From Kribbella kalugense (GTDB lineage Bacteria > Actinomycetota > Actinomycetes > Propionibacteriales > Kribbellaceae), in the NCBI RefSeq assembly GCF_004365875.1, contig NZ_SODF01000001.1:1798001-1862000 (forward strand): a DNA stretch of 64,000 bases. The letters run 5' to 3'. The translations under genes and the position numbers were made by a program. A model generated the notes under the pieces. That model made no database searches and had not been told where the DNA came from. It saw only the letters and a list, made by a program, of their open reading frames with translations. The first letter of the stretch is position 1; every line of letters starts with the position of its first letter. This document shows positions 1 through 64,000 of the stretch, piece by piece.

Positions 1-150
1 CGCAGCCAAACCCTCGCCGGTGGTGAGGTCAGCAACGACGCGATCGGGTCCAGGCTTCCGGCTGAGCACCCTGACCTGGCGATCGGCCAGCCGGGCCACG
101 GTCGGCCGACCAAGCGTGCCAGTACCGCCGGTGACAAGGATGGACGTCAT
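1..150 (-). CDS. NAD(P)-binding SDR/NmrA-like protein, 5' part only
   Basis: Only the first 50 codons lie in the window; the gene runs off the left edge. The protein opens with a hydrophobic beta strand and the dinucleotide-binding glycine motif GGTGTLG at residues 8-14, followed by an alpha helix and a second strand ending RVLSRKPG. This is how NmrA-like and atypical short-chain dehydrogenases start; they bind NAD(P)H and act as epimerases, reductases or redox sensors. The ATG overlaps the stop of the upstream DinB gene by 4 nt (ATGA), so the two are translationally coupled in one minus-strand operon with cobQ. Substrate cannot be judged from the fragment. Confidence 0.75.
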   Translation of the reverse strand, partial: MTSILVTGGTGTLGRPTVARLADRQVRVLSRKPGPDRVVADLTTGEGLAA

Positions 151-713
151 GTGCGCCGCTCGAACGTCTCTGCGGCGCGCTGGATTGTCGTGTAGTACTC
201 CGACCAGCCGGTCTCGTCGAGGAGGTCCGCGTCCTTGCCGCCCTGGCCGTCGATCAGTTCGCGGATGATGTCCGCATGGCCGGCGTGGTGCGCCGTTTCG
301 TCCACGACCCGGATCAGCAACGCGCCGAACGTCGTACTGCGTTTGTCCTCGGACCAATGCGGTACTTCGGCCGGCTGGTCGAGCTCGAACTCCGCGATCG
401 AGCGGTCGCTGTGGGCGCAGGCCTCCCGGTAGAGACCGGTGAGGTACTCCGTCGACTCGGTCGGCTTGGCCCACATGTCCGCGCCTTCCCAGACCGAGCC
501 GTCCGCCTCCCACGGCAGTACGTCGGCCGGCGGGCGACCCACGCTGGTCCCGAGGTACACGTACTCGATACCGACCAGGTGCTTCACCAGCCCAAGCAGA
601 TTGGTCCCGGACGGCACGAGCGGCCGTCGCCGGTCGTACTCGCTCAGCCCGTCGAGCTTGGCGAGCATCAACGCCCGGGTGTCCTGGAGATACTTCTGCA
701 GTTCGGTCTTCAC
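147..713 (-). CDS. DinB/DUF664 family protein
   Basis: 188 residues with the DinB/DUF664 four-helix pattern. The putative metal-binding histidines are visible: one in VKHLVGIE near residue 45 and a cluster HHAGH at 142-146. Members are often thiol-dependent S-transferases or stress proteins of unknown substrate, and the name DinB here does not mean DNA polymerase IV. The GTG at 713 was chosen because it overlaps the cobQ stop codon by 4 nt (GTGA) and conserved sequence begins just after it; the frame stays open further upstream but only as an antisense artefact inside cobQ. It is coupled downstream to the SDR fragment. Confidence 0.85.
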   Translation of the reverse strand: MKTELQKYLQDTRALMLAKLDGLSEYDRRRPLVPSGTNLLGLVKHLVGIEYVYLGTSVGRPPADVLPWEADGSVWEGADMWAKPTESTEYLTGLYREACAHSDRSIAEFELDQPAEVPHWSEDKRSTTFGALLIRVVDETAHHAGHADIIRELIDGQGGKDADLLDETGWSEYYTTIQRAAETFERRT

Positions 714-2161
714 GGCGCTCCTGGTGGGACGAACGGGACGGGCGGTGCGCCGTTCTCGATCAACCGCATGAGGCCTGCGGTGTCGGCGTACTCCTCGATC
801 ATGTCGGCCAGCCGGTCCAGCCGGTCCTCGCGCAGCCCGGCGAACGAGACCGAACCGTCGGGCGCAGGCTTGCCCGTCAGCCCGGCGACCTCGGTGAGGA
901 ACGCGTGCCGCGCCGCGTCGTCGTCGAGCAGCCCGTGCCAGATCGTCCCCCACGTGCTCCCGACCCGACAGCCGCCCGGAAACTCCAAAGCGGAGGCAGT
1001 CACGTCGACCACCCCGTGGTGGATCTCGTACGCCGTAGTCGTAGGCCGCGCCAACGTCTTCTCCCGGGCGAACACCGTTGCCACCGGCAACAGCCCGAGA
1101 CCGTCGTACGCACCACCCGACTCGACCCCGTCCGGGTCGGAGATCGTTGCCCCGAGCATCTGGTAGCCACCGCAGATCCCGAGCACCGGCCGCCCCGCCG
1201 CGACCCGCGCAGCCACCGCGTCCGCGAGTCCCAGCGACCGCATCCACTCCAGGTCCGAGCTGGTCGCACGCGAGCCCGGCAGTACGACCAGATCGGCGTC
1301 ACGCACCTCGCCCGGGCTGGTCGTGAAGAACACGCTGTTGGTCGGCTCGACCGCCAGCGCGTCGAGGTCGGTGAAGTTGCTGATCCGCGGGAACCGGACC
1401 ACCGCGACCGTCAACAGATCCGTCGGCGAAGTCCGCCGTACCGGGATATCGAGCGCGTCCTCGGAGTCCAGCCAGAGATCGGGCAGCCACGGCAGGACGC
1501 CGTACGTCGGCCGACCGGTCACCGAGGTGAGCATGTCGATCCCCGGTTGCAGGAGCGACACGTCGCCGCGGAACTTGTTCACCAGGAACCCGCTGACCAG
1601 CGACTGATCGGCGGCATCCAACAACGCGACCGTGCCGAACATCGACGCGAACACTCCCCCGCGATCGATGTCCCCGACCACGACGACCGGCGCCCTGGTG
1701 TGCTGCGCGAGGCCGAGGTTGACGTAGTCGGACTGCCGCAGGTTGATCTCGGTCGGGCTGCCCGCACCCTCGCTGATCACCACGTCGTACCTCGACGCCA
1801 GGTCGTCGTACGCCGCGAACGCCGCCTTGGCCAGCTCGGCCCGCTCGGTCAGGAAGCCGCGCGAGGTCAGCTCGCCCCACGGCTGGCCCATCAGGACGAC
1901 GTGGCTGCGGCGGTCGCTGCCGGGCTTCAGCAGGACCGGGTTCATCGCGGCCTCGGGTTCGGCGCCGGCCGCGACGGCCTGGATCCACTGCGCGCGGCCG
2001 ATCTCGGTGCCGTCCGCGCAGACCATCGAGTTGTTCGACATGTTCTGCGCCTTGTACGGCGCGACCCGCACACCCTGCCGCGCCAGCCAGCGACACAGGC
2101 CGGTGACCACAGTCGTCTTCCCGGCATCGGACGTCGTACCAGCGACGAGCAGTGAACCCAC
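710..2161 (-). CDS. cobQ: Cobyric acid synthase CobQ
   Basis: 483 residues, normal family length. CobQ amidates four side chains of adenosylcobyrinic acid diamide with glutamine and ATP in B12 synthesis. The N-terminal synthetase part carries the P-loop-like GTTSDAGKTT at residues 8-17. The C-terminal class I glutamine amidotransferase domain has the nucleophile Cys330 in GICGGYQMLG and the catalytic histidine in EIHHG. No other cobalamin gene lies in the window, so this is a detached cob gene. The start is GTG with a -10-like TAAGAT six nt upstream and no ribosome-binding site, so it is probably leaderless. It is followed by two overlapping genes. Confidence 0.95.
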   Translation of the reverse strand: MGSLLVAGTTSDAGKTTVVTGLCRWLARQGVRVAPYKAQNMSNNSMVCADGTEIGRAQWIQAVAAGAEPEAAMNPVLLKPGSDRRSHVVLMGQPWGELTSRGFLTERAELAKAAFAAYDDLASRYDVVISEGAGSPTEINLRQSDYVNLGLAQHTRAPVVVVGDIDRGGVFASMFGTVALLDAADQSLVSGFLVNKFRGDVSLLQPGIDMLTSVTGRPTYGVLPWLPDLWLDSEDALDIPVRRTSPTDLLTVAVVRFPRISNFTDLDALAVEPTNSVFFTTSPGEVRDADLVVLPGSRATSSDLEWMRSLGLADAVAARVAAGRPVLGICGGYQMLGATISDPDGVESGGAYDGLGLLPVATVFAREKTLARPTTTAYEIHHGVVDVTASALEFPGGCRVGSTWGTIWHGLLDDDAARHAFLTEVAGLTGKPAPDGSVSFAGLREDRLDRLADMIEEYADTAGLMRLIENGAPPVPFVPPGAP

Positions 2162-2167
2162 GCCGCA

Positions 2168-2173
2168 ATCTTA
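2168..2173 (-). promoter_or_regulatory. Leaderless -10 element of cobQ
   Basis: On the minus strand the hexamer TAAGAT is followed by 6 nt and the GTG of cobQ. Transcription from this -10 would begin on or next to the start codon. The element overlaps the stop codon of the MFS gene. Confidence 0.55.
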
Positions 2174-3700
2174 GGGTTCGCGCTTCGGCGGCCGATCGAT
2201 GCTCGGCGTTCGAGGCGCCGGTCCCTGGAACCGGGTGCCTCCGGTGGTGGCCGACAGTGGCTTGGCGACGCTCTCCAGCGACTGGCCTTCGGCGTCGACA
2301 CCGAAGAACCACGCGATCAGACCGCCGATCAGCATCACTGCCGCGCCGATGATGTAACCGACCGTCAACGGACCGCGGGCCGGGTTGTCGCCGCTACCGA
2401 TCAGGGAGGCGAACAGGAACGGCGCGATCACACCGCCGGTCAGCTGCGAGATCGCGAAGAAGAACGAGATCGCCTGACCCCGCAGCTCGATCGGGAAGAT
2501 CTCACTCACCGTCAGGTACGCCGACGACGCACCGGCGGAGGCGAAGAAGAACACCACGCACCACAGGCCGGTCAGCGACGCCGCGTTCAGCGTGCCCGCG
2601 TTGAACAGCAACGCAGTGATGAACAGCACCACCGCGGCCAGCGAATAGGTGCCGAGGATCATCTTGCGCCGGCCGATGGTGTCGAACAGATGACCGAGCA
2701 GCAGCGGACCGGCCAGGTTGCCGATCGCGAACGGGAAGAAGTACAGCGCGACGCTGGAGTCGTTCAGGCCGAAGTACGCCTTCAGGACCAGTGCGTAGGT
2801 GAAGAAGATCGCGTTGTAGAGGAACGCCTGGGTGACCATCATCGAGAACCCGAGGAACGAGCGGCTGCGGTAGTCGCGGAGCATCACCCGGGCGATCTCG
2901 CGGTACGTCACCGGCGGGTAGTCGACCAGCTCGATCGCCTCGTCGTCGCTGACCTCGCGCAGGGTGCCGCCCTGCCGCCGGACGGTCGCCTCGATGTCGT
3001 CGACGGTGCGCTCGGCCTCCTCGACCCGGCCGTGCGTCATCAGCCAGCGCGGGCTCTCCGGGATGTGCCGGCGCAGGTAGATGATCATCAGTCCCATCAC
3101 CGGGCCGATCAGGAAGCACAGCCGCCAGCCCCACTCGATCGGGACGATGTCCTTGTTCAGGAACACCAGACCGACCGCGGAACCGATCAGCGCGCCGGCC
3201 CAGTAGGTGCCGTTCACGCCGATGTCGACCCGGCCGCGGAACCGGGACGGGATCAGCTCGTCGATCGCGGAGTTGATCGCGGCGTACTCACCGCCGATGC
3301 CCATCCCGGCGACGAACCGGAAGATCAGCAACGACGCGAGGTTCCAGGACAGACCGGCGGCGCCGGACGCGATCAGGTAGACCAGCAGCGTGACGATGAA
3401 CAGGCTGCGCCGGCCGAGCTTGTCGGTCAGCCGGCCGAAAAGCAGCGCACCGACCACCTCGCCGCCCAGATAGACCGAGGCCATCAGGCCGACGTCCGAC
3501 GTACTGAGGTGCAGGGTCTCCGGCTCTTTCAGCACGTTCCCGACCAGCGAGACCAGCTGGATCTCGAGTCCGTCCAGGATCCAGGAGACGCCGAGACCGA
3601 CGACGATCATCCAATGGAACCGCGTCCACGGCAGCCGGTCCATCCGGGCCGGCACGAGACTCGGTATCGCCCTGCCGTGCTCCAACGCGTGCTCGCTCAT
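2171..3700 (-). CDS. MFS transporter, sugar/metabolite:H+ symporter type
   Basis: 509 residues with about 12 membrane segments and a central cytoplasmic loop near residues 215-260. The MFS signature GRLTDKLGRRS between TM2 and TM3 and the repeat motif HLFDTIGRRK between TM8 and TM9 are visible, together with an acidic TM1 (SWILDGLEIQ) typical of the SV2/MHS-like metabolite:H+ symporters. Substrate is unknown; family members carry aromatic acids, sugars or organic acids. The ATG at 3700 is preceded by a strong GGAGGAG ribosome site. Its 3' end abuts cobQ by only 9 nt, so read-through into cobQ is possible. Confidence 0.85.
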   Translation of the reverse strand: MSEHALEHGRAIPSLVPARMDRLPWTRFHWMIVVGLGVSWILDGLEIQLVSLVGNVLKEPETLHLSTSDVGLMASVYLGGEVVGALLFGRLTDKLGRRSLFIVTLLVYLIASGAAGLSWNLASLLIFRFVAGMGIGGEYAAINSAIDELIPSRFRGRVDIGVNGTYWAGALIGSAVGLVFLNKDIVPIEWGWRLCFLIGPVMGLMIIYLRRHIPESPRWLMTHGRVEEAERTVDDIEATVRRQGGTLREVSDDEAIELVDYPPVTYREIARVMLRDYRSRSFLGFSMMVTQAFLYNAIFFTYALVLKAYFGLNDSSVALYFFPFAIGNLAGPLLLGHLFDTIGRRKMILGTYSLAAVVLFITALLFNAGTLNAASLTGLWCVVFFFASAGASSAYLTVSEIFPIELRGQAISFFFAISQLTGGVIAPFLFASLIGSGDNPARGPLTVGYIIGAAVMLIGGLIAWFFGVDAEGQSLESVAKPLSATTGGTRFQGPAPRTPSIDRPPKREP

Positions 3701-3775
3701 CCCTGCTCCTCCCGCACGTGGTCCTTCGGAGCCCGTACCCCAAGGGTGACAAAACCCAAACCCTCAGTCACGGCC

Positions 3776-3781
3776 TAGAGT
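3776..3781 (+). promoter_or_regulatory. Leaderless -10 element TAGAGT
   Basis: TAGAGT is followed by exactly 6 nt and the ATG at 3788, with no purine-rich ribosome site between. This is the textbook spacing for an actinobacterial leaderless mRNA. Confidence 0.65.
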
Positions 3782-3787
3782 TGCGGC

Positions 3788-4084
3788 ATGGAGAACGAGA
3801 TCACTGTGCTGGACGCCAAGGAGCGCAGCCGGTACGAGGCGCAGGACGCCGACGGAAACCTGATGGGGTTCGTCGACTACAAGCTGCACCCGGGCGTCAT
3901 CACCTTCCTGCACGCCGAGACGCTGCCCGACTTCCGCGGCCACGGGGTGGCCGGGCGGATCGCGACCAAGTCCCTCGACGACGCCCGCGCCCTCGGGCTC
4001 CGGGTCAAGCCGGCCTGCCCGTTCTACAAGGACTACCTCGAGGAGCACACCGAGTACGCCGACCTCGTGAAGGCCCCCGAATGA
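3788..4084 (+). CDS. Small GNAT-like N-acetyltransferase (YidJ/GtaG type)
   Basis: 98 residues. It matches the minimal single-domain GNAT family (Acetyltransf_CG), with the acetyl-CoA loop in FRGHGVAGRIATK near residue 50 and the hallmark KPACPFYKDYLEEH at the C-terminus. The family's acceptor substrate is generally unknown. It starts directly downstream of a consensus -10, so it is probably the first gene of a leaderless transcript, and its stop overlaps the next ATG (ATGA), coupling it to the YbaK-type gene. Confidence 0.9.
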   Translation: MENEITVLDAKERSRYEAQDADGNLMGFVDYKLHPGVITFLHAETLPDFRGHGVAGRIATKSLDDARALGLRVKPACPFYKDYLEEHTEYADLVKAPE

Positions 4085-4611
4085 CGGCGCCGGTAATGGG
4101 CAAGCTCGACTGGCAGCCCGCTCTGGAGGTGCCGGAGTTGCTGGCTGCGCCGGTACGCGATGCGGTCGCCGGCATGACGGCGTACGCCGCGGCGATCGAC
4201 GCGGAGCTGGCCGACACGGCGGCCTTCTGCGCGGAGTACGACGTACCGATGGCCGCCTCGGCGAACTGTGTGGTCGTGCTCGGCAAGCGGGCCGGCGAGG
4301 AGTCGTACGCCGCGGTGATGGTGCTCGCCACCGACCGGGCGGACGTGAACGGCGTGATCCGCAAGCACCTCGGGGTGCGGAAGATCTCGTTCACCGCGCA
4401 GGACGACGCGGTCGCCAGGACCAGCATGGAGTACGGCGGGATCACGCCGATCGGACTGCCCGCCGACTGGCCGGTGCTCGTCGACGAGGCGGTCGTCCAG
4501 GCCGGGCCGGTCGTGATCGGCAGCGGGATCCGCGGGTCCAAGCTGCTGCTCGACGGCACCGAGCTGGCGAAGTTGCCGACAGCAACGGTGCTGGACCTGG
4601 CCCAGCATTAG
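4081..4611 (+). CDS. YbaK/EbsC-type aminoacyl-tRNA deacylase
   Basis: 176 residues. The fold matches the YbaK/ProX editing domain, which hydrolyses mischarged tRNA such as Cys-tRNA(Pro) or Ala-tRNA(Pro) in trans. Recognisable are CVVVLGKRAGEESYAAVMVL, the conserved lysine in HLGVRKISF, and the glycine-rich GGITPIGLP substrate loop. The length is normal for a freestanding editing factor. The start is set by the 4-nt ATGA overlap with the small acetyltransferase. Which tRNA it edits cannot be read from the sequence. Confidence 0.85.
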   Translation: MTAPVMGKLDWQPALEVPELLAAPVRDAVAGMTAYAAAIDAELADTAAFCAEYDVPMAASANCVVVLGKRAGEESYAAVMVLATDRADVNGVIRKHLGVRKISFTAQDDAVARTSMEYGGITPIGLPADWPVLVDEAVVQAGPVVIGSGIRGSKLLLDGTELAKLPTATVLDLAQH

Positions 4612-4621
4612 ACAGGATGCG

Positions 4622-6238
4622 ATGGAGCAGCACGACTGGCCCGCGGAGTACGCCGAGCTGACGGCGGCTGATCAGCGCGCCCCGCTCGCGCCCGCCGAGC
4701 TGGACCGGCTGGCCGTCGCCGCCTTCGTACTCGGTCACGACGACGAGGTCTCGGCCTACCGCGAGCGAGCGCACGAGGCACATCTCGCTCGCGGCGAGAT
4801 CGAGGCGGCGATCCGGAGCGGCTTCTGGCTCGGGTTCCACTTGCAGCAGCGGGGTGAGCTCGCCCGGGCGGCCGGTTGGCAGGCTCGGATCGAGCGGCTG
4901 ATCCCGGACGGCAAGCCGCAGCTCACCGGACTGCTCACGATGGCCAACGCCGCCTTGCTGATGAACTCCGGCGACGCCGCTGCGGCACTCCCCTTGTTCG
5001 AGCAGAACCTCGGCTGGGCGACCGAGCCGGACGCGATCGTGCTCGCCTCGCTCGGTCGCGGCAGCTGCCTTGCCATGCTCGGTCGTGGTGTCGAGGCGCT
5101 CAAGGCGATGGACGAGGCCATGGTGCACGTGACCGGCAGCCGCGTCGGTCCGGAGGTCACCGGGTTGGCGTACTGCTCGGTGATCGCGTTCTGCATGCAC
5201 ATGTACGACTTCCGCCGCGCGCAGGAGTGGACGCAGGCGCTGACCGGCTGGTGCGACGACCAGCCAGGACTCGTGCCGTACCGCGGCACCTGTCTGGTGC
5301 ACCGCGCGCAGATCCTGCAGTTGCGCGGCGCCTGGACCGAGGCGGTCGATGCCGCCGAGGACGCGTGCCGTCGACTGTCGCCGGGTACGGTCGGCTCGGC
5401 CTGGTACCAGCTCGCCGAGGTCGAGCGGCACCGCGGCCGCCTCGAGGCCGCCGAACGCGCCTATCTCACCGCAGCCGCGGACGGGATGGACGTGCAGCCT
5501 GGTCTCGCATTACTCCGTGCCTGGCAGGGTCAGACCGATGCCGCGATCGCCGGACTCGATCGGGCGCTCGCAGAGGATGCCTTCTCGTCGAACCGTCCGC
5601 TGCTGCTGGCCGCCCGGGTCGAGCTCGCGATCGAACGGGCTGACCGCGAGACCGCTCGCAAGGCGGCCTCAGAGCTGAACGAGTTGGCTCGCGCGGATTC
5701 GCCGTACCTGCAGGCGTTGGCGGCGTACTCCGAAGGTGCGGTGCGGGTCGCGTGTGGTGATCCGCAGGGTGCGATCCCGTTGTTGCGGCGGGCGTGGGGG
5801 TTATGGCAGCGGCTGGAGATGCCGTACGAGGGTGCGCGGACCCGGCTCCTGGTCGGCCAGGCGTGCCGGGCGCTCGGTGATGTCGACGCGGAGCAGATGG
5901 AACTCGATGGCGCGCGGACCGTGTTCGAACGATTGGGCGCGATCCAGCAGCTGACTGCGCTGGATCAATTGACCCGGCCGTTCGACGGCACCGGGCTGAC
6001 TCCTCGGGAGGTCGAGGTGCTGTGGGTGCTCGCGACCGGCGCGACGAATCGGGCCATCGCGGACCAGCTCTTCCTCAGCGAGCGGACCGTTGCTCGCCAT
6101 ATCAGCAACATCTTCGCCAAGCTGCGCGTGTCCAGCCGGGCAGCGGCGACGGCTTGGGCGTACGACCATCGGCTGACCAGCAAGAGCTGGGAGCAGATCA
6201 GTCGGATGGGTAGAAATGACCAGTCGCCGCCGGCCTGA
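4622..6238 (+). CDS. LuxR-family regulator with TPR-like sensor region
   Basis: 538 residues. Residues 1 to about 440 are alanine-rich helical repeats of TPR type (for example LARAAGWQARIERL, ALPLFEQNL, AIPLLRRAWGLW). The LuxR/NarL-type DNA-binding domain begins near residue 459 (LTPREVEVLWVLATG) and contains the recognition helix SERTVARHISNIFAKL. There is no receiver domain and no P-loop, so it is not a two-component regulator nor a MalT-type ATPase; it looks like a LAL remnant lacking the NTPase. An AGGA ribosome site lies 5-6 nt before the ATG. It reads toward the monooxygenase 53 nt downstream, a possible target. Confidence 0.85.
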   Translation: MEQHDWPAEYAELTAADQRAPLAPAELDRLAVAAFVLGHDDEVSAYRERAHEAHLARGEIEAAIRSGFWLGFHLQQRGELARAAGWQARIERLIPDGKPQLTGLLTMANAALLMNSGDAAAALPLFEQNLGWATEPDAIVLASLGRGSCLAMLGRGVEALKAMDEAMVHVTGSRVGPEVTGLAYCSVIAFCMHMYDFRRAQEWTQALTGWCDDQPGLVPYRGTCLVHRAQILQLRGAWTEAVDAAEDACRRLSPGTVGSAWYQLAEVERHRGRLEAAERAYLTAAADGMDVQPGLALLRAWQGQTDAAIAGLDRALAEDAFSSNRPLLLAARVELAIERADRETARKAASELNELARADSPYLQALAAYSEGAVRVACGDPQGAIPLLRRAWGLWQRLEMPYEGARTRLLVGQACRALGDVDAEQMELDGARTVFERLGAIQQLTALDQLTRPFDGTGLTPREVEVLWVLATGATNRAIADQLFLSERTVARHISNIFAKLRVSSRAAATAWAYDHRLTSKSWEQISRMGRNDQSPPA

Positions 6239-6279
6239 ATTGGCGTGATCGGCGGATGTCGCGCCTTGCCTCTGACCCC

Positions 6280-6285
6280 TACCGT
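6280..6285 (+). promoter_or_regulatory. Leaderless -10 element TACCGT
   Basis: TACCGT followed by 6 nt and the ATG at 6292. This spacing is the reason for preferring ATG 6292 over the in-frame ATG at 6256. Confidence 0.5.
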
Positions 6286-6291
6286 GAGGTC

Positions 6292-7380
6292 ATGGACAGG
6301 GTTGGGACTGTGGTGATCGGGGCGGGCCAGGCCGGTCTGGCGATGGGTTACTGCCTGCGCGAGGACTTTGTCATCCTCGAACAGAACGACCGGGTCGGCG
6401 ACTGCTGGCGGGAGCGGTACGACTCGTTGCGGCTGTTCAGCTTGCCGCGGTATGCGAGCCTCCCGGGGTTGCGGATCGGCACCCGGGACTGCCCGAGCCG
6501 CGACGAGATGGCCGACTACCTCGAGCAGTACGCCGTACATCATGAGCTGCCCGTGCGGACCGGCGTACGCGTGACGCGGCTGTCGCGGGACGAGGAAGGG
6601 TTCCTGGTCGAAACCAGTGCTGGGGACTGGCGTGCTGATCAGGTGGTCGTTGCCGCGGGCATGCATTCGACGCCGCGGCGGCCGTCGTACGCCGATGAGC
6701 TCGATCCGTCGATCCGGCAACTGCACTCGTTGGAGTACCGGAATACCGACCAGCTCGCGGACGGGACCGTGCTCGTCGTGGGTGCGGCCAACTCCGGGAC
6801 CGACATCGCGCTAGACGCGGTCAAGACCCACCGGACCCTGCTCGCCGGCCGGCATCCGGGTCAGGTACCGGTCGACATCGACTCGACCGTCGGCCATGTC
6901 TTCACGCCGGTGGTCATGTTCCTGTTCAAGTACGTCCTCACCCGCCGTACGCCGATGGGCCGCAAGGCGATCGCGAACGCGGTGCAGAAGGGGCTGCCGC
7001 TGACCAGGAACAAACTCGACCACCTCGACGCGGCCGGGATCGAGCGACTCGGCCGCATCGACGGGGTTCGCGACGGACGGCCGGTCACCGCGGACGGCGA
7101 CGTACTCGACGATGTCAGGACCGTGGTGTGGTGCACCGGCTCGGATCCGGACCACAGCTGGATCGACCTGCCGGTGTTCGAGGACGACGGCCGGCCGCGG
7201 CACGAGCGGGGCGTGTCGGCCGACGTACCCGGACTGTTCTTCCTGGGTCTCGACTTCCAGTACGCGATCGCCTCGGCCAGCATTCAGGGCGTCGACCGAG
7301 ACGCTCGCTACCTGGTGAAACGGCTCGGTCAGGCGACCTTGAGGTCGACCTTGATGTTGCCGCGGGTGGCGTTGGAGTAG
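6292..7380 (+). CDS. FAD-dependent flavin monooxygenase-like oxidoreductase
   Basis: 362 residues from ATG 6292; an ATG at 6256 would add 12 residues without homology. The FAD-binding GAGQAG at residues 9-14 and a second dinucleotide motif VVGAANSGTDIAL near residue 165 are those of the FMO/Baeyer-Villiger group. The DCWRERYDSLRLFSLPRYASLPG segment is the usual substrate-side loop of small bacterial FMOs. They use NADPH and O2 to oxygenate N, S or carbonyl groups; the substrate is unknown. The 3' end overlaps the convergent ohr gene by 52 nt. It follows the LuxR regulator on the same strand. Confidence 0.85.
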   Translation: MDRVGTVVIGAGQAGLAMGYCLREDFVILEQNDRVGDCWRERYDSLRLFSLPRYASLPGLRIGTRDCPSRDEMADYLEQYAVHHELPVRTGVRVTRLSRDEEGFLVETSAGDWRADQVVVAAGMHSTPRRPSYADELDPSIRQLHSLEYRNTDQLADGTVLVVGAANSGTDIALDAVKTHRTLLAGRHPGQVPVDIDSTVGHVFTPVVMFLFKYVLTRRTPMGRKAIANAVQKGLPLTRNKLDHLDAAGIERLGRIDGVRDGRPVTADGDVLDDVRTVVWCTGSDPDHSWIDLPVFEDDGRPRHERGVSADVPGLFFLGLDFQYAIASASIQGVDRDARYLVKRLGQATLRSTLMLPRVALE

Positions 7381-7760
7381 GGGCAGACCTCGTGGGCCTT
7401 GGCGACGAGCTCCTCGGCGACAGCGCGCTCGATGCCGGGCAGGCTGGCGACCAGCGCGACCTCGAGGCCATAGCCGGCGCCGCCGTTGATCGGGCCGATG
7501 CCGACCTCGGCCGTGACGGTCGAGTTGTCCACGTCCTGGCGGGCCCTGCGGGCCACGACCTTCAAGGCGCTGTGGAAGCAGGCCGCGTAACCGGCCGCGA
7601 ACAGCTGCTCGGGGTTGGTCCCTTTGCCGGTGCCACCCATTTCGACCGGCGGGGCGACGACGACCTCGAGCTTGCCGTCGTCGCTGGCCACCTTGCCGTC
7701 CCGGCCGCCGTGCGCGGTCGCGTGGGCGGTGTACAGAACCTTCTCAACAGCAATCGTCAT
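7329..7760 (-). CDS. ohr: Organic hydroperoxide resistance protein Ohr (OsmC family)
   Basis: 143 residues, standard Ohr length. Both redox cysteines are present: Cys61 in AACFHSAL and Cys126 in EVCPYSNATRGN. Ohr reduces organic and fatty-acid hydroperoxides using a Cys-Cys centre recycled by lipoylated partners. The N-terminal half has the family motif NPEQLFAAGYAAC. It lies 12 nt behind the quinone oxidoreductase and is probably co-transcribed with it, so the divergent TetR repressor may control a small oxidative/electrophile defence operon. No ohrR is adjacent. Confidence 0.95.
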   Translation of the reverse strand: MTIAVEKVLYTAHATAHGGRDGKVASDDGKLEVVVAPPVEMGGTGKGTNPEQLFAAGYAACFHSALKVVARRARQDVDNSTVTAEVGIGPINGGAGYGLEVALVASLPGIERAVAEELVAKAHEVCPYSNATRGNIKVDLKVA

Positions 7761-7772
7761 ATCTGTTTCTCC

Positions 7773-8726
7773 TTAGCGAGTGGGATCGAGTAGCAACTTG
7801 CCTACGGTACGTCGCGCCCGCATGTCCTCATGGGCGGTGGCGACCTCGGACAGGGCGTACTCGCCGCCGACAATCGGGACGAGCTTGCCGTTGGCAGTCA
7901 GGTCGAACAGCTCGGCCAGCGGGCGGCCGAGCAGTTGCGGGTTCGCGAAGCAGTCGGCCAGCCAGAAGCCGGCGATCGTCTTCGAGCCCTTCATCAACCG
8001 GCTCGGGTCGATCGGCGCGGCCGCCTGCCGGGACGCGGAGCCGAACGTGACCAGGCGGCCGAAGCGGCCCAGCGCGGCGAACGATTCGTCGAACGTCTGA
8101 CCGCCGACCATCTCGAGCACGATGTCGACCGGCTTGCCGCCGTTCGCCTCGAGGATGCGGTCCTTCAGGCCTTCCGGCGTACCGTCGATCGCCGCGTCGG
8201 CGCCGAGCTCGAGGACCTGCTTGCGCTTGTCCTCGGTGGAGGCGGTCGCGATCACGCGACCCGCACCCCACAGCTTCGCGAGCTGGACGGCGAGCGAGCC
8301 GACACCGCCGGCACCGGCGTGCACGAGCACGGATTCACCCGGCTGCAGGTGGGTGGAGGTCTTGAGGAGGTGCCAGGCGGTGGTGCCTTGCAGCACGAGC
8401 GACAGCGCCTGGCCGTCGGTGACGCCTTCCGGCACGTCCCAGGCGTACGGCGCGTGCGCGACGGCCTGCTCGGCGTACCCACCCGATCCGATCAGTGCGA
8501 CCACGCGGCGACCGTCCGTCGTCCGGCCGACCACCTCGCCGCCCGGGATCAGCGGCAGCTCGGTCTTGGAGAGGTAACTGTTCTCGACCTGGTGCGTGTC
8601 CGCGTAGTTGATACCCGCGCGGTCGACCGTGATCAGGACCTGTCCGTCGCCGGCGACCGGCTCCGGGACATCGCTGACCTTGAGGACCTCGGGTCCGCCG
8701 AACTCGGTGATCTGAATGGCTCGCAT
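7773..8726 (-). CDS. Zinc-independent NADPH:quinone oxidoreductase (MDR family)
   Basis: 317 residues of the medium-chain dehydrogenase/reductase superfamily, quinone oxidoreductase branch. The GroES-like N-domain begins MRAIQITEFGGPEVLKV and the Rossmann motif AGAGGVGSLAVQLAKLWG is near residue 138. The structural and catalytic zinc cysteines of alcohol dehydrogenases are absent, as expected for QORs. It reduces quinones or enones with NADPH. The ATG sits 7 nt from a TATAGT -10, so it is leaderless. It shares a 50-nt divergent promoter with the TetR gene, which fits autoregulated control by that repressor. Confidence 0.9.
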   Translation of the reverse strand: MRAIQITEFGGPEVLKVSDVPEPVAGDGQVLITVDRAGINYADTHQVENSYLSKTELPLIPGGEVVGRTTDGRRVVALIGSGGYAEQAVAHAPYAWDVPEGVTDGQALSLVLQGTTAWHLLKTSTHLQPGESVLVHAGAGGVGSLAVQLAKLWGAGRVIATASTEDKRKQVLELGADAAIDGTPEGLKDRILEANGGKPVDIVLEMVGGQTFDESFAALGRFGRLVTFGSASRQAAAPIDPSRLMKGSKTIAGFWLADCFANPQLLGRPLAELFDLTANGKLVPIVGGEYALSEVATAHEDMRARRTVGKLLLDPTR

Positions 8727-8730
8727 ACAC

Positions 8731-8748
8731 CGTACTATACACTGTACG
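8731..8748. promoter_or_regulatory. Divergent promoter with CGTAC-N8-GTACG operator
   Basis: The 50-nt gap between the oxidoreductase and TetR genes holds the inverted repeat CGTAC (8731-8735) / GTACG (8744-8748). Minus-strand TATAGT (8734-8739) is 7 nt from the oxidoreductase ATG, and plus-strand TATACA (8736-8741) serves the regulator. The operator covers both -10 elements, so a bound TetR dimer would block both genes. Confidence 0.65.
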
Positions 8749-8776
8749 TTAGGGAGATCGAAGGGAGGTGGGTCAC

Positions 8777-9427
8777 ATGGCCAGGACGCCGCGGAACACG
8801 CTCAGCGCCGACCTGATCGTGCGGACCGCGCTGGACCTGATGGAGGTCAAGGGCGCGGATGCTTTCAGTCTGCGCGGGGTGGCCGCCGAGCTCGGTGTCG
8901 GACCGATGGCGCTCTACACCTATTTCCGTAACAAGGACGATCTGTACGACGCGGTCCGGGATCACTTGATGGGTCTGCTGCCCGCCGTACCGGACGGTGC
9001 GCCGTGGCCGGACCAGGTCAGGGCGGTCTGCCGCTCGCTGCGGCTGCTGATGCTGCAACATCCTTGCCTTGTGCAACTACTCGCCGGACGGCCGCTGAGC
9101 GGGCACGAGACGGCGCGGGTCGCCGAGGGGCTGCTCGGCGTACTGCTGGCGGCCGGGTTCGACGCGGAGACGGCGGCGCGGACGCACACGACGTTGTTCA
9201 CCTACGTGCTCGGCTCGACGTCGTGGGAGATTCAGATGGCGGCCGAACGGCGTGATCCGGAGGCCTGGCGACGGCTGCGAGCGTCGATGGAGTCCCTGTC
9301 GGCCCGCAAGTTCCCGTCAGTGGTTGAGCTGGCGCCCGAGTTGGCCCGGACGACAGGCGGCGACGAACAGTTCGACTACGGGCTTGATCTGCTACTAGCT
9401 GGATTAGCGGTCAGAACACCATCGTGA
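8777..9427 (+). CDS. TetR-family repressor
   Basis: 216 residues. The N-terminal helix-turn-helix is clear (ADLIVRTALDLMEVKGADAF, then LRGVAAELGVGPMALYTYFRNKDDLYDAV), and a TetR_C-like ligand domain follows. ATG 8777 was chosen because a GGGAGG ribosome site (8763-8768) lies 8 nt before it; the in-frame GTG at 8768 overlaps that site. It probably represses itself and the divergent quinone oxidoreductase-ohr unit through the palindrome between them. Ligand unknown. Confidence 0.9.
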   Translation: MARTPRNTLSADLIVRTALDLMEVKGADAFSLRGVAAELGVGPMALYTYFRNKDDLYDAVRDHLMGLLPAVPDGAPWPDQVRAVCRSLRLLMLQHPCLVQLLAGRPLSGHETARVAEGLLGVLLAAGFDAETAARTHTTLFTYVLGSTSWEIQMAAERRDPEAWRRLRASMESLSARKFPSVVELAPELARTTGGDEQFDYGLDLLLAGLAVRTPS

Positions 9428-10157
9428 CGATGGCGAGGATGCCAATGCAGACGATCAGGCCGCGGAGTGCGATGGGTGGTAGCCGGCGGCCGTAGCGGGC
9501 GCCGATGAAACCGCCGATGGTCGACCCGACCGCGATCAGTCCGGCCGCGAGCCAGTCGATGTCGTGCACGGTGATGAATAGAATCGCCGACGCGGTGTTC
9601 ACGACCGTGGCCAGCACGTTCTTCAAGCCGTTCATCCGCTGCAGGTTCGAGTCCAGGCCGAGGCCGAGGATCGCCATCAACAGAACGCCTTGGGCTGCAC
9701 CGAAGTACCCGCCGTACACACCGGTGGCGAAGACGGCCGGGATCACCCACCATGCACCACGGTGCAGGTGCGACGGAGCACTGATCCACCGCGACAGCAA
9801 CGGCTGGAACGCGACCAACAGACAGCCGAGCAGGATCAGCACGGGTACGACGGCGTGGAAGGCAGAGTCGGGCAGCGTGAGCAGCAGCACTCCCCCGACG
9901 ATGCCGCCGGCGAGCGACGCCGGGATCAGCCGGAGCATCCGGCCGCGCTGACCCTCGAGCTCGCGACGGTAGCCGATCGCGCCGGCCGCCGTACCAGGCG
10001 CCAGACCGACGGTGTTGCTGACGTTCGCCAGCACCGGAGGGATGCCGACGGCAAGCAACGCGGGGAAGGTGAGCAGCGTGCCGGACCCGACCACGGCGTT
10101 GATCGTCCCTGCGCCCATCCCCGCCAGCAGGACGAAGACCGCCTCGAACCATGTCAT
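9411..10157 (-). CDS. TSUP-family (TauE/SafE) membrane transporter
   Basis: 248 residues, about 8 membrane segments, matching the TauE/SafE sulphite/organosulphur exporter family. The two family repeats are visible as GAGTINAVVGSGTLLTFPALLA near the N-terminus and VYGGYFGAAQGVLLMA at mid-protein, with GGFIGARYGRRLPP near the C-terminus. Substrate cannot be assigned; sulphite, sulphoacetate and other anions are known for the family. It converges on the TetR gene with a 17-nt overlap. Confidence 0.88.
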   Translation of the reverse strand: MTWFEAVFVLLAGMGAGTINAVVGSGTLLTFPALLAVGIPPVLANVSNTVGLAPGTAAGAIGYRRELEGQRGRMLRLIPASLAGGIVGGVLLLTLPDSAFHAVVPVLILLGCLLVAFQPLLSRWISAPSHLHRGAWWVIPAVFATGVYGGYFGAAQGVLLMAILGLGLDSNLQRMNGLKNVLATVVNTASAILFITVHDIDWLAAGLIAVGSTIGGFIGARYGRRLPPIALRGLIVCIGILAIVTMVF

Positions 10158-10232
10158 CGCTGACCGACTTTACGCACCTGACCGCTCCCGCGCAGATCTG
10201 TCCGATGGTTGAACATCGTTCTATCGCGCAGA

Positions 10233-10267
10233 AGGGCCCCTTCCCAAGCGATCTGGGAAAGGGCCCT
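10233..10267 (-). terminator. Rho-independent-type hairpin after the SPFH gene
   Basis: 14-bp stem (10233-10246 with 10254-10267) with one mismatch and a 7-nt loop, placed 14 nt past the SPFH stop on the minus strand. Only a short T tract follows. Confidence 0.7.
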
Positions 10268-10280
10268 CGTGCTCTTTACG

Positions 10281-11435
10281 TCAGCGCTGCGGCGGCTCTG
10301 CGGCCGGCGGCTCCTGCGTCGGGAGGTCCTGAGTCGGTGCGACGGCCGGAGTCGTCGGGACCGTACCGCGGTTGCCCACGGCGGCGGACTCGGCGGCGGC
10401 GATCGCCTCGCGGACCGCGTTGTCGGCCTCGGCCACCGCCGCAGGCGCGGCCGCGCCGGAGTCGAGCTCCGCGACCTCGCCGTTGGACAGCTCCGGCGCC
10501 TGCCAGTTGCCCTCGGCCTTCTGGGTGATGCCGGCCACCTGGCCGACCGCACTGCCGAGACCCTTGAGCGCGTCGCCGATCTCGCTCGGCACGATCCACA
10601 GCTTGTTCGCGTCGCCCTGAGCGATCGACGGCAACATCTGCAGGTACTGGTACGCGAGCAGACCCTGGTCGGGCTTGCCGGCGTGGATCGCGTTGAAGAC
10701 CGTGGTGATGGCCTGCGCCTCACCTTGCGCCTTCAGGATCCGCGCCTCCCGCTCGGCCTGCGCCCGCAGGATCCGGGACTGCTTGTCACCTTCGGCGGTG
10801 AGGATCGCGGACTGCTTCTGACCCTCGGCGGACAATACTGCGGACTGCCGCATACCTTCCGCGGTGAGGATCGCGGCGCGCTTGTCACGGTCGGCGCGCA
10901 TCTGCTTCTCCATCGAGTCCTGGATCGACGGCGGCGGGTCGATCGAGCGGAGCTCGACCCGGTTGACCCGGATCCCCCACTTGCCGGTCGCCTCGTCCAG
11001 CACGTAGCGGAGCTTCTCGTTGATCTCTTCACGCGAGGTCAGCGTCTGCTCCAGGTCCATGCCACCGATGATGTTTCGCAGCGTGGTCATGGTCAGCTGC
11101 TCGATCGCCTGGATGTAGTTGGAGATCTCGTACGTCGCCCGGACCGGGTCGTTCACCTGGAAGTAGATGACGGAGTCGATCGACACCATCAGGTTGTCCT
11201 CGGTGATGACACCCTGCGGCGGGAACGCGACCACCTGCTCGCGCATGTCGATGGTGTAGCGGACCTTGTCGACGAACGGGGTCAACAGGTTCAGGCCCGG
11301 CTGCAGCCCGGTCTTGAACTTGCCGAACCGCTCGACGATCCCGACGGTCTGCTGCTGCACCACCCGGACGGACTTGACCAAGGTCACGATCACCACTAAG
11401 GCGACCAGTGCCAGGACTATGAGGAACGCGGTCAC
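10281..11435 (-). CDS. SPFH/Band 7 (stomatin-like) membrane protein
   Basis: 384 residues. One N-terminal membrane helix (residues 2-22) precedes an SPFH domain (KSVRVVQQQTVGIVERFGKF onward), then a long alanine/glutamate-rich helical coiled-coil stretch with the repeating pattern AEGxKQSAIL (about residues 200-260), and a disordered Pro/Ala/Glu tail. Such QmcA/stomatin-like proteins oligomerise into membrane microdomains and cage proteases. The GTG start follows a GGAGGG site by 6 nt. The NfeD gene lies directly upstream on the same strand, the classical SPFH-NfeD pairing. Confidence 0.92.
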   Translation of the reverse strand: MTAFLIVLALVALVVIVTLVKSVRVVQQQTVGIVERFGKFKTGLQPGLNLLTPFVDKVRYTIDMREQVVAFPPQGVITEDNLMVSIDSVIYFQVNDPVRATYEISNYIQAIEQLTMTTLRNIIGGMDLEQTLTSREEINEKLRYVLDEATGKWGIRVNRVELRSIDPPPSIQDSMEKQMRADRDKRAAILTAEGMRQSAVLSAEGQKQSAILTAEGDKQSRILRAQAEREARILKAQGEAQAITTVFNAIHAGKPDQGLLAYQYLQMLPSIAQGDANKLWIVPSEIGDALKGLGSAVGQVAGITQKAEGNWQAPELSNGEVAELDSGAAAPAAVAEADNAVREAIAAAESAAVGNRGTVPTTPAVAPTQDLPTQEPPAAEPPQR

Positions 11436-11604
11436 TTTGACCCTCCACTCGAACGGACCCTCAGGACGGACAGTCTTCCGTATCGACGGGGCAGGCGCCG
11501 TACCGGTTCCCGGCGCGTCGGATGCCTGATCGAGCAGTTACTTCAACCGTCCCTCACCTTCGACACTACTGCGCCGAGGGGACCACTCAACCGCCGGAGC
11601 GCGG

Positions 11605-12132
11605 TCAGGTCTGCGGCGGTTCGGTCGGTTTCGGGTTCTGGGTCGGTTCGGGGAGGTCCAGGTCGTGGTGCAGCGGCTCGCCGATCGGGTACACGACCGC
11701 GGTCGCGCCGTCGATCGACATCACCTCGACGCGCGTCCCCGGGGCGATCGTCGACACCTCGTCGTACGGGCGTGCGGTCCAGAGCTCACCGCTCAGCCGG
11801 ATCGAGCCACCGCCGTCGGGGTGGATCTCCTTGACCACGATCCCGGAGCGGCCGATGACGTGTGCCGAGCCGGTCTTGAGCTCGGTGCCGTGATGGATCT
11901 TGCGGACGATCATCGGCCGGATCGCGCCCAGCATCGCGCCGGCGGTGATCAACGCGATGACGATCTGGAGCCACAACAGTCCGGGGAAGAACGCCGCCAC
12001 CCCGGCGGCCGTGAGCGCACCCGCGGCCAGCATCAGCAGGGTGAAGTCGAGCGATGCCAGTTCGGCCAGACCCAGGACGGCGGCGATCGTCAGCCACGCC
12101 GCCCACATGTTGTCCCGCAGCCAATCCATCAT
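11605..12132 (-). CDS. NfeD-like membrane protein
   Basis: 175 residues. Three to four hydrophobic helices (about residues 8-75) are followed by a C-terminal OB-fold/NfeD domain (GRSGIVVKEIHPDGGGSIRL, then PGTRVEVMSIDGATAVVYPI). It is the short NfeD1b form without the ClpP-like serine protease domain. It works with the SPFH protein encoded 169 nt downstream on the same strand, probably in membrane microdomain organisation. The first of two adjacent ATG codons is placed 6 nt from a TAGGCT -10, suggesting a leaderless start. The tail is proline/threonine rich. Confidence 0.9.
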   Translation of the reverse strand: MMDWLRDNMWAAWLTIAAVLGLAELASLDFTLLMLAAGALTAAGVAAFFPGLLWLQIVIALITAGAMLGAIRPMIVRKIHHGTELKTGSAHVIGRSGIVVKEIHPDGGGSIRLSGELWTARPYDEVSTIAPGTRVEVMSIDGATAVVYPIGEPLHHDLDLPEPTQNPKPTEPPQT

Positions 12133-12138
12133 TTCCCA

Positions 12139-12144
12139 AGCCTA
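12139..12144 (-). promoter_or_regulatory. Leaderless -10 element of the NfeD gene
   Basis: Minus-strand TAGGCT, then 6 nt, then the first of two consecutive ATG codons at 12132. Confidence 0.6.
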
Positions 12145-12227
12145 TCCACGTCGGGGCCCGCAAGCAGATGTTTGGACGCGCCGACCTCCCCTCCGGCTCC
12201 ACCGCCATTTCCCTGGCAGACCCACGA

Positions 12228-12314
12228 ATTTGGCTGGCTGACCCACCAGATCGGGGGTTCTGCACTCTGAACCAGGGTGTAGAACCCCCAAGCTCGTGGG
12301 TCCACCAGCCAAAT
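12228..12314. repeat. 87-bp imperfect inverted repeat
   Basis: Two 42-nt arms (12228-12269 and 12273-12314) pair with about seven mismatches around a 3-nt centre. The gap between the NfeD promoter and the end of the ABC gene is 261 nt and holds nothing else but a G-rich tandem repeat. The arms include complementary runs ATTTGGCTGG and GGGGGTTCT. It could be a REP/MITE-like mobile palindrome or a structured terminator for the ABC gene. Confidence 0.75.
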
Positions 12315-12350
12315 GCGCGGGGCTGGAGCGGGCGGGGTACGCGTCCGGGC

Positions 12351-12380
12351 GGGCGGTGGCGGGCGGTGGCGGGCGGTGGC
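12351..12380 (+). repeat. G-rich 10-bp tandem repeat (three exact units)
   Basis: Three exact copies of gggcggtggc in a row, preceded and followed by degenerate GC-rich copies, immediately past the stop of the ABC ATPase gene. Four GGG runs with 7-nt spacers meet the simple pattern for a G-quadruplex on the plus strand. Confidence 0.8.
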
Positions 12381-12393
12381 GGGCGCGGGTGGG

Positions 12394-13176
12394 TTAGAGG
12401 GCGCGGGCGGTGTAGCGGCCGTCTTCTTGTTTGAGGGTGAGGGCCAGGTCGAAGGTGTCGCTGAGGGTCTCGGCCGTCAGGGCCTCGTCCATCGGGCCGG
12501 CGGCGACGATGCGGCCCTGCTTGAGCAGCAGGGCGTGGGTGAAGCCGGGCGGGATCTCCTCGACGTGGTGGGTGACCAGGACCATCGCCGGGGCGCCGAC
12601 CGCGGTCGCGATCGCGCTGAGCGACCGGACCAACTGTTCGCGACCCGTAAGGTCCAGGCCGGCCGCGGGCTCGTCCATCAGCATCAGTTCGGGGTCGGTC
12701 ATCAACGCACGGGCGATCTGCACCCGCTTCCGCTCCCCCTCCGACAAGGTGCCGAAGGTCCGGTCGGCCAGGTGCCCGATCCCGAGCTCGGCCAGCAACG
12801 CCCCGGCGCGTTGGTGATCCAGGTCGTCGTACTGCTCGATCCATCGGCCGAGGACGGCGTACGACGCGGAGACCACAACGTCGGACACGCGTTCGCTCTT
12901 CGGCAACCGGTCGGCCAAAGCGGCACTCGTCAGTCCGATGCGCGGCCGCAGCTCGAACACATCAACCGCACCCAGCACCTCACCGAGCAGCCCGGCGACA
13001 CCGGCGGTCGGGTGGATCTGGGCGGCGAGGATCTGCAGCAGCGTCGTCTTGCCGGCACCGTTCGGCCCGATCACGACCCACCGGTCCGCCTCGTCGATCG
13101 TCCAGTCGATCCCGTCGAGCAGACGCGCCTCACCGCGGACGATCGTCACCCCGGCCAGCTCCACCACTGCAGTCAT
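12394..13176 (-). CDS. ABC transporter ATP-binding protein, stand-alone
   Basis: 260 residues from ATG 13176. All ABC ATPase motifs are present: Walker A GPNGAGKTT near residue 36, signature LSEGERKR (variant of LSGGQ) and Walker B LMLMDEPAAGLD, then the H-loop in LVTHHVEEIP. No permease or binding protein is adjacent. The sequence resembles the YlmA-type ATPases of actinobacteria, whose partner is often encoded elsewhere or absent. A minus-strand TAGGTT lies 6 nt before the ATG, so the transcript is probably leaderless. It is divergent from the hypothetical gene at 13238. Confidence 0.88.
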   Translation of the reverse strand: MTAVVELAGVTIVRGEARLLDGIDWTIDEADRWVVIGPNGAGKTTLLQILAAQIHPTAGVAGLLGEVLGAVDVFELRPRIGLTSAALADRLPKSERVSDVVVSASYAVLGRWIEQYDDLDHQRAGALLAELGIGHLADRTFGTLSEGERKRVQIARALMTDPELMLMDEPAAGLDLTGREQLVRSLSAIATAVGAPAMVLVTHHVEEIPPGFTHALLLKQGRIVAAGPMDEALTAETLSDTFDLALTLKQEDGRYTARAL

Positions 13177-13182
13177 GCACAA

Positions 13183-13188
13183 AACCTA
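13183..13188 (-). promoter_or_regulatory. Leaderless -10 element of the ABC ATPase gene
   Basis: Minus-strand TAGGTT, 6-nt spacer, ATG at 13176; no ribosome site. Confidence 0.6.
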
Positions 13189-13237
13189 CGGGGTCGCCGT
13201 CCGCGAGTTGTCTCCGGGTGGTGAGAGTATTGCGGGC

Positions 13238-13972
13238 GTGCTGACGACCTCCGCCTCGGTCCGGTTCACCGTGTGGACGAACGCGATGCTGACCGGAGCC
13301 TGTGACCCCGACACCGCCGCGCAGAAGATCCTCGGCGACGACGTCGGGCACCACGTCGCGGGCCTGGCCGGACACCCCGAGCCGGCCACCCTCCCGGTCG
13401 CGCTGAACCTCCTACGCGCCGCCGGTACGACGCAGGCCCACCTCGCACTCCCAGTCCCCGGCGACCCGATCGGTCTGGCCGGACCGCCTTCGTTCAACGA
13501 GGCCGCGTTGGAGACCGGAGAGGCCGTCGTACTCACGGGACCGGAGCTCGGACTCGTTCCGTCGTACGTCGGTCCTGCTGTGCAATGGTCCGTGCTGCCG
13601 GCGGCGAGCCCAGTGCTGGCCGACTTCGGTGAAGCGGATCGCGGTCTGCGGCTGGCGCTGATCGACGCCGCCGAGTCGTTGGCCGCGCTCGACGTCGCGC
13701 GCTGGAAGCCGGAGGTCGCGGACGCGCTGATCGACATCCGCAAGATCGGCCGTGGCCGCGGCGACGACCTTGCCCCCGGCTACGAACCGCGCGCGGTGAA
13801 GACCGCGGCGACCGCCCGGCGGTGTCTCGCGATCGCCGACGCGGCCCTGGACGACGACGGCTCCGCGGTCACCGGCGCCGAGGCCGACGCCCGCCGCCGA
13901 GCCCTCCTCGAGCTGGCCGCCGCGGCCCGCCGAGCCCTCGTCGCGGCGTGCGCGCCGCCCGTTCACGCCTGA
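13238..13972 (+). CDS. Conserved hypothetical protein of actinobacterial type
   Basis: 244 residues from GTG 13238. I do not recognise a named domain. The sequence is soluble, rich in alanine, with an N-terminal beta/alpha half (SVRFTVWTNAML, HLALPVPGDPIGLAGPPSFN) and a helical C-terminal half (residues about 140-240) that ends in an alanine/arginine helix. The stretch PGDPIGLAGPPSFNEAAL is likely conserved. It sits between an ABC ATPase gene (divergent) and serB (same strand, 53 nt downstream), an arrangement I recall from other actinobacteria. A GAGTAT hexamer 7 nt before the GTG suggests a leaderless start. Confidence 0.75.
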   Translation: MLTTSASVRFTVWTNAMLTGACDPDTAAQKILGDDVGHHVAGLAGHPEPATLPVALNLLRAAGTTQAHLALPVPGDPIGLAGPPSFNEAALETGEAVVLTGPELGLVPSYVGPAVQWSVLPAASPVLADFGEADRGLRLALIDAAESLAALDVARWKPEVADALIDIRKIGRGRGDDLAPGYEPRAVKTAATARRCLAIADAALDDDGSAVTGAEADARRRALLELAAAARRALVAACAPPVHA

Positions 13973-14025
13973 GATCTGGACCGGATACCGGACCGTCATC
14001 TCAAGTAGGTAGCGTTCGGGGTGCG

Positions 14026-15237
14026 ATGACTGATCCCGGTGAGGTTGAAGCGGCCGAGCGGCCGACGGTGCTGGTGACGTTGACGGGGACCGACCGGCCG
14101 GGACTGACGTCGGCCGTCCTGTCGACGATCGCGACCCGTGGGCTCGAGGTGATCGACGCCGAGCAGGTCGTACTGCGAGGCCGTCTGGTGCTCGGCGTAC
14201 TGCTGTCCGCGCCGCGTGACCACAAGAACCTCAAGGAAGAACTGAAGGCGCTCGCCGACATCCTCGACGTCGAGATCTCGGTGAAGAAGGGTCTCGGCGA
14301 CAATGAGCCGCGGCGCAAGGGCCGTAGCCAGGTGACGGTGATCGGGCGCCCGCTGTCCGCCGCCGGCCTGGCCGCGGTCGCCGGCCGGATCGCCGACACC
14401 GGCGCGAACATCGACCGGATCAGCCGAATGGCGCGGTACCCGGTCACGGCGATGGAGATCGCGGTCTCCGGCGTCGATCCGGAAACGCTGCGGACTGTCC
14501 TCGCGCTGGAGGGCGTCCGGCAAGGGCTGGACATCGCGGTCCAGGACGGCGGGCTGTATCGGCGGGCCAAGCGGCTGATCGTGATGGACGTCGACTCGAC
14601 GCTCATCCAGGGCGAGGTCATCGAGATGCTCGCCGCCCACGCCGGCCGGCTGGATGAGGTCGCCGCCGTCACCGAGCAGGCGATGCGCGGCGAGCTCGAC
14701 TTCGCCGAGTCGCTACGACATCGGGTCGCTGCCCTCGAAGGACTGCCGGCCACCTCGCTCGACGAGGTGTACGCCGCGATCGAGCTCGCACCGGGCGCCC
14801 GCACCTTGGTACGGACGTTGAAGCGGCTCGGGTACCAGTTCGCGATCGTCAGCGGCGGCTTCAGCCAGATCACCGACAAGCTGGCCGCGGAGCTCGGCAT
14901 CGACTACGCCAAGGCCAACGAGCTCGAGATCGTCGACGGCCACCTCACCGGTCGCGTGGTCGGCGAGATCGTCGACCGCCCCGGCAAGGCGACCGCCCTT
15001 CGTCAGTTCGCCCAGGAGTCCGGTACGCCGCTCACCCAGACGGTCGCGATCGGCGACGGCGCCAACGACCTCGACATGCTCGCCGCCGCCGGCCTCGGCG
15101 TCGCCTTCAACGCCAAGCCGGTCGTCCGAGCGGCCGCCGACACCCACGTCAGCGTCCCCTACCTGGACACGATCCTTTACCTCCTCGGCATCACCCGCGA
15201 AGAGGTGGAAACAGCCGACGCCGGGGACCCCGCCTGA
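14026..15237 (+). CDS. serB: Phosphoserine phosphatase SerB with tandem ACT-like N-terminus
   Basis: 403 residues. An ACT domain (TVLVTLTGTDRPGLTSAVL, residues 13-31) and a second ACT-like region (about 100-170) precede the HAD phosphatase. HAD motif I is VMDVDSTLIQGE near residue 188, motif II is AIVSGGFSQITDKLA and motif III/IV is AIGDGANDLDMLAAAGLGVAF. SerB makes serine from phosphoserine, and the ACT domains suggest feedback by serine. ATG 14026 was chosen at the onset of ACT homology; the open frame upstream overlaps the previous gene in another frame. Confidence 0.95.
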   Translation: MTDPGEVEAAERPTVLVTLTGTDRPGLTSAVLSTIATRGLEVIDAEQVVLRGRLVLGVLLSAPRDHKNLKEELKALADILDVEISVKKGLGDNEPRRKGRSQVTVIGRPLSAAGLAAVAGRIADTGANIDRISRMARYPVTAMEIAVSGVDPETLRTVLALEGVRQGLDIAVQDGGLYRRAKRLIVMDVDSTLIQGEVIEMLAAHAGRLDEVAAVTEQAMRGELDFAESLRHRVAALEGLPATSLDEVYAAIELAPGARTLVRTLKRLGYQFAIVSGGFSQITDKLAAELGIDYAKANELEIVDGHLTGRVVGEIVDRPGKATALRQFAQESGTPLTQTVAIGDGANDLDMLAAAGLGVAFNAKPVVRAAADTHVSVPYLDTILYLLGITREEVETADAGDPA

Positions 15238-15293
15238 TCGCAACAAGCTGCAACTTTCCCGGCCACCTGGGCTGGATGCGGCAGTATCGGTTC

Positions 15294-16163
15294 ATGGAGT
15301 TCTCGACTCGGCCGGCGACGCTTGACGACGCACCTGCGATCCATCAGTTGATCGCGGCCGAAGAGCGGTCCTGGCATGGACAGGTGGAAGCTGTGCCGGA
15401 CGCTGTCGCGGCGGATCTGCGGCGGCCGCTGATCAAGCTCGAGCTCGACACCCGGGTCGCGACGGCGCCGAACGGTGATCTGGCCGGCTGGGTCTGGGTG
15501 CACGGCGGCAGACACGCGAAGATCGACGTCCATCCGTCGTACGCCGGACTCGGACTCGGCACCCAGCTGCTCGACTGGGCCGAGGCGCGGGCCCGGGAGA
15601 TCGGCACCGACTGGCTCGCACAGATCGTCGACGACTCCGATCAGGCCGGCACCGACATGCTCCGGTCCCGTGGGTACGAGGTGCTCGCGACCAACTGGTT
15701 GCTCGAACGTCCGACCGCGCCGCAATCACCTGCTCCCCCAGGCATCCGGCTCGATGCATACGATCCGGCTCGCAGTCACGAAGTACACGAGCTGATCGAG
15801 CAGGCGTTCGCCCCGTTCCAGCCGCGGGCGAAGTCGTACGACGAGTGGGCCGAGCTGACCGTCGCTCGGTCCACGTTCCTCCCGCAGGCTTCGACCCTCG
15901 CGTACGCCGACGATCAGCTGGTCGGCGCGGTCATCGCGCTGGACGGCGACGAGGGGTACGTCGAGCAGCTCGCCGTACAGGCCGATCAACGGAACAAGGG
16001 CATCGCCCGCGCAATGCTCGACCGAACCTGCGCCGAGTTCCTCCGCAACGGGCGGACCACCTGCATCCTGTGGACCCATTCCGGCACCGGCGCGCTGGCG
16101 ATGTACGAGCGCCTCGGCATGCGGGTCCGGCGCAGTACAACGGTGTATCGCACCCAGCTGTGA
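15294..16163 (+). CDS. Double-domain GNAT acetyltransferase (MshD-like layout)
   Basis: 289 residues from ATG 15294; an upstream ATG at 15276 is possible. There are two GNAT folds: an N-terminal one with SYAGLGLGTQLLDWAEARAREIG (about residues 82-104) and a C-terminal one with QADQRNKGIARAMLDRTCAEFLRNG (about 230-254). Only the second has the full acetyl-CoA signature Q/RxxGxG/A plus a C-terminal MYERLGMRV. The tandem layout resembles mycothiol synthase MshD, but the sequence is not close enough to call it. Substrate unknown. A CAGTAT hexamer lies 6 nt before ATG 15294. Confidence 0.85.
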   Translation: MEFSTRPATLDDAPAIHQLIAAEERSWHGQVEAVPDAVAADLRRPLIKLELDTRVATAPNGDLAGWVWVHGGRHAKIDVHPSYAGLGLGTQLLDWAEARAREIGTDWLAQIVDDSDQAGTDMLRSRGYEVLATNWLLERPTAPQSPAPPGIRLDAYDPARSHEVHELIEQAFAPFQPRAKSYDEWAELTVARSTFLPQASTLAYADDQLVGAVIALDGDEGYVEQLAVQADQRNKGIARAMLDRTCAEFLRNGRTTCILWTHSGTGALAMYERLGMRVRRSTTVYRTQL

Positions 16164-16196
16164 CGAGCTGTTGACACAAGGTGTTGACACCTGGAG

Positions 16197-16212
16197 ATGA
16201 GAGCGCTCTCAT
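16197..16212. promoter_or_regulatory. LacI-type operator upstream of the GH16 gene
   Basis: Perfect 16-bp palindrome ATGAGAGCGCTCTCAT, centred on GCGC as in LacI-family operators such as that of CebR. It lies downstream of two TTGACA hexamers (16171 and 16184) and 60 nt before the glucanase ATG, so a bound repressor would sit on the promoter. No lacI-type gene is in the window. Confidence 0.75.
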
Positions 16213-16272
16213 TGGGTCAATCCCCCGGCCGGCGGTCTGGTGAGGCGCCGGCCTCGACTGTGGAGGTCGACC

Positions 16273-17688
16273 ATGCGTTCCCGCCCGAACCAATCACGTC
16301 GCCGTACCCACCGCCGTACTCTCCTGGCAGCACTAGCCGCGCCGATCCTGATCGCCGGCAGCCTCGCGGTCGCCGCCCAGGCGAGCGTCCCCCCGCCCGC
16401 GTCCGGCTGGAGCACCGTCTGGAGTGACGACTTCGACGGACCGAACGGCACCCTCCCGTCCGGCGCCAACTGGATCATCGACACCGGCCACGGCTACCCG
16501 GGCGGCCCGGGCAACTGGGGCACCGGCGAGATCCAGAACTACACGAACAGCACGAACAACGTCGCCCTCGACGGCGGCGGCAACCTGCGGATCACGCCGC
16601 GCCGCGACAGCGCCGGCAACTGGACGTCCGGCCGGGTCGAGACGCAGCGGAGCGACTTCAAGCCGCCGGCCGGTGGGGTGCTGGCGATCGAGAGCCGGAT
16701 CCAGATGCCGAACGTCACCGGCGACGCCGCGCTCGGGTACTGGCCCGCGTTCTGGGCGCTGGGCCAGCCGTACCGCGGCAACTACTGGAACTGGCCGGGG
16801 ATCGGCGAGTTCGACATCATGGAGAACGTCAACGGGATCAACTCGGTCTGGGGCGTGCTGCACTGCGGCGTGAACCCGGGCGGCCCGTGCAACGAGACCA
16901 GTGGGATCGCCAACAATCGCGCGTGCCCGGGCGCGACCTGCCAGGCCGGATTCCACACCTACCGCTTCGAGTGGGACACCAGCGTCTCGCCGAACCAGTT
17001 GCGCTGGTACGTCGACGGGCAGCAGTTCCACTCCGTCAGCCAGGGTCAATTGCCGGCCGACACGTGGGCGAACATGACCTCGCACGCGGGGTACTTCGTC
17101 CTGCTGAACGTCGCCATCGGCGGAGCGTTCCCCGACGCCCTCAACGGCCCGACCCCGCGAGCCTCGACCGTGCCCGACAAGCCGATGGTCGTGGACTACG
17201 TGGCCGTGTCGTCGAAGGGCGGCGGCGGCACTCCGCCCACCTCACCGCCGCCGACCTCTCCCCCGCCCGGCGGTGGCGGCAGCGCGTACAGCACCCTCCA
17301 GGCGGAGTCCTTCCAGCAGCAGGGCGGGATGGGCGTCGAGACGACCACCGACTCCGGTGGCGGCCAGAACCTTATGCAGATCGGAAACGGCGACTGGGCC
17401 CTGTACCAAGGCGTCGACTTCAGCAGCTCGGCCGCACACCAGTTCGTCGGCCGGGTCGCATCCGGCGCGGCAGGTGGCGTGAGCGGCCTGGTCGAGGTCC
17501 GGCTGGACAGCCGGTCGAACGCTCCGATCGGCAGCTTCGCGGTCGGCAACACGGGTGGCTGGCAGTCCTGGCGATCGGTCCCTGCCAACATCAGCGCGGT
17601 CACCGGCGTCCACGACGTCTACCTGACCTTCACCAGCGGTCAACCAGCCGACTTCGTCAACCTCAACTGGTTCACGTTCGGTCACTGA
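16273..17688 (+). CDS. Secreted GH16 endo-beta-1,3-glucanase-like enzyme with CBM6
   Basis: 471 residues. A signal peptide (arginine-rich start, hydrophobic core LLAALAAPILIAGSLAVA, then AQA) is followed by a GH16 domain with the catalytic motif EFDIME, giving Glu179, Asp181 and Glu184. A Gly/Pro/Thr/Ser linker (about 314-337) leads to a C-terminal CBM6-like beta-sandwich from residue 339. The architecture fits extracellular hydrolysis of laminarin or other beta-1,3-glucans of fungi and algae. ATG 16273 is preceded by GGAGG at 6 nt spacing; an earlier in-frame start at 16240 would put extra charge before the signal peptide. A LacI-type palindrome upstream implies sugar induction. Confidence 0.93.
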   Translation: MRSRPNQSRRRTHRRTLLAALAAPILIAGSLAVAAQASVPPPASGWSTVWSDDFDGPNGTLPSGANWIIDTGHGYPGGPGNWGTGEIQNYTNSTNNVALDGGGNLRITPRRDSAGNWTSGRVETQRSDFKPPAGGVLAIESRIQMPNVTGDAALGYWPAFWALGQPYRGNYWNWPGIGEFDIMENVNGINSVWGVLHCGVNPGGPCNETSGIANNRACPGATCQAGFHTYRFEWDTSVSPNQLRWYVDGQQFHSVSQGQLPADTWANMTSHAGYFVLLNVAIGGAFPDALNGPTPRASTVPDKPMVVDYVAVSSKGGGGTPPTSPPPTSPPPGGGGSAYSTLQAESFQQQGGMGVETTTDSGGGQNLMQIGNGDWALYQGVDFSSSAAHQFVGRVASGAAGGVSGLVEVRLDSRSNAPIGSFAVGNTGGWQSWRSVPANISAVTGVHDVYLTFTSGQPADFVNLNWFTFGH

Positions 17689-17704
17689 CCACCTCTTCCT
17701 CTCC

Positions 17705-17765
17705 GACTTTGAGAACCCACCAACCAAGAATTCGCTCCCGAAACGGTCGGTGGCTTCTCAAAGTC
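17705..17765. repeat. 61-bp palindromic element, copy 1
   Basis: 21-nt arms at 17705-17725 and 17745-17765 match at 19 of 21 positions around a 19-nt centre. A close second copy in the same orientation lies at 18927-18987, so the pair brackets the nuclease-like gene. It begins 17 nt after the GH16 stop. Confidence 0.85.
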
Positions 17766-17830
17766 GCGAGGTTGGGGGCGCGTCGTGGGGAGGGCGTGCG
17801 AGGTGGGGTGCGGCGCGGGAGGTGCGGGGA

Positions 17831-18850
17831 TCAGGCGGCGTGGAGCCAGGCGGTCAGGTCGCGCGGGTCGGGGGCTCGCCACGGCGGGCAGTCGCCGGGG
17901 CGTGCGCTCCCTCTGGCGAAGGCTGCACGGAGGCGGGCGATCACGTCCGAGTGGGGATCGAGAGCATCCTCCCAGCCGAAGTGCACGAGCTCCACGGCAC
18001 GATCGCTCAGTCGTTGGTCACGCCGATGACCGCGCCGCAGTTGCCGACGTCGCTCCTCAGGAGTATCAGCGTCGTACTTCGCCAGCCCGTCGGCCTCGCC
18101 GACCGTCCGGAACCACGGCCACCAGAAGTCGACGCGTTCAAGCATCCAGCCGGTGCCGTCCCAGAACTGGGCCTGGAGGATCGGCGCAGGCAGTCCCGCG
18201 GCCGCGAAGACCGCCCGCGCGATCGACTCCAACGCCGATTCCGCTCTCGGATCCCCGAAACCGATCGTGGTCCGCGCCCGGCGAATGCCCGGCCATTGGA
18301 ACTGCTGCTCGACGACCGCCTCGAGATCGGCGGCGCAGACACCGCTGCGCAGTGCGTCGTCGATCGTCACGATCGCCTCACGGAGCGGCAGCGCACGGGC
18401 GATATCCACGACCGTCCTGGCCGTACTGGTGACCGGCAACCATAGGAACCTGGACAGATCGGCCGGCGCCAGAGTGGCACGTCGTACGACGATGTCGTTG
18501 CGACGCTGGTTGCGCTTGGCCTCGGGCGGCCTGGTCAGCCACGCAGCATCGAGCGGCGGGTGGGACGGACGCCGACTGTCCGTCCAGGTGCGCAGTCCGG
18601 AGAGCTGGGCCGCACTGAAGTGACTCACCGCAGAACCCGGGTGCAGCGCCTGCGCGCAGGCGAACCGCGCCAGTGCCTCCTTCAGCCTGCCGTCGACATA
18701 GTGCCCATGATGGTGCTGCAACACTTGCCGGCGCACCAGTCGCCGCAGGTCTGAGTCGCGCAGGCCGGCCTCGATCAGGACTTGCCGCGGCTGCGGCCTC
18801 CGAACGAGCACCGTCAGCCGATCGCGGACTCCCCCGGGCAATCGATCCAT
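17831..18850 (-). CDS. AbiEi-antitoxin-like N-domain plus PD-(D/E)XK nuclease-like protein
   Basis: 339 residues from ATG 18850, preceded by GAGGGA with about 10 nt spacing; ATG 18868 and a longer form up to 18949 are also open. The first 50 residues look like the winged-helix domain seen in AbiEi-type antitoxins (RQVLIEAGLRDSDLRRLVRR, then HHGHYVDG). The C-terminal 120 residues resemble a Vsr/DUF559-like nuclease fold: an early glutamate in AESALESIARAVF, then VDFWWPW and GEADGLAKY, giving a D..ExDGxxK arrangement. This family is widespread and multi-copy in actinobacteria and has no proven function. No toxin partner gene is adjacent. Palindromic repeats lie on both sides. Confidence 0.75.
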   Translation of the reverse strand: MDRLPGGVRDRLTVLVRRPQPRQVLIEAGLRDSDLRRLVRRQVLQHHHGHYVDGRLKEALARFACAQALHPGSAVSHFSAAQLSGLRTWTDSRRPSHPPLDAAWLTRPPEAKRNQRRNDIVVRRATLAPADLSRFLWLPVTSTARTVVDIARALPLREAIVTIDDALRSGVCAADLEAVVEQQFQWPGIRRARTTIGFGDPRAESALESIARAVFAAAGLPAPILQAQFWDGTGWMLERVDFWWPWFRTVGEADGLAKYDADTPEERRRQLRRGHRRDQRLSDRAVELVHFGWEDALDPHSDVIARLRAAFARGSARPGDCPPWRAPDPRDLTAWLHAA

Positions 18851-18926
18851 CGCGCCATCGTCCCTCATCACCTCACCCGCCCGCTCGCACCGAACGCCAC
18901 CCTGTGGATAACCCCCTGGCCACGTC

Positions 18927-18987
18927 GACTTTGAGAATCCACCAACCACAAATCGGCCGCAGAAACGGTCGGTGGCCTCTCAAAGTT
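18927..18987. repeat. 61-bp palindromic element, copy 2
   Basis: 21-nt arms at 18927-18947 and 18967-18987 match at 17 of 21 positions. Spacing and sequence of arms and centre parallel copy 1, both carrying ACTTTGAGAA and GAAACGGTCGGTGGC. It lies between the nuclease-like gene start and cphB. Confidence 0.85.
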
Positions 18988-19055
18988 GGAGGTGGCGGGA
19001 GGGGGAGGGATGGGGCGTGTGGAGGGAGTGGCGGGGGTGGTGGGGCGGTACGGCT

Positions 19056-19061
19056 TATTCT
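19056..19061 (+). promoter_or_regulatory. Leaderless -10 element of the cphBA operon
   Basis: TATTCT followed by 6 nt and the ATG of cphB at 19068. The preceding 90 nt is G-rich and lacks a ribosome-binding site at proper distance. Confidence 0.55.
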
Positions 19062-19067
19062 TCGGCT

Positions 19068-20150
19068 ATGTCAGAACTGCAGGGTGGGCCTGGAGCCCTG
19101 TTTGCGATCGGCGGCGCCGAGGACAAGCTGAAGAAGCGGATGGTGCTGCAGGAGTTCGTCGAGGCGGCCGGTGGAGCCAAGGCGCGGATCGTGGTGGTGC
19201 CCACCGCGTCCGCGCTCGGGCCCGACGTCATCGACGTGTACCGGGCGCTGTTCGCGGCGCTCGGTGCCGCGAGCGTGGTCGGCGTCCGCCCGGAGAACCG
19301 CGAGGACGCCGACGACCCGGCCTTCATCGCCCCGCTGAACGACGCGACCGGCATCTTCATGACCGGCGGTAACCAGCTCAAGCTGGCCGGCGTCGTCACC
19401 GGTACGGCGTTCGGCCGGGCGGTCACCGCCGCCCACGCGCGCGGTGCCGCGGTCGGCGGTACGTCGGCCGGCGCGAGCATCCTGGCCGAGCACATGATCG
19501 CGTTCGGCCGCTCCGGCGCGACCCCGCGGCAGCGGATGAGCCAGCTGTCCGGCGGTCTCGGACTGGTCCAGGGCGCGATCGTCGACCAGCACTTCGCCCA
19601 GCGGAACCGGTACGGCCGGCTGCTGTCGCTCGTCGCCCAGTCCCCCGGCCTGCTCGGGATCGGCGTGGACGAGGACACCGCGGCGGTCGTCCGCGGCACT
19701 CACCTGGAGGTCGTCGGCCGTGGTGCGGTGACGATCTTCGACGGCGGCCGGATCACGTCGAACGCCCACTCCGCCAAGCGATCCGAGCCGATTCTCGCGT
19801 CCGGCGTCGTACTGCATGTCTTGCCTGCGACCGCGACGTTCGACCTGCAGAACCGGGTGCTGTTGTCGTTCGGTCCGCAACCGCCGGCCGCGGAGATCGC
19901 CGAGATGGCGGCCGCCGAGGCGGATCTGCGCAAGCTGACCAAGGAGATCGCGGCCGAGGGCGTGTCACCGCGGTACTACGAGGAGCGCAAGAAGCGCGCG
20001 GGACGCCGTACGGCGAAGAAGTCTGCTGCGTCGATCGGGGCCGCGGAGTCCAGACCGGAGGCGACCGAGCCCCTGACCAGACCAACACAGGCGGCCGGCG
20101 CCGACTCCGACCTCCCCGACCGCACGCAAACAGACAACGGAACCACATGA
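19068..20150 (+). CDS. cphB: Cyanophycinase (peptidase S51)
   Basis: 360 residues. Cyanophycinase cuts the Asp-Arg polymer cyanophycin to beta-Asp-Arg dipeptides. The serine nucleophile Ser133 lies in GGTSAGASILAEHM, the nucleophile-elbow motif of S51, and the conserved FMTGGNQ loop and IVDQHFAQRNRYGRL helix are present. Catalytic homology ends near residue 285; the last 75 residues are a charged, then low-complexity tail (KKRAGRRTAKKSA) not usual for the family's 270-residue length. Its stop overlaps the cphA start (ATGA), so degradative and synthetic enzymes are translationally coupled. Confidence 0.93.
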   Translation: MSELQGGPGALFAIGGAEDKLKKRMVLQEFVEAAGGAKARIVVVPTASALGPDVIDVYRALFAALGAASVVGVRPENREDADDPAFIAPLNDATGIFMTGGNQLKLAGVVTGTAFGRAVTAAHARGAAVGGTSAGASILAEHMIAFGRSGATPRQRMSQLSGGLGLVQGAIVDQHFAQRNRYGRLLSLVAQSPGLLGIGVDEDTAAVVRGTHLEVVGRGAVTIFDGGRITSNAHSAKRSEPILASGVVLHVLPATATFDLQNRVLLSFGPQPPAAEIAEMAAAEADLRKLTKEIAAEGVSPRYYEERKKRAGRRTAKKSAASIGAAESRPEATEPLTRPTQAAGADSDLPDRTQTDNGTT

Positions 20151-22960
20151 CCGATACGCATGGCGCCCCCGCTCCGGACCTGAAGATCATCGAGACCCGC
20201 GTCTACCGCGGGCCGAACGTCTGGAGCTACGAGCCCGCGATCCACCTGGTCGTCGATCTCGGCTCGCTGGAGAACTTCCCGTCGAACACCATCCCCGGTT
20301 TCACCGAGCAGCTGCTGACCTACCTGCCCCGGCTCGACCAGCACCACTGCTCGCGCGGCCGGCGGGGCGGGTTCATCGAGCGACTGCAGGAAGGCACCTG
20401 GCTCGGGCACATCGCCGAGCACGTCGCGCTGCAGCTCCAGCAGGAAGCCGGCCACGACATGCGGCGCGGCAAGACGCGCCAGGTCAAGGGATCGCCGGGC
20501 ATCTACAACATCGTCTACGCGTACGCCGACGAGGCGGTCGGACTCGCCGCTGGTGAACTCGCCGTACGGTTCGTCAACAACCTGGTCCAGCCCCAAATGA
20601 AGAATGCACAGCCGGCGTTCGACTTCACCACCGGGCTGGAGCGGTTCATCAAGCAGGCCGAGCGGACCGCGTTCGGCCCGTCAACGCAGGCGATCGTGGA
20701 CGAGGCGGTGTCCCGGGACATCCCGTGGATCCGGCTGAACAAGGCCAGCCTGGTCCAGCTCGGTCAGGGCGTGCACGCGAAGCGGATCCGGGCCACGATG
20801 ACGTCCGAGACCGGTTCGATCGCGGTCGACGTCGCCAGCGACAAGGACCTGACCACGAGGCTGCTCGCGTCGGCCGGTCTGCCGGTGCCGCGGTCGGAGT
20901 CGGTACGTACGGTCGACCAGGCGGTCATGGTCGCGCACAAGATCGGCTACCCGGTGGTCTGCAAACCGCTCGACGGCAACCACGGCCGCGGCGTCTGCCT
21001 GAACCTGCAGAACGCGGACGAGTTGCGGGAGGCGTTCCCGATCGCGGCCGAGCAGTCCCGGCGCGGGTCCGTGATCGTGGAGAACTTCGTCACCGGCAAG
21101 GACTACCGCTGCCTGATCATCAACGGCCGGATGGAGGCGATCGCCGAACGCGTGCCCGCGCACGTGGTCGGCGACGGCATCCACACCGTGGCCGAGCTGG
21201 TCGACATCACCAACGCCGACCCGCGCCGCGGTGTCGGTCACGAGAAGATCCTGACCCGGATCACCATCAACGCGGCCGCACGGCAGCTCGTCCGGGACCA
21301 GGGTTTCGAGCTGGACGACGTACCGCCGGAAGAGCTGATGGTGAAGCTGACGCTCACCGGCAACATGTCCACCGGTGGCATCTCGATCGACCGGACCTGG
21401 GAGGCGCACCCGGAGAACGTCGAGATCGCCGAGGAGGCGGCCCGGATGATCGGGCTCGACATCGCCGGTATCGACTTCATCTGCCCGGACATCACCCAGC
21501 CGGTGCGCGAGACCGGCGGCGCGATCTGCGAGGTGAACGCGGCGCCCGGGTTCCGGATGCACACGAACCCGACGATCGGCGAGCCACAGTACATCGCGAA
21601 GCCGGTGGTGGACATGCTGTTCCCGCCGGGTGCGACCAGCCGGATCCCGATCGTCGCGGTGACCGGGACGAACGGCAAGACCACCACCTCGCGGATGATC
21701 AGCCACGTCTTCAAGGGGCTCGGTCGCAAGGTCGGTATGACGTCGACCGACGGCATCGTGATCGACGAGCGGCTGGTGATCCGGCAGGACGCGTCCGGGC
21801 CGAAGTCCGCCCGGATGGTGCTGCAGAACCCGCGGGTCGACTTCGCGGTCTTCGAGGTGGCGCGCGGCGGGATCCTGCGCGAGGGGCTCGGGTACGAGCG
21901 CAATGACGTGGCCGTGGTGCTGAACGTGCAGCCGGATCACCTTGGCATGCGTGGCATCGACACCCTCGAGCAGCTCGCGGACGTGAAGGCGGTCCTGGTC
22001 GAGGCGGTGCCGCGGACGGGGTACGCCGTACTGAACGCGGACGACCCGTTGGTGCGGAAGATGCGCCGGAAATGTTCGGGTCAGGTCGTGTGGTTCAGCA
22101 TGGCCGAGCCGGGCAGCGAGGTCCGCGAGTACATCGAGGGGCACTGCCGGCGGGGTGGTCGCGCGGTGGTGCTAGAGCGGTCCGACCTGGGCGACATGAT
22201 CGTGGTGAGGCACGGGCGGCGGTCGATGCAGCTGGCGTGGACTCACTTGCTGCCGGCAACGTTCGGTGGGCGGGCGATGATGAACGTGCAGAACGCGATG
22301 GCGGCCGCCGCGGCGGCGTTCGCGGCCGGTGCGTCGTTGCACGACATCCGGCAGGGGCTGCGGACGTTCAGTACGTCGTACTACCTGTCGCCGGGCCGGT
22401 TGAACGAGATCGACGTCGACGGCCGCACGGTGATCGTGGACTACTGCCACAACGCGCCGGCGATGCGGATGCTCGGGGACTTCGTCGACAAGATCGGTGA
22501 AAGCCTGAGCGCGTCGTCGGAGCTCGGACGGCCGTCGCGGATCGGTGTGATCGCGACCGCGGGCGACCGGCGCGACGACGACATCCGCGAACTGGGCGAG
22601 GTCGCGGCGCAGCACTTCGACGTGGTCATCGTCCGCGAGGACGCCCGCCTCCGCGGCCGGAAACGTGGCGAAGCAGCCGCTCTGATCGCAACCGGCGTGC
22701 ATACCGCGATGGAGCAGGGCGCCCGCTGCCGTCAGGTCGATACCGTCCTGGAGGAGCTGGACGCGGTCCGGCACGCCCTCAGCCGCTCCAACCCGGGCGA
22801 CCTCGTCGTACTGTGCGTCGACCAGCACCAGTCGGTCCTGGCCGAACTCGAGTCGGTGTCCCACCTCGCCCAGGCCGGCGCACGGTCCGGCGACGAAGGC
22901 GGCGACCCGGACTTCGTCCTCCCGGACGAGGAAGCCGGCGAGGTCACCGTCCCCAGTTAG
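20147..22960 (+). CDS. cphA: Cyanophycin synthetase CphA
   Basis: 937 residues with the three CphA parts in order: an N-terminal domain (ETRVYRGPNVWSYEPAIHLV onward, residues 1-160), an ATP-grasp domain that activates the polymer end for Asp addition (VVCKPLDGNHGRGVCLNL near 270), and a Mur-ligase-like domain that adds Arg (P-loop VTGTNGKTTTSRM near 505, ARGGILREGLGYE, VDYCHNAPAMRML). It builds the nitrogen store multi-L-arginyl-poly-L-aspartate. The C-terminal 50 residues are an acidic extension. It is co-expressed with cphB by a 4-nt overlap and converges with the membrane-protein gene on the other strand (4-nt overlap). Confidence 0.95.
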   Translation: MTDTHGAPAPDLKIIETRVYRGPNVWSYEPAIHLVVDLGSLENFPSNTIPGFTEQLLTYLPRLDQHHCSRGRRGGFIERLQEGTWLGHIAEHVALQLQQEAGHDMRRGKTRQVKGSPGIYNIVYAYADEAVGLAAGELAVRFVNNLVQPQMKNAQPAFDFTTGLERFIKQAERTAFGPSTQAIVDEAVSRDIPWIRLNKASLVQLGQGVHAKRIRATMTSETGSIAVDVASDKDLTTRLLASAGLPVPRSESVRTVDQAVMVAHKIGYPVVCKPLDGNHGRGVCLNLQNADELREAFPIAAEQSRRGSVIVENFVTGKDYRCLIINGRMEAIAERVPAHVVGDGIHTVAELVDITNADPRRGVGHEKILTRITINAAARQLVRDQGFELDDVPPEELMVKLTLTGNMSTGGISIDRTWEAHPENVEIAEEAARMIGLDIAGIDFICPDITQPVRETGGAICEVNAAPGFRMHTNPTIGEPQYIAKPVVDMLFPPGATSRIPIVAVTGTNGKTTTSRMISHVFKGLGRKVGMTSTDGIVIDERLVIRQDASGPKSARMVLQNPRVDFAVFEVARGGILREGLGYERNDVAVVLNVQPDHLGMRGIDTLEQLADVKAVLVEAVPRTGYAVLNADDPLVRKMRRKCSGQVVWFSMAEPGSEVREYIEGHCRRGGRAVVLERSDLGDMIVVRHGRRSMQLAWTHLLPATFGGRAMMNVQNAMAAAAAAFAAGASLHDIRQGLRTFSTSYYLSPGRLNEIDVDGRTVIVDYCHNAPAMRMLGDFVDKIGESLSASSELGRPSRIGVIATAGDRRDDDIRELGEVAAQHFDVVIVREDARLRGRKRGEAAALIATGVHTAMEQGARCRQVDTVLEELDAVRHALSRSNPGDLVVLCVDQHQSVLAELESVSHLAQAGARSGDEGGDPDFVLPDEEAGEVTVPS

Positions 22961-23811
22961 TTCACCGGTTGGCGACGGGGCAGGAGGCGGCGATGGGCCT
23001 CCTGCTCGTCGATCCAGTCGAGGTCGTCGGAGAGTACGGCGTCGTTCGACTTGTCGGCGTACGGGTCGGGGGGTGGCGGTGGTGGCGGGAGTGCGCGGAG
23101 CTTGAGCGCCACCATCGGGATCGCGAGCAGTACGGCGACCACCATCCACGGCCAGTACTCCCGCAGCAGCGGTGCGAAGGACTGGAAGAAGGCCTCGGTC
23201 GATGCGTCCCCAACCGCGTCCATCGGCTTGCCGTTCGAGCGGGCGACCACCTGCACGGCCTCGACGAAGCCGTTGCAGACCAGGTAGAACCCGGCCAGCG
23301 GAATCCAGGACCCCACTGACCGCCAGCCGCGCTTCCAGCAGGCGAAGTACAGCAGCAGCGCGAGCCCGGCGCCGACCAGCAGGCCGTTGAGCTGCCAGAT
23401 CCACTGCCAGTCGCGTAGCTGCTCAGCGGGTCGCTGGGCGTACCACGCCACCGGCAGCGCGAGTGCGAACGCTGCAAGCACCGAGCTTCTGGTGCCCAGG
23501 GCACCGAACAGCCCACCCAGAGCGCTTGCCACCAGCAACGTGACCAGCATGTCCCGGTCGGAGAACGAGTTCCCGGTCAGCCACCACATGCCCGCGGCAA
23601 CGACCAGCAGCACCGGTACGGCGATCCGCACCCGGCCGATCAGCAGTCCGGCGAGCACTCCACCGGCGAACCCACCGAGCAGCAGCAGGTCGACCCGCGG
23701 CGGCACGAAGTACGTCGCACCGTCCGGCAGCCCTTTCAGGTACGTCGCGGAGAAGCCGCCGATGAACCAGGCGACCACCGCGGCCGGGATCGACCACAGG
23801 TAGCGCATCAC
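22957..23811 (-). CDS. Unknown polytopic membrane protein
   Basis: 284 residues from GTG 23811, with an ATG immediately after it at 23808. About seven hydrophobic segments: residues 5-25, 44-62, 65-82, 88-105, 110-122, 140-158, 168-182 and one near 218-237, with a proline run (seven residues) at about 242 and an acidic/basic cytoplasmic tail. I recognise no transporter signature. It is the last gene of the minus-strand operon fabG-fabI-Mur ligase, 37 nt behind the Mur ligase, and ends against cphA. A role beside the Mur ligase, such as export or anchoring of its product, is only an inference from position. Confidence 0.7.
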   Translation of the reverse strand: MMRYLWSIPAAVVAWFIGGFSATYLKGLPDGATYFVPPRVDLLLLGGFAGGVLAGLLIGRVRIAVPVLLVVAAGMWWLTGNSFSDRDMLVTLLVASALGGLFGALGTRSSVLAAFALALPVAWYAQRPAEQLRDWQWIWQLNGLLVGAGLALLLYFACWKRGWRSVGSWIPLAGFYLVCNGFVEAVQVVARSNGKPMDAVGDASTEAFFQSFAPLLREYWPWMVVAVLLAIPMVALKLRALPPPPPPPDPYADKSNDAVLSDDLDWIDEQEAHRRLLPRRQPVN

Positions 23812-23848
23812 AAACCCCGTTCCACCCCAACCGTTCGGGCGGAGGGGC

Positions 23849-25534
23849 TTAGTGCTGGGCTCTCTCGACCTTGCTCTTCAAGATCTCCGGTGTGTCGACA
23901 GTAGCTCCCTCGGACCGCAACCAGCCGTCAAGACTCGCCCGATCCTGCAGAGACATCACCGCGACGACATCCCCGGCCTGCGCCTCAGCGACCAGTGCCT
24001 GGGCCGCCTCGAGCTCGGTCGGGTACGCCGGTACGTCGTCCACGCCGACCGACGCAGCACCCTCCCGGAACACCGCCTCGAGCTCAGCCGGCGGCCGTCC
24101 GCGCAGGTAGTCGCTCTTGTGGCCGATCGCCACCCGGTCGGTCCCCCGCGCACCCATCGCGCCCAGAGCGGCGACCATGTCGTCGGCCCGGTCCCCCGGC
24201 GATCCGAGCGCCAGCATCAGCCGCCCGCCCTCCGGCCGGACGCCGTTCATGATCTCGAGCAGCGCCTCCAGCCCGGCCTCGTTGTGGGCGAGATCGATGA
24301 CGACGGTGAAGTCGCGCAGCGAGTACATGTTCATCCGGCCGGGGTTGTTCTCGTTCGGTGCGAACGTGCTCAGCCCCTCGATCACCGCGGCCCGCGGCAA
24401 CCCCAGCCCGAGCGCCGCCGACGCCGCGGCCAGCGTGTTCTCGACGTTGTAGTGCGACAACCCCGACAGCGTCATCGGTACGTCGACAACCTTCAGCAAC
24501 GGCTCCGGGTCGCGCGACTGATCGAGCACGGTCACGTATCCGTCGAGGACAGTCGTCGCCCGGCCGCCTTCGTCGAGGACCGCCCGGATCGACGGCGAGT
24601 CCGGCTCGCGCGAGAACACCCAGCACTTGGCCGGCGAACCGAGCCGCATCGCGAACGTCCGCGGGTCGTCGCCGTTCACCACGCACCAGCCGCGCGGACG
24701 GGTGATGTGGGTGATGACCGCCTTCACCTCGGCGAGCTGGTCGACGGTGTCGATCCCGCCCAGGCCGAGGTGGTCCGCGCTGACGTTGGTGACCACCGAG
24801 ACGTCGTTGTACGCGACCCCGATCCCCCGGCGCAGGATCCCGCCGCGAGCGGTCTCCGTCACCGCGAGCTGGATGCCGGGCTGGGACAGCACTTGTCCGG
24901 CGCCGCTCGGTCCGGAGAAGTCGCCGTACTTCACGAGTTCGCCGTCGAAGTACACACCGTCGGTGCTCGACCAGCCGACGTGCAGTCCGGCGGCCCGGCC
25001 GATGTGCGCGATCATCCGCGACGTGGTCGTCTTGCCGTTCGTCCCGGTCACCGCAACTACCGGGATCTTCGGGCGCAGGGTCGGCGGCGGGTTGCCCGCC
25101 GGCTCGTCCCGCACCCGCGTCCCCACGGACGCGATCAACTCAGTCAGATCCTCGGCCCCGAACGCGTCCAGGACCTCGACGATCGCGGCCCCGAGTGCCC
25201 GAGCCCGGGTCTCATGCGCCCATGGGAAGGCCACGACAAGCCGGCGTACGTCGGACTCCGGGCGAACCCGGACGCCGATCCGGCCGATCCCGGCCTCCCG
25301 CGCAATTCGCCGTACGACGTGACCGACGACGCGGATCGCGAACCGCTGCCGGAAGCCCGACCCGATCCGGCCCGGCCGGGTGGTGCCGAGACCGATCGCC
25401 TGTCCATAAGCCTTTGCCGCCGGCGCCGGAGCGTCGACGAGTGCGGACACGTCCAGCGTCAGCTTGACCGCGGCACGACTGAAGTAGAGGTTGGCGCCAT
25501 CGAGAACACGGAGCTCAACCAGCGAGGTGGCCAA
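23849..25534 (-). CDS. CphA-like Mur ligase lacking the ATP-grasp domain
   Basis: 561 residues. Residues 1-150 resemble the CphA N-terminal domain (LVELRVLDGANLYF compares with CphA IETRVYRGPNVWSY, and GHVVRRIAREAG with GHIAEHVALQLQQEAG). It then passes straight to a Mur-ligase domain with P-loop VTGTNGKTTTSRMIAH at 162-177, TARGGILRRGIGVAYND and VIDLAHNEAGLEAL, all close to the neighbouring CphA. The roughly 300-residue ATP-grasp domain is missing. It should ligate an amino acid to a carboxylate with ATP, but the substrate is unknown. A TTG start 3 nt after fabI is forced by an in-frame stop just upstream, with GGGAG before it. Confidence 0.88.
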   Translation of the reverse strand: MATSLVELRVLDGANLYFSRAAVKLTLDVSALVDAPAPAAKAYGQAIGLGTTRPGRIGSGFRQRFAIRVVGHVVRRIAREAGIGRIGVRVRPESDVRRLVVAFPWAHETRARALGAAIVEVLDAFGAEDLTELIASVGTRVRDEPAGNPPPTLRPKIPVVAVTGTNGKTTTSRMIAHIGRAAGLHVGWSSTDGVYFDGELVKYGDFSGPSGAGQVLSQPGIQLAVTETARGGILRRGIGVAYNDVSVVTNVSADHLGLGGIDTVDQLAEVKAVITHITRPRGWCVVNGDDPRTFAMRLGSPAKCWVFSREPDSPSIRAVLDEGGRATTVLDGYVTVLDQSRDPEPLLKVVDVPMTLSGLSHYNVENTLAAASAALGLGLPRAAVIEGLSTFAPNENNPGRMNMYSLRDFTVVIDLAHNEAGLEALLEIMNGVRPEGGRLMLALGSPGDRADDMVAALGAMGARGTDRVAIGHKSDYLRGRPPAELEAVFREGAASVGVDDVPAYPTELEAAQALVAEAQAGDVVAVMSLQDRASLDGWLRSEGATVDTPEILKSKVERAQH

Positions 25535-25537
25535 ACC

Positions 25538-26308
25538 CTACGCTCCCATCGCGTGGAAGCCACCGTCGACGTGGATGATCTCGCCGGTGGTCGAAGGGAA
25601 GAAGTCACTCAGCAGGGCCACGATTGTGCGGCCGGTCGGCTCGAGGTCGGTCGGATCCCAGCCGAGCGGCGCGCGGTCCAGCCATGGCCCCTCGAACTTC
25701 TCGAAGCCCGGAATCGCCTTCGCAGCCAGCGTTTTCAGCGGACCGGCCGAGACCAGGTTGCACCGGATGCCCTGGGCACCGAGATCACGCGCGAGGTACC
25801 GACTGGTCGACTCGAGAGCAGCCTTGGCCACACCCATCCAGTCGTACCCGGGCCAAGCGACGGTCGCGTCGAAGGTCATCCCGACGACACTGCCACCGCG
25901 GCCCATCAACGGCGCGCAGGTGACCGCAAGGGACTTGAGGCTGTACGCCGACACGTGGACAGCCTGGGCCACGTCGTCCCAGGGTCCGTCGAGGAACTTG
26001 CCGCCGAGGATCGTCTCCGGGTTGCCGTACGCGATCGAGTGCACGACGCCGTCCAGACCGTCGACGTGCTCACGGATCGCGTCCGGCAGGGCAGCCAGGT
26101 GCTCCGCGTTGGTGACGTCGAGCTCCAGCACCGGCGGCTCGGTCGGCAGGCGTTTGGCAATCCGTTTGGTGATGCTCAGCGCCCGGCCGAAGTTCGAGAT
26201 CAGCACGGTGGCGCCTTGTTCCTGCGCCACTTTGGCGGTGGCGAAACCGATCGAGGAGTCCAGCGTGACTCCGGCGACCAGGATCCGCTTGCCGTCGAGG
26301 ATGCCCAC
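25538..26308 (-). CDS. fabI: Enoyl-ACP reductase (NADH) FabI/InhA
   Basis: 256 residues. FabI performs the last reduction of type II fatty-acid elongation. The atypical SDR glycine motif VAGVTLDSSIGFATAKVAQ (residues 12-30), with GRALSITKRIAKRL following, and the active-site YDWMGVAKAAL with Tyr and Lys six apart (YxxxxxxK, the enoyl-reductase variant) identify it. The C-terminus IIHVDGGFHAMG is typical. It lies 24 nt behind fabG and 3 nt before the Mur ligase. It is the probable target class of isoniazid/triclosan-type inhibitors. Confidence 0.95.
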   Translation of the reverse strand: MGILDGKRILVAGVTLDSSIGFATAKVAQEQGATVLISNFGRALSITKRIAKRLPTEPPVLELDVTNAEHLAALPDAIREHVDGLDGVVHSIAYGNPETILGGKFLDGPWDDVAQAVHVSAYSLKSLAVTCAPLMGRGGSVVGMTFDATVAWPGYDWMGVAKAALESTSRYLARDLGAQGIRCNLVSAGPLKTLAAKAIPGFEKFEGPWLDRAPLGWDPTDLEPTGRTIVALLSDFFPSTTGEIIHVDGGFHAMGA

Positions 26309-26332
26309 CGGCTTCCCTTTCTGAAGTGAGAG

Positions 26333-27037
26333 TTAGTTGCCCATGCCGATGCCGCCGTCGACCGGGATCACTGCGCCGGTGATGTAGCCGGCCTCCTCCG
26401 AGGACAGCCAGCGGACGGCCTTCGCGATCTCCTCGGTCCGGCCGAAGCGGCCGAGCGGGATCTGGCTCAGGTACTGCTTCTGGGTCTCCTCCGGCAGGAC
26501 CGCGGTCATGTCGGTCTCGACGAACCCGGGCGCGACGACGTTCGCGGTGATGCCGCGGCTGCCGAGCTCACGGGCGATCGAGCGGGCCATCCCGATCAGG
26601 CCGGACTTGCTGGCCGCGTAGTTCACCTGGCCCGGTGAGCCGAGCAGGCCGACCACCGAGGAGATGAACACGATCCGGCCCTTGCGCAGCCGCAGCATGC
26701 CCTTCGCGGCCCGGCGGGCGACCCGGAACGAACCGGTCAGGTTGGTCTGGATGACCGAGTCCCAGTCGTCGTCGGACATCCGCAGCAGCAGGGTGTCCCG
26801 GGTGATGCCGGCGTTCGCCACCAGCACCTCGACCGGACCCTGCTGCTCCGCGATGGTGTCGAACGCCGCGTCGACCTGCTCCTGGTCGGTGATGTCGCAC
26901 TTCACCCCGAGGAAGCCCTCCGGCGGCGGGCTCGTGTTGTAGGTGACGGCGACCTCGTCGCCGGCCTCCTTGAACGCGGTCGCGATCGCCAGACCGATCC
27001 CCCGGCTACCACCGGTCACCAGCACAGACCTGCCCAC
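26333..27037 (-). CDS. fabG: 3-oxoacyl-ACP reductase FabG
   Basis: 234 residues, classical SDR: TGGSRGIG near residue 8, NAG near 76, catalytic Ser in VFISSVVGLLG, YAASKSGLIG with Tyr and Lys, and the PGFVETDMT loop. It reduces beta-ketoacyl-ACP with NADPH. The GTG start has a GAGGAGGG ribosome site. It is the first gene of the minus-strand operon fabG-fabI-Mur ligase-membrane protein; the fabG-fabI (mabA-inhA) pairing is standard in actinobacteria. Confidence 0.95.
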   Translation of the reverse strand: MGRSVLVTGGSRGIGLAIATAFKEAGDEVAVTYNTSPPPEGFLGVKCDITDQEQVDAAFDTIAEQQGPVEVLVANAGITRDTLLLRMSDDDWDSVIQTNLTGSFRVARRAAKGMLRLRKGRIVFISSVVGLLGSPGQVNYAASKSGLIGMARSIARELGSRGITANVVAPGFVETDMTAVLPEETQKQYLSQIPLGRFGRTEEIAKAVRWLSSEEAGYITGAVIPVDGGIGMGN

Positions 27038-27097
27038 AAGCCCTCCTCACATCGTCGGTCGGAGGAACGCTATCCCACCAGGCCCGGGTCCCCCGAC

Positions 27098-27310
27098 TTA
27101 GGAGTCTTCGAGCCGGAAGCCGACTTTCATACCGACCTGGTAGTGGTCGATCTGGTTGTCCACGACATGGCCGCGGATCTCGGTGACCTCGAACCAGTCG
27201 AGGTGACGCAGCGTCTCGCCGGCCCGGGCGATTCCGTTGGTGATCGCCTGGTTCAGCCCCTCCTTGGAGGTACCGACGATCTCGGTGACCCGGTAAGTCC
27301 GATCGCTCAT
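27098..27310 (-). CDS. Dodecin
   Basis: 70 residues, complete dodecin. The family motif YRVTEIVGTSKEGLNQAITNGI and the flavin-stacking tryptophan in LDWFEVTEIRG are present. Dodecins form 12-mers that bind flavins or CoA and buffer free flavin. The ATG is preceded by GGAAGGA. Divergent from the DUF3099 gene, with 74 nt between them. Confidence 0.95.
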   Translation of the reverse strand: MSDRTYRVTEIVGTSKEGLNQAITNGIARAGETLRHLDWFEVTEIRGHVVDNQIDHYQVGMKVGFRLEDS

Positions 27311-27384
27311 TGCGACATTCCTTCCATCCTGGCTGCGCCCGGGCGGGCGGCGCGGCGTACCGTTGGTCCTGTTGAGGAGGATAG

Positions 27385-27732
27385 ATGTCGAGACATCGTG
27401 AGCGAACCGGCGAGACCGTCATTTCGGTGACGAGTGCACAGCCGGGCCGGTCCGAGGATCTGGACAGCCGGATCGTCCGCTACGCGTGGATGATGTCGAT
27501 CCGGATCGGCTGCTTCATTGCCGCCGTCCTGACCCCGTCGCCGTGGCGCTGGTTGTTCGTCGTCGGGGCGATCGCGTTACCGTACTTCGCGGTGGTGCTG
27601 GCGAACGCGCATCAGTCGTCGACACAGCCCGCCGCGGACCCGTACGTGGCACCGGTACGACCGTCGATCGGTGAGCGTCCGACTGTCGTCGTACCCCAAG
27701 AAGAGGACCCTCGCGCCGACACCGAAAAGTGA
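27385..27732 (+). CDS. DUF3099 family membrane protein
   Basis: 115 residues. VISVTSAQPGRSEDLDSRIVRY at the start, then two adjacent hydrophobic segments (about residues 35-52 and 54-72) and an acidic proline-rich tail match DUF3099, a small actinobacterial two-TM family of unknown role. GGAGG at 27377-27381 precedes the ATG. Its neighbours (fabG-fabI, dodecin, moaA, SURF1) recall a gene order shared with Streptomyces. Confidence 0.85.
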   Translation: MSRHRERTGETVISVTSAQPGRSEDLDSRIVRYAWMMSIRIGCFIAAVLTPSPWRWLFVVGAIALPYFAVVLANAHQSSTQPAADPYVAPVRPSIGERPTVVVPQEEDPRADTEK

Positions 27733-27820
27733 TCTCGGCCGGGACTGGAAAATTTGCACTGATCCGTGTCAGAATCTCCCGCGTGCTCTGAAGTTCATGA
27801 GTGAAATTCAGGGACTTGAT

Positions 27821-27860
27821 GCGGCGTCGGACGGCTCCCCCCGTGGCTGTCCGACGTCGC
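27821..27860 (+). terminator. Terminator after the DUF3099 gene
   Basis: 15-nt arms (27821-27835, 27846-27860) with two G-U/mismatch positions and a 10-nt loop, followed by a T-rich run TTCATTTTGT. The 190-nt gap here holds only this hairpin and an A/T-rich stretch (27865-27890) that may carry the promoter of the next small gene. Confidence 0.8.
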
Positions 27861-27922
27861 TTCATTTTGTCCAGGCTATTGATTATTGAGGCATCAGGAA
27901 TGCAGAGGAATGGCATCAGCGG

Positions 27923-28126
27923 ATGAGTGACGAAGCAGCACCAGCCGTCTGCTCCGCAAGGGGATGCGGCAGGCCGGCCACGTGGTCGCTGCTGTGGAAC
28001 AACCCGAAGATCCACACCCCCGATCGGCGCAAGACCTGGCTCGCCTGTGACGAACACAAGGAGAGCTTGTCCGACTTCCTGGCCCGGAGGTCATTCCTGC
28101 GCGAGGTCGAGCCATTCACCGAGTGA
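27923..28126 (+). CDS. Small Cys/His protein, possible zinc-binding
   Basis: 67 residues. I do not know a named family. Cys10, Cys15, Cys42 and His45 form a CX4C...CX2H pattern that could bind one zinc ion; between them is a tryptophan-rich segment ATWSLLWNNPKIHTPDRRKTW. This looks like a small actinobacterial zinc-ribbon-like protein. The assignment as a gene rests on its codon bias, independent hairpins on both sides and the conserved-looking cysteines. It converges on moaA. Confidence 0.7.
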   Translation: MSDEAAPAVCSARGCGRPATWSLLWNNPKIHTPDRRKTWLACDEHKESLSDFLARRSFLREVEPFTE

Positions 28127-28147
28127 ATGGTTGATAGCGAAAAAGTA

Positions 28148-28171
28148 CATTTCCGGATTGGACCGGAAGTG
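28148..28171. terminator. Bidirectional terminator before moaA
   Basis: 9-bp stem (28148-28156 with 28163-28171, one G-U) and 6-nt loop, in the gap between the small Cys/His gene and the convergent moaA stop. An A-run precedes it on the plus strand, giving a U-run on the minus transcript. Confidence 0.65.
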
Positions 28172-28186
28172 CAGGCGATTCGCTGA

Positions 28187-29206
28187 TCAACCGCCGATGG
28201 CGGACATCGGCCGGGCCGGTTGCAGGAAGCTCGGGTCGTTGATGCCGTGACCGGGCAGTTTGTTCCGCATCGCGCTCCGCCAGCGGTCGGCCAGTTCATC
28301 GTCGTCCGCACCGGACCGCAGCGCCGTCCGTAGGTCGGACTCGGCACGTGCGAACAGGCAGTCGCGGACCTGACCGTCGGCGGTCAACCGGACCCGGTCG
28401 CAGTCGCCGCAGAACGGTCGGGTGACGGAGGCAATGATCCCGACTGTCTGCGGTCCACCGTCGACCACGAACGACTCGGCCGGCGCACTCCCCCTCGTCG
28501 ACGCGTCGACCGGAGTCAGAGCAAAGCGACCGGACAGCAGCTCAAGAATCTCGTCGGCGGTGATCATGGTCGCCCGGCTCCAGCCGTGCTGCGCGTCGAG
28601 CGGCATCTGCTCGATGAACCGCAGTTCGTAGCCGCGGTCGAGGCAGAACTCCAGCAACTCCGGCGCCTGCTCATCGTTGACGCCGCGCATCAGGACAGCG
28701 TTCACCTTCACCGGCGTGAGACCGGCCTCGTGCGCTGCCTCCAGACCGGCGAGCACGTCCTTCAGCCGGTCCCGGCGAGTGAGCTCCTGGAAGGTGCCCG
28801 GCTCGATGGTGTCGAGACTCACATTCACCCGATCCAGGCCGGCGTCCTTCAGAGCCTGCGCCTGACGGGCCAGCCCGATCCCGTTGGTTGTCAGCGAGAT
28901 CTCGGGGCGCGGTGCGAGCTCCGCCGTACGCGCGACGATTCCGACCAGACCACGCCGCAAAAGCGGCTCGCCGCCGGTGAAGCGGATCTCGTTGACGCCG
29001 AGGTGCGTCACGGCGACGGAGACCAGCCGGATCACCTCGTCGTCGGTGAGCAGCTCAGGCTTGCCGAGCCAGTCCAGACCTTCCTCCGGCATGCAGTACG
29101 TGCAGCGCAGATTGCAGCGATCCGTGAGCGACACCCGCAGGTCCGTGGCGACCCGGCCATACCGGTCCGCCAGGCCTGTTTGAGTAGCCTCCTGGATCGC
29201 TGTCAC
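28187..29206 (-). CDS. moaA: GTP 3',8-cyclase MoaA
   Basis: 339 residues. A radical-SAM enzyme that starts molybdopterin synthesis from GTP. The N-terminal cluster motif CNLRCTYC gives Cys31, Cys35 and Cys38. The C-terminal second cluster is in FCGDCDRVR plus a later cysteine in VRDCLF. The protein ends in the diagnostic Gly-Gly tail. No other moa gene is in the window. A GTG start with TAGGCT 7 nt upstream suggests a leaderless transcript; it is divergent from the SURF1 gene. Confidence 0.95.
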   Translation of the reverse strand: MTAIQEATQTGLADRYGRVATDLRVSLTDRCNLRCTYCMPEEGLDWLGKPELLTDDEVIRLVSVAVTHLGVNEIRFTGGEPLLRRGLVGIVARTAELAPRPEISLTTNGIGLARQAQALKDAGLDRVNVSLDTIEPGTFQELTRRDRLKDVLAGLEAAHEAGLTPVKVNAVLMRGVNDEQAPELLEFCLDRGYELRFIEQMPLDAQHGWSRATMITADEILELLSGRFALTPVDASTRGSAPAESFVVDGGPQTVGIIASVTRPFCGDCDRVRLTADGQVRDCLFARAESDLRTALRSGADDDELADRWRSAMRNKLPGHGINDPSFLQPARPMSAIGG

Positions 29207-29213
29207 AGGCCCC

Positions 29214-29219
29214 AGCCTA
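29214..29219 (-). promoter_or_regulatory. Leaderless -10 element of moaA
   Basis: Minus-strand TAGGCT, 7-nt spacer, GTG at 29206. Confidence 0.55.
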
Positions 29220-29252
29220 CGTGCCGCGCGTCGGCGGTTTCAGGCGATGCCT

Positions 29253-29258
29253 TAAGTT
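29253..29258 (+). promoter_or_regulatory. Leaderless -10 element of the SURF1 gene
   Basis: TAAGTT, 6-nt spacer, GTG at 29265. It faces the moaA promoter across about 33 nt, forming a compact divergent pair. Confidence 0.5.
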
Positions 29259-29264
29259 CGAGAC

Positions 29265-30065
29265 GTGCGTCGCTTGATGAACGTCCGCTGGATCACCGCC
29301 GCGCTGGCGGTCATCCTGCTCGCCGTCGTGTGCGTGGAGCTGGGTCGCTGGCAGCTGCATCGCCTCGAAGAACGCAAGGCTCGGAACGAGGTGACCCGGT
29401 CCAACCTGGCCGCGGCACCGGCGCCGATCGACCAGATCGTCGGCCCGCAGGGCCTGATCGGCGACCAGCACGCCTGGCGGACCGCGGTCGTCACCGGACG
29501 GTACGACGCCTCCAAGCAGATCATCCTCAAGTACAGGAACATCGCGGACCGACCGGGCTTCGAGATCGTCACGCCCTTGGTCCAGGCCGACGGGAAGGCC
29601 GTGCTCGTCGACCGGGGCTTCCTTCCCCGGCAGAGCTCGGAGTTGATGCCTCTTCACGTCCCCGCCGTACCGACGGGTGAGGTGACCGTCACCGGACGGC
29701 TGCAGCGCAGTGAACGCGGCGGCAGCACGAACGGCGGCGTACCGGACGACGGTACGGCGCGACTCATCAACGGACCGGATTTCGCCAAGGTCCTCGGGAT
29801 GGACCTGTACGACGGCTATATGACGATCAGCCAGCAGCAGCCGGCCAACGACGCGTCGTTCCTTTCCTTCCCGGGACCGGAGATCGACGACGGGCCGCAC
29901 TTCTTCTACGCCCTGCAGTGGTTCTTCTTCGCGCTGATGGCCCTCGGTGGACTCGTCTATTTCACCCGGCAGAACAAGCCCGAGGACAAACCGGAAGACA
30001 AGCCGGCCGAGCCCCAGCCGGAGGCCGCCGAACGCCCCGAGGCGCACGCCGCCGTTCGCGACTAA
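29265..30065 (+). CDS. SURF1-family cytochrome oxidase assembly protein
   Basis: 266 residues. Two membrane helices, one at residues 9-27 and one near 210-230, flank a periplasmic domain, as in SURF1/Shy1. Family motifs are GRWQLHRLEERKARN after TM1 and LVDRGFLP in the middle. SURF1 helps insert haem a into cytochrome c oxidase. The tail after TM2 is Glu/Pro-rich. An ATG at 29277 is an alternative start, but GTG 29265 has the -10 at leaderless spacing. Confidence 0.9.
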   Translation: MRRLMNVRWITAALAVILLAVVCVELGRWQLHRLEERKARNEVTRSNLAAAPAPIDQIVGPQGLIGDQHAWRTAVVTGRYDASKQIILKYRNIADRPGFEIVTPLVQADGKAVLVDRGFLPRQSSELMPLHVPAVPTGEVTVTGRLQRSERGGSTNGGVPDDGTARLINGPDFAKVLGMDLYDGYMTISQQQPANDASFLSFPGPEIDDGPHFFYALQWFFFALMALGGLVYFTRQNKPEDKPEDKPAEPQPEAAERPEAHAAVRD

Positions 30066-30155
30066 CTCTCGTTGCCCTGCGCAACGACAGCCGAGTTGCC
30101 GTCGGCCCCGAACTCTCGAGGTGCGCGACCCGGTGCGGTGGGGCAGGATGGAGCT

Positions 30156-30911
30156 GTGGACCTCGGACTGCGCGATCGCACCTACATCGTCACCGGCGCC
30201 AGCGCCGGACTCGGCTTCGCCACGGCGAAAGCGCTGGCTGCTGAAGGCGCGCGGCTGGTGATCTCCAGCCGCAACGAGGAGTCGATCTCCCGCGCCGCCG
30301 CCGAGCTCGGCGAGAACGTGGTCGGCATCCCGGTCGACAACGCCGACCCGGAGAGCGCCGAACGGCTGGCCGCGACCGCGATCGCAAAATGGGGCGCGCT
30401 GCACGGCGCACTGATCAGCGTCGGTGGCCCGCGGCCCGGGACCGCCCTCGACTCCGACGAGGACGACTGGCGGTCGGCGTTCGACAGTGTCTTCCTCGGC
30501 AGCCTGCGGATCGCTCGCGCGGTCGCGCGGGCCGGATCGGAGGGTACGTCGATCGCCTTCGTGCTGTCGTCGTCGGTGCGGTCCCCGATCACCGGCCTGG
30601 CGATCTCCAACGGCCTCCGGCCCGGCCTGGCGATGGTCGCCAAGACTCTCGCCGACGAGCTCGGCCCGAACGGCACCCGGGTCAACGGCCTCCTGCCCGG
30701 CCGGATCTCCACCGACCGCCTGAAAGAGCTCGACGCCAAGGGCGGCGACGCCGAAGCCGCCCGCCGGGCGTCCGAGAAGACCATCCCGCTGCGCCGCTAC
30801 GGCACGCCCGACGAGTTCGGCCGGGTCGCCGCCTTCGTCCTCTCCCCCGCCGCCTCCTACCTGACCGGCACCATGATCCCGATCGACGGCGGGGCCCTGC
30901 GAACTATCTGA
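30156..30911 (+). CDS. Short-chain dehydrogenase/reductase
   Basis: 251 residues from GTG 30156. Glycine motif TGASAGLGFATAKAL near residue 12, an N-terminal Rossmann fold, and the C-terminal YLTGTMIPIDGGA are classical SDR. The catalytic region is unusual: the expected YxxxK is replaced by a stretch SSSVRSPITGLAISNGLRPGLAM, with serines but no tyrosine in the usual place. This suggests a divergent or non-catalytic member, like some actinobacterial 3-oxoacyl-ACP-reductase-like proteins. Substrate unknown. Confidence 0.85.
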   Translation: MDLGLRDRTYIVTGASAGLGFATAKALAAEGARLVISSRNEESISRAAAELGENVVGIPVDNADPESAERLAATAIAKWGALHGALISVGGPRPGTALDSDEDDWRSAFDSVFLGSLRIARAVARAGSEGTSIAFVLSSSVRSPITGLAISNGLRPGLAMVAKTLADELGPNGTRVNGLLPGRISTDRLKELDAKGGDAEAARRASEKTIPLRRYGTPDEFGRVAAFVLSPAASYLTGTMIPIDGGALRTI

Positions 30912-30927
30912 GCTGCGAACTAGCTGA

Positions 30928-31401
30928 TCAGCCCCACTGGCCGGCGACGTAGTCACCTGCGGGCTGGGCGGTCATCACGTTCAGGCGGTTCCAGGTGTTG
31001 ATGCCGGCGATGGCGCCGACCAGCGCGGCCAACTGGTTCTCGTCGTAGTACTTGGTCGCGTTCAGCCAGACGTCGTCGGAGACTCCGCCGGCGGCATCGG
31101 CGATCCGGGTGCCGGCTTCGGTCAGCTCCAGCGCGGCGCGCTCCGCGTCGGTGTAGACGGTGGCCTCGCGCCACGTCGCCACCAGGTTGATCCGGACCGC
31201 GGTCTCGCCGTGGTGTGCAGCCTCCTTCGCGTGCATGTCGACGCAGACGGCGCAGCCGTTGATCTGGCTGGCCCGCAACTCGACCAGCTCGAGAGTGGCG
31301 AGCGGCACACCGGCGTCGAGCGCGACCCGGGCGGCCGCGTTGAGGTGCTTGATGAACTTGCCCAGCACCGGGTTCGTGAACAGATCCAGACGAGCTTCCA
31401 T
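30928..31401 (-). CDS. AhpD-like carboxymuconolactone decarboxylase family protein
   Basis: 157 residues. The redox-active CAVCVDMHAKEA (CxxC at about residues 50-53, followed by the proton-relay histidine) places it in the alkylhydroperoxidase AhpD-core group. The helix LELVELRASQINGCAVC and ALVGAIAGINTWNRL are characteristic. Such proteins remove peroxides with a disulphide relay. GGAGA precedes the ATG. No AhpC is adjacent. Confidence 0.9.
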   Translation of the reverse strand: MEARLDLFTNPVLGKFIKHLNAAARVALDAGVPLATLELVELRASQINGCAVCVDMHAKEAAHHGETAVRINLVATWREATVYTDAERAALELTEAGTRIADAAGGVSDDVWLNATKYYDENQLAALVGAIAGINTWNRLNVMTAQPAGDYVAGQWG

Positions 31402-31464
31402 AACAGGTATCTCCTAGCGAATAAGCGTGTTGATGCCTATCCGACGAGACAGCCTCATGAAGTG

Positions 31465-32556
31465 TCAGTCAGGGGCGACCCGGTTGCCTTGCTCGTCCCA
31501 GTGCTCCGCGACCTTCTTGCTCGGCTGGACGCGCGGCGGCTCCCCCGGCATCTTCGGGTAGTCGGGCGGGAAGTTCAGCTCGCCGCCGGGGAGCTCCTCC
31601 CACAGCCGCAGCAGCGGATCGAGCGGGTATGCCGTCTCGTCCATGTCAGCCCACGGATCGCCATCGGTCAGGTACTCCGGAACCGTGTGCAGGTTGAACG
31701 CACGCGGATCGTCGACGTCGGCGAGCCGCTCCCACGACATCGGCGTACTCACCGGAGCACCCGGCCGCGGCCGGAGGGACCAGGCGCCCGCGACCGTGCG
31801 ATCCCGGAGGTTCTGGTTGAAGTCCAGGAAGATCGACGCCTCGCCGCGTTCCTCTTTCCACCAGGCCGTGGTGACGCCGTCGTCGCGTCGCTCGAGCTCG
31901 CGGCCGAGGCCGATCGCGGCATGCCGGACCTCGTCGAAGGTCCACTGCGGCAGGATGCGGACGTAGATGTGGATGCCCCGGTTGCCGCTGGTCTTCGGAT
32001 ACCCGCGCAGACCGAGCTCCTCGAGCAGTTCACGGGCGACATCGGCCACCCGGCGGGCATCCGCGAAGGTCGCACCGGGCTGTGGATCGAGGTCGAGGCG
32101 CAGCTCGTCGGGATGGTCGAGATCGCTGCGGCGAACGGCCCACGGGTGGAAGGTCAACGTGCCCATCTGAGCCGCCCACACCGCGGCGGCCGGCTCGGTC
32201 AGGCAGAGCTCGTCGATCGGGCGGTCGTTCGGCGTCAGGATCCGGCAGGTCTCGAGCCAGTCCGGCGCGCCCTTCGGGAGGCGCTTGGAGTAGAAGCCGT
32301 CTCCGGTCTGACGGCCGCTCGCGTCCACCGACAGCGTCATACCCTCGCGCCATCCGCCGGGCCAGCGCTCCAACGCGACCGGACGGTCGCCCGAGGCGCG
32401 CATGAACGCGGGAGCCACACCGATGAAGTACTCGCAGACCTGAAGCTTGGTGACCTCCGGAGCCCAGTCGGTCGCCTCGTAGACGACCCGCTCGGGGCTG
32501 GAGACCCGGACCTCGCGGTCGCCGACGGTGACCACCACGGCTGTGCTCTTCGCCAT
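31465..32556 (-). CDS. LigD-type DNA polymerase/primase domain protein, stand-alone
   Basis: 363 residues. Matches the polymerase domain of LigD used in bacterial non-homologous end joining: an N-terminal SSPERVVYEATD, acidic catalytic pair in LRLDLDPQPG near residue 155, and the nucleotide-binding GNRGIHIYVRI. There is no ligase or phosphoesterase domain and no ku gene in the window, so this is a single-domain PolDom protein, which actinobacteria often carry besides LigD. ATG 32556 has TACGGT 6 nt upstream (leaderless). The much longer reading frame beyond this ATG overlaps the divergent protease gene and is an artefact. Confidence 0.9.
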   Translation of the reverse strand: MAKSTAVVVTVGDREVRVSSPERVVYEATDWAPEVTKLQVCEYFIGVAPAFMRASGDRPVALERWPGGWREGMTLSVDASGRQTGDGFYSKRLPKGAPDWLETCRILTPNDRPIDELCLTEPAAAVWAAQMGTLTFHPWAVRRSDLDHPDELRLDLDPQPGATFADARRVADVARELLEELGLRGYPKTSGNRGIHIYVRILPQWTFDEVRHAAIGLGRELERRDDGVTTAWWKEERGEASIFLDFNQNLRDRTVAGAWSLRPRPGAPVSTPMSWERLADVDDPRAFNLHTVPEYLTDGDPWADMDETAYPLDPLLRLWEELPGGELNFPPDYPKMPGEPPRVQPSKKVAEHWDEQGNRVAPD

Positions 32557-32562
32557 GCGGTG

Positions 32563-32568
32563 ACCGTA
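32563..32568 (-). promoter_or_regulatory. Leaderless -10 element of the LigD-type polymerase gene
   Basis: Minus-strand TACGGT, 6-nt spacer, ATG at 32556. Confidence 0.5.
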
Positions 32569-32724
32569 TCGCCCACCCCGGACAAATCCGCGGAATTTCC
32601 GTTGGCCGCACGGGAAAGGAGACTTTTCCCAACCTCTGGCCACGGTAGGTGACCGAGCGGTAACGTTCCAGCACCTCGTTCCTGGGGCGTGAGGCCCCCG
32701 GGACACCTGACAAGGAGCGCGAGG

Positions 32725-34320
32725 ATGAACAGATCCGCCCTGATCGCCGCTGCTACCGCAGTGGTGACCGCTACCGCCCTCGGATTGACCAGCGCGACCA
32801 CAGCAACTGGCGCGCCGACTGCATCCCCTGTCCCCACTCCTGCCGCGGCCGTTGCCAAGGCCAGAGCTGCGATCACCAGCAACCTGACCGCGCTGCGCGC
32901 CACCACGGCCGACGCGTTCGTGGTCAAGGACGTGATCGTCGACCCCGACGGCTCCAGCCACGTCCGGATGGACCGCACCATCGGCGGACTGCAGGTGCTC
33001 GGCGGCGACGTCGTCGTACACCAGGCCAAGGACGGCGCGTTCAAGGGCGCCAGCCTGACCCTGAGCAGCAGCGCGAACATCGCCCGTACGCCGAAGCTCA
33101 GCGTCGCGACCGCCACCGCGAAGGCACTCACCAAGGGCCTGAAGGCCGAAGGCAAGCCGAGCTTGGTGATCGAGGCCCGCAAGGGCGCGCCACGGCTGGC
33201 CTACCTGGTCACCACGGCCGGCACCCAGGCGGACGGTACGCCGAGCCTCGTCACCACGACCGTCGATGCCTTGACCGGCGCGAAGCTGATCAGCGAGCAG
33301 CACATCGAGACGGCGACCGGTGACGGCAAGAGCCTCTACAGCGGGACCGTGCCGCTCGAGACCACGGCGGTGACCGGCGGCTTCACGCTGACCGACGCGA
33401 CCCGTGGCGGCGGCTTCACCGCGGACGCGAAGAACCAGACCGACTCGATCCTGTGCCAAATCCTCCAGATCGGTTGCCCGACGCCGACGAAGTACACCGA
33501 CGCGGACAACCACTGGGGCACCGGCCTCAACACTGACCGCGCCACCGCCGCCGTCGACGCGCACTACGGCGCCGCGACCACGTTCGACTACTACAAGAAC
33601 GTGCACGGCCGGAACGGCATCTTCGGCGACGGCAAGGGCGTCCCGAGCCGCGTGCACTACGGCACGAACTACGTGAACGCGTTCTGGGACGGCAAGCAGA
33701 TGACGTACGGCGACGGCGACAACGTTGCCGCGGGTCCGCTGGTCTCGATCGATGTGGCCGGTCACGAGATGTCCCACGGCGTCACCGAGCACACTGCCGC
33801 GCTGACCTACTCCGGCGAGTCCGGCGGCCTGAACGAGGCGACCAGCGACATCTTCGGCACGCTGGTCGAGTTCTACTCCAACAATGCCTCCGACCCGGGC
33901 GACTACTACATCGGCGAGGAGATCATGAAGGACCGCCCGGCGCTGCGGTTCATGGACAAGCCGAGTCGGGACGGCCAGTCCCCCGACTGCTACACCTCCG
34001 ACGTCGGCAACCTCGACGTGCACTACTCGTCGGCAATCGCGAACCACTTCGCCTACCTGCTTGCCGAGGGCACCGGCGCCAAGACGATCGGCGGCCTGCC
34101 GCACAACTCACCGACCTGCAACGGTTCGTCGGTCACCGGCATCGGCCACGACAAGCTCGGCAAGATCTGGTACCGCGCGCTGACGACGTACATGACCAGC
34201 GGTACGACGTACGCGCAGGCACGGACCGCGACGCTGAACGCGGCCACCGACCTGTACGGCGCCAGCAGCATCGAGCGGGCAACCGTTGCCGCCGCTTGGT
34301 CCGCTGTCGCGGTGAACTGA
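32725..34320 (+). CDS. Secreted M4-family (thermolysin-like) metalloprotease
   Basis: 531 residues. Signal peptide (about residues 1-29), then a long FTP/PepSY-like propeptide (to about 210) and the M4 catalytic domain. The zinc motif HEMSH gives His347, Glu348 and His351, followed by GGLNEATSDIFG, which supplies the third ligand. Residues GNxxDVHYSSAI and the C-terminal ATxxLYGASS are typical of M4. It acts outside the cell on protein substrates after autocatalytic removal of the propeptide. AAGGAG lies 7 nt before the ATG, and the 5' leader has a short GC hairpin (about 32685-32702). A hairpin follows the gene. Confidence 0.94.
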   Translation: MNRSALIAAATAVVTATALGLTSATTATGAPTASPVPTPAAAVAKARAAITSNLTALRATTADAFVVKDVIVDPDGSSHVRMDRTIGGLQVLGGDVVVHQAKDGAFKGASLTLSSSANIARTPKLSVATATAKALTKGLKAEGKPSLVIEARKGAPRLAYLVTTAGTQADGTPSLVTTTVDALTGAKLISEQHIETATGDGKSLYSGTVPLETTAVTGGFTLTDATRGGGFTADAKNQTDSILCQILQIGCPTPTKYTDADNHWGTGLNTDRATAAVDAHYGAATTFDYYKNVHGRNGIFGDGKGVPSRVHYGTNYVNAFWDGKQMTYGDGDNVAAGPLVSIDVAGHEMSHGVTEHTAALTYSGESGGLNEATSDIFGTLVEFYSNNASDPGDYYIGEEIMKDRPALRFMDKPSRDGQSPDCYTSDVGNLDVHYSSAIANHFAYLLAEGTGAKTIGGLPHNSPTCNGSSVTGIGHDKLGKIWYRALTTYMTSGTTYAQARTATLNAATDLYGASSIERATVAAAWSAVAVN

Positions 34321-34334
34321 CCAACTGAGGGTTT

Positions 34335-34371
34335 CGCCGGTCCTGTCCCACTGGGGCGGGCAGGACCGGCG
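34335..34371 (+). terminator. Terminator after the M4 protease gene
   Basis: Stem of 11 bp (34335-34345 with 34361-34371), extended inward by a few more pairs, loop of about 10 nt. It begins 14 nt after the stop codon. Confidence 0.75.
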
Positions 34372-34424
34372 GATATCAAACGCTTTGTCCCCCTTATTCC
34401 ATTGCCACCGGGTTTGTGCGGACC

Positions 34425-34430
34425 TACCGT
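34425..34430 (+). promoter_or_regulatory. Leaderless -10 element TACCGT
   Basis: TACCGT, 7-nt spacer, ATG at 34438 of the receiver/reductase fusion. Confidence 0.5.
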
Positions 34431-34437
34431 CGCAATC

Positions 34438-36168
34438 ATGGGTGGGGAACCCGGGGGAACTTCAGACCAGCGACGGCCGCAACTGCATGCGGCCAGGCCG
34501 TTGCTGCTCGTCGTCGACGCTGACCCGGAGCGTCTGGAACGGTGCGAAAGCGAACTGGAGCGGGCCTTCGGCGTCGACTTCAGAGTCCGCGGCGAGCTGA
34601 CCGCAGCCGCCGCGATCACTTGCCTACAGCAAGCGCACGAGTGGGGACAGCGGGTTGCCGTCGTCCTCGTCGACGACGCGCTCGACGCCCAGGAGCGGGC
34701 GCAGATCCTCGCGACATCGCGGTCCGCGCACCCGGACGCGCGCCGGGCGTTGCTGATCGAGTGGGGCGCGTGGGCCGACCGTGCGACCGCGTCCGCGATC
34801 CTGACGGCGATGTCGGTAGGCGACATCAACTACTACGTGCTCAAGCCGTGGACCACGCGCGACGAGCTGTTCCATCGCACGGTCGCCGAGTTCATCCAGG
34901 AATGGTCGCGGTACGAGGTCGCGAACCTGCGGGAAGTAGTGGTGATCGCCGCCGAGCATTCGGTCCGCGGTCAGGCCGTCCGCAGTCTGCTGGCCCGCAA
35001 CGGGATCCCGAGTGCGTTCCGCGAGAGCGGTACGGCGCTGGCGAACGACGCACTCAAGTTCATCGACGAGCCGGATCCGGGTGCCGGGGTGCTGGTGTGG
35101 ATGCCGGCGATCGGTGGCGTCGTACTGCACGACCCGACCGATGCGGAGATCGCGGAGGCGTGGGGGGTGCCAACGGCCCTGGCGTCGGAGGATCGCTCGT
35201 TCGACGTCCTGGTGATCGGGGCTGGTCCGGCCGGGCTGGCGACGGCGGTGTACGCGTCGTCCGAGGGTTTGCGGACGCTTGTGGTGGAGCGAGAGTCGAT
35301 CGGCGGTCAGGCGGGGACGAGCTCACTGATCCGGAACTACTTGGGGTTCTCGCGGGGTATTCGCGGGTCCGAGCTGGCGCAGCGCGGGTACCAGCAGGCG
35401 TGGGTGTTCGGGGCGCATTTCGTGCTGATGCGGTCGGTCGAGCGACTGGAGATGGGTGAGGGTCATTTCCATGCAGTGATCGGCGATGTGGGCGAAGTGA
35501 CGGCACGGGCCGTCGTACTGGCGACGGGTGTGTCGTACCGGCGACTCGAGGTGCCGTCGCTGGAGAAGCTGCTCGGGAACGGCGTGTACTACGGCGCGAG
35601 TGTGTCCGAGGCTCACGGGCTGATGGGTCGGGACGCGGCCGTGGTCGGCGGCGGGAACTCGGCCGGACAGGCTGTCCTGCATCTGGCCCGCTACTGCCGG
35701 CACGTGCTGCTGGTGATCCGGGGCGAGGACCTTTCGGCGAGCATGTCGCAGTACCTCATCGACGCGATCGATGCGGCGGACAACGTGACCGTACGGGCGT
35801 CCAGCGAGGTCGCCGACGGTGGCGGCGACGGGCGGCTGCAGCAGGTGACGCTGCGGGATCGGCGTACCGGCGAGGAGGAGACGATCCCGCTCGACGGGCT
35901 GTTCGTGATGATCGGCGCGGTGCCGGGGACCAACTGGCTGCCGGACGAAGTGGCGCGCGACAAGCTCGGGTTCGTGCTCAGCGGCTCGGACGCCGGTGCG
36001 CATGAGCTCTGGCAGCAGAGCCGGCCTCCGCGGCCTTACGAGACCACCGTGCCCGGGCTGTTCGCCGTCGGCGACGTGCGATCCGAGTCGGTGAAGCGGG
36101 TGGCCTCGGCGGTCGGTGAGGGCTCGGTGGTCGTCTCGCAGATTCACACCCACCTCACGGTCCCGTGA
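34438..36168 (+). CDS. Receiver domain fused to thioredoxin-reductase-like flavoprotein
   Basis: 576 residues from ATG 34438. Order of parts: a receiver domain (LLLVVDADPE, then VVLVDDAL and the conserved lysine in YYVLKPW, residues about 20-140), a thioredoxin/glutaredoxin-like segment (VVVIAAEHSVRGQAVRSLL to LHDPTDAEIAEAWG, about 160-245), and a TrxR-like FAD/NADPH oxidoreductase (IGAGPAGLA near 260, GGGNSAGQA near 405, VGDV near 545). The CxxC of true thioredoxin reductase is replaced by GASVSEA, so it cannot reduce thioredoxin the usual way. The GTGA overlap couples it to the cyclase downstream. Confidence 0.88.
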   Translation: MGGEPGGTSDQRRPQLHAARPLLLVVDADPERLERCESELERAFGVDFRVRGELTAAAAITCLQQAHEWGQRVAVVLVDDALDAQERAQILATSRSAHPDARRALLIEWGAWADRATASAILTAMSVGDINYYVLKPWTTRDELFHRTVAEFIQEWSRYEVANLREVVVIAAEHSVRGQAVRSLLARNGIPSAFRESGTALANDALKFIDEPDPGAGVLVWMPAIGGVVLHDPTDAEIAEAWGVPTALASEDRSFDVLVIGAGPAGLATAVYASSEGLRTLVVERESIGGQAGTSSLIRNYLGFSRGIRGSELAQRGYQQAWVFGAHFVLMRSVERLEMGEGHFHAVIGDVGEVTARAVVLATGVSYRRLEVPSLEKLLGNGVYYGASVSEAHGLMGRDAAVVGGGNSAGQAVLHLARYCRHVLLVIRGEDLSASMSQYLIDAIDAADNVTVRASSEVADGGGDGRLQQVTLRDRRTGEEETIPLDGLFVMIGAVPGTNWLPDEVARDKLGFVLSGSDAGAHELWQQSRPPRPYETTVPGLFAVGDVRSESVKRVASAVGEGSVVVSQIHTHLTVP

Positions 36169-37535
36169 ACCAGCCAACTCACAGGCCGTTCGCCTACACG
36201 CCAGCGATGGTCGCCCTGACCGCGCTGGTGTTGTTGGTGCCGCTCGCCGGGCTAGTGGTGCTGCTGCAGACCCCGCGGTACGACGTGCATTGGGAACACC
36301 ATCCGACCCATTTCTGGCTGGTGCTGCTCACGGCAGCCCTCAGCGCCGGACTCGCCTACACGACCGGAGCGGCGGCGCTGCGGCGCGGTGACGCCCGCGT
36401 GCTGTTCGTCTCGCTGGCGTTCCTGTCCGCGGCCGGCTTCCTCGGGCTCCATGCGCTGGCGACACCGAAGGTCTTGCTGGACACGCCGAACGCCGGTTTC
36501 ACCCTCGCCACGCCGATCGGTGTGGCTCTCGCGTCGGTGTTCGCGTTCCTGTCGAGTCTGACCGTCTCCGGCATCAGGTGGGGTCGCTGGCTGCGCGCCG
36601 GCCTGCTGGTGCTGATGGCCTTGTGGGCAGTCGCTTCGGTACTGCGGTTGCCACCGCTGCACGACACGTCCGTCCCGGAAGTTGCCGACGGCATCCTGAA
36701 AGCGTTGGCCGTACCAACGATCCTGCTGTACGGCGTGGCTGCCGCCCGCTACCTGCGGATCTGGTGGGCGCGGCCGTCGTTGATGTTGCTGTCGATGATC
36801 TCCGCGTTCGTGCTGCTCGGCGAGGCGATGGTCGCGCTGGTGTTCGCGAAGAACTGGGCGCTGTCGTGGTGGGAGTGGCACGTGCTCTTGCTGGCCGCGT
36901 TCGGGCTGGTCGTGGCCGGGGTGCGGATCCAGTGGTACGAGGAACGGTTCGCCGACCTCTACCAGCAGGACACCGTGTCGGGGCAGCGCGAATTGAGCGT
37001 GCTGTTCGCGGATCTCGCCGGCTTCACGACGTTCTCCGAACAGCACGATCCGGCCGAGGTCACGGCGATGCTGAACACGTACTTCAAGGTCGTCGTACCG
37101 TCGGTGGTCGGGCGGCACGGCGGCGACGTGGACCGGATCATCGGGGACGCGCTGATGGTCACGTTCAACAAGCGCGGTGACCAGCCGGATCACGCGGAGC
37201 GGGCGGCTGCGGCCGGGCTGGCGCTGCAGGAGGCGGCGGCCGAGGTCCTGGCCACCCATCCGCACTGGCCGCGGTTCCGGGTCGGGATCAACAGCGGGAT
37301 CGCGTCGGTGAGCCTGCTCGGCACCGAAGGCGGCCGGACCCACACAGTCATCGGTGACACGGTGAACGTCGCCTCCCGGATCGAGGGGAAGGCCCCGGGC
37401 GGCGGCGTGGCGATCGGCCCGGCGACGAAGGCGCTGCTGCCCGCGGCGCTGACCGAATCGCTCGGGATGCTCACGCTGAAGGGCAAGGCCGAGCCGCTGG
37501 AGGTCTACCGGCTGATCGCGCTGCGTGGCGAATGA
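36165..37535 (+). CDS. Membrane-bound class III adenylate/guanylate cyclase
   Basis: 456 residues. Six to seven hydrophobic segments fill residues 12-255; a short linker then leads to the class III cyclase catalytic domain (about 272-450). Metal-binding aspartates are in VLFADLAGFTTFSE and DRIIGDALMVTFN, and the adenine/transition-state region is TVIGDTVNVASRIEG. It should make cAMP (or cGMP) in response to a membrane or redox cue. The GTG start overlaps the stop of the receiver/reductase gene by 4 nt, so the two are probably one signalling unit. Confidence 0.92.
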   Translation: MNQPTHRPFAYTPAMVALTALVLLVPLAGLVVLLQTPRYDVHWEHHPTHFWLVLLTAALSAGLAYTTGAAALRRGDARVLFVSLAFLSAAGFLGLHALATPKVLLDTPNAGFTLATPIGVALASVFAFLSSLTVSGIRWGRWLRAGLLVLMALWAVASVLRLPPLHDTSVPEVADGILKALAVPTILLYGVAAARYLRIWWARPSLMLLSMISAFVLLGEAMVALVFAKNWALSWWEWHVLLLAAFGLVVAGVRIQWYEERFADLYQQDTVSGQRELSVLFADLAGFTTFSEQHDPAEVTAMLNTYFKVVVPSVVGRHGGDVDRIIGDALMVTFNKRGDQPDHAERAAAAGLALQEAAAEVLATHPHWPRFRVGINSGIASVSLLGTEGGRTHTVIGDTVNVASRIEGKAPGGGVAIGPATKALLPAALTESLGMLTLKGKAEPLEVYRLIALRGE

Positions 37536-37581
37536 TCACCCGTGCCTTTCGTGCGCACCCCGGGTGTTCATGTGTTGGCCC

Positions 37582-37610
37582 TTGGAACGCTGACGTCCCG
37601 GTGTGAGAAT
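37582..37610 (+). promoter_or_regulatory. Promoter of the secreted nuclease gene
   Basis: TTGGAA (37582-37587), 17-nt spacer, GAGAAT (37605-37610), then 7 nt to ATG 37618. Both boxes are at ideal spacing and the mRNA would be leaderless. Confidence 0.65.
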
Positions 37611-37617
37611 CCGGGCC

Positions 37618-40005
37618 ATGTCTGCCCTGATCCGATCACGACGCCGCCTGGGCGCCCTCGTGGTCACCTCGAGTCTCGCCTTGACCGGTGCCGTCGCGTT
37701 CGTCGCCAGACCGGCTGACGCCGCTTCCACCGACGTGGTCGTCACGGAGGTGTATGGCGGTGGCGGCAACTCCGGTGCGCCGTACACGAACGATTTCGTC
37801 GAGTTGACGAACAACAGCTCGGCCGCGGTCGACGTCAGCGGCTGGTCGGTCCAGTACGCCTCGGCCGCCGGCGCGACCTGGCAGGTCACCAAGCTCACCG
37901 GCAGCATCGCGCCGGGCGCCGCCTACCTGGTCCAGGAGGGCGCGGGCGCCGGCAACGGTCAGCCGATGCCGACCGCGAACGTCGAGGGCACCATCGCGAT
38001 GTCCGCGACGGCCGGCAAGATCGCCGTCGTCACCAACCAGACCGCGCTCGCCTGCGGGGCGACCTGCCACGCGGACGCCGGCGTGAAGGACTACGTCGGC
38101 TACGGCACCGCGACCGACTCCGAGACCACGCCCGCGCCGGGCCTGTCGAACTCCACCTCGGACTCCCGGACCGACCCGAAGCAGGACACCGACAACAACA
38201 GCGCCGACTTCGTCGCGGGCAACCCGTCGCCGGGCACGCTGACCGGTGGTCCGGCCGAGCCCCCGGTGGACGCGAAGATCCACGACATCCAGGGCGCCGC
38301 GCACCGCTCGCCGCTCGAAGGCAAGCTGGTCCAGAACGTCACCGGTGTGGTGACCGCGAAGAGCACCAACGGGTTCTGGTTCCAGGACACCCAGCCGGAC
38401 GACAACCCGTCCACCAGCGAGGGCGTGTTCGTCTTCACCAGCTCCGCGCCGACCGTCTCCGTCGGTGACGCCGTCACGGTCGCGGGCATGGTCGCCGAGT
38501 TCCGCCCCGGCGGCTCCGGCGGTACGACGAACCTGACCACGACCGAGATCACCAACCCGAAGATCACCGTCACCGGGACCGCCGCCGTACCCGCGCCGAC
38601 CATCGTCGGCCCGGGCGGTCGGGTGCCGCCGTCGACCGTGATCGACAACGACTCCAGCGGTGACGTGGAGACCACGAGTACCGCGTTCGACCCGGCCCAG
38701 GACGGCCTCGACTTCTGGGAGTCGCTGGAGGGCATGTGGCTGGGCATCAACCAGCCGCAGGTCACCGGCCCGACCAGCTCGTTCCGCGAGCTGTCCGTCG
38801 TACCCGCCGGGGCTGGGGTACGCACCGTGCGCGGCGGGATCCTGCTGCAGAAGAACGACAGCAACCCGGAGCGAGTGCTGCTGGACGACGTACTGGCGCC
38901 GATCCCGGATGCGAAGACCGGGGACAAGCTGGCCGGTCTGGTGACGGGTGTTCTGGACTACTCGTTCGGCAACTTCAAGTTCCAGCCGACCGTGACGCCG
39001 ACCGTGATCGACGGTGGCGTGAAGCGGGAGACGACCAAGGCGTCCTCGCCGCTGCAGGTGTCGGTGGCGACGTTCAACGTGGAGAACCTGGACCCGTCCG
39101 ACGGCCCGGCCAAGTTCGACGGACTCGCGCAGGCCGTCGTGAAGAACCTCGCCTCGCCGGACATCCTCGGGCTTGAGGAGGTCCAGGACAACGACGGCGC
39201 CACGAACTCCGGTACGACGGCCGCGAACGTCACCCTGGACACGCTCGTCGCCGCGATCCAGAAGGCCGGCGGACCGAAGTACACCTACCGCGAGATCGAC
39301 CCGGTGAACAACGCCGAGGGTGGCGAGCCGGGCGGCAACATCCGGGTCGCGTTCCTGTACCGGACGGACAAGCCGGTCAAGTTCGTCGACCGCCCGGGTG
39401 GCGGCTCGACGGTCGCGACCACGATCACCACCGACCGGTTCGGCAAGCCGCACCTGAGCTCGTCGCCGGGCCGCGTCGACCCGGCGAACCCGGCCTGGGA
39501 GGCGACCCGAGTCCCGCTGGCCGGCGAGTTCACCTGGCTCGGGCAGTCGCTGTTCGTGGTGGTCAACCACTTCAGCTCCAAAGGCGGCGACGACCCGCTC
39601 TGGGGCCGGTTCCAGCCGCCGGTGCAGGTGACCGCCGAGAAGCGGCACCAGCAGGCGCTGGCGGTTCGCGGGTTCGCGGACCAGATCTTCGCCAAGGACA
39701 AGGGGGCGAACGTGGTCGTGCTCGGTGACCTGAACGACTTCGACTGGTCACAGACCGCGGACCTCCTGGTCGGCTCGGGCAAGACCGCGCTGGTCGACCT
39801 GCCCCGGACACTGCCGCTGAAGGAGCGGTACAGCTACGTGTTCGAGGGCAACAGCCAGATCCTGGACCAGATCCTGATCTCGCAGAACCTGCGCCCGACC
39901 GCGTCGTACGACGTGGTGCACATGAACTCGGAGTTCCCGGACCAGATCTCCGACCACGACCCGCAGGTGGTGAAGCTGATCCCGTTGCCCTCCTGGGTGC
40001 GGTGA
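37618..40005 (+). CDS. Secreted ExeM/NucH-like extracellular nuclease
   Basis: 795 residues. A signal peptide ends at about PADA (residues 1-36). A lamin-tail domain follows (VVVTEVYGGGGNSGAPYTNDFVEL to about 165), then an OB-fold-like middle part (GVVTAKSTNGFWFQD), and a C-terminal endonuclease/exonuclease/phosphatase domain (VATFNVENLDPSDGP near 480, GLEEVQDNDG, VVLGDLNDFDWS and the terminal SDHDPQV). This is the architecture of ExeM-type extracellular DNases used for phosphate or nucleotide scavenging and biofilm DNA turnover. The upstream GTG 37603 is possible but ATG 37618 fits the promoter and signal peptide better. Confidence 0.92.
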   Translation: MSALIRSRRRLGALVVTSSLALTGAVAFVARPADAASTDVVVTEVYGGGGNSGAPYTNDFVELTNNSSAAVDVSGWSVQYASAAGATWQVTKLTGSIAPGAAYLVQEGAGAGNGQPMPTANVEGTIAMSATAGKIAVVTNQTALACGATCHADAGVKDYVGYGTATDSETTPAPGLSNSTSDSRTDPKQDTDNNSADFVAGNPSPGTLTGGPAEPPVDAKIHDIQGAAHRSPLEGKLVQNVTGVVTAKSTNGFWFQDTQPDDNPSTSEGVFVFTSSAPTVSVGDAVTVAGMVAEFRPGGSGGTTNLTTTEITNPKITVTGTAAVPAPTIVGPGGRVPPSTVIDNDSSGDVETTSTAFDPAQDGLDFWESLEGMWLGINQPQVTGPTSSFRELSVVPAGAGVRTVRGGILLQKNDSNPERVLLDDVLAPIPDAKTGDKLAGLVTGVLDYSFGNFKFQPTVTPTVIDGGVKRETTKASSPLQVSVATFNVENLDPSDGPAKFDGLAQAVVKNLASPDILGLEEVQDNDGATNSGTTAANVTLDTLVAAIQKAGGPKYTYREIDPVNNAEGGEPGGNIRVAFLYRTDKPVKFVDRPGGGSTVATTITTDRFGKPHLSSSPGRVDPANPAWEATRVPLAGEFTWLGQSLFVVVNHFSSKGGDDPLWGRFQPPVQVTAEKRHQQALAVRGFADQIFAKDKGANVVVLGDLNDFDWSQTADLLVGSGKTALVDLPRTLPLKERYSYVFEGNSQILDQILISQNLRPTASYDVVHMNSEFPDQISDHDPQVVKLIPLPSWVR

Positions 40006-40080
40006 CATCGCAGGATTGCGGGAGTCTTACGTGCGGCGGCCGGGCGGGGTTTTCCTTGCCCGGTCGCCGATACTTAAGAC

Positions 40081-40497
40081 GTGACAGATGACATCAAGCA
40101 GTACGCCGTACAGAAGTCCGACGCGGAGTGGAAGGCGCAGCTCTCCCCCGCCGAGTTCAAGGTGCTGCGCAAGGCCGGCACCGAGCGGCCGTTCGTCGGT
40201 GAGTACACCGACACCAAGACGGTCGGCGTGTACAAGTGCCGGGCCTGCGACGCGGAGCTGTTCCGCAGCGAGACCAAGTTCGACTCGCACTGCGGCTGGC
40301 CGTCGTTCTTCGCCCCGCTCGCCGAGGACCGGGTCGAGTACATCGAGGACTACGACCTCGGGATGAAGCGGACCGAGGTCCGTTGCGCCAACTGCGGCTC
40401 CCACCTGGGTCACGTCTTCGAGGGCGAGGGCTACGGCACGCCCACCGACCTGCGCTACTGCATCAACAGCATCAGCATGACGCTCACCCCGGCCTGA
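40081..40497 (+). CDS. msrB: Peptide-methionine (R)-S-oxide reductase MsrB
   Basis: 138 residues. The two zinc CxxC pairs are in YKCRACDAELF and RCANCGSHLGH, and the catalytic cysteine is in RYCINSISM. MsrB reduces methionine-R-sulphoxide in proteins. The substrate loop HCGWPSFF is intact, but the usual resolving cysteine in the SxTKFDS(G/H) region is not obvious (KFDSHCGWPSF supplies one). GTG 40081 is 6 nt from GATACT, consistent with a leaderless start. A weak GC hairpin lies in the 75-nt upstream gap (about 40041-40062) after the nuclease gene. Confidence 0.95.
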   Translation: MTDDIKQYAVQKSDAEWKAQLSPAEFKVLRKAGTERPFVGEYTDTKTVGVYKCRACDAELFRSETKFDSHCGWPSFFAPLAEDRVEYIEDYDLGMKRTEVRCANCGSHLGHVFEGEGYGTPTDLRYCINSISMTLTPA

Positions 40498-40527
40498 GCC
40501 TGCGGCACCGGTCGCCCGGTCTGGTTC

Positions 40528-40533
40528 TAGACT
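40528..40533 (+). promoter_or_regulatory. -10 element TAGACT before the AAA+ gene
   Basis: TAGACT matches the actinobacterial -10 consensus; transcription would start near 40540, leaving a leader of about 27 nt that carries GGGGAAGGA before the GTG at 40567. Confidence 0.6.
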
Positions 40534-40566
40534 GGGCCGGCTGGTGGCTCCTGGGGAAGGAAATTG

Positions 40567-42609
40567 GTGGCTGACGACATCCGTAGACCGCGGGTTCTGG
40601 ATGTGCTGGCCGTGGCAGAGCCGTGGGAGGTGCCGGCCGAGTGGACGGCCCGGATCCGGGCTCAGCTGCGGGCCTGGGCCGACGACCCCGACGCACTGCG
40701 GCCGTTGCGCCCCGAGGCGTTCCCGGACTTCGTCAAGGGCACGCCGGCCGCGGTCTGGTTCACCCACCAGGCAGCGCCGCTGCTGACCGGGTGGATCCCG
40801 GTCCTGCACGGTGAGTACGCCGACCTGTCGGCCGAGCTCACGCACGAGTTCTACCGGCCGTCGTCCCGCCTCGGCGGCAGCGGGCACGTGACCTACGTGG
40901 CACCGACGGACTGGCACCTGCAGGCGATCGCCGGCGCCCGCGGCTTCCGCGAGAACGGGCGCAAGCATGCCCTGCAACTGTCCCGCAACGTCGTCCGCCT
41001 CTTCGTCGACGCTCCCCCGATGGCCGCTCGGGCCGAGGCCCTGACCGCCGCGTTCGACCGGGTGCTGGCCAACCGCGACGCGACCGAACTGCACATCTCC
41101 GGCGAGTACGACGAGATCGTCAAGTACTGGCGCACCGAAGGGCTCAAGGACTCCGAGCGCGCCGTACTGCCCGAGCTGGCCGGCCCGACCGCCGCGCTGC
41201 GTTACTCGCTGAACTCGGTCCGGGACACGCACGCCCGGATGCTGATGCTGAGCCCGGACGAGTACGCCGGGGATTTCGCGCAGGTGCTGGCCGAGCTGAT
41301 CCTGGCCTCCGGCCTGCGCGGCATCCCGCAGCCCGTCGCGAACATCCTCGGCTCCGCCGCGGTGGACGTGCACAAGGCGCTCCAGGACATCGACCCGACC
41401 TTCAACCTGCAGACCTGGCACGGCCATGTGAACCAGTGGATGGCCCGCGCCATCCGGAACGGGCAGTCGCCGCTGGCCCGGTCCTGGGGCGCCGCCGCCG
41501 CGCGGGTCGCCGTACACCTGTCGGGTGTGCTGGCCAGGGAGCCGTGGCCCGAGCCGGAGGTGCCGGACCTCAGCACGCTGTTCCGGATGCTCGACCGGGA
41601 GCGCTGGAGCGCCCTGGAAAGCCAGGCCGCGGCGGAGCAGGACGCGTCGCTGTCGGCCGCCTGGAAGGACGTCCAGAAGGACGCCAATGACACTGCACAT
41701 CCCGCGCCGGCCTCCGGCGGAACCCTCGACGAGCCGCTCCCCGCGCCGCTGGACTTCAGCGACAACCCGCTCGCCGAGCTCGACTCGCTGATCGGCCTGG
41801 AGTCGGTGAAGGACGCCGTACGCCGGATGGTCGCCGAGGTGAAGACGAACCTGCGCCGGGCCGAGCTCGGCCTGCCGAGTCACGACCGGGCCCGGCACAT
41901 GGTCTTCGTCGGCAAGCCCGGTACGGCGAAGACGACGATCGCCCGGCTGCTCAGCCGGATCTACCACCAGCTCGGCGTTCTGGAGAAGGGCCACGTGGTC
42001 GAGGTCGACCGCTCCGACCTGGTCGGCCCCGCCCTCGGTGCGACCGCCCCGATGACCGCGGCCAAGTTCCGCGAGGCGCTCGGCGGCGTGCTGTTCATCG
42101 ACGAGGCGTACAGCCTGACCCCGGAGAACACCCCGGGCGACTACGGTCTCGAGGCGGTCGCGACGATCCTGAAGCTGATGGAGGACCACCGGAACGACTG
42201 CATCGTGATCGTCGCCGGGTACCACCGCGAGATGCAGCGGTTCATGGAGTCCAACACCGGTCTGGCGTCCCGGTTCCCGAAGCTGCTGTCGTTCAGCGAG
42301 TACGACACCGATCAGCTGGTCGCGATCTTCGAGCTGCAGGCGCGGCAGAAGGGGATGATCTACGGCGAGGAGGTGCTGGACAAGGTCCGCACCGTCATCC
42401 CGCCCGCGCCCCGTGCGCACAGCTTCGGCAACGGTCGTTTCATCCGGAACGTCCTCGAGGAGGCCGTCTCCAACCAGGCCATCCGGCTGTCGTCCAGCGA
42501 CCCGGACCGCCTGACCGAGCGCGACCTCCGCGAACTGATCCCGGCCGATGTCAGGCCCCCGACGTCGATGCGCGCCGAGGACTACCTACTGCAGAAGCCG
42601 GGGACCTAA
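40567..42609 (+). CDS. AAA+ ATPase of CbbX/EccA type with unknown N-terminal half
   Basis: 680 residues. The C-terminal third (about 415-680) is an AAA+ module of the CbxX/CfxQ family: Walker A VGKPGTAKTT near 448, Walker B VLFIDEAYSL near 507, sensor region and the arginine finger in GLASRFPKLLSF. The first 400 residues are a mostly helical region I do not recognise, with an internal acidic linker before the AAA+ part. CbbX and EccA homologues remodel rubisco or ESX-secretion complexes, but neither system is nearby. GTG 40567 has GGGGAAGGA upstream; a TTG at 40564 is also in frame. It converges with the VOC gene (4-nt overlap). Confidence 0.88.
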   Translation: MADDIRRPRVLDVLAVAEPWEVPAEWTARIRAQLRAWADDPDALRPLRPEAFPDFVKGTPAAVWFTHQAAPLLTGWIPVLHGEYADLSAELTHEFYRPSSRLGGSGHVTYVAPTDWHLQAIAGARGFRENGRKHALQLSRNVVRLFVDAPPMAARAEALTAAFDRVLANRDATELHISGEYDEIVKYWRTEGLKDSERAVLPELAGPTAALRYSLNSVRDTHARMLMLSPDEYAGDFAQVLAELILASGLRGIPQPVANILGSAAVDVHKALQDIDPTFNLQTWHGHVNQWMARAIRNGQSPLARSWGAAAARVAVHLSGVLAREPWPEPEVPDLSTLFRMLDRERWSALESQAAAEQDASLSAAWKDVQKDANDTAHPAPASGGTLDEPLPAPLDFSDNPLAELDSLIGLESVKDAVRRMVAEVKTNLRRAELGLPSHDRARHMVFVGKPGTAKTTIARLLSRIYHQLGVLEKGHVVEVDRSDLVGPALGATAPMTAAKFREALGGVLFIDEAYSLTPENTPGDYGLEAVATILKLMEDHRNDCIVIVAGYHREMQRFMESNTGLASRFPKLLSFSEYDTDQLVAIFELQARQKGMIYGEEVLDKVRTVIPPAPRAHSFGNGRFIRNVLEEAVSNQAIRLSSSDPDRLTERDLRELIPADVRPPTSMRAEDYLLQKPGT

Positions 42610-42983
42610 ACCGGGGTCGCCAGTGCGACCGGGTTGCCCTCGGGGTCGGCCAGGTACGCCTGGCGTTCGCCCCACGGCATGGTTGCGGGTTCCTGGAGGA
42701 CGGGGTGGCCGGCGGCGCGGAAGCGTTCCACCTCGGCCTCGACGTCGTCGACGTACACGAAGAGCTCGAAGCGTGGCGCCGTACCCACGGTGATGCCGAG
42801 CTGGGCCTCGGGCCAGTTGGCGTCGGACAGGCCGAGGGACGAGTCACCGCGCTCCAGGCCGACGTAGTGCGGCTCGCCTTCGAGCGGGAACTGGTACGTC
42901 GACTCGTAGCCGAGGAGCGCGTAGAACTCCACGGACCGGCGTACGTCAGCGACGTACAACACCGGAAACGCCTTGCGATGCAT
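42606..42983 (-). CDS. Glyoxalase/bleomycin-resistance (VOC) family protein
   Basis: 125 residues. A VOC fold with two beta-alpha-beta-beta-beta repeats: FPVLYVADVRRSVEFYALLGYE at the start and LFVYVDDVEAEVERFRAAGHPV in the middle, ending AYLADPEGNPVAL. Metal-binding residues of true glyoxalase I are not all obvious. Members range from resistance proteins to dioxygenases; function unknown. It is the last gene of the hemE operon, its ATG overlapping the hemQ stop (ATGA). Confidence 0.88.
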   Translation of the reverse strand: MHRKAFPVLYVADVRRSVEFYALLGYESTYQFPLEGEPHYVGLERGDSSLGLSDANWPEAQLGITVGTAPRFELFVYVDDVEAEVERFRAAGHPVLQEPATMPWGERQAYLADPEGNPVALATPV

Positions 42984-43678
42984 CAGACCAGGTTAGCCAC
43001 GAGCTCGCTGAGCTCGGTGCGCTTTCCGGTGTAGAACGGGATTTCCTCCCGCACGTGTCGCCGCGCGGTCGAGGCCCGGAGGTCGCGCATCAGGTCGACC
43101 ATCCGATGCAGTTCGTCGGCCTCGAAGGCGAGGATCCACTCGTAGTCGCCGAGCGCGAACGACGCCACCGTGTTCGCCCGGACGTCCGGGTAGGTGCGCG
43201 CCATCTTGCCGTGCTCGGCGAGCATGAACCGGCGCTCCTCGTCCGGCAGCAGGTACCACTCGTAGGACCGCACGAACGGGTACACGCAGATGTAGGCCCG
43301 CGGCTCCTCGTCGGCCAGGAACGCCGGGATGTGGCTCTTGTTGAACTCCGCCGGCCGGTGCAGCGCGAACTGCGACCAGACCGGGACCAGGTGCCGCCCG
43401 AGCCGCGACCGGCGCAGCGCATGGTACGCCTGCTGCAGCGCGTCCGAGGTCGGCGCGTGCCACCAGATCATGAAGTCGGCGTCGGCCCGGAAACCCTCGA
43501 TGTCGTAGATCCCGCGGATCACCACGTCCTCGCCGGCCAGCTTGCCGACCAGGTCGTTGAGCTCGGCGGTCAGCTCGTCCCGGTCCGCATCACCGAGCGG
43601 CGTCTCGACCTTGAAGACCGACCACAGGGTGTACCGGATGACGTTGTTGAGCTCTCGGGCTTTCGGCGTACCAGTCAC
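42983..43678 (-). CDS. hemQ: Coproheme decarboxylase HemQ (chlorite dismutase family)
   Basis: 231 residues. HemQ turns Fe-coproporphyrin III into haem b with H2O2 in the coproporphyrin-dependent pathway of Gram-positive bacteria. The C-terminal chlorite-dismutase-like half has [21 protein letters not shown], then [20 protein letters not shown], the typical HemQ signature. It begins at a GTG that overlaps the hemY stop (GTGA); the longer frame upstream lies in the hemY gene. It is the third haem gene in the operon with hemE and hemY, which strongly supports the assignment. Confidence 0.95.
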
Positions 43679-45084
43679 TTCGCCATTGTCTCCAATGCAT
43701 TGAGATGCTCCTGCACCCGGGTCGCCGCCTTGCCACCGGACGCGACGCAGGCGGCGATCCCGACACCGCGGTACGCCGCTCCGCACACAGCCAGCCCCGG
43801 TACGTCGGCCACCGCGGCCTCGACCCGATCGACCCGCTCCAGATGACCGACGGCGTACTGCGGAAGACCGCCGCCCCACCGCGTCACCAGGGACCCGGCC
43901 ACCTCGGAGTGCAGGCCGATCGCCTTCTGCAGGTCCGCGACCGCGAGCGCTACGAGCTCCTCGTCGGACCGCTGCAGCACGTATTCCTCACCGAGCCGGC
44001 CGACCGACGTACGCAGGACCGCCAGGTCTCCCCCGGCCTCGCCCGACCACGCCCACTTGGCGTGCGAGTAGGTCGACGCCTTGATCGTCCGACCTTCGAC
44101 GGACGGCACGAGGAATCCGGACCCGGTCGCGTCGGCCGGCCAGTCGCGCTTCCGGACGGCCAGCGTGACGATCGCCATGCTGGCGTACTCGATCGTCGCC
44201 AGCTCGGTCGACGCCGCCGGCACCACCTCGGTCAGCATCCTGGCCGCTGGCGCTGCGGGCACCGCGACCACCACCGCATCAGCCGTCAGCAACGTCGGCG
44301 CGGGGACCGGTCCGGCCTCCAGCGCGAACCCGTCCGGCGTGCGCGAAATCCGTCGTACCGTCAGCTTGCGGCGGATGTCCACGCCGCGCGCGGTCAGATC
44401 CTGCTCGAGCGCGGCGATGATCCGGTTGATCCCGCCGACCACACCGGCGAACACCGGTTGGCCCGCTCGCTTCTGGCCCAGTGCGCGTAGATCGGCAGTG
44501 GCAGCGAGCAGGCTCGGGGCGGTCCGCAGCTTGGCGTACAGATCCGGTACGGCGGCAGCGAGCGAGATCTCCTCCGCCTTCCCGGCGTACACCCCGCCGA
44601 GCAGCGGGTCGATCAGCTTGTCGGTGACCGCGGACCCCATCCGCTCGGCAACGAACCGCCCGATCGCCACGTCCTCGGTGAGCGCCGGCGCCGGTAGGTC
44701 GGCCTCATGTGCCACCTGCTCGGCGGCGGCGGACCCGAGTACGTCGGCAGTCGCGGACGGATCGACCGGGACGCCCATGATCGTCGGCGGGATCGCCCGG
44801 ATCCGGTCGCCGACCCACAATCCGGCCGATGTCGTTGCCGGATGCACCAAGTCGTCACCGAGCCCGATCGCCCGGATCAGATCGACCGCCTCGGGACGCC
44901 GGGCCAGCACCGACTCGGCGCCGAGGTCGACCGGCACGCCCTCGATCTCGGCCCCGGCCAGCTTCCCGCCGAGCCGCGGCGACCCCTCGAGCACCGTGAT
45001 CTGCGGCGGATTCGGCCCGGTCGCCAGCGCGTACGCCGCCGCCAGCCCACTGATCCCGCCACCGACCACGACGACCCGGCTCAC
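43675..45084 (-). CDS. hemY: Coproporphyrinogen III oxidase (coproporphyrin-forming) HemY/CgoX
   Basis: 469 residues. An FAD-binding [13 protein letters not shown] near residue 8 and the C-terminal [17 protein letters not shown] identify the PPOX/HemY family. In actinobacteria with HemQ the substrate is coproporphyrinogen III rather than protoporphyrinogen. It oxidises by six electrons with O2. The GTG start overlaps the stop of the GNAT gene by 4 nt, and its own stop overlaps hemQ in the same way. Confidence 0.94.
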
Positions 45085-45590
45085 ACGCCCTCCAGCATCA
45101 GCTCGTACTTCTTCCCCGGCCCGAGGCTCGTGCTGCTCGTCCCGACCGGCCGGAACCCGGCCCGGGTCAGCACCGCCTGCGACGCCCCGTTGTGATCGGA
45201 GGCGCCAGCCCGCAGAACTGTCAGCCCGTACTCGGTCGCTGCGACCCCGATGATCGCCCGGACCGCTTCGGTCGCGAGCCCTTGACCGGCCCACTTCTCC
45301 GCGATCCGGTAGCCGAGCTCGGCCGACCCGTGCTCGAGGTCCACCAGGTTCACCCGGCCGACCACCGCGCCGGAGTCGTCGGTGAGTACGTGGAAGCGAC
45401 AGGCGCCGGTCGCCTGCTCGGCGAGCATCGCCGCGTGCCGGGCCGCGAACTCGGCGAAGTACTCGTCGCCGCGATCCCAGATCCAGCTCGCGAAGTACGC
45501 CCGGTTCTCCTGCTCGAAGGCGAGCACGGCATCGGCGTGCGCAGCGGTCAGGAGCTCCAGGGTCACCGGGTGGTCCGGCAGACGGATCAC
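45081..45590 (-). CDS. RimJ/RimL-type GNAT acetyltransferase
   Basis: 169 residues. The GNAT core includes NLVDLEHGSAELGYRIAEKWAGQGLATEAVRAIIG with the acetyl-CoA loop KWAGQGLA near residue 100, and the C-terminal RAGASDHNGASQAVLTRAGF. This is the ribosomal-protein-like N-acetyltransferase branch. It sits inside the haem operon between hemE and hemY with 4-nt overlaps on both sides, so it must be translated with them, though no haem role is known for the family. The GTG start is fixed by the overlap with the hemE stop. Confidence 0.88.
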   Translation of the reverse strand: MIRLPDHPVTLELLTAAHADAVLAFEQENRAYFASWIWDRGDEYFAEFAARHAAMLAEQATGACRFHVLTDDSGAVVGRVNLVDLEHGSAELGYRIAEKWAGQGLATEAVRAIIGVAATEYGLTVLRAGASDHNGASQAVLTRAGFRPVGTSSTSLGPGKKYELMLEGV

Positions 45591-46627
45591 ACAGCGCTCC
45601 GGGTTTGTACGTACTTCGCCACCCGGGCGAGCACCTCGGGGTCGGCGTTCGGCGGCACTCCGTGGCCGAGGTTGAAGATGTGGCCGGGCGCCGCCTTGCC
45701 CTCCTCGAGGATGCGGTCGATCTCGGGCTCGATCGCGTCCCAGCCGGCGAACAACAGGGCTGGATCCAGGTTGCCCTGCAGCGGCTTCGGGCCAACTCGT
45801 CGTACTGCCTCGTCGAGCGGGACGCGCCAGTCGACTCCGACCACGTCGGCGCCGGCAGCGCTCATCAGGCCGAGGAGCTCGCCGGTGTTCACGCCGAAGT
45901 GCACCCGCGGTACGCCGTACGGCTTGAGCGCCTCGAACACCTTGGCGGAGTGCGGCAGCACGAACCGTTCGTAGTCCCGCGGCGACAGCCCACCGGCCCA
46001 GGAGTCGAACAGCTGGATCGCCGACGCGCCGGCCTCGACCTGGACCGACAGGAACGCGATCGCGACCTCGGCCAGCCGGTCCGCCAGCGCGTGCCACAGG
46101 TCCGGCTGACCGTGCATCATCGCCTTGGTCTTCGCGAAGTCCTTGCTCGGCCCACCCTCGACCAGGTACGACGCGAGCGTGAACGGCGCGCCCGCGAACC
46201 CGATCAACGGCGTACCACCGAGGTCGGAGACGAGCTGCTGGATGGCCTCGGTGGTGAACGGCACGTCGGCCGCGGTGACCGGGCGGACCGCCGCCACCCC
46301 GGCGGCGTCCCGGATCGGGTCCGCCGCCACCGGGCCGACGCCGGGCTTGATCTCGATGTCGTAACCGGCGAACTGGAGCGGGGTGACGATGTCGGAGAAG
46401 AAGATCGCCGCGTCGACGCCGTAACGGCGGACCGGCTGCAGCGTTATCTCGACGACAAGGTCGGGACGCTTGCAGGACTCGAGCATCGTGATGCCCTCCC
46501 GCACCTTGTGGTACTCGGGCAACGCGCGCCCCGCCTGGCGCATGAACCACACCGGGGTGTGCGGCGCACGCTCCCCCCGGGCAGCTAGCAGGTACGGCGA
46601 ACGATCCAGCGGCGACGTCGAAGACAC
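45587..46627 (-). CDS. hemE: Uroporphyrinogen decarboxylase HemE
   Basis: 346 residues. Decarboxylates uroporphyrinogen III to coproporphyrinogen III. The two signatures are visible: PVWFMRQAGRALPEY near residue 28 and GFAGAPFTLASYLVEGG near 135, with the catalytic Asp in IFFSDIVTPL. It is the first gene of the operon hemE-GNAT-hemY-hemQ-VOC. A GATCAT hexamer lies 6 nt before the GTG start. It is divergent from the DUF3000 gene. Confidence 0.95.
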   Translation of the reverse strand: MSSTSPLDRSPYLLAARGERAPHTPVWFMRQAGRALPEYHKVREGITMLESCKRPDLVVEITLQPVRRYGVDAAIFFSDIVTPLQFAGYDIEIKPGVGPVAADPIRDAAGVAAVRPVTAADVPFTTEAIQQLVSDLGGTPLIGFAGAPFTLASYLVEGGPSKDFAKTKAMMHGQPDLWHALADRLAEVAIAFLSVQVEAGASAIQLFDSWAGGLSPRDYERFVLPHSAKVFEALKPYGVPRVHFGVNTGELLGLMSAAGADVVGVDWRVPLDEAVRRVGPKPLQGNLDPALLFAGWDAIEPEIDRILEEGKAAPGHIFNLGHGVPPNADPEVLARVAKYVQTRSAV

Positions 46628-46723
46628 ACAGGGATGATCCCACGCGGCTTTCAACGGTCGTGCGCCGGTTACACACTGGCTGTCACCGGCGCGTCTAAAC
46701 AGGCGTCGGTGAGTGATCGGTCG

Positions 46724-46729
46724 TAGGCT
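46724..46729 (+). promoter_or_regulatory. Leaderless -10 element of the DUF3000-rnd operon
   Basis: TAGGCT, 7-nt spacer, ATG at 46737. Confidence 0.6.
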
Positions 46730-46736
46730 GCCAAGC

Positions 46737-47339
46737 ATGGGTGCCCGCAAGCAGGTCGACGCGCCACCCGCGGAGTTCGCCGAGGCAGTCTCGCAGTTAC
46801 GAGGTGCCCGGTTCCGGCCCGAGGTTTTCGTCGAGGAGATGCCCGCACCGCAGCGGATCGCACCGCACGCGGCCGCGGTCAGCGCCGACGTGACGGTCGA
46901 CGGCGACGATGTCGCCACCGGCCGGCTCGTCATCCTCTACGACCCGGCCGGGAACGACGCATGGCAGTCGACCTTCCGCTGTGTCGCGTACGTGCGAGCC
47001 GCCGTCGAACCGGAGATGGTGACCGACGCGCTGCTCGGCGGCGTGGGCTGGACCTGGCTGATGGAGGCGCTGGCCGACCGCGGCGCCGACTTCCTGGCGC
47101 CTAGCGGTACCGTCACCAGGGTGGTATCGGAGAGCTTCGGCGGGATGGCCGACGACGACGCGACGGCGGAGATCGAGATCCGCGCGTCCTGGAGCCCCGT
47201 GCCCGGACCTGCTGGACTGGTGGACGTGACCCGGCATGCCGAGGCCTGGGGCGAGGTGCTCTGCACGGCGGCGGGTTTGCCGCCGGTTCCGCCGGGGGTG
47301 GTCGCGATGCCGACCCGGCGCGGACAGCGGGGCCAATGA
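46737..47339 (+). CDS. DUF3000 family protein
   Basis: 200 residues. Matches the actinobacteria-specific DUF3000 family (PPAEFAEAVSQLRGARFRPEV, then a long beta-rich core, and LGGVGWTWLMEALADRGADF). Function unknown. It is regularly found just before rnd and opposite hemE. Its stop overlaps the rnd start (ATGA). The ATG was chosen over an in-frame ATG at 46713 because a -10 sits 7 nt upstream. Confidence 0.9.
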   Translation: MGARKQVDAPPAEFAEAVSQLRGARFRPEVFVEEMPAPQRIAPHAAAVSADVTVDGDDVATGRLVILYDPAGNDAWQSTFRCVAYVRAAVEPEMVTDALLGGVGWTWLMEALADRGADFLAPSGTVTRVVSESFGGMADDDATAEIEIRASWSPVPGPAGLVDVTRHAEAWGEVLCTAAGLPPVPPGVVAMPTRRGQRGQ

Positions 47340-48598
47340 GCCCAGCCGAAACCCAGCCGACGGCACCGGACGAACCGGCTGAGAAGGAACTGCCCCTGCT
47401 CGAGCTCAGGGACGGGCTGTCGGAGGTGGTCGAGACCGACGACGCCTTGACCGAGATCGTCGAGGCGTTCCAGGGCGGCACCGGCCCGGTGGCCGTCGAC
47501 GCCGAACGCGCCTCCGGTTACCGCTACTCCCACCGTGCGTACCTGGTCCAGCTGCGGCGCGTCGGCTCCGGCTCGGCGCTGGTCGACCCGATCCCGTTCG
47601 GTGACCTGTCCTCGCTCGGCGACGCGATCGTCGACACCGAGTGGATCATCCATGCGGCCAACCAGGACTTGGCCTGCCTGGCCGAGGTCGGGATGGTGCC
47701 GCGTCAGGTCTTCGACACCGAGCTGGCCGGCCGCCTGCTCGGGTACCCGAAGGTCGGGCTCGCCTCGCTGGTCAGCGAAGTGCTCGGCTATCGGATGCGC
47801 AAGGAACACTCGGCCGCCGACTGGTCCACCCGGCCGCTCCCAGCGCCTTGGCTCGTGTACGCCGCGTTGGACGTCGAGATGCTGATCGAGCTGCGGGACG
47901 CCATCGAGCAGGAGCTGCGCCGCGAGGGCAAATGGGAGTGGGCCGAGCAGGAGTTCGCCGCGATCCTGGACGCTCCCCCGCGGGAGCCGAGGCCGGACCC
48001 ATGGCGCCGTACGTCGGGCATGCACCGGGTCCGCAACCGTCGCAGCCTGGCCGTCGTCCGCGCCCTGTGGGAAGCACGCGACCAGATCGCCGAGTCCGCG
48101 GACATCTCCCCCGGCCGCGTGTTGCCGGACGCCGCGATCGTCGAGGCTGCATCTGCGATGCCGGCCGACCGCGACACGCTGCAGAAACTGACTGCTTTCA
48201 AGGGCCGCGGCGCTCACCGTCACATGCGGACCTGGTGGGAAGCGGTCGACCACGCCCGCCGCCTGCCCGACTCCGAGCTCCCCAAGCAAGGCCCGAGGTA
48301 CGACGGCCCGCCGCCGGCCCGCGCCTGGGCCGACCGGGACCCGGATGCCGCGGCTCGTTTGTCGGCCGCCCGGAGCGCGGTCGCCGAGATCGCCGAGGCT
48401 CACCGCCTTCCGACGGAGAACCTCCTCGCCCCCGACACGATCCGCCGGCTGGCCTGGTCACCGCCCAAGGACGTGACGCTAGACGTGGTCACGAGCTTCC
48501 TCCGCGAACACCACGCCCGCCAGTGGCAGATCGCCCTCACCGCCGACGTCCTCACCGACGCAATGACCTCAGAGGCCCCGGCGAAGCCGCTCGATTAG
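47336..48598 (+). CDS. rnd: Ribonuclease D (3'-5' exoribonuclease with HRDC domain)
   Basis: 420 residues. The DEDD exonuclease domain (about 20-190) shows the catalytic acids in VAVDAERASGYRY, in AANQDLACLAE and in VYAALDVEMLIELRD. A HRDC domain (about 225-300) follows, with RNRRSLAVVRALWEARDQIAE. RNase D trims 3' ends of tRNA and other stable RNAs. The actinobacterial form has a C-terminal extension beyond HRDC, as here. It is translationally coupled to DUF3000. Confidence 0.93.
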   Translation: MSPAETQPTAPDEPAEKELPLLELRDGLSEVVETDDALTEIVEAFQGGTGPVAVDAERASGYRYSHRAYLVQLRRVGSGSALVDPIPFGDLSSLGDAIVDTEWIIHAANQDLACLAEVGMVPRQVFDTELAGRLLGYPKVGLASLVSEVLGYRMRKEHSAADWSTRPLPAPWLVYAALDVEMLIELRDAIEQELRREGKWEWAEQEFAAILDAPPREPRPDPWRRTSGMHRVRNRRSLAVVRALWEARDQIAESADISPGRVLPDAAIVEAASAMPADRDTLQKLTAFKGRGAHRHMRTWWEAVDHARRLPDSELPKQGPRYDGPPPARAWADRDPDAAARLSAARSAVAEIAEAHRLPTENLLAPDTIRRLAWSPPKDVTLDVVTSFLREHHARQWQIALTADVLTDAMTSEAPAKPLD

Positions 48599-48608
48599 CC
48601 GGTTGTGA

Positions 48609-48701
48609 CCAGAACACACGGCTTTCGTCGTCGAAGAAGCCGCCGCGCGGTCCGTCGTTCGGCAAGGTCGCGAGCCGGATCGCGATCGCGGCGCTGAGAT
48701 G
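48609..48701 (-). pseudogene. Remnant of a short-chain dehydrogenase C-terminus
   Basis: The minus strand encodes a 31-residue segment, IRLATLPNDGPRGGFFDDES included, that ends in a Val-Phe-Trp. This is the C-terminal signature of many SDRs (usual form ATLPDDGPTGGFF...PxPW). Upstream in this frame the similarity stops, and no start or Rossmann motif exists before position 48926, so only a fragment survives. The rest of the 389-nt gap after rnd holds an 11-bp perfect stem (48710-48720 with 48743-48753) and the large hairpin at 48928. Confidence 0.6.
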
Positions 48702-48709
48702 CACCGAGG

Positions 48710-48753
48710 TTGGGGAGGATGGTGTGCCGGATTCGGAGGGTAATCCTCCCCAA
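48710..48753. terminator. Stem-loop in the gap after rnd
   Basis: 11-bp perfect arms TTGGGGAGGAT and ATCCTCCCCAA with a 22-nt loop. No T-run follows, so it may be structural RNA or repeat debris rather than a terminator. Confidence 0.4.
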
Positions 48754-48927
48754 GGCGGCAGTCCGTTCCGGCACGAGTGGCTGCGGAGCCCTTGCGTGAG
48801 CAATCCCGGGCCTTGGCCGCTTTGCGGAACATTTTTGCCACCAGGTGCAAACTTGTCACCGCAAACAGCGTGGCCCCTCGGTTCGCCGCTTGCCCAGGAC
48901 TGCGGGTCGCGCGTGCTGAGCGGCATT

Positions 48928-49002
48928 GGGGTCGACCCCTGAGCTGGTCGGTTGCCACCCCTACGAACGAGGGGTCAACCGACCATCTCAGGGGTCAACC
49001 CC
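48928..49002. terminator. Large bidirectional hairpin at the 3' end of the MFS gene
   Basis: Arms of 35 and 33 nt (48928-48962, 48970-49002) pair with two mismatches and a 2-nt bulge, around a 7-nt loop. The right arm contains the last codons and stop of the MFS gene. It can end transcripts from both directions between rnd and the MFS gene, or be a palindromic repeat insertion. Confidence 0.75.
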
Positions 49003-50208
49003 GGAGATGGACTCCGCTGGAGTCAGGTCCGGGCGCAGCTGGTCGCGGAGGGTCAGTACGATCTGGAGCGCGCCGAGCAGGATCACGGTCGCGATGATCA
49101 CGAAGATCTGGCGGTAGCTCAGCAGACTGACGAGCAGACTGCCCAGCGCGAGGGAGATCGCCTGCGGCGTAGACAGCAGCACCTCGACCGCGGTCGACAC
49201 CCGGCCGATCAGATGACCCGGTGAGCGGCGCTGCATCAACGTCGTGAACGACACGAACGTCCACGGCAACCCGAGACCACAGATCCCCGCGCCGATCAGC
49301 ACCACGATGATGGTGGGCGCGGCAGCACAGACGATGGTCGCGGCAGCCAGCGCGACCAGGCCGACCAGGCAGACGGCGATCTCGCCAAGCCGTCGTACGG
49401 CACGGCTCGCGGTCAGTCCACCGATGATCGCGCCGACGCCCTGACAGGTGACGAAGACGCCGGAGTACGTCGGTGGTTTGCCGAAGGCATCCATCAGGGC
49501 GTAGATCGACGACTCGAAGAAGCCGATGACGAGGATCGAGATCGCGAGCCCGGCGAGGACATGACGCAGTACCCGATCGCCGAACAGGAACCGGACGCCA
49601 CCGAGGACGTCCTCGCGGAAGGTGTTCTTCACCGGCGCCGGAGTCTCGGTGACCTTGATCGTCGCGATCAGCAGCCCGGCCAGCGCAAACGTGGTCGCGT
49701 CGATGACCGCGACCAGCCAGCCGCCCGCCGTCGCGAAGATCGCGGCACCGACCAGCGGCCCGAACAGCCGGTAGCCCTCCTTGATCGTGGCCAGGCTGGA
49801 GTTGGCGTCGACGAGGAGTTCGTCCGGCAGGAGCTCCTTGAGCAGGCCGTTGAGCGCGGCCGGCAGTACGACGAACGAGACGCCGTACAGGAAGGCGACG
49901 ACCCAGATCAGCCATACGTCGTTCGCGTCCCGGACGAGCACGAGCGGGAGGACCGCGGCCGCGCTGGCGAAGTTGCCCCAGACCAGGATCGCCTTGCGGG
50001 GCAGGCGATCCACCCACACGCCGAGCAGCGGGGCGCCGAGCGCCGGCAGCACCATGAAGAAGAACGTCAGGCCGGCCAGCGCGTTGGAGCCGGTGAGCGT
50101 CTTCACCCACATGCTCAGCACCAGCAGCATGACCGAGTCGCCGAGCATCGACGTACTCAGGCCAGCAAACAGGCGCGGGAACCCGGGCTGGGCGAACAGC
50201 TTCCTCAT
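48988..50208 (-). CDS. MFS exporter
   Basis: 406 residues, about 12 membrane segments, MFS signature GVWVDRLPRKAILVWGN between TM2 and TM3. Its layout resembles the macrolide-efflux/enterobactin-exporter-like MFS_3 group (an N-terminal FRLFAGLSTSMLGDSVMLL and TLTGSNALAGL). Substrate unknown, probably a toxic compound given the coupled HTH regulator. The ATG overlaps the stop of that regulator (ATGA). The last codons lie inside a large hairpin. Confidence 0.87.
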   Translation of the reverse strand: MRKLFAQPGFPRLFAGLSTSMLGDSVMLLVLSMWVKTLTGSNALAGLTFFFMVLPALGAPLLGVWVDRLPRKAILVWGNFASAAAVLPLVLVRDANDVWLIWVVAFLYGVSFVVLPAALNGLLKELLPDELLVDANSSLATIKEGYRLFGPLVGAAIFATAGGWLVAVIDATTFALAGLLIATIKVTETPAPVKNTFREDVLGGVRFLFGDRVLRHVLAGLAISILVIGFFESSIYALMDAFGKPPTYSGVFVTCQGVGAIIGGLTASRAVRRLGEIAVCLVGLVALAAATIVCAAAPTIIVVLIGAGICGLGLPWTFVSFTTLMQRRSPGHLIGRVSTAVEVLLSTPQAISLALGSLLVSLLSYRQIFVIIATVILLGALQIVLTLRDQLRPDLTPAESISGVDP

Positions 50209-50795
50209 GCCGGCTCGACCCCCGGGAAGGACACCGGGACGCCCCAGGAGACGAACTCGCACAGCCGCGCACCCGCCGGCCGCTGCTTCGGATCGGTCAG
50301 CCGCTCGACATGGCGGTCGAGCACAGCCTCGATCGCCTCGTTCATCTCCTTGAGCTCGTCCGCGGTCAGCCAGGCGACCATCTCGGTGTTGCTGGTCGCC
50401 GCCCGCCACTCCTCGGGTTCCTCCGGCGCGCGCTCCTGCGCCTCCCGCAACCGGTCGATCGCGCGGCCCATCACCACTTCGGACAACGCCTGCGCGGCCC
50501 GCCGCTCGTCGATCGACCCGGCCCCGTGCTCCTCGTCCCAGTGGAATCCGAGCCCCGGCACCTGCCACGGCCGCTGCCGGCCCTTCCCGCCCTCGGCCTC
50601 CTCGACGAAGCCGTGCTGCGCCAGCTTGCGCAGATGCCACGAACAGTTGGCCGGCGTCTCGTCGAGCCGGTCGGCCAGCTCGGTCGCGGTCAGCGGCCCG
50701 CTGACCGACAGCAGTTCGATGATCGCCATCCGGACCGGATGGGCCAGCGCGTTCAGCTCACGGGGATCGCTCAGGCGGCGATGCGGGTTCGGCAT
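50205..50795 (-). CDS. ArsR-type winged-helix regulator
   Basis: 196 residues from ATG 50795. An N-terminal winged helix (LSDPRELNALAHPVRMAIIELLS, then TATELADRLDETPANCSWHLRKLAQHGFVEEAEG) is followed by a long helical C-domain of unknown ligand. It has no cysteine metal motif of ArsR metal sensors. It is co-translated with the MFS exporter and probably represses both genes through the palindrome that lies in their promoter. ATG 50795 is 6 nt from TACTTT; 15 upstream codons in frame lack support. Confidence 0.9.
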   Translation of the reverse strand: MPNPHRRLSDPRELNALAHPVRMAIIELLSVSGPLTATELADRLDETPANCSWHLRKLAQHGFVEEAEGGKGRQRPWQVPGLGFHWDEEHGAGSIDERRAAQALSEVVMGRAIDRLREAQERAPEEPEEWRAATSNTEMVAWLTADELKEMNEAIEAVLDRHVERLTDPKQRPAGARLCEFVSWGVPVSFPGVEPA

Positions 50796-50801
50796 GCATC
50801 G

Positions 50802-50830
50802 AAAGTACTCTTTCGAAAGAGTTGTTGCAA
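50802..50830 (-). promoter_or_regulatory. Promoter with embedded operator for the HTH-MFS operon
   Basis: Read on the minus strand: TTGCAA (50830-50825), 17-nt spacer, TACTTT (50807-50802), 6 nt, ATG 50795. The spacer contains the perfect 16-bp palindrome ACTCTTTCGAAAGAGT (50807-50822), which touches the -10. This is an ideal place for an autorepressor to block RNA polymerase. Confidence 0.75.
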
Positions 50831-50846
50831 TGAAAGCCATGAAGAA

Positions 50847-50881
50847 ACCCCCAACCCCTCGCTTCGCTCGGGGGTGGGGGT
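50847..50881 (-). terminator. Terminator after the glutathione peroxidase gene
   Basis: G/C-rich stem (C-runs 50848-50858 against G-runs 50870-50880) with a loop of about 11 nt, 42 nt past the gpx stop, followed on the minus strand by GTTTCTTC. Confidence 0.75.
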
Positions 50882-50922
50882 GGTGTCTCCGCCGCGTCGT
50901 CAGGTGGTGGGGACGGGTGGCG

Positions 50923-51414
50923 TCAGTTCTTCGGGAGCTGGGTCTCGATCGCGGCGATGACCTCGTCGGACTCGGGCACGGTGCCCGGGCGGAAGCGGGC
51001 GGCGATCGTGCCGACCGGGCTGATCAGGAACTTCTCGAAGTTCCACTGGATGTCGCCGGCCTCGCCTTCGGCGTCCGGTGTCTGGGTCAGCTCGGCGTAC
51101 AGCGGGTGCCGGCCATCGCCGTTCACCTCGAGCTTGTCCAGCATCGGGAATGTGACGCCGTACGTCGTCGAGCAGAAGGTCTCGATCTCCTCGGCCGACC
51201 CCGGCTCCTGGCCGCCGAACTGGTTGCAGGGGGCACCGAGCACGGTGAAGCCACGCGACGCGTACTTCTTCTGCAGGTTCTCAAGACCCTCGTACTGCGG
51301 CGTCAGTCCACACTTCGACGCGACGTTCACAACGAGAACAGCCTTGCCCTTGTACTCGCCGAGCGAGGTCGCAGCGCCGGAAAGGGTGGTCAACGGGATG
51401 TCGTACAAGCTCAT
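50923..51414 (-). CDS. Glutathione-peroxidase-family thiol peroxidase
   Basis: 163 residues from ATG 51414. The peroxidatic Cys35 is in VASKCGLTPQY, the conserved Gln in APCNQFGGQEPG (Cys62 next to it), and the Trp/Asn pair in IQWNFEKFLI. Actinobacteria lack glutathione, so it probably works with thioredoxin or mycothiol against lipid peroxides. The ATG overlaps the stop of the dienelactone hydrolase gene (ATGA), making it the last gene of a three-gene operon. Confidence 0.93.
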   Translation of the reverse strand: MSLYDIPLTTLSGAATSLGEYKGKAVLVVNVASKCGLTPQYEGLENLQKKYASRGFTVLGAPCNQFGGQEPGSAEEIETFCSTTYGVTFPMLDKLEVNGDGRHPLYAELTQTPDAEGEAGDIQWNFEKFLISPVGTIAARFRPGTVPESDEVIAAIETQLPKN

Positions 51415-52088
51415 TCTGATCCTTGGGAGGTTGGGAGATGACGGGCAAGAAAGTCTTCGGTACGACGCCATGCCAGCGCGGACGCGTCAGCGTTGTGGAA
51501 CATAGGCAGCGGATTGTCGAACGCGTGACCGGCATCGTCGTACCGGTGGATCTCGGCATCACCCAGCATCGGGACGATCTCGTCGACGTCCAGGTACGCG
51601 TCGGTGTTGCCGAAGTGGTGCAGGCTGGTCACGGTCACCTGTGGTGCGAGGTCGCCCAACTGCTTCAGCGCGGAGCCGTAGTAGCTCACGAGCACGTCCG
51701 GTGCCGCCACGGCCGCGACGTTGAAGCCCAGTCCGCCGCCGAAGCAGAAGCCGACCACTCCGGCACCCTTGCCTCGCGCCTGCAGGTACTCCAGGGCGGC
51801 AACGGCGTCCTTGACGGCTTGATCCCAGTCGAGGCGTTGGACGATTCCCATCGCCCGCGGCAGGAGCTCCGGCGAGGACTCGTCCAGCTCGGTGTCGTCC
51901 AGCCGCCAGTAGATCTCCGGCGCGATCACGTAGTACCCAAGGGCGTGCAGATCCGCCGCACGCTGCTTGATGTAGTCGGAGACGCCGAAGATCTCCTGGA
52001 GAAGCAGCACACCGGGCGCGTCGGCGTCTGTGGAACCCCACTCGTGGACTGGCAATGAACCTGAACCGGTGTCGATCTCCAAGGTCAC
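51411..52088 (-). CDS. Dienelactone hydrolase family protein
   Basis: 225 residues from GTG 52088. Alpha/beta-hydrolase with the nucleophile cysteine in GVVGFCFGGGLGF near residue 114, a later Asp (DAYLD), and His in YDDAGHAFDN, the DLH triad. GVLLLQEIFGVSDYIKQRAADL near the start is the family's oxyanion region. The natural substrate is unknown; true dienelactones are only one possibility. Overlaps of 4 nt link it to the gene before and after it. Confidence 0.9.
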   Translation of the reverse strand: MTLEIDTGSGSLPVHEWGSTDADAPGVLLLQEIFGVSDYIKQRAADLHALGYYVIAPEIYWRLDDTELDESSPELLPRAMGIVQRLDWDQAVKDAVAALEYLQARGKGAGVVGFCFGGGLGFNVAAVAAPDVLVSYYGSALKQLGDLAPQVTVTSLHHFGNTDAYLDVDEIVPMLGDAEIHRYDDAGHAFDNPLPMFHNADASALAWRRTEDFLARHLPTSQGSE

Positions 52089-52753
52089 ACGGTGAAGCGT
52101 ACGACCTCCCTGGGAACCGCCTTCGGTGCAGGTGCCGGCATCCAGGACTTGGTCTCGGCGATGGCGTCGAGGAGCAACTGGTACAGCCGGTCGTCCGGGT
52201 TCGGTACGCAGGCCTGCGAGATGCCTTCGACCGCGCACGACACCGCGCGTGGCGCCGTACGGCGGGCGAAGTCAGGCGTAGCGCGGCGCGAGCGTCCGGT
52301 GAACGCACGAGCCCACTTCGTCGCCGACGGGACCGACTTCAGCACCGCGAGCGAGTCCGGCTCGATGTCGTCCAGCGGCCGTCCGTCCAGCAGGGCCAAC
52401 TGCTTCTCCCCCACCAGCAACGCCACGGCCAGGATGTACTGGCGCTCCTGCGAGACGATCGGCAACGCGTGCTGGATGCAGCGTGCCGTCACCCGCGGTA
52501 CGACGTGCGGGTCCTCAGGCGTCAGCCCGATCACCGAGGGGATCAGCGGAGCCAGCCGCGACCGCCCGGAGTCCGTCGTACAGTCGTTGACGTCGCGCGC
52601 GACGCCCGCGAGCAGCGCATGCGTGCAGCCTGGATGGTCGGACCACGGTTCGCCGGCCAGGTAGGAGGCGAACTCCATGAAGCAGGCGCCCTTGCGAGGG
52701 TTGCGGTGCTTGCCCCGGCTCAGGACCGGTACGGCGAGATCAAGGTTGTTCAT
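52085..52753 (-). CDS. Conserved hypothetical actinobacterial protein
   Basis: 222 residues from ATG 52753, with GGGGAG 8 nt upstream. I recognise no functional domain. The N-terminal segment NNLDLAVPVLSRGKHRNPRKG, followed by CFMEFASYLAGEPWSDHPGC and ALLAGVARDVND, looks strongly conserved (two cysteines, His, Trp), and a helical C-terminal part follows. It opens the three-gene operon with dienelactone hydrolase and gpx through a GTGA overlap. It may be a regulatory or metal-binding protein, but this is a guess. Confidence 0.75.
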   Translation of the reverse strand: MNNLDLAVPVLSRGKHRNPRKGACFMEFASYLAGEPWSDHPGCTHALLAGVARDVNDCTTDSGRSRLAPLIPSVIGLTPEDPHVVPRVTARCIQHALPIVSQERQYILAVALLVGEKQLALLDGRPLDDIEPDSLAVLKSVPSATKWARAFTGRSRRATPDFARRTAPRAVSCAVEGISQACVPNPDDRLYQLLLDAIAETKSWMPAPAPKAVPREVVRFTV

Positions 52754-52874
52754 TGAACGGCTCCCCATAGCTACCTGCCACCAGCATGCGCCGATTCCCC
52801 GCCATCCGCCACGGCTTGCCCTCACCTCCTTCTCTTGTGAGCAGCCGCACACGCGCGGGTACTTTGGTGGTTCT

Positions 52875-52892
52875 GTTACTCACGGGTAGCAT
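52875..52892 (+). promoter_or_regulatory. Promoter/operator of the thiolase-fadB operon
   Basis: GTTACTCACGGGTAGC (52875-52890) is an imperfect palindrome of the TTAC..GGTAA kind used by TetR-type lipid regulators in actinobacteria, and it overlaps TAGCAT (52887-52892), a plausible -10. The start codon at 52929 has its own AGAGGAGG site. Confidence 0.55.
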
Positions 52893-52928
52893 CGAGTTAG
52901 CTTTCCCGACCCCCAGAGGAGGGCCCTC

Positions 52929-54128
52929 GTGCCCCGTGAGATCCGCGATGTCGTGTTCGTCGACGGCGTTCGCACCCCGTTCGGCAAGGCCAAGGGCCAG
53001 TACGCCGAAACCCGCGCCGACGATCTGGTGATCAAGTGCATCCGGGAGCTGCTGCGGCGGAACCCGGGTCTCCCGCCGGAGCGGGTGGACGAGGTCGCGA
53101 TCGCGGCCACCACCCAGATCGGCGACCAGGGCCTGACCATCGGCCGGACCGCGGCCCTGCTGGCCGGCCTGCCGCAGACCACCCCCGGGTACGCGATCGA
53201 CCGGATGTGCGCCGGCGCGATGACCGCCGTCACCACCACCGCGGCCGGCATCGCCTTCGGTGCGTACGACGTGGTCGTGGCCGGCGGTGTCGAGCACATG
53301 GGCCGGCACCCGATGGGCGAGGGCGTCGACCCGAACCCGCGGATCATCTCCGAGAAGCTGGTCGACACCTCCGCCCTGGTGATGGGGTCGACCGCCGAGA
53401 ACCTGCACGACCGGTACCCGACGATCACCAAGCAGCGCGCGGACGCCTTCGCCGCCGCCTCCCAGGAGCGCGCCGCCAAGGCCTACGCGAACGACCTGAT
53501 CCAGCCCGACCTGGTCCCGATCGCGACCCGTTCGGCCGAGCTGGGCTGGGGCTACGCGACCACCGACGAGCCGATGCGGCCTGGTACGACGGTCGAGGAC
53601 CTGGCCGGACTGAAGACGCCGTTCCGTCCGCACGGCCGGGTGACCGCCGGCAACTCGGCCGGCATCAACGACGGCGCGACCGCGTGCGTGCTGACGTCGG
53701 CTGAGGCCGCCGAGGAGCTCGGTCTCACGCCGAAGATGAAGCTGGTCTCGTACGGCTTCGCCGGTGTCGAGCCCGAGGTGATGGGCGTCGGCCCGATCCC
53801 GGCGACCGACAAGGCGCTGAAGCTGGCGGGGCTGACGATCGACGACATCGAGGCCTTCGAGGTCAACGAGGCGTTCGCCGTTCAGGTGCTGGCGTTCCTG
53901 GAGCGCTACGGCATCGCCGACGACGACCCGCGGGTCAACCCGTACGGCGGTGCGATCGCCTACGGACATCCGCTCGCGTCGTCCGGCGTACGGCTGATGA
54001 ACCAGCTGGCGAAGCAGTTCGAGCAGCGCCCCGAGGTCCGCTACGGCCTCACCACCATGTGCGTCGGCCTAGGCATGGGCGGAACCGTCATCTGGGAGAA
54101 CCCGAACTGGGAAGGGACCTCGAAGTGA
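52929..54128 (+). CDS. fadA: Acetyl-CoA C-acyltransferase (thiolase)
   Basis: 399 residues. Thiolase: acylated nucleophile Cys94 in DRMCAGAMTA, the catalytic His in AYGHPLASSGVRL, and the second cysteine in TMCVGLGMGG, near the C-terminus. NEAFAVQVL marks the third motif. It cleaves 3-ketoacyl-CoA in beta-oxidation. The GTG start follows AGAGGAGGG. Its stop overlaps the start of the fadB gene (GTGA), the classical trifunctional complex pairing. Confidence 0.95.
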   Translation: MPREIRDVVFVDGVRTPFGKAKGQYAETRADDLVIKCIRELLRRNPGLPPERVDEVAIAATTQIGDQGLTIGRTAALLAGLPQTTPGYAIDRMCAGAMTAVTTTAAGIAFGAYDVVVAGGVEHMGRHPMGEGVDPNPRIISEKLVDTSALVMGSTAENLHDRYPTITKQRADAFAAASQERAAKAYANDLIQPDLVPIATRSAELGWGYATTDEPMRPGTTVEDLAGLKTPFRPHGRVTAGNSAGINDGATACVLTSAEAAEELGLTPKMKLVSYGFAGVEPEVMGVGPIPATDKALKLAGLTIDDIEAFEVNEAFAVQVLAFLERYGIADDDPRVNPYGGAIAYGHPLASSGVRLMNQLAKQFEQRPEVRYGLTTMCVGLGMGGTVIWENPNWEGTSK

Positions 54129-56236
54129 GCCTGCAGGATTTGATCGACTCGGCGTCGGCGCTGTCGACGGACGAGGTCGTCACGCTCGCGCACTCGCGGG
54201 ACGTCGTACTCCCGAACAAGGCCGGCACGATGGCCCTGATCACGCTGGACAACGGGCACGACCACACCAAGCCGAACACCTTCGGGCCCAAGGGTCTGGG
54301 GTCGCTGAACGAGGCTCTGGACGCGGCGTTGGCCCGGGACGAGATCGTCGCGATCGGTGTCACGGGCAAGCCGTTCATCCTGGCCGCGGGTGCCGATCTG
54401 ACCGGCGTACCGAAGCTGACCGAGCGGGAGCAGGCGCTGGCGCTTGGCAAGATCGGGCACGGCGTGATGCGGAAGCTGATCGACGGCGGGAAGCCTTCGT
54501 TCGCGTTCGTGAACGGTGTGGCCCTCGGCGGCGGGCTTGAGGTCGCGCTGCATGCGACGTACCGGACCGTGTCGGTGGCCGCTGGGATGCTCGCGACGCC
54601 GGAGGTGTTCCTCGGCCTGATCCCGGGCTGGGGCGGCAACTTCCTGCTGCCGAACCTGATCGGCGCGGACAACGCGGTCAAGGTCGTCGTCGAGAACGCG
54701 CTCAACCAGAACAAGATGCTCAGCGGGCCGGAGGCGGTGAAGTTCGGCATCGGCGACGTACTGCTGGAGTCGGCCGACTTCCTCGAGCAGTCGCTGCTCT
54801 GGGCTTCGAAGGTGCTGACGGGTTCCGTTGTGGTCGAGCGGCCGGAGATCGACCGCGGCGATGCCTGGGACGCGGCTGTTGCCCGGGGCAAGGCGTTTGC
54901 CGATCTGAAGGTCAGTGGCGCGGCGCCGGCGCCGTACCGGGCACTCGACCTGATCGCGGCGGCTCGCGACAACGACCGGGACCGTGGGTTCGCGGCCGAG
55001 GACGAGGCGCTTGCCGACCTGATCCTGAGCGAGGAGCTGCGGAGCGGGCTGTACGCGTTCGACCTGGTGAACAAGCGGGCCAAGCGGCCGGCCGGTGCGC
55101 CGGACAAGTCGCTGGCGCGGCCGGTGAGCAAGGTCGGCGTCGTCGGCGCGGGCCTGATGGCGGGTCAGCTGGCGCTGCTGTTCGTACGGCGGCTCGAGGT
55201 TCCCGTCGTACTCACGGACCTTGACCAGGAGCGCGTGGACCGCGGGGTCGGGTACGTGCACGGCGAGATCGACAAGCTGCTCGCGAAGGGCCGGCTGCGC
55301 TCCGACAAGGCGAACCAGCTGAAGGCGCTCGTCACCGGGTCGGTGGATCGCTCGGTGTTCGCGGATGCGGACTTCGTGATCGAGGCCGTGTTCGAGGAAC
55401 TGCAGCTGAAGAAGACGATCTTCGCCGACCTGGAGAAGATCATCCGGCCGGACGCGATCCTGGCGACGAACACCTCGTCGTTGTCGGTGACCGAGATGGC
55501 GGCGGACCTGGAGCACCCGGAGCGCGTGGTCGGGTTCCACTTCTTCAACCCGGTCGCGGTGCTGCCGCTGCTGGAGATCATCCGCGCGGACCGGACCGAC
55601 GACGCGTCGCTGGCGACGGCTTTCGCGGTCGGCAAGAAGCTGAAGAAGTCGTGCGTGCTGGTGAAGGACGCACCGGCCTTCGTGGTGAACCGTCTGCTCA
55701 CCCGCTTCCTCGGCGAGGTCAGCGCGGCGGTGGACGAAGGTACGCCGATTCCCTTTGCCGACAAGGCGTTGTCGTCCTTGGGCCTGCCGATGCCGCCGTT
55801 CGTCCTGCTGCAGCTGGTCGGACTCCCGGTCGCGCTACACGTGGCGGAGACGATGAACCGCGCGTACCCGGACCGGTTCGCCGTCTCATCCAACTTGGCG
55901 AAGGTTGTTGCCGCAGGCAAGAGCTCGTTCTACACCTGGCCCGAGGGCAAGCCGGTCGTCGACCCGGAGGTCGAGGCCCTGGTATCGGTCGGCGACAAGC
56001 CCTCCACCGCCGACGAACTCCGCAACCGCACCCTCACCGCCCTCGCCGAAGAGATCAAGATCATGCTCGACGAAGGCGTAGTAGCCGAGGCCCAGGACAT
56101 CGACCTCTGCCTCCTCCTAGGCGCCGGCTGGCCCTTCCACCTAGGCGGCATAACCCCCTACCTAGACCGAACCGGCATCTCCGAAAAAGTCAACGGCACC
56201 CGCTTCCTCCCCCGAGGCGTAGCCAGCCTCACCTGA
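54125..56236 (+). CDS. fadB: Fatty-acid oxidation multifunctional protein FadB
   Basis: 703 residues from GTG 54125. The N-terminal enoyl-CoA hydratase half (residues about 30-270) has the oxyanion loop in FILAAGADLTG and the second glutamate loop in LGGGLEVALHATYRTVS. The C-terminal 3-hydroxyacyl-CoA dehydrogenase has the NAD motif VGVVGAGLMAGQLAL near 342, the catalytic His in VVGFHFFNPVAVLPLLEI, and a second HCDH domain near 620-700. It hydrates and oxidises acyl-CoA and hands the product to the coupled thiolase. The last 200 nt have a more C-rich codon choice than the body. Confidence 0.95.
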   Translation: MSLQDLIDSASALSTDEVVTLAHSRDVVLPNKAGTMALITLDNGHDHTKPNTFGPKGLGSLNEALDAALARDEIVAIGVTGKPFILAAGADLTGVPKLTEREQALALGKIGHGVMRKLIDGGKPSFAFVNGVALGGGLEVALHATYRTVSVAAGMLATPEVFLGLIPGWGGNFLLPNLIGADNAVKVVVENALNQNKMLSGPEAVKFGIGDVLLESADFLEQSLLWASKVLTGSVVVERPEIDRGDAWDAAVARGKAFADLKVSGAAPAPYRALDLIAAARDNDRDRGFAAEDEALADLILSEELRSGLYAFDLVNKRAKRPAGAPDKSLARPVSKVGVVGAGLMAGQLALLFVRRLEVPVVLTDLDQERVDRGVGYVHGEIDKLLAKGRLRSDKANQLKALVTGSVDRSVFADADFVIEAVFEELQLKKTIFADLEKIIRPDAILATNTSSLSVTEMAADLEHPERVVGFHFFNPVAVLPLLEIIRADRTDDASLATAFAVGKKLKKSCVLVKDAPAFVVNRLLTRFLGEVSAAVDEGTPIPFADKALSSLGLPMPPFVLLQLVGLPVALHVAETMNRAYPDRFAVSSNLAKVVAAGKSSFYTWPEGKPVVDPEVEALVSVGDKPSTADELRNRTLTALAEEIKIMLDEGVVAEAQDIDLCLLLGAGWPFHLGGITPYLDRTGISEKVNGTRFLPRGVASLT

Positions 56237-56252
56237 CCTGAGACAGGCAACG

Positions 56253-56288
56253 GCGGGCTGGGACCTGTAATTTCAGGTCCCCGCCCGC
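56253..56288. terminator. Bidirectional terminator between fadB and the peptidase gene
   Basis: 15-nt arms (56253-56267, 56274-56288) with one mismatch and loop TAATTT, between two convergent stop codons. T's follow on the plus strand after 56288. Confidence 0.85.
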
Positions 56289-56290
56289 TT

Positions 56291-57574
56291 TCAGCCCTTG
56301 AATTTCTTTGCGCCGGCGACGATTTGGGCTGGGGTTTGGCCGGTGTCTTTCTTCAGGACCGAGTCGCCGTGTTGGGCCATTTCGGTGTAGAGGGTGGCTA
56401 GTTTCTTTTCGCCTAGGTTGTGGGCCAGGTACTCGACGATCCACCAGCTGGTGCCGTAGGCGCGGTCTGCGTTGGTGTCGAAGACTGTGGTGTCGGGGAG
56501 TGCGGTCAGCTTCGGGAGGTACGCCGTTTTGACGCGCTTGCGGTATGGGTCGACGGTCCAGTGGGGATCGTCCTCGATCGACCGGCAGCGGACGTACTCG
56601 GCCAGGCCCTCGACCATCCAGATCGGGGTGGCGATGCCGAGCGTCGACGTCGCCACGTGCGTCATCTCGTGGACGAGTAGGTCCTTGTCGAGGCGCTTGC
56701 GCAGAGCCGGGTTCACGACGATCCGGCTGCCGATCGGACGGCCGATCGGCTTGCCGAGCTGCTCGCCCTCGAACAGCGTCACGGCCTTCGCCGCGATCGT
56801 CCAGCCGTCCCCGGTGCCGGTTGTCCAGATCGTCGACATCACCCGGTCCTGCGGCATCGCGACGACCAGGACCGCGCCGTTCCACGGCCGCTTCCAGTGT
56901 TTGCGGACCGACTTGACCGCCTTCTCCGCGACCTGCGCGACCTTCGTACCGAGACTGGCTTCGCGTTTGTCCACGACCACGACGACCGGACCGCGCCGTA
57001 CCACCTGGACCTCCTGGAAGTCCCACGGCTGGCGGTGCCCGTCCGAGCTGAGGAACTCGTCGGTCCCGGTGTCGTCGACCAGCACCCACGCGCCGGCCCG
57101 TCGGACGAACGAGTACCCGAGATCGGTCTGCACCGGACGCGGATCCAGCCCGGTCAGCTGGTACCGCATCATCACCCGGGTCGAGTACGTCGTCGGCCCG
57201 AACTTCGCGACCAGGTTCGGCACCGGCCGGAACGCATCGGCGGTGAAGTACTGAAGCGAACTGAACCCGAACTTCCGCAGATTCACGAACAGCAGCCGCT
57301 CGCGCGCGACCAGGTCCGCCTGCTTCGGGTCGACCGAGGCCAGGAAGCCTTTCAGGTCGCCCTTGAGTACGGCGGCCGACCGACGAGCCAGCACAACGTT
57401 GATCGCCTTCGTGTCGACGACAACGACCTGCGTTGTGGGAGCGCGGGTAGCCTCCACGGCCATCGCGCTAGGTGCTCCCGCCTCGCCGTTCCAGGCCCGG
57501 ACGGCGACAACCGCGCCGGACGCGGTCAGCGCCAGCGCGGCAACGCCCGCAAGCAGGCGTTTCGGGTGGTTCAT
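56291..57574 (-). CDS. Exported peptidase-MA-like gluzincin, paralogue 1
   Basis: 427 residues. An N-terminal signal peptide or anchor (LLAGVAALALTASGAVVAV) precedes a cystatin/NTF2-like region (residues about 45-170) and a C-terminal zinc-peptidase-like domain: HEMTH gives His302, Glu303 and His306, with the third ligand Glu322 in WMVEGLAEYV, 20 residues on. This fits the peptidase MA group. Two further copies lie 1.6 and 3.0 kb away. Substrate unknown; it is presumably extracytoplasmic. A strong hairpin covers its ribosome-binding region. Confidence 0.8.
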   Translation of the reverse strand: MNHPKRLLAGVAALALTASGAVVAVRAWNGEAGAPSAMAVEATRAPTTQVVVVDTKAINVVLARRSAAVLKGDLKGFLASVDPKQADLVARERLLFVNLRKFGFSSLQYFTADAFRPVPNLVAKFGPTTYSTRVMMRYQLTGLDPRPVQTDLGYSFVRRAGAWVLVDDTGTDEFLSSDGHRQPWDFQEVQVVRRGPVVVVVDKREASLGTKVAQVAEKAVKSVRKHWKRPWNGAVLVVAMPQDRVMSTIWTTGTGDGWTIAAKAVTLFEGEQLGKPIGRPIGSRIVVNPALRKRLDKDLLVHEMTHVATSTLGIATPIWMVEGLAEYVRCRSIEDDPHWTVDPYRKRVKTAYLPKLTALPDTTVFDTNADRAYGTSWWIVEYLAHNLGEKKLATLYTEMAQHGDSVLKKDTGQTPAQIVAGAKKFKG

Positions 57575-57585
57575 CTGCTGTGGTC

Positions 57586-57627
57586 CCCCTCGGACGATCG
57601 GCTGATCCTAACCGACCGTCCGAGGGG
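57586..57627 (-). terminator. Terminator/RBS-sequestering hairpin between permease and paralogue 1
   Basis: 16-nt arms (57586-57601, 57612-57627) with one mismatch and a 10-nt loop. It starts 7 nt past the permease stop. On the minus strand its 3' arm ends in the G-run that also forms the GGGGGA ribosome site of paralogue 1, so the same hairpin may end upstream transcripts and hide that site. Confidence 0.75.
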
Positions 57628-57633
57628 AGCCGG

Positions 57634-59112
57634 TCAAGCCTTCTGAGCCTCGCCGGTCTTCTCCTCCAGCCCCACCCGGCTCCGCTTGTAGCCGTAGAAG
57701 GCGTAGATGACGAAGCCGAGCACCATCCAGATCGCGAACCGCAGCCAGGTCTCCAGCGACAGGTTCAGCATCAGGTAGACGCAGATGACCGCGGCCAGGA
57801 TCGGGATCACCGGGTTCCACGGCACCGTGAACGACCGCTTGATGTCCGGCCGGCTCTTCCGCAGCAGCGGTACGGCGATCGACACCAGGGTGAACGCGGC
57901 CAGCGTGCCGATGTTCACCATCTCCTCGAGCTTCCCGATCGGGGTCACACCGGCGATGATCGCGACGACCACACCGATCCCGATGGTCAGGCGGTACGGC
58001 GTACCCCACTTGGGGTGCGTCTTGCCGAGCTGACGCGGCATCAGGTGGTCCCGGCTCATCGCGAAGACGACCCGGGCGGCGCCGATCATCAGCGTCAGTA
58101 CGACGGTGGTCAGACCGGCGACCGCACCGGCGGAGATCAACGTCGCGAAGCCGCCGCGGCCGACCGAACGGAAGGCCTCAGCCAGCGCAGCCTCACCGCT
58201 GATGTCGGTGTACTTCACCATGCCGGTGATGACGATGCAGACCAGCACGTACAGCACGGTGCAGATCGCCAGCGAACCGATGATGCCGCGCGGCAGGTCG
58301 CGCTGCGGGTTCTTCGCCTCCTCGGCCGTGGTCGCGACCACGTCGAACCCGATGAACGCGAAGAACACCAGCGACGCGCCCGAGATCAGACCCATCACGC
58401 CGAACGTCGACGGTGCGCCGAAGATCGCCTGGATCAGCGGCGTGGTGAGATCGACGTGCGCGTTCGGCGACGGGATGCTCGGCGGGATGAACGGCGTCAG
58501 GTTCGAGCTCTTGATGTAGAACAGGCCGGCGATGATCACGAACAGGACCACGAACAGCTTGATCCCGACCAGCACCAGGTTGACCCGCAGCGACTCCTTG
58601 ATCCCGATCGTCGCCAGCGTCGCCAGCACCAGCACCAGGAGCATCGCCAGCACGTTCACATGGCTGTCCGGCCCGATCGAGTCCGGCCAGCCCAACCCGA
58701 TCTCGTCGAGGAAGAGCTTGGCGTACGTCGACCAGCCCTGCGAGACGACGCTTGCCCCGAGCATCAGCTCGAGCAGCAGGTCCCAGCCGATGATCCAGGC
58801 AAAGATCTCGCCGAGGGAGAAGTACGAGAACGTGTACGCCGAACCGGACACCGGCACGGTGGACGAGAACTCGGCGTAGCACAGCGCGGCCAGCGCACAG
58901 CAGAAGGCGGCCAGCACGAAGGACAGTGCGATGCCGGGACCGGCGTACAGCTTGGCCGCACGGCCGGTCAGGGTGAAGATGCCGGCGCCGATGATGACGC
59001 CGATGCCGAAGACCGTCAGGTCGATGGCGGTGAGGCGTTTCTTGAGCTGGTACTCCGGCTCGTCGGTATCAGCGATCGACTGCTCGATCGTCTTCTTCCG
59101 CACAAGACTCAT
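57634..59112 (-). CDS. APC-family cationic amino-acid permease
   Basis: 492 residues, about 12-14 membrane segments, start IGVIIGAGIFTLTGRAA, which is the GxG(I/V)F substrate helix of the CAT/YfnA branch of the APC superfamily. GFDVVATTAEEAKNPQRDLPRGI is the conserved loop after TM6. Likely substrates are basic or branched amino acids. AGGAGG lies 5 nt before the ATG. It sits between two peptidase-like genes on the same strand, so it may import their products, though no experiment is implied. Confidence 0.92.
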   Translation of the reverse strand: MSLVRKKTIEQSIADTDEPEYQLKKRLTAIDLTVFGIGVIIGAGIFTLTGRAAKLYAGPGIALSFVLAAFCCALAALCYAEFSSTVPVSGSAYTFSYFSLGEIFAWIIGWDLLLELMLGASVVSQGWSTYAKLFLDEIGLGWPDSIGPDSHVNVLAMLLVLVLATLATIGIKESLRVNLVLVGIKLFVVLFVIIAGLFYIKSSNLTPFIPPSIPSPNAHVDLTTPLIQAIFGAPSTFGVMGLISGASLVFFAFIGFDVVATTAEEAKNPQRDLPRGIIGSLAICTVLYVLVCIVITGMVKYTDISGEAALAEAFRSVGRGGFATLISAGAVAGLTTVVLTLMIGAARVVFAMSRDHLMPRQLGKTHPKWGTPYRLTIGIGVVVAIIAGVTPIGKLEEMVNIGTLAAFTLVSIAVPLLRKSRPDIKRSFTVPWNPVIPILAAVICVYLMLNLSLETWLRFAIWMVLGFVIYAFYGYKRSRVGLEEKTGEAQKA

Positions 59113-59183
59113 CTGCGCCTCCTCGAGGTGGACGAAAACCCCTACGAGATTGCCCCTCTGACGCGATGAGGTCAATCCGCCAC

Positions 59184-60554
59184 TCAGCGTTGTGGCGTGT
59201 ATGTTGCCAGCGAGGTCCACAGGGTCGCTTCGGTGAGCCCGCTCCGGCTGAGCAAAATCCGGTCCCGGGACGCCTGGTCGGTGCCGTTCATCGCCATGTC
59301 CTCGTACAGGTCCTCGACCTTGTCGAGCCCGATCCGCTGCACCAGGTACCGGACCGCCAGCCAGCTCACGCCGTACACGTCGGCGGAGTTCTGGTAGAAG
59401 CCGGCGTCGCTCGGCAGCGAGGTCAGTTGCGGCATCGCGTCGTCGATGACCTCCTGCTCCCACTTGGCCACCTCGGCCGGTCCGCTGATCGCCTCGATGC
59501 CCTTCCAGGACACGTACTCCGCGGCGCCTTCGGCCAGCCAGAGCGGTTCGTACCCGCCGAGGTCCGCGGTCGCGACGTGGGTGATCTCGTGCGACAGCAG
59601 GATCTCGTCGACCCGGTCGCGCTCGTTCGGATTGATCACGATGTAGCCGCCGGCGACCGTACCGTCGGCGGTGTCCTGACCGGGCAGCGACGAGAACGTC
59701 GAGCCCGTGCTGGCCGCCGACTCGATGTCCTCGTCGGCGAACCGCGCGTCGCGGACATCGGTCTCGTCGAGCGCGATGATGAAGACCGATCCATTCCACC
59801 TGCGCGGCCAGTACGCCGTCACCTCGTTGAGGCCCTCGGTCGCCGCCGTGACGATCGCCCGCCCGCGCTTGGTGTCGCCCTTCTCGACAGCCACCAGTAC
59901 TCGCGGCCCACGCTGGAGCTCGATCCGGCCGAGATCCCAGACCTCGCGGTGCGCACCCGGGCCGAGGTCGCTGTCCAGGTCGTTGTCGTCGGTCAGCACC
60001 CAACGGCCGGCCCGGTCCACGAACGTGTAGCCGAGCTCGGTCGTCACCGGCGTGAAGTCGATCTTCGGGATCTGGTAGCGCATCAGCACGCGAACGAGGT
60101 ACGTCGTACTGCCGTGTGCCCGCACCACCGCGGGGTTGAAGCGTTCCTCTGCCTGGCTGTAGCCGATCTCGCTGAACCCGATCTCGACCAGGTTCGCGAA
60201 CAGGATCTTCTGCTCGGCGCGCAGCTTCTTGTTGGCCGGATCGACATCGGCGAGGAACAGATTCTCGTTGCCGGCCTCCACAGCCTGGGCACGGCGGAGC
60301 AGGATCGTGTCGATGGCGACCCGGCGCGCGGCGATCTGGGCGGCGACCCGGGACGGCTTGCTCGCCTTCGCCGCGGGCGGACTGACTGTCCGGGTGGCGG
60401 CCGGCCGGTTGCGGGCGTCCTGCTCGCGTTCTTCAACGGTGTAGACCACGCCGCCCGACACCAGAGCCACCGCCAGGACAAGTCCCAGCCAACGACCGGG
60501 GCGGGTCGGCGGCGGCCCAGATTCAGGCCCAGAATCAGGCGTGTTTGCACTCAC
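59184..60554 (-). CDS. Exported peptidase-MA-like gluzincin, paralogue 2
   Basis: 456 residues from a GTG with GGGGAA upstream. A proline-rich cytoplasmic stub and one membrane helix (WLGLVLAVALVSGGVVYTV) are followed by a Lys/Ala linker, an NTF2-like region (ILLRRAQAVEAGNENLFLADVDP), and the zinc-peptidase-like domain with HEITH (His322, Glu323, His326) and WLAEGAAEYVSW. It shares with its neighbours the same domain order and the segment LFANL(V/R)E(I/F)GF. It ends with LATYTPQR. Confidence 0.8.
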   Translation of the reverse strand: MSANTPDSGPESGPPPTRPGRWLGLVLAVALVSGGVVYTVEEREQDARNRPAATRTVSPPAAKASKPSRVAAQIAARRVAIDTILLRRAQAVEAGNENLFLADVDPANKKLRAEQKILFANLVEIGFSEIGYSQAEERFNPAVVRAHGSTTYLVRVLMRYQIPKIDFTPVTTELGYTFVDRAGRWVLTDDNDLDSDLGPGAHREVWDLGRIELQRGPRVLVAVEKGDTKRGRAIVTAATEGLNEVTAYWPRRWNGSVFIIALDETDVRDARFADEDIESAASTGSTFSSLPGQDTADGTVAGGYIVINPNERDRVDEILLSHEITHVATADLGGYEPLWLAEGAAEYVSWKGIEAISGPAEVAKWEQEVIDDAMPQLTSLPSDAGFYQNSADVYGVSWLAVRYLVQRIGLDKVEDLYEDMAMNGTDQASRDRILLSRSGLTEATLWTSLATYTPQR

Positions 60555-60620
60555 TTCGGGTGGTTCCCCTCCGAGTACCCGATGGTCGCAGCCGGGCTAC
60601 CCTACTCGACCCTCGCGGCT

Positions 60621-61955
60621 TTATGCTGCCGCGGCAGCCTTCAGGGCGCGGAAAAGTCCGGCCTCGGTCATCCCGACGTGTTCGAGCATGATCCGGTCCC
60701 GTTCCTTCTGGGTCGAGCCCATCGCGGCCAGCTCGCGGTACAGCGTGCCGACCTCGGTCCCGCCGAACCGCTGGAACAGGTAGTCGAGCGCGAGCCACGA
60801 CAGCGGATACGCACTGTCCGCGTGGTCGAAGAACGTCGCGTCCGGCGGCAGACCCGTCGCCTTCGCCAGGTACTTCGTCCGGACGTCCTGGCGGTACTGC
60901 GTGATCGCGAGATCCTTCTGCCCGGCCATCGGCAGGAACTCGACGTACGTCGCGGCTCCCTCGACCATCCAGCGTGGGGCGAACGCTCCGTACGGCGCGG
61001 TCGCGACGTGGGTGAACTCGTGGGCCAGCGTGCGCGCGTCGACCTTGTCCCGGTTGTGCGGGTTGATGACGACGTACGAGTCGGCCCGCTCCCCCGCGCC
61101 GGTGACCTCGCCGGGCAACGTGCGGTACACGAAGGTCGCCATCGCGAGCGCGTCCTCCGCGTTCATCGGCTGGGTGTAGTCGGCGCCGCGGACGATCTTG
61201 TCGTCGAGCGCGATCACCACGCCGGACCCGTTCCAGCCGCCGGGCCAGCTCTTGCTGACGGCCTGGACGGCGCTGGTGGACATCGAGATCAGGCTGTTCG
61301 CGAGCGAGTCCTGGCCTCTCTCGACCACCACCAGCACACGCGGCGCCCGCTTGACCAGGACCGGGCCGGTGTCCCACGCCTCCTCGTGCGAGCCGCGCGG
61401 GAGGCGCTTGTCGAGGTCGGAGTCGGAGACCAGCATCCACGTGCCGTTCGGCCGCTGGGTGAAGGTGTAGCCGAGCATCGCGCGGACCGGGCCCAGGTCG
61501 ATGCCGCGGATCTGGTACGTCATCGCGACGGCGACCAGGTACGTCGACGGGCCGTACTTCTGCACCATGCTGTCGTCGTACTGCTGGGCCAGCTGCTGAT
61601 ACGTCAGCTTGGCGAAGCCGAACTCGCGGAGGTTGGTGAACAGGGTCCGCTGACCCGAGACCAGCCGGGTGTTCGCGGGGTCGACGTCGGCGAGGAACTC
61701 CTTCTCGTTGCCGGCGAGCACGGCCTGGGCGCGTCGCGTCAGCACCTCGTTGACGGCCGCGGACCGGGCCTCGAGGTCGATGTTCGGCGCGGTGGTCGCA
61801 GTGTCCGAGGAGCTGTCGTCGCGCTGGCTCGAGCGGTGCAGCGCCAGACCGCCCGCTCCTGCGGCCGCGATCAGGACGAGCGACAACAGGACCGGCCACG
61901 CTCGCGAGGAGCGCCGCGTGCCGGAGTGCCGACTGTGCCGCCCTCCCTCAGCCAC
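60621..61955 (-). CDS. Exported peptidase-MA-like gluzincin, paralogue 3
   Basis: 444 residues from GTG 61955. Basic N-terminus, one hydrophobic segment (WPVLLSLVLIAAAGAGGLAL), then VLTRRAQAVLAGNEKEFLADVDPANT and the zinc motif HEFTH (His312, Glu313, His316) with WMVEGAATYVEF. It lies 29 nt behind dxs on the same strand. Compared with paralogue 2 it is the closest pair; both share LxRRAQAVxAGNExxFLADVDPAN. Function unknown. Confidence 0.8.
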   Translation of the reverse strand: MAEGGRHSRHSGTRRSSRAWPVLLSLVLIAAAGAGGLALHRSSQRDDSSSDTATTAPNIDLEARSAAVNEVLTRRAQAVLAGNEKEFLADVDPANTRLVSGQRTLFTNLREFGFAKLTYQQLAQQYDDSMVQKYGPSTYLVAVAMTYQIRGIDLGPVRAMLGYTFTQRPNGTWMLVSDSDLDKRLPRGSHEEAWDTGPVLVKRAPRVLVVVERGQDSLANSLISMSTSAVQAVSKSWPGGWNGSGVVIALDDKIVRGADYTQPMNAEDALAMATFVYRTLPGEVTGAGERADSYVVINPHNRDKVDARTLAHEFTHVATAPYGAFAPRWMVEGAATYVEFLPMAGQKDLAITQYRQDVRTKYLAKATGLPPDATFFDHADSAYPLSWLALDYLFQRFGGTEVGTLYRELAAMGSTQKERDRIMLEHVGMTEAGLFRALKAAAAA

Positions 61956-61984
61956 GGTCCCGCACCTCCGTCTGTGTGAGGTGC

Positions 61985-63877
61985 CTAGGCGTTGCCGGGG
62001 CGGTCGCCGGCCGGATCCGGCGCGTTCAGAGCGTCACCGTGGTGCTCCGAGAGCAGCTCGGTGATCTCGCGGGCCAGCTCCTGCCCGGTCAGCCCGATCT
62101 CCTGCAGTACGACGGCCCGCTTGGCGTGATCGAGGAACTGCTGCGGGATGCCGAAGACCCGGATCGGGGTCTCGATCCCCGCGTCGCCCATCGCCTGGGC
62201 GATCATCGAGCCGCAACCGCCGGCCCGGCCGTTGTCCTCGATCGTGACGACGAGCTTGAAGCTCGCGGCCAGGTCGACCAGCTGCGGATCCACCGGCTTG
62301 ACCCAGCGCGGGTCGACCACGGTGACCCCGAAGCCGTGCGCCTCCAGCCGCTCCGCGACATCCATCGCGGTCGCCGCCATCGCGCCGATGCCGACCAGCA
62401 GTACGTCGTTGCCGGATCGCTTGAGTACGTCGATCTGACCGACCCGGTCGATCGCCTCGATGTCCGGGCACACCTCGCCCTTGGCATAGCGAAGTACCGT
62501 CGGGGCGTCGTTGACGTCGATGGCCTCGTTGAGGAGCTCCTGGACGCGCTTGCCGTCGCGCGGCGCGGCCAACCGGAGGCCGGGGACGACCTGCAGGATC
62601 GACATGTCCCACATGCCGTTGTGGCTCGGGCCGTCGTCACCGGTGACGCCCGCGCGGTCGAGCACGAAGGTGACACCGCACTTGTGCAGCGCGACGTCCA
62701 TCAGCACCTGGTCGAAGGCCCGGTTGAGAAAGGTCGCGTAGATCGCGACGACCGGATGCATGCCGCCGAGCGCCAGACCGGCGGCGCTGGTCACGGCGTG
62801 CTGCTCCGCGATCCCGACGTCGAAGGTCCGGTCCGGGAACTCTTCCGCGAACGCGGCCAGGCCGGTCGGGTGCAGCATGGCCGCGGTGATTCCGACGACG
62901 TCCGGGCGGCTGTGCCCGATCTTGACCAGCTCGTCGCTGAACACGTCGGTCCAGCCGCGCGGCTTGTTCGCCGGGCGGATCTGGTGGAAGTTGTCTTCCT
63001 CGTCCTGCTCGGCGGCCGCGTAGCCGAAGCCCTTCTTGGTGACCGCGTGCACGATCACCGGGCCGCCGAAGGCCTTCGCGCTGCGGAGCGCGTCCTCCAT
63101 CGCCTCACGGTCGTGACCGGCCACCGGTCCGACGTACTTGAGGCCGAGGTCCTCGAACATGCCCTGCGGGGCGAGCATGTCCTTCAGACCCTTCTTGATC
63201 CCGTGCAGGACCTCGTACATCGGCGGGCCGACGTACGGCGTACGGCCGAGGTTCTTCTTGATCAGGTCGAGGACCTTCTCGTACCGCGGGTTGGTGCGCA
63301 GAGTGGTCAGGTGCGTGGCCAGGCCGCCGACAGTGTCGCTGTACGAGCGGCCGTTGTCGTTGACGATGATGATCAGCTTGAGGTCCTTGGCGGCGGCGAT
63401 GTTGTTCAGCGCCTCCCAGGCCATCCCGCCGGTCAGGCCGCCGTCACCGATCAGCGCGACGACGTGACGGTCTTCCTTGCGCAGCCGGTACGCCTTGGCC
63501 AGGCCGTCGGCGTACGACAGGGCGGTCGAGGCGTGGCTGTTCTCGATGATGTCGTGCTCGGACTCGGCGTGGTTCGGGTAGCCGGACAGGCCGCCCTGCT
63601 GACGGAGCGTGTCGAACCTCGGCGCCCGGCCGGTGACCAGCTTGTGCACGTAGGCCTGGTGGCCGACGTCGAAGACCAGGCGGTCCCGAGGGGAGTCGAA
63701 CACGCGGTGCATCGCCAGGGTGATCTCGACCATGCCGAGATTCGGGCCGAGGTGACCGCCGGTCCGGGACACGGTCTCGACCAGCACGTCCCGGATCTCC
63801 GCCGCGAGATCGGTGAGCTGCTGATCAGTCAGCTTCTTGAGGTCCGCCGGACCTCCTACCGTCTCCAGCACGCGCAT
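61985..63877 (-). CDS. dxs: 1-deoxy-D-xylulose-5-phosphate synthase
   Basis: 630 residues from ATG 63877, preceded by GGAGGAG. Dxs makes DXP from pyruvate and glyceraldehyde-3-phosphate with thiamine diphosphate, the first step of the MEP isoprenoid pathway. The ThDP motif [18 protein letters not shown] near residue 152, the catalytic His in [13 protein letters not shown], and the transketolase domain with [19 protein letters not shown] are present. The frame extends 35 codons upstream without homology. It begins the run of minus-strand genes that includes the three peptidase-like paralogues. Confidence 0.95.
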
Positions 63878-63911
63878 CGAGCTCCTCCCGCAGGTCTTCC
63901 TCGAATGCTTG

Positions 63912-63917
63912 AGTCTA
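63912..63917 (-). promoter_or_regulatory. -10 element of dxs
   Basis: Minus-strand TAGACT, the actinobacterial -10 consensus, giving a leader of about 28 nt before the ATG at 63877. TTCGGA 18 nt upstream is a weak -35. The remaining bases to the right edge show no gene. Confidence 0.5.
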
Positions 63918-64000
63918 TGCACGCCGTGCCCGGAATCCGAACTCGGGAACGGCGTGCTGAACCCGGCATTGGCCAATCTCACACTCCAAGACGCTTCCCG

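Follow-up and report, generated by a model that had tools for sequence, protein, structure and literature searches.

The window analysed here is a stretch of 64,000 nucleotides from the genome of Kribbella kalugense (contig NZ_SODF01000001.1), and it carries cphB and cphA together with the gene of a second, shorter ligase. The cyanophycinase gene cphB (18972-20150, plus strand) is recognised by TIGR02069 with 240.6 bits (cut-off 126.6), and its 3' end overlaps the start of cphA by 4 bases. Its open frame has 32 residues ahead of an ATG at 19068, which may be the true start. The cphA gene (20147-22960, plus strand) encodes a full-length CphA1 of 937 residues (TIGR02068, 1170.9 bits, cut-off 850), in which both the Cx19HxxEH motif and the Mur motifs are intact. 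Convergent with cphA lies the short ligase gene (23849-25534), which starts with TTG and encodes 561 residues with no ATP-grasp domain; the initial annotation had given this open reading frame exactly, and its strand, which was not stated there, is minus. Between the two genes, also on the minus strand, is an open reading frame for a membrane-like protein of 284 residues (22957-23811), which has no Pfam or NCBIfam match and does not belong to the neighbour families common to other loci. On its other side, the short ligase starts three bases past the end of inhA/fabI (25538-26308, minus strand), which in turn lies downstream of a fabG1-like gene. An open frame of 825 codons (23852-26329, plus strand) runs antisense to both the short ligase and inhA, and has the appearance of a GC-rich shadow frame.

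Domains and active site of the short ligase

The protein was initially described as an N domain and a Mur ligase domain, both of the CphA type and directly adjoining, with no ATP-grasp domain, and this architecture is borne out. TIGR02068 matches it only at model positions 476-848, the Mur part, with 371.9 bits, so that the cut-off of 850 is not reached. Pfam recognises Mur_ligase_M and Mur_ligase_C, and a search of the PDB with the Mur domain finds cyanophycin synthases to be closest (best E 1.6e-75). There is no ATP-grasp match in Pfam or NCBIfam, and the N domain runs straight into the P-loop. By profile match and residue alignment, the Mur (M) domain extends over residues 154-528 (23951-25075, minus strand).

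The N domain occupies residues 1-148 (25091-25534, minus strand). Pfam gives no N-domain match for the window protein, nor does PF18921 match any of 19 N domains of the family at E<=1, and the assignment is therefore based on profile and fold comparison. A profile of the family N domains aligned with a profile of 26 CphA N domains over 132 collinear columns (hhalign, prob 90, E 1.6e-6); the score was 44.5, compared with at most 15.0 (prob <=0.4) in 40 column-shuffled controls and 10.7 for the reversed profile. An AF2 model of residues 1-150 alone (pLDDT 82.3, pTM 0.81) had as its best eleven VIA entries only CphA1 or CphA2 structures, with Z of 8.1-11.3, while the next fold scored 5.9. The top match was 7lgq_A (Z 11.3, 140 residues, rmsd 3.1), and Foldseek again placed CphA entries at the top of its list, with weak E-values (best 3.2e-3, prob 1.00). 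The CphA-type N domain proposed for residues 1-150 thus stands on both the fold and the profile comparison.

Most CphA1 N domains (83% of nr70 CphA1) are made primer-generating endo-cyanophycinases by the Cx19HxxEH motif, as reported in PMC9262961. The motif is present in all 19 actinobacterial CphA1s checked, but it is absent from the window ligase, which has GHVVRR in its place, and from every other scanned member of the ligase clade. It is also missing from all four plasmid CphA1s that adjoin a short ligase (see below). The mean charge of the N domain is +8.5 in 21 actinobacterial ligases (a set without L030, L041 and L042) and -10.5 in four of the alphaproteobacterial type. Charge was dropped as a clue to the ligand, being of opposite sign in the two lineages, and this split does not favour one common ligand. 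In the alphaproteobacterial-type ligases the N region matches the CphA N-plus-linker and actinobacterial N profiles weakly (hhalign prob 4.5 and 19) and shows only an LGHGxGSQ stretch resembling the LGQG of CphA, plus a GPNLY-like start, so that it is an unconfirmed candidate for a CphA N domain.

Active-site residues were compared between 33 CphA1s and 28 ligases, 24 actinobacterial and 4 from plasmids. Five of the 24 are from Kribbella and are not independent of one another, and two (L041 and L042), at contig ends, are without the N domain; L034 and L039 are included, while KNUC_MurA, the MurE rows, the fragments L043 and L044, and the G297 and G307 copies are excluded. At 61 of the positions conserved in at least 90% of the CphA1s, among them the catalytic ones, no fewer than 90% of the 24 actinobacterial ligases have the same residue; at the other 32 fewer do. 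The residues kept comprise K168 and T170 of the P-loop, E227, D254, H255, K271, N366, R400, D414, H417, N418, R449 and the RGR arginines R478 and R480. Catalytic-site roles in TeCphA1 are described for K499, T500, T522, E558, R731 and H748 (PMC9427784), and in SuCphA1 a D585/H586 double mutant has an inactive M domain (PMC9262961). By alignment, the latter pair corresponds to D254-H255 of the short ligase. The first impression that the Mur P-loop and the motifs following it are intact was correct, and extends across the family. Both domains are under purifying selection relative to eight Kribbella orthologues (dN/dS 0.06-0.13; the value for the N domain of L018 is void because the alignment is out of register). 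The short ligase is a family, not a broken copy or fragment.

The loops around the substrates are another matter. The acceptor loop GPxSA of CphA1 (S554, 33/33) is GPxGA in all ligases, with G211 in 24/24 actinobacterial and 4/4 plasmid members. R809 of CphA1 (33/33) is replaced by T, A or S, by D in two ligases and by P in one; D812 (33/33) becomes I, M, L or V in Actinomycetota and E or D in the plasmid type; and D832 (31/33) gives way to L/K or N/L. Specific to the ligases are Y476 and N397 (28/28 each) and R532 (27/28), and both donor-pocket loops carry one-residue insertions relative to CphA1. We take the first loop to lie towards the acceptor and the remaining ones towards the incoming amino acid, and assign D812, D832 and R809 to the donor site by alignment with MurE. 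As judged by alignment only, across loops with these insertions, the side-chain pocket of the short ligase does not look like that of CphA1. The GDR arginine, which in MurE presumably binds the carboxylate of the incoming amino acid, is kept, as are the RGR arginines, and an alpha-amino acid substrate is therefore still expected. The full-length AF2 model (mean pLDDT 56, from input rows that were near-identical Kribbella proteins only) is poor in the Mur domain and was for this reason left out of the pocket arguments.

Distribution and ancestry

Searches of genome contigs returned 20 related loci with 86-96% identity, 19 of them named Kribbella. The remaining one, from Streptomyces sp. SID13031, is Kribbella-like (89% identity), and its organism label looks doubtful. 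With the short ligase as query, 22 of 296 Actinomycetota genomes were positive, and CphA was matched in 21 of these, the exception being G234, whose genome is 67% complete. Conversely, TIGR02068 identified 22 CphA-positive genomes over the cut-off among 396 Actinomycetota, and all 22 have the short ligase, though G149 and G192 show it as fragments on draft contigs. Besides these, the ligase occurs only in G138, which has a CphA fragment, and in G234. Of the 22 CphA-positive genomes, 17 have ligase and cphA together on a contig, convergent in every case. One further genome sample overlapped largely with the set of 396 and was not counted as independent. The genome searches score some candidates per genome, and absence here means not found at the stated threshold.

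Within the Propionibacteriales, 98 of 293 genomes have one CphA over the cut-off, and 97 of these 98 have the short ligase. In 96 it appears as a second, sub-cut-off TIGR02068 match at E<=1e-80, which covers the Mur part only in all 52 cases listed, and in the 97th (G655) it is split over two contigs. No copy was found in G437, where the contig ends 2 kb after cphA. Among the 52 listed pairs, 50 share a contig and all 50 are convergent, with a gap between the matches of 158-8906 bases (median 2.5 kb); in G422 and G653 the ligase and cphA are on separate contigs. The only neighbours of the ligase shared throughout the loci are cphA and cphB, the latter lying beside cphA in 23/23 loci (L053-L075). 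The co-occurrence with cphA and cphB that had been proposed for survey is close, and with few exceptions the actinobacterial cphA genes examined are accompanied by the short ligase as a conserved partner. A search of viral contigs with P0008 found no relative.

The window protein also matched 27 plasmid records, of which 17 loci were examined. Four of them (L083, L084, L086 and L090) carry an operon of cphB, cphA and a 'Mur ligase family protein'. Three of the four are alphaproteobacterial, from Shinella zoogloeoides and two Ruegeria; the fourth record is labelled Roseateles sp. XES5 (UNVERIFIED_ORG). The organism label of this last plasmid (L084) looks doubtful, as the operon is Shinella-like and its ligase 94% identical. 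Eight other loci (L085, L091-L094 and L097-L099), from Rhizobium, Mesorhizobium, Pelagibacterium, Sphingobium and four Deinococcus, have the order cphA-iaaA-cphB. There are therefore two types of plasmid cph operon, one with the ligase and without iaaA (4/4), the other with iaaA and without a ligase of this clade (8/8). Just upstream of cphB-cphA-ligase in Ruegeria sp. AD91A are genes for a saccharopine dehydrogenase-like protein and an aldehyde dehydrogenase (L086:2378-4999), a possible hint at lysine metabolism.

A phylogeny of Mur domains, as the initial annotation had suggested, places the short ligases with CphA and not with MurE: they group with CphA with 100/100 support apart from three MurE rows. 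In this tree (which omits L034, L039 and KNUC_MurB) the ligases, 22 from Actinomycetota and 4 from plasmids, fall into a single clade (98/93), separate from the CphA1s. A reduced tree of 47 rows gave the ligase split 100/99; it omits 21 of 68 rows (near-duplicates, Legionella, all MurE and KNUC_MurA) and counts two Deinococcus 'Mur' rows as CphA. A separate origin from the local CphA1s was rejected for both the plasmid type (p-AU 0.008) and Actinomycetota (p-AU 0.014), in tests whose groups were named after the first tree and which involve long branches. The actinobacterial and plasmid ligases are one clade across two phyla. Their ATP-grasp domain may have been lost rather than never present.

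Possible role in cyanophycin metabolism

According to PMC9427784, a single enzyme carries out cyanophycin synthesis. That almost all of the actinobacterial cphA genes examined have a conserved second ligase next to them, as do some plasmid operons, suggests that one step of the pathway in these bacteria is undescribed. A family of short N+M ligases is not described in the open-access literature searched, including the accessible portions of PMC9262961, PMC9427784, PMC11915815 and PMC10206079, and within these bounds the initial statement that the substrate is undescribed holds. The short ligase has in common with CphA1 the fold of the N domain, the Mur catalytic residues and the gene cluster, but differs in having neither ATP-grasp domain nor Cx19HxxEH, in GPxGA instead of GPxSA, in its donor-pocket loops, and in its separate clade. 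The cyanobacterial CphA2, which repolymerises beta-Asp-Arg, is likewise related to CphA1 and reduced, and its N domain has no peptidase motif (PMC9262961). Its reduction went the other way, as it works by the G domain and has neither Mur P-loop nor lid (PMC9427784), and this opposition, pointed out at the outset, agrees with the kept Mur motifs and missing ATP-grasp match of the short ligase.

We tentatively favour a reading, which could well prove wrong, in which the short ligase belongs to the cyanophycin system as a dedicated, ATP-dependent amide ligase of the Mur type that is active, has its own substrate and forms a bond other than the Asp-Arg bond of CphA1. It would be a paralogue of CphA1 working beside it. 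Its N domain, having no peptidase motif, may be a docking surface for cyanophycin or fragments of it, while the M domain would activate a carboxylate of the polymer or fragment as an acyl phosphate and couple it to an alpha-amino acid, probably one other than arginine, through the amine of the latter. The adjoining CphA1 and CphB are ordinary by the family models, so a rare or terminal modification (an end cap, a primer or the processing of fragments) would be more likely than a change in every repeat, and the polymer itself is probably ordinary. The strongest support for this reading is the genetic tie to cphA-cphB together with the single clade, and its weakest step is the nature of the bond. 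A point against the reading is that position D812 is still acidic in the alphaproteobacterial members.

The short ligase might instead carry out the M-domain reaction of CphA1, the addition of arginine to the Asp side chain, in trans, and so finish or repair chains or supply primer. Such an auxiliary arginine ligase is doubtful, though it deserves serious thought: CphA1 is the nearest relative of the M domain (371.9 bits), whose catalytic residues are kept, and help in priming would be useful to the four plasmid CphA1s that have no self-priming Cx19HxxEH. It is hard to square with the fixed changes in acceptor loop and donor pocket, and a duplicate activity is not obviously needed where 19/19 actinobacterial CphA1s have the self-priming motif and a complete M domain. 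The remodelled substrate loops, and N-domain charges that are far apart between the two lineages, would also suit a ligase for some other small isopeptide or peptide made beside cyanophycin, such as a beta-aspartyl dipeptide or a signal. Such a product would make it hard to account for the pairing with cphA in nearly every case and for the plasmid operons with cphB-cphA, and we consider this reading unlikely.

A catalytically silent regulator or scaffold, binding CphA1 or the polymer by its N domain, is very improbable. The absence of the peptidase motif from the N domain would fit, and a paralogue of a tetrameric enzyme could conceivably form mixed oligomers, but the P-loop, E227, the K271 position and the lid residues R400, H417 and N418 are kept in the family, and purifying selection is similar on both domains. 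An ordinary cell-wall ligase of the MurE/MurT type that merely resembles CphA has a negligible chance of being correct. The short ligase shares with MurE the Mur ligase fold and the GDR arginine, and weakly matches models for MurE, MurT and pseudomurein ligase; yet the best MurE model gives 99.6 bits (cut-off 476) and MurT 43.1 bits (cut-off 800). MurE, furthermore, has no CphA N domain, and has DNPR and KGHE motifs where the short ligase has YLRGR and an R-ending loop. A MurE/MurT identity, which by the initial annotation would have overturned the relationship to CphA, is refuted by these profile scores, the M-domain tree and the N-domain fold.

Unexpectedly, the known dipeptidases that cleave beta-Asp-Arg were seldom found in these organisms. 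In the Kribbella genome PF01112 (IaaA) finds nothing, and matches to IadA stay below the threshold. Across the 98 CphA-positive Propionibacteriales, PF01112 was matched in two (G510 and G586) and IadA (TIGR01975) in none at E<=1e-50, leaving 96 in which neither known beta-Asp-Arg dipeptidase was found. Fourteen other CphA-positive Actinomycetota genomes (part of the 21 besides G000 in the survey of 396) gave PF01112 in one (G139) and IadA in none. Both are rare in the 195 CphA-negative Propionibacteriales as well (PF01112 in 21, IadA in 1), which indicates a lineage background and not a loss tied to the ligase. These counts disagree with Table 2 of PMC10206079, where IadA and/or IaaA are listed for 35/35 CphA1-bearing Actinomycetota genomes; searches of that paper's main text found no thresholds for its own scans. 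By our counts, the last step of cyanophycin breakdown in these genomes lacks an explanation by IaaA or IadA.

One specific variant, which we regard as very unlikely, is that the short ligase takes the dipeptide beta-Asp-Arg released by cyanophycinase and adds Asp at its free carboxylate, giving (beta-Asp-Arg)-Asp, reported as the minimal primer of CphA1 (PMC9262961). Four observations hint at this without proving it: the acidic donor-site residues of CphA1 are lost, R532 and Y476 are gained, Gly replaces Ser in the acceptor loop, and the searches for the dipeptidases came up empty in most genomes. If true, such Asp addition would return the dipeptide to new chains where no beta-Asp-Arg dipeptidase is recognisable, a salvage step like that of CphA2 in which a Mur domain takes the place of ATP-grasp. 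The reverse reaction, making ATP from beta-Asp-Arg, was considered and rejected, as on general reasoning it is energetically unlikely at cellular levels of Asp and Arg. Returning to the favoured reading of a dedicated ligase with its own substrate, the enzyme may account for the start, end or recycling of chains in bacteria without matches to the usual dipeptidases, and it gives a means of making modified cyanophycins. The reading is directly testable, since substrates, assays and structures exist for CphA1.

Other CphA relatives with a reduced ATP-grasp region

Proteins of similar layout occur outside the ligase clade. Legionella adelaidensis encodes a 622-residue N + Mur protein (P0009; L088:4326-6194) with no recognised ATP-grasp domain, adjoining cphB and iaaA; its peptidase motif, unlike that of the short ligase, is intact. 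Deinococcus deserti (L089) likewise has an N + Mur protein with no recognised ATP-grasp domain. These two branch elsewhere, the former with a Chryseobacterium CphA, in a group outside both ligases and CphA1s of the M-domain tree, and the latter with Deinococcus CphA, and they are independent reductions. In this Deinococcus side branch (L089:5872-8046, L087:3720-6236 and L085:4705-7204) the ATP-grasp domain is absent or weakly matched. One of the eight cphA-iaaA-cphB loci above, that of Deinococcus sp. KNUC1210, contains another CphA-like copy downstream of cphB, which is split and annotated as two overlapping genes, as if frameshifted.
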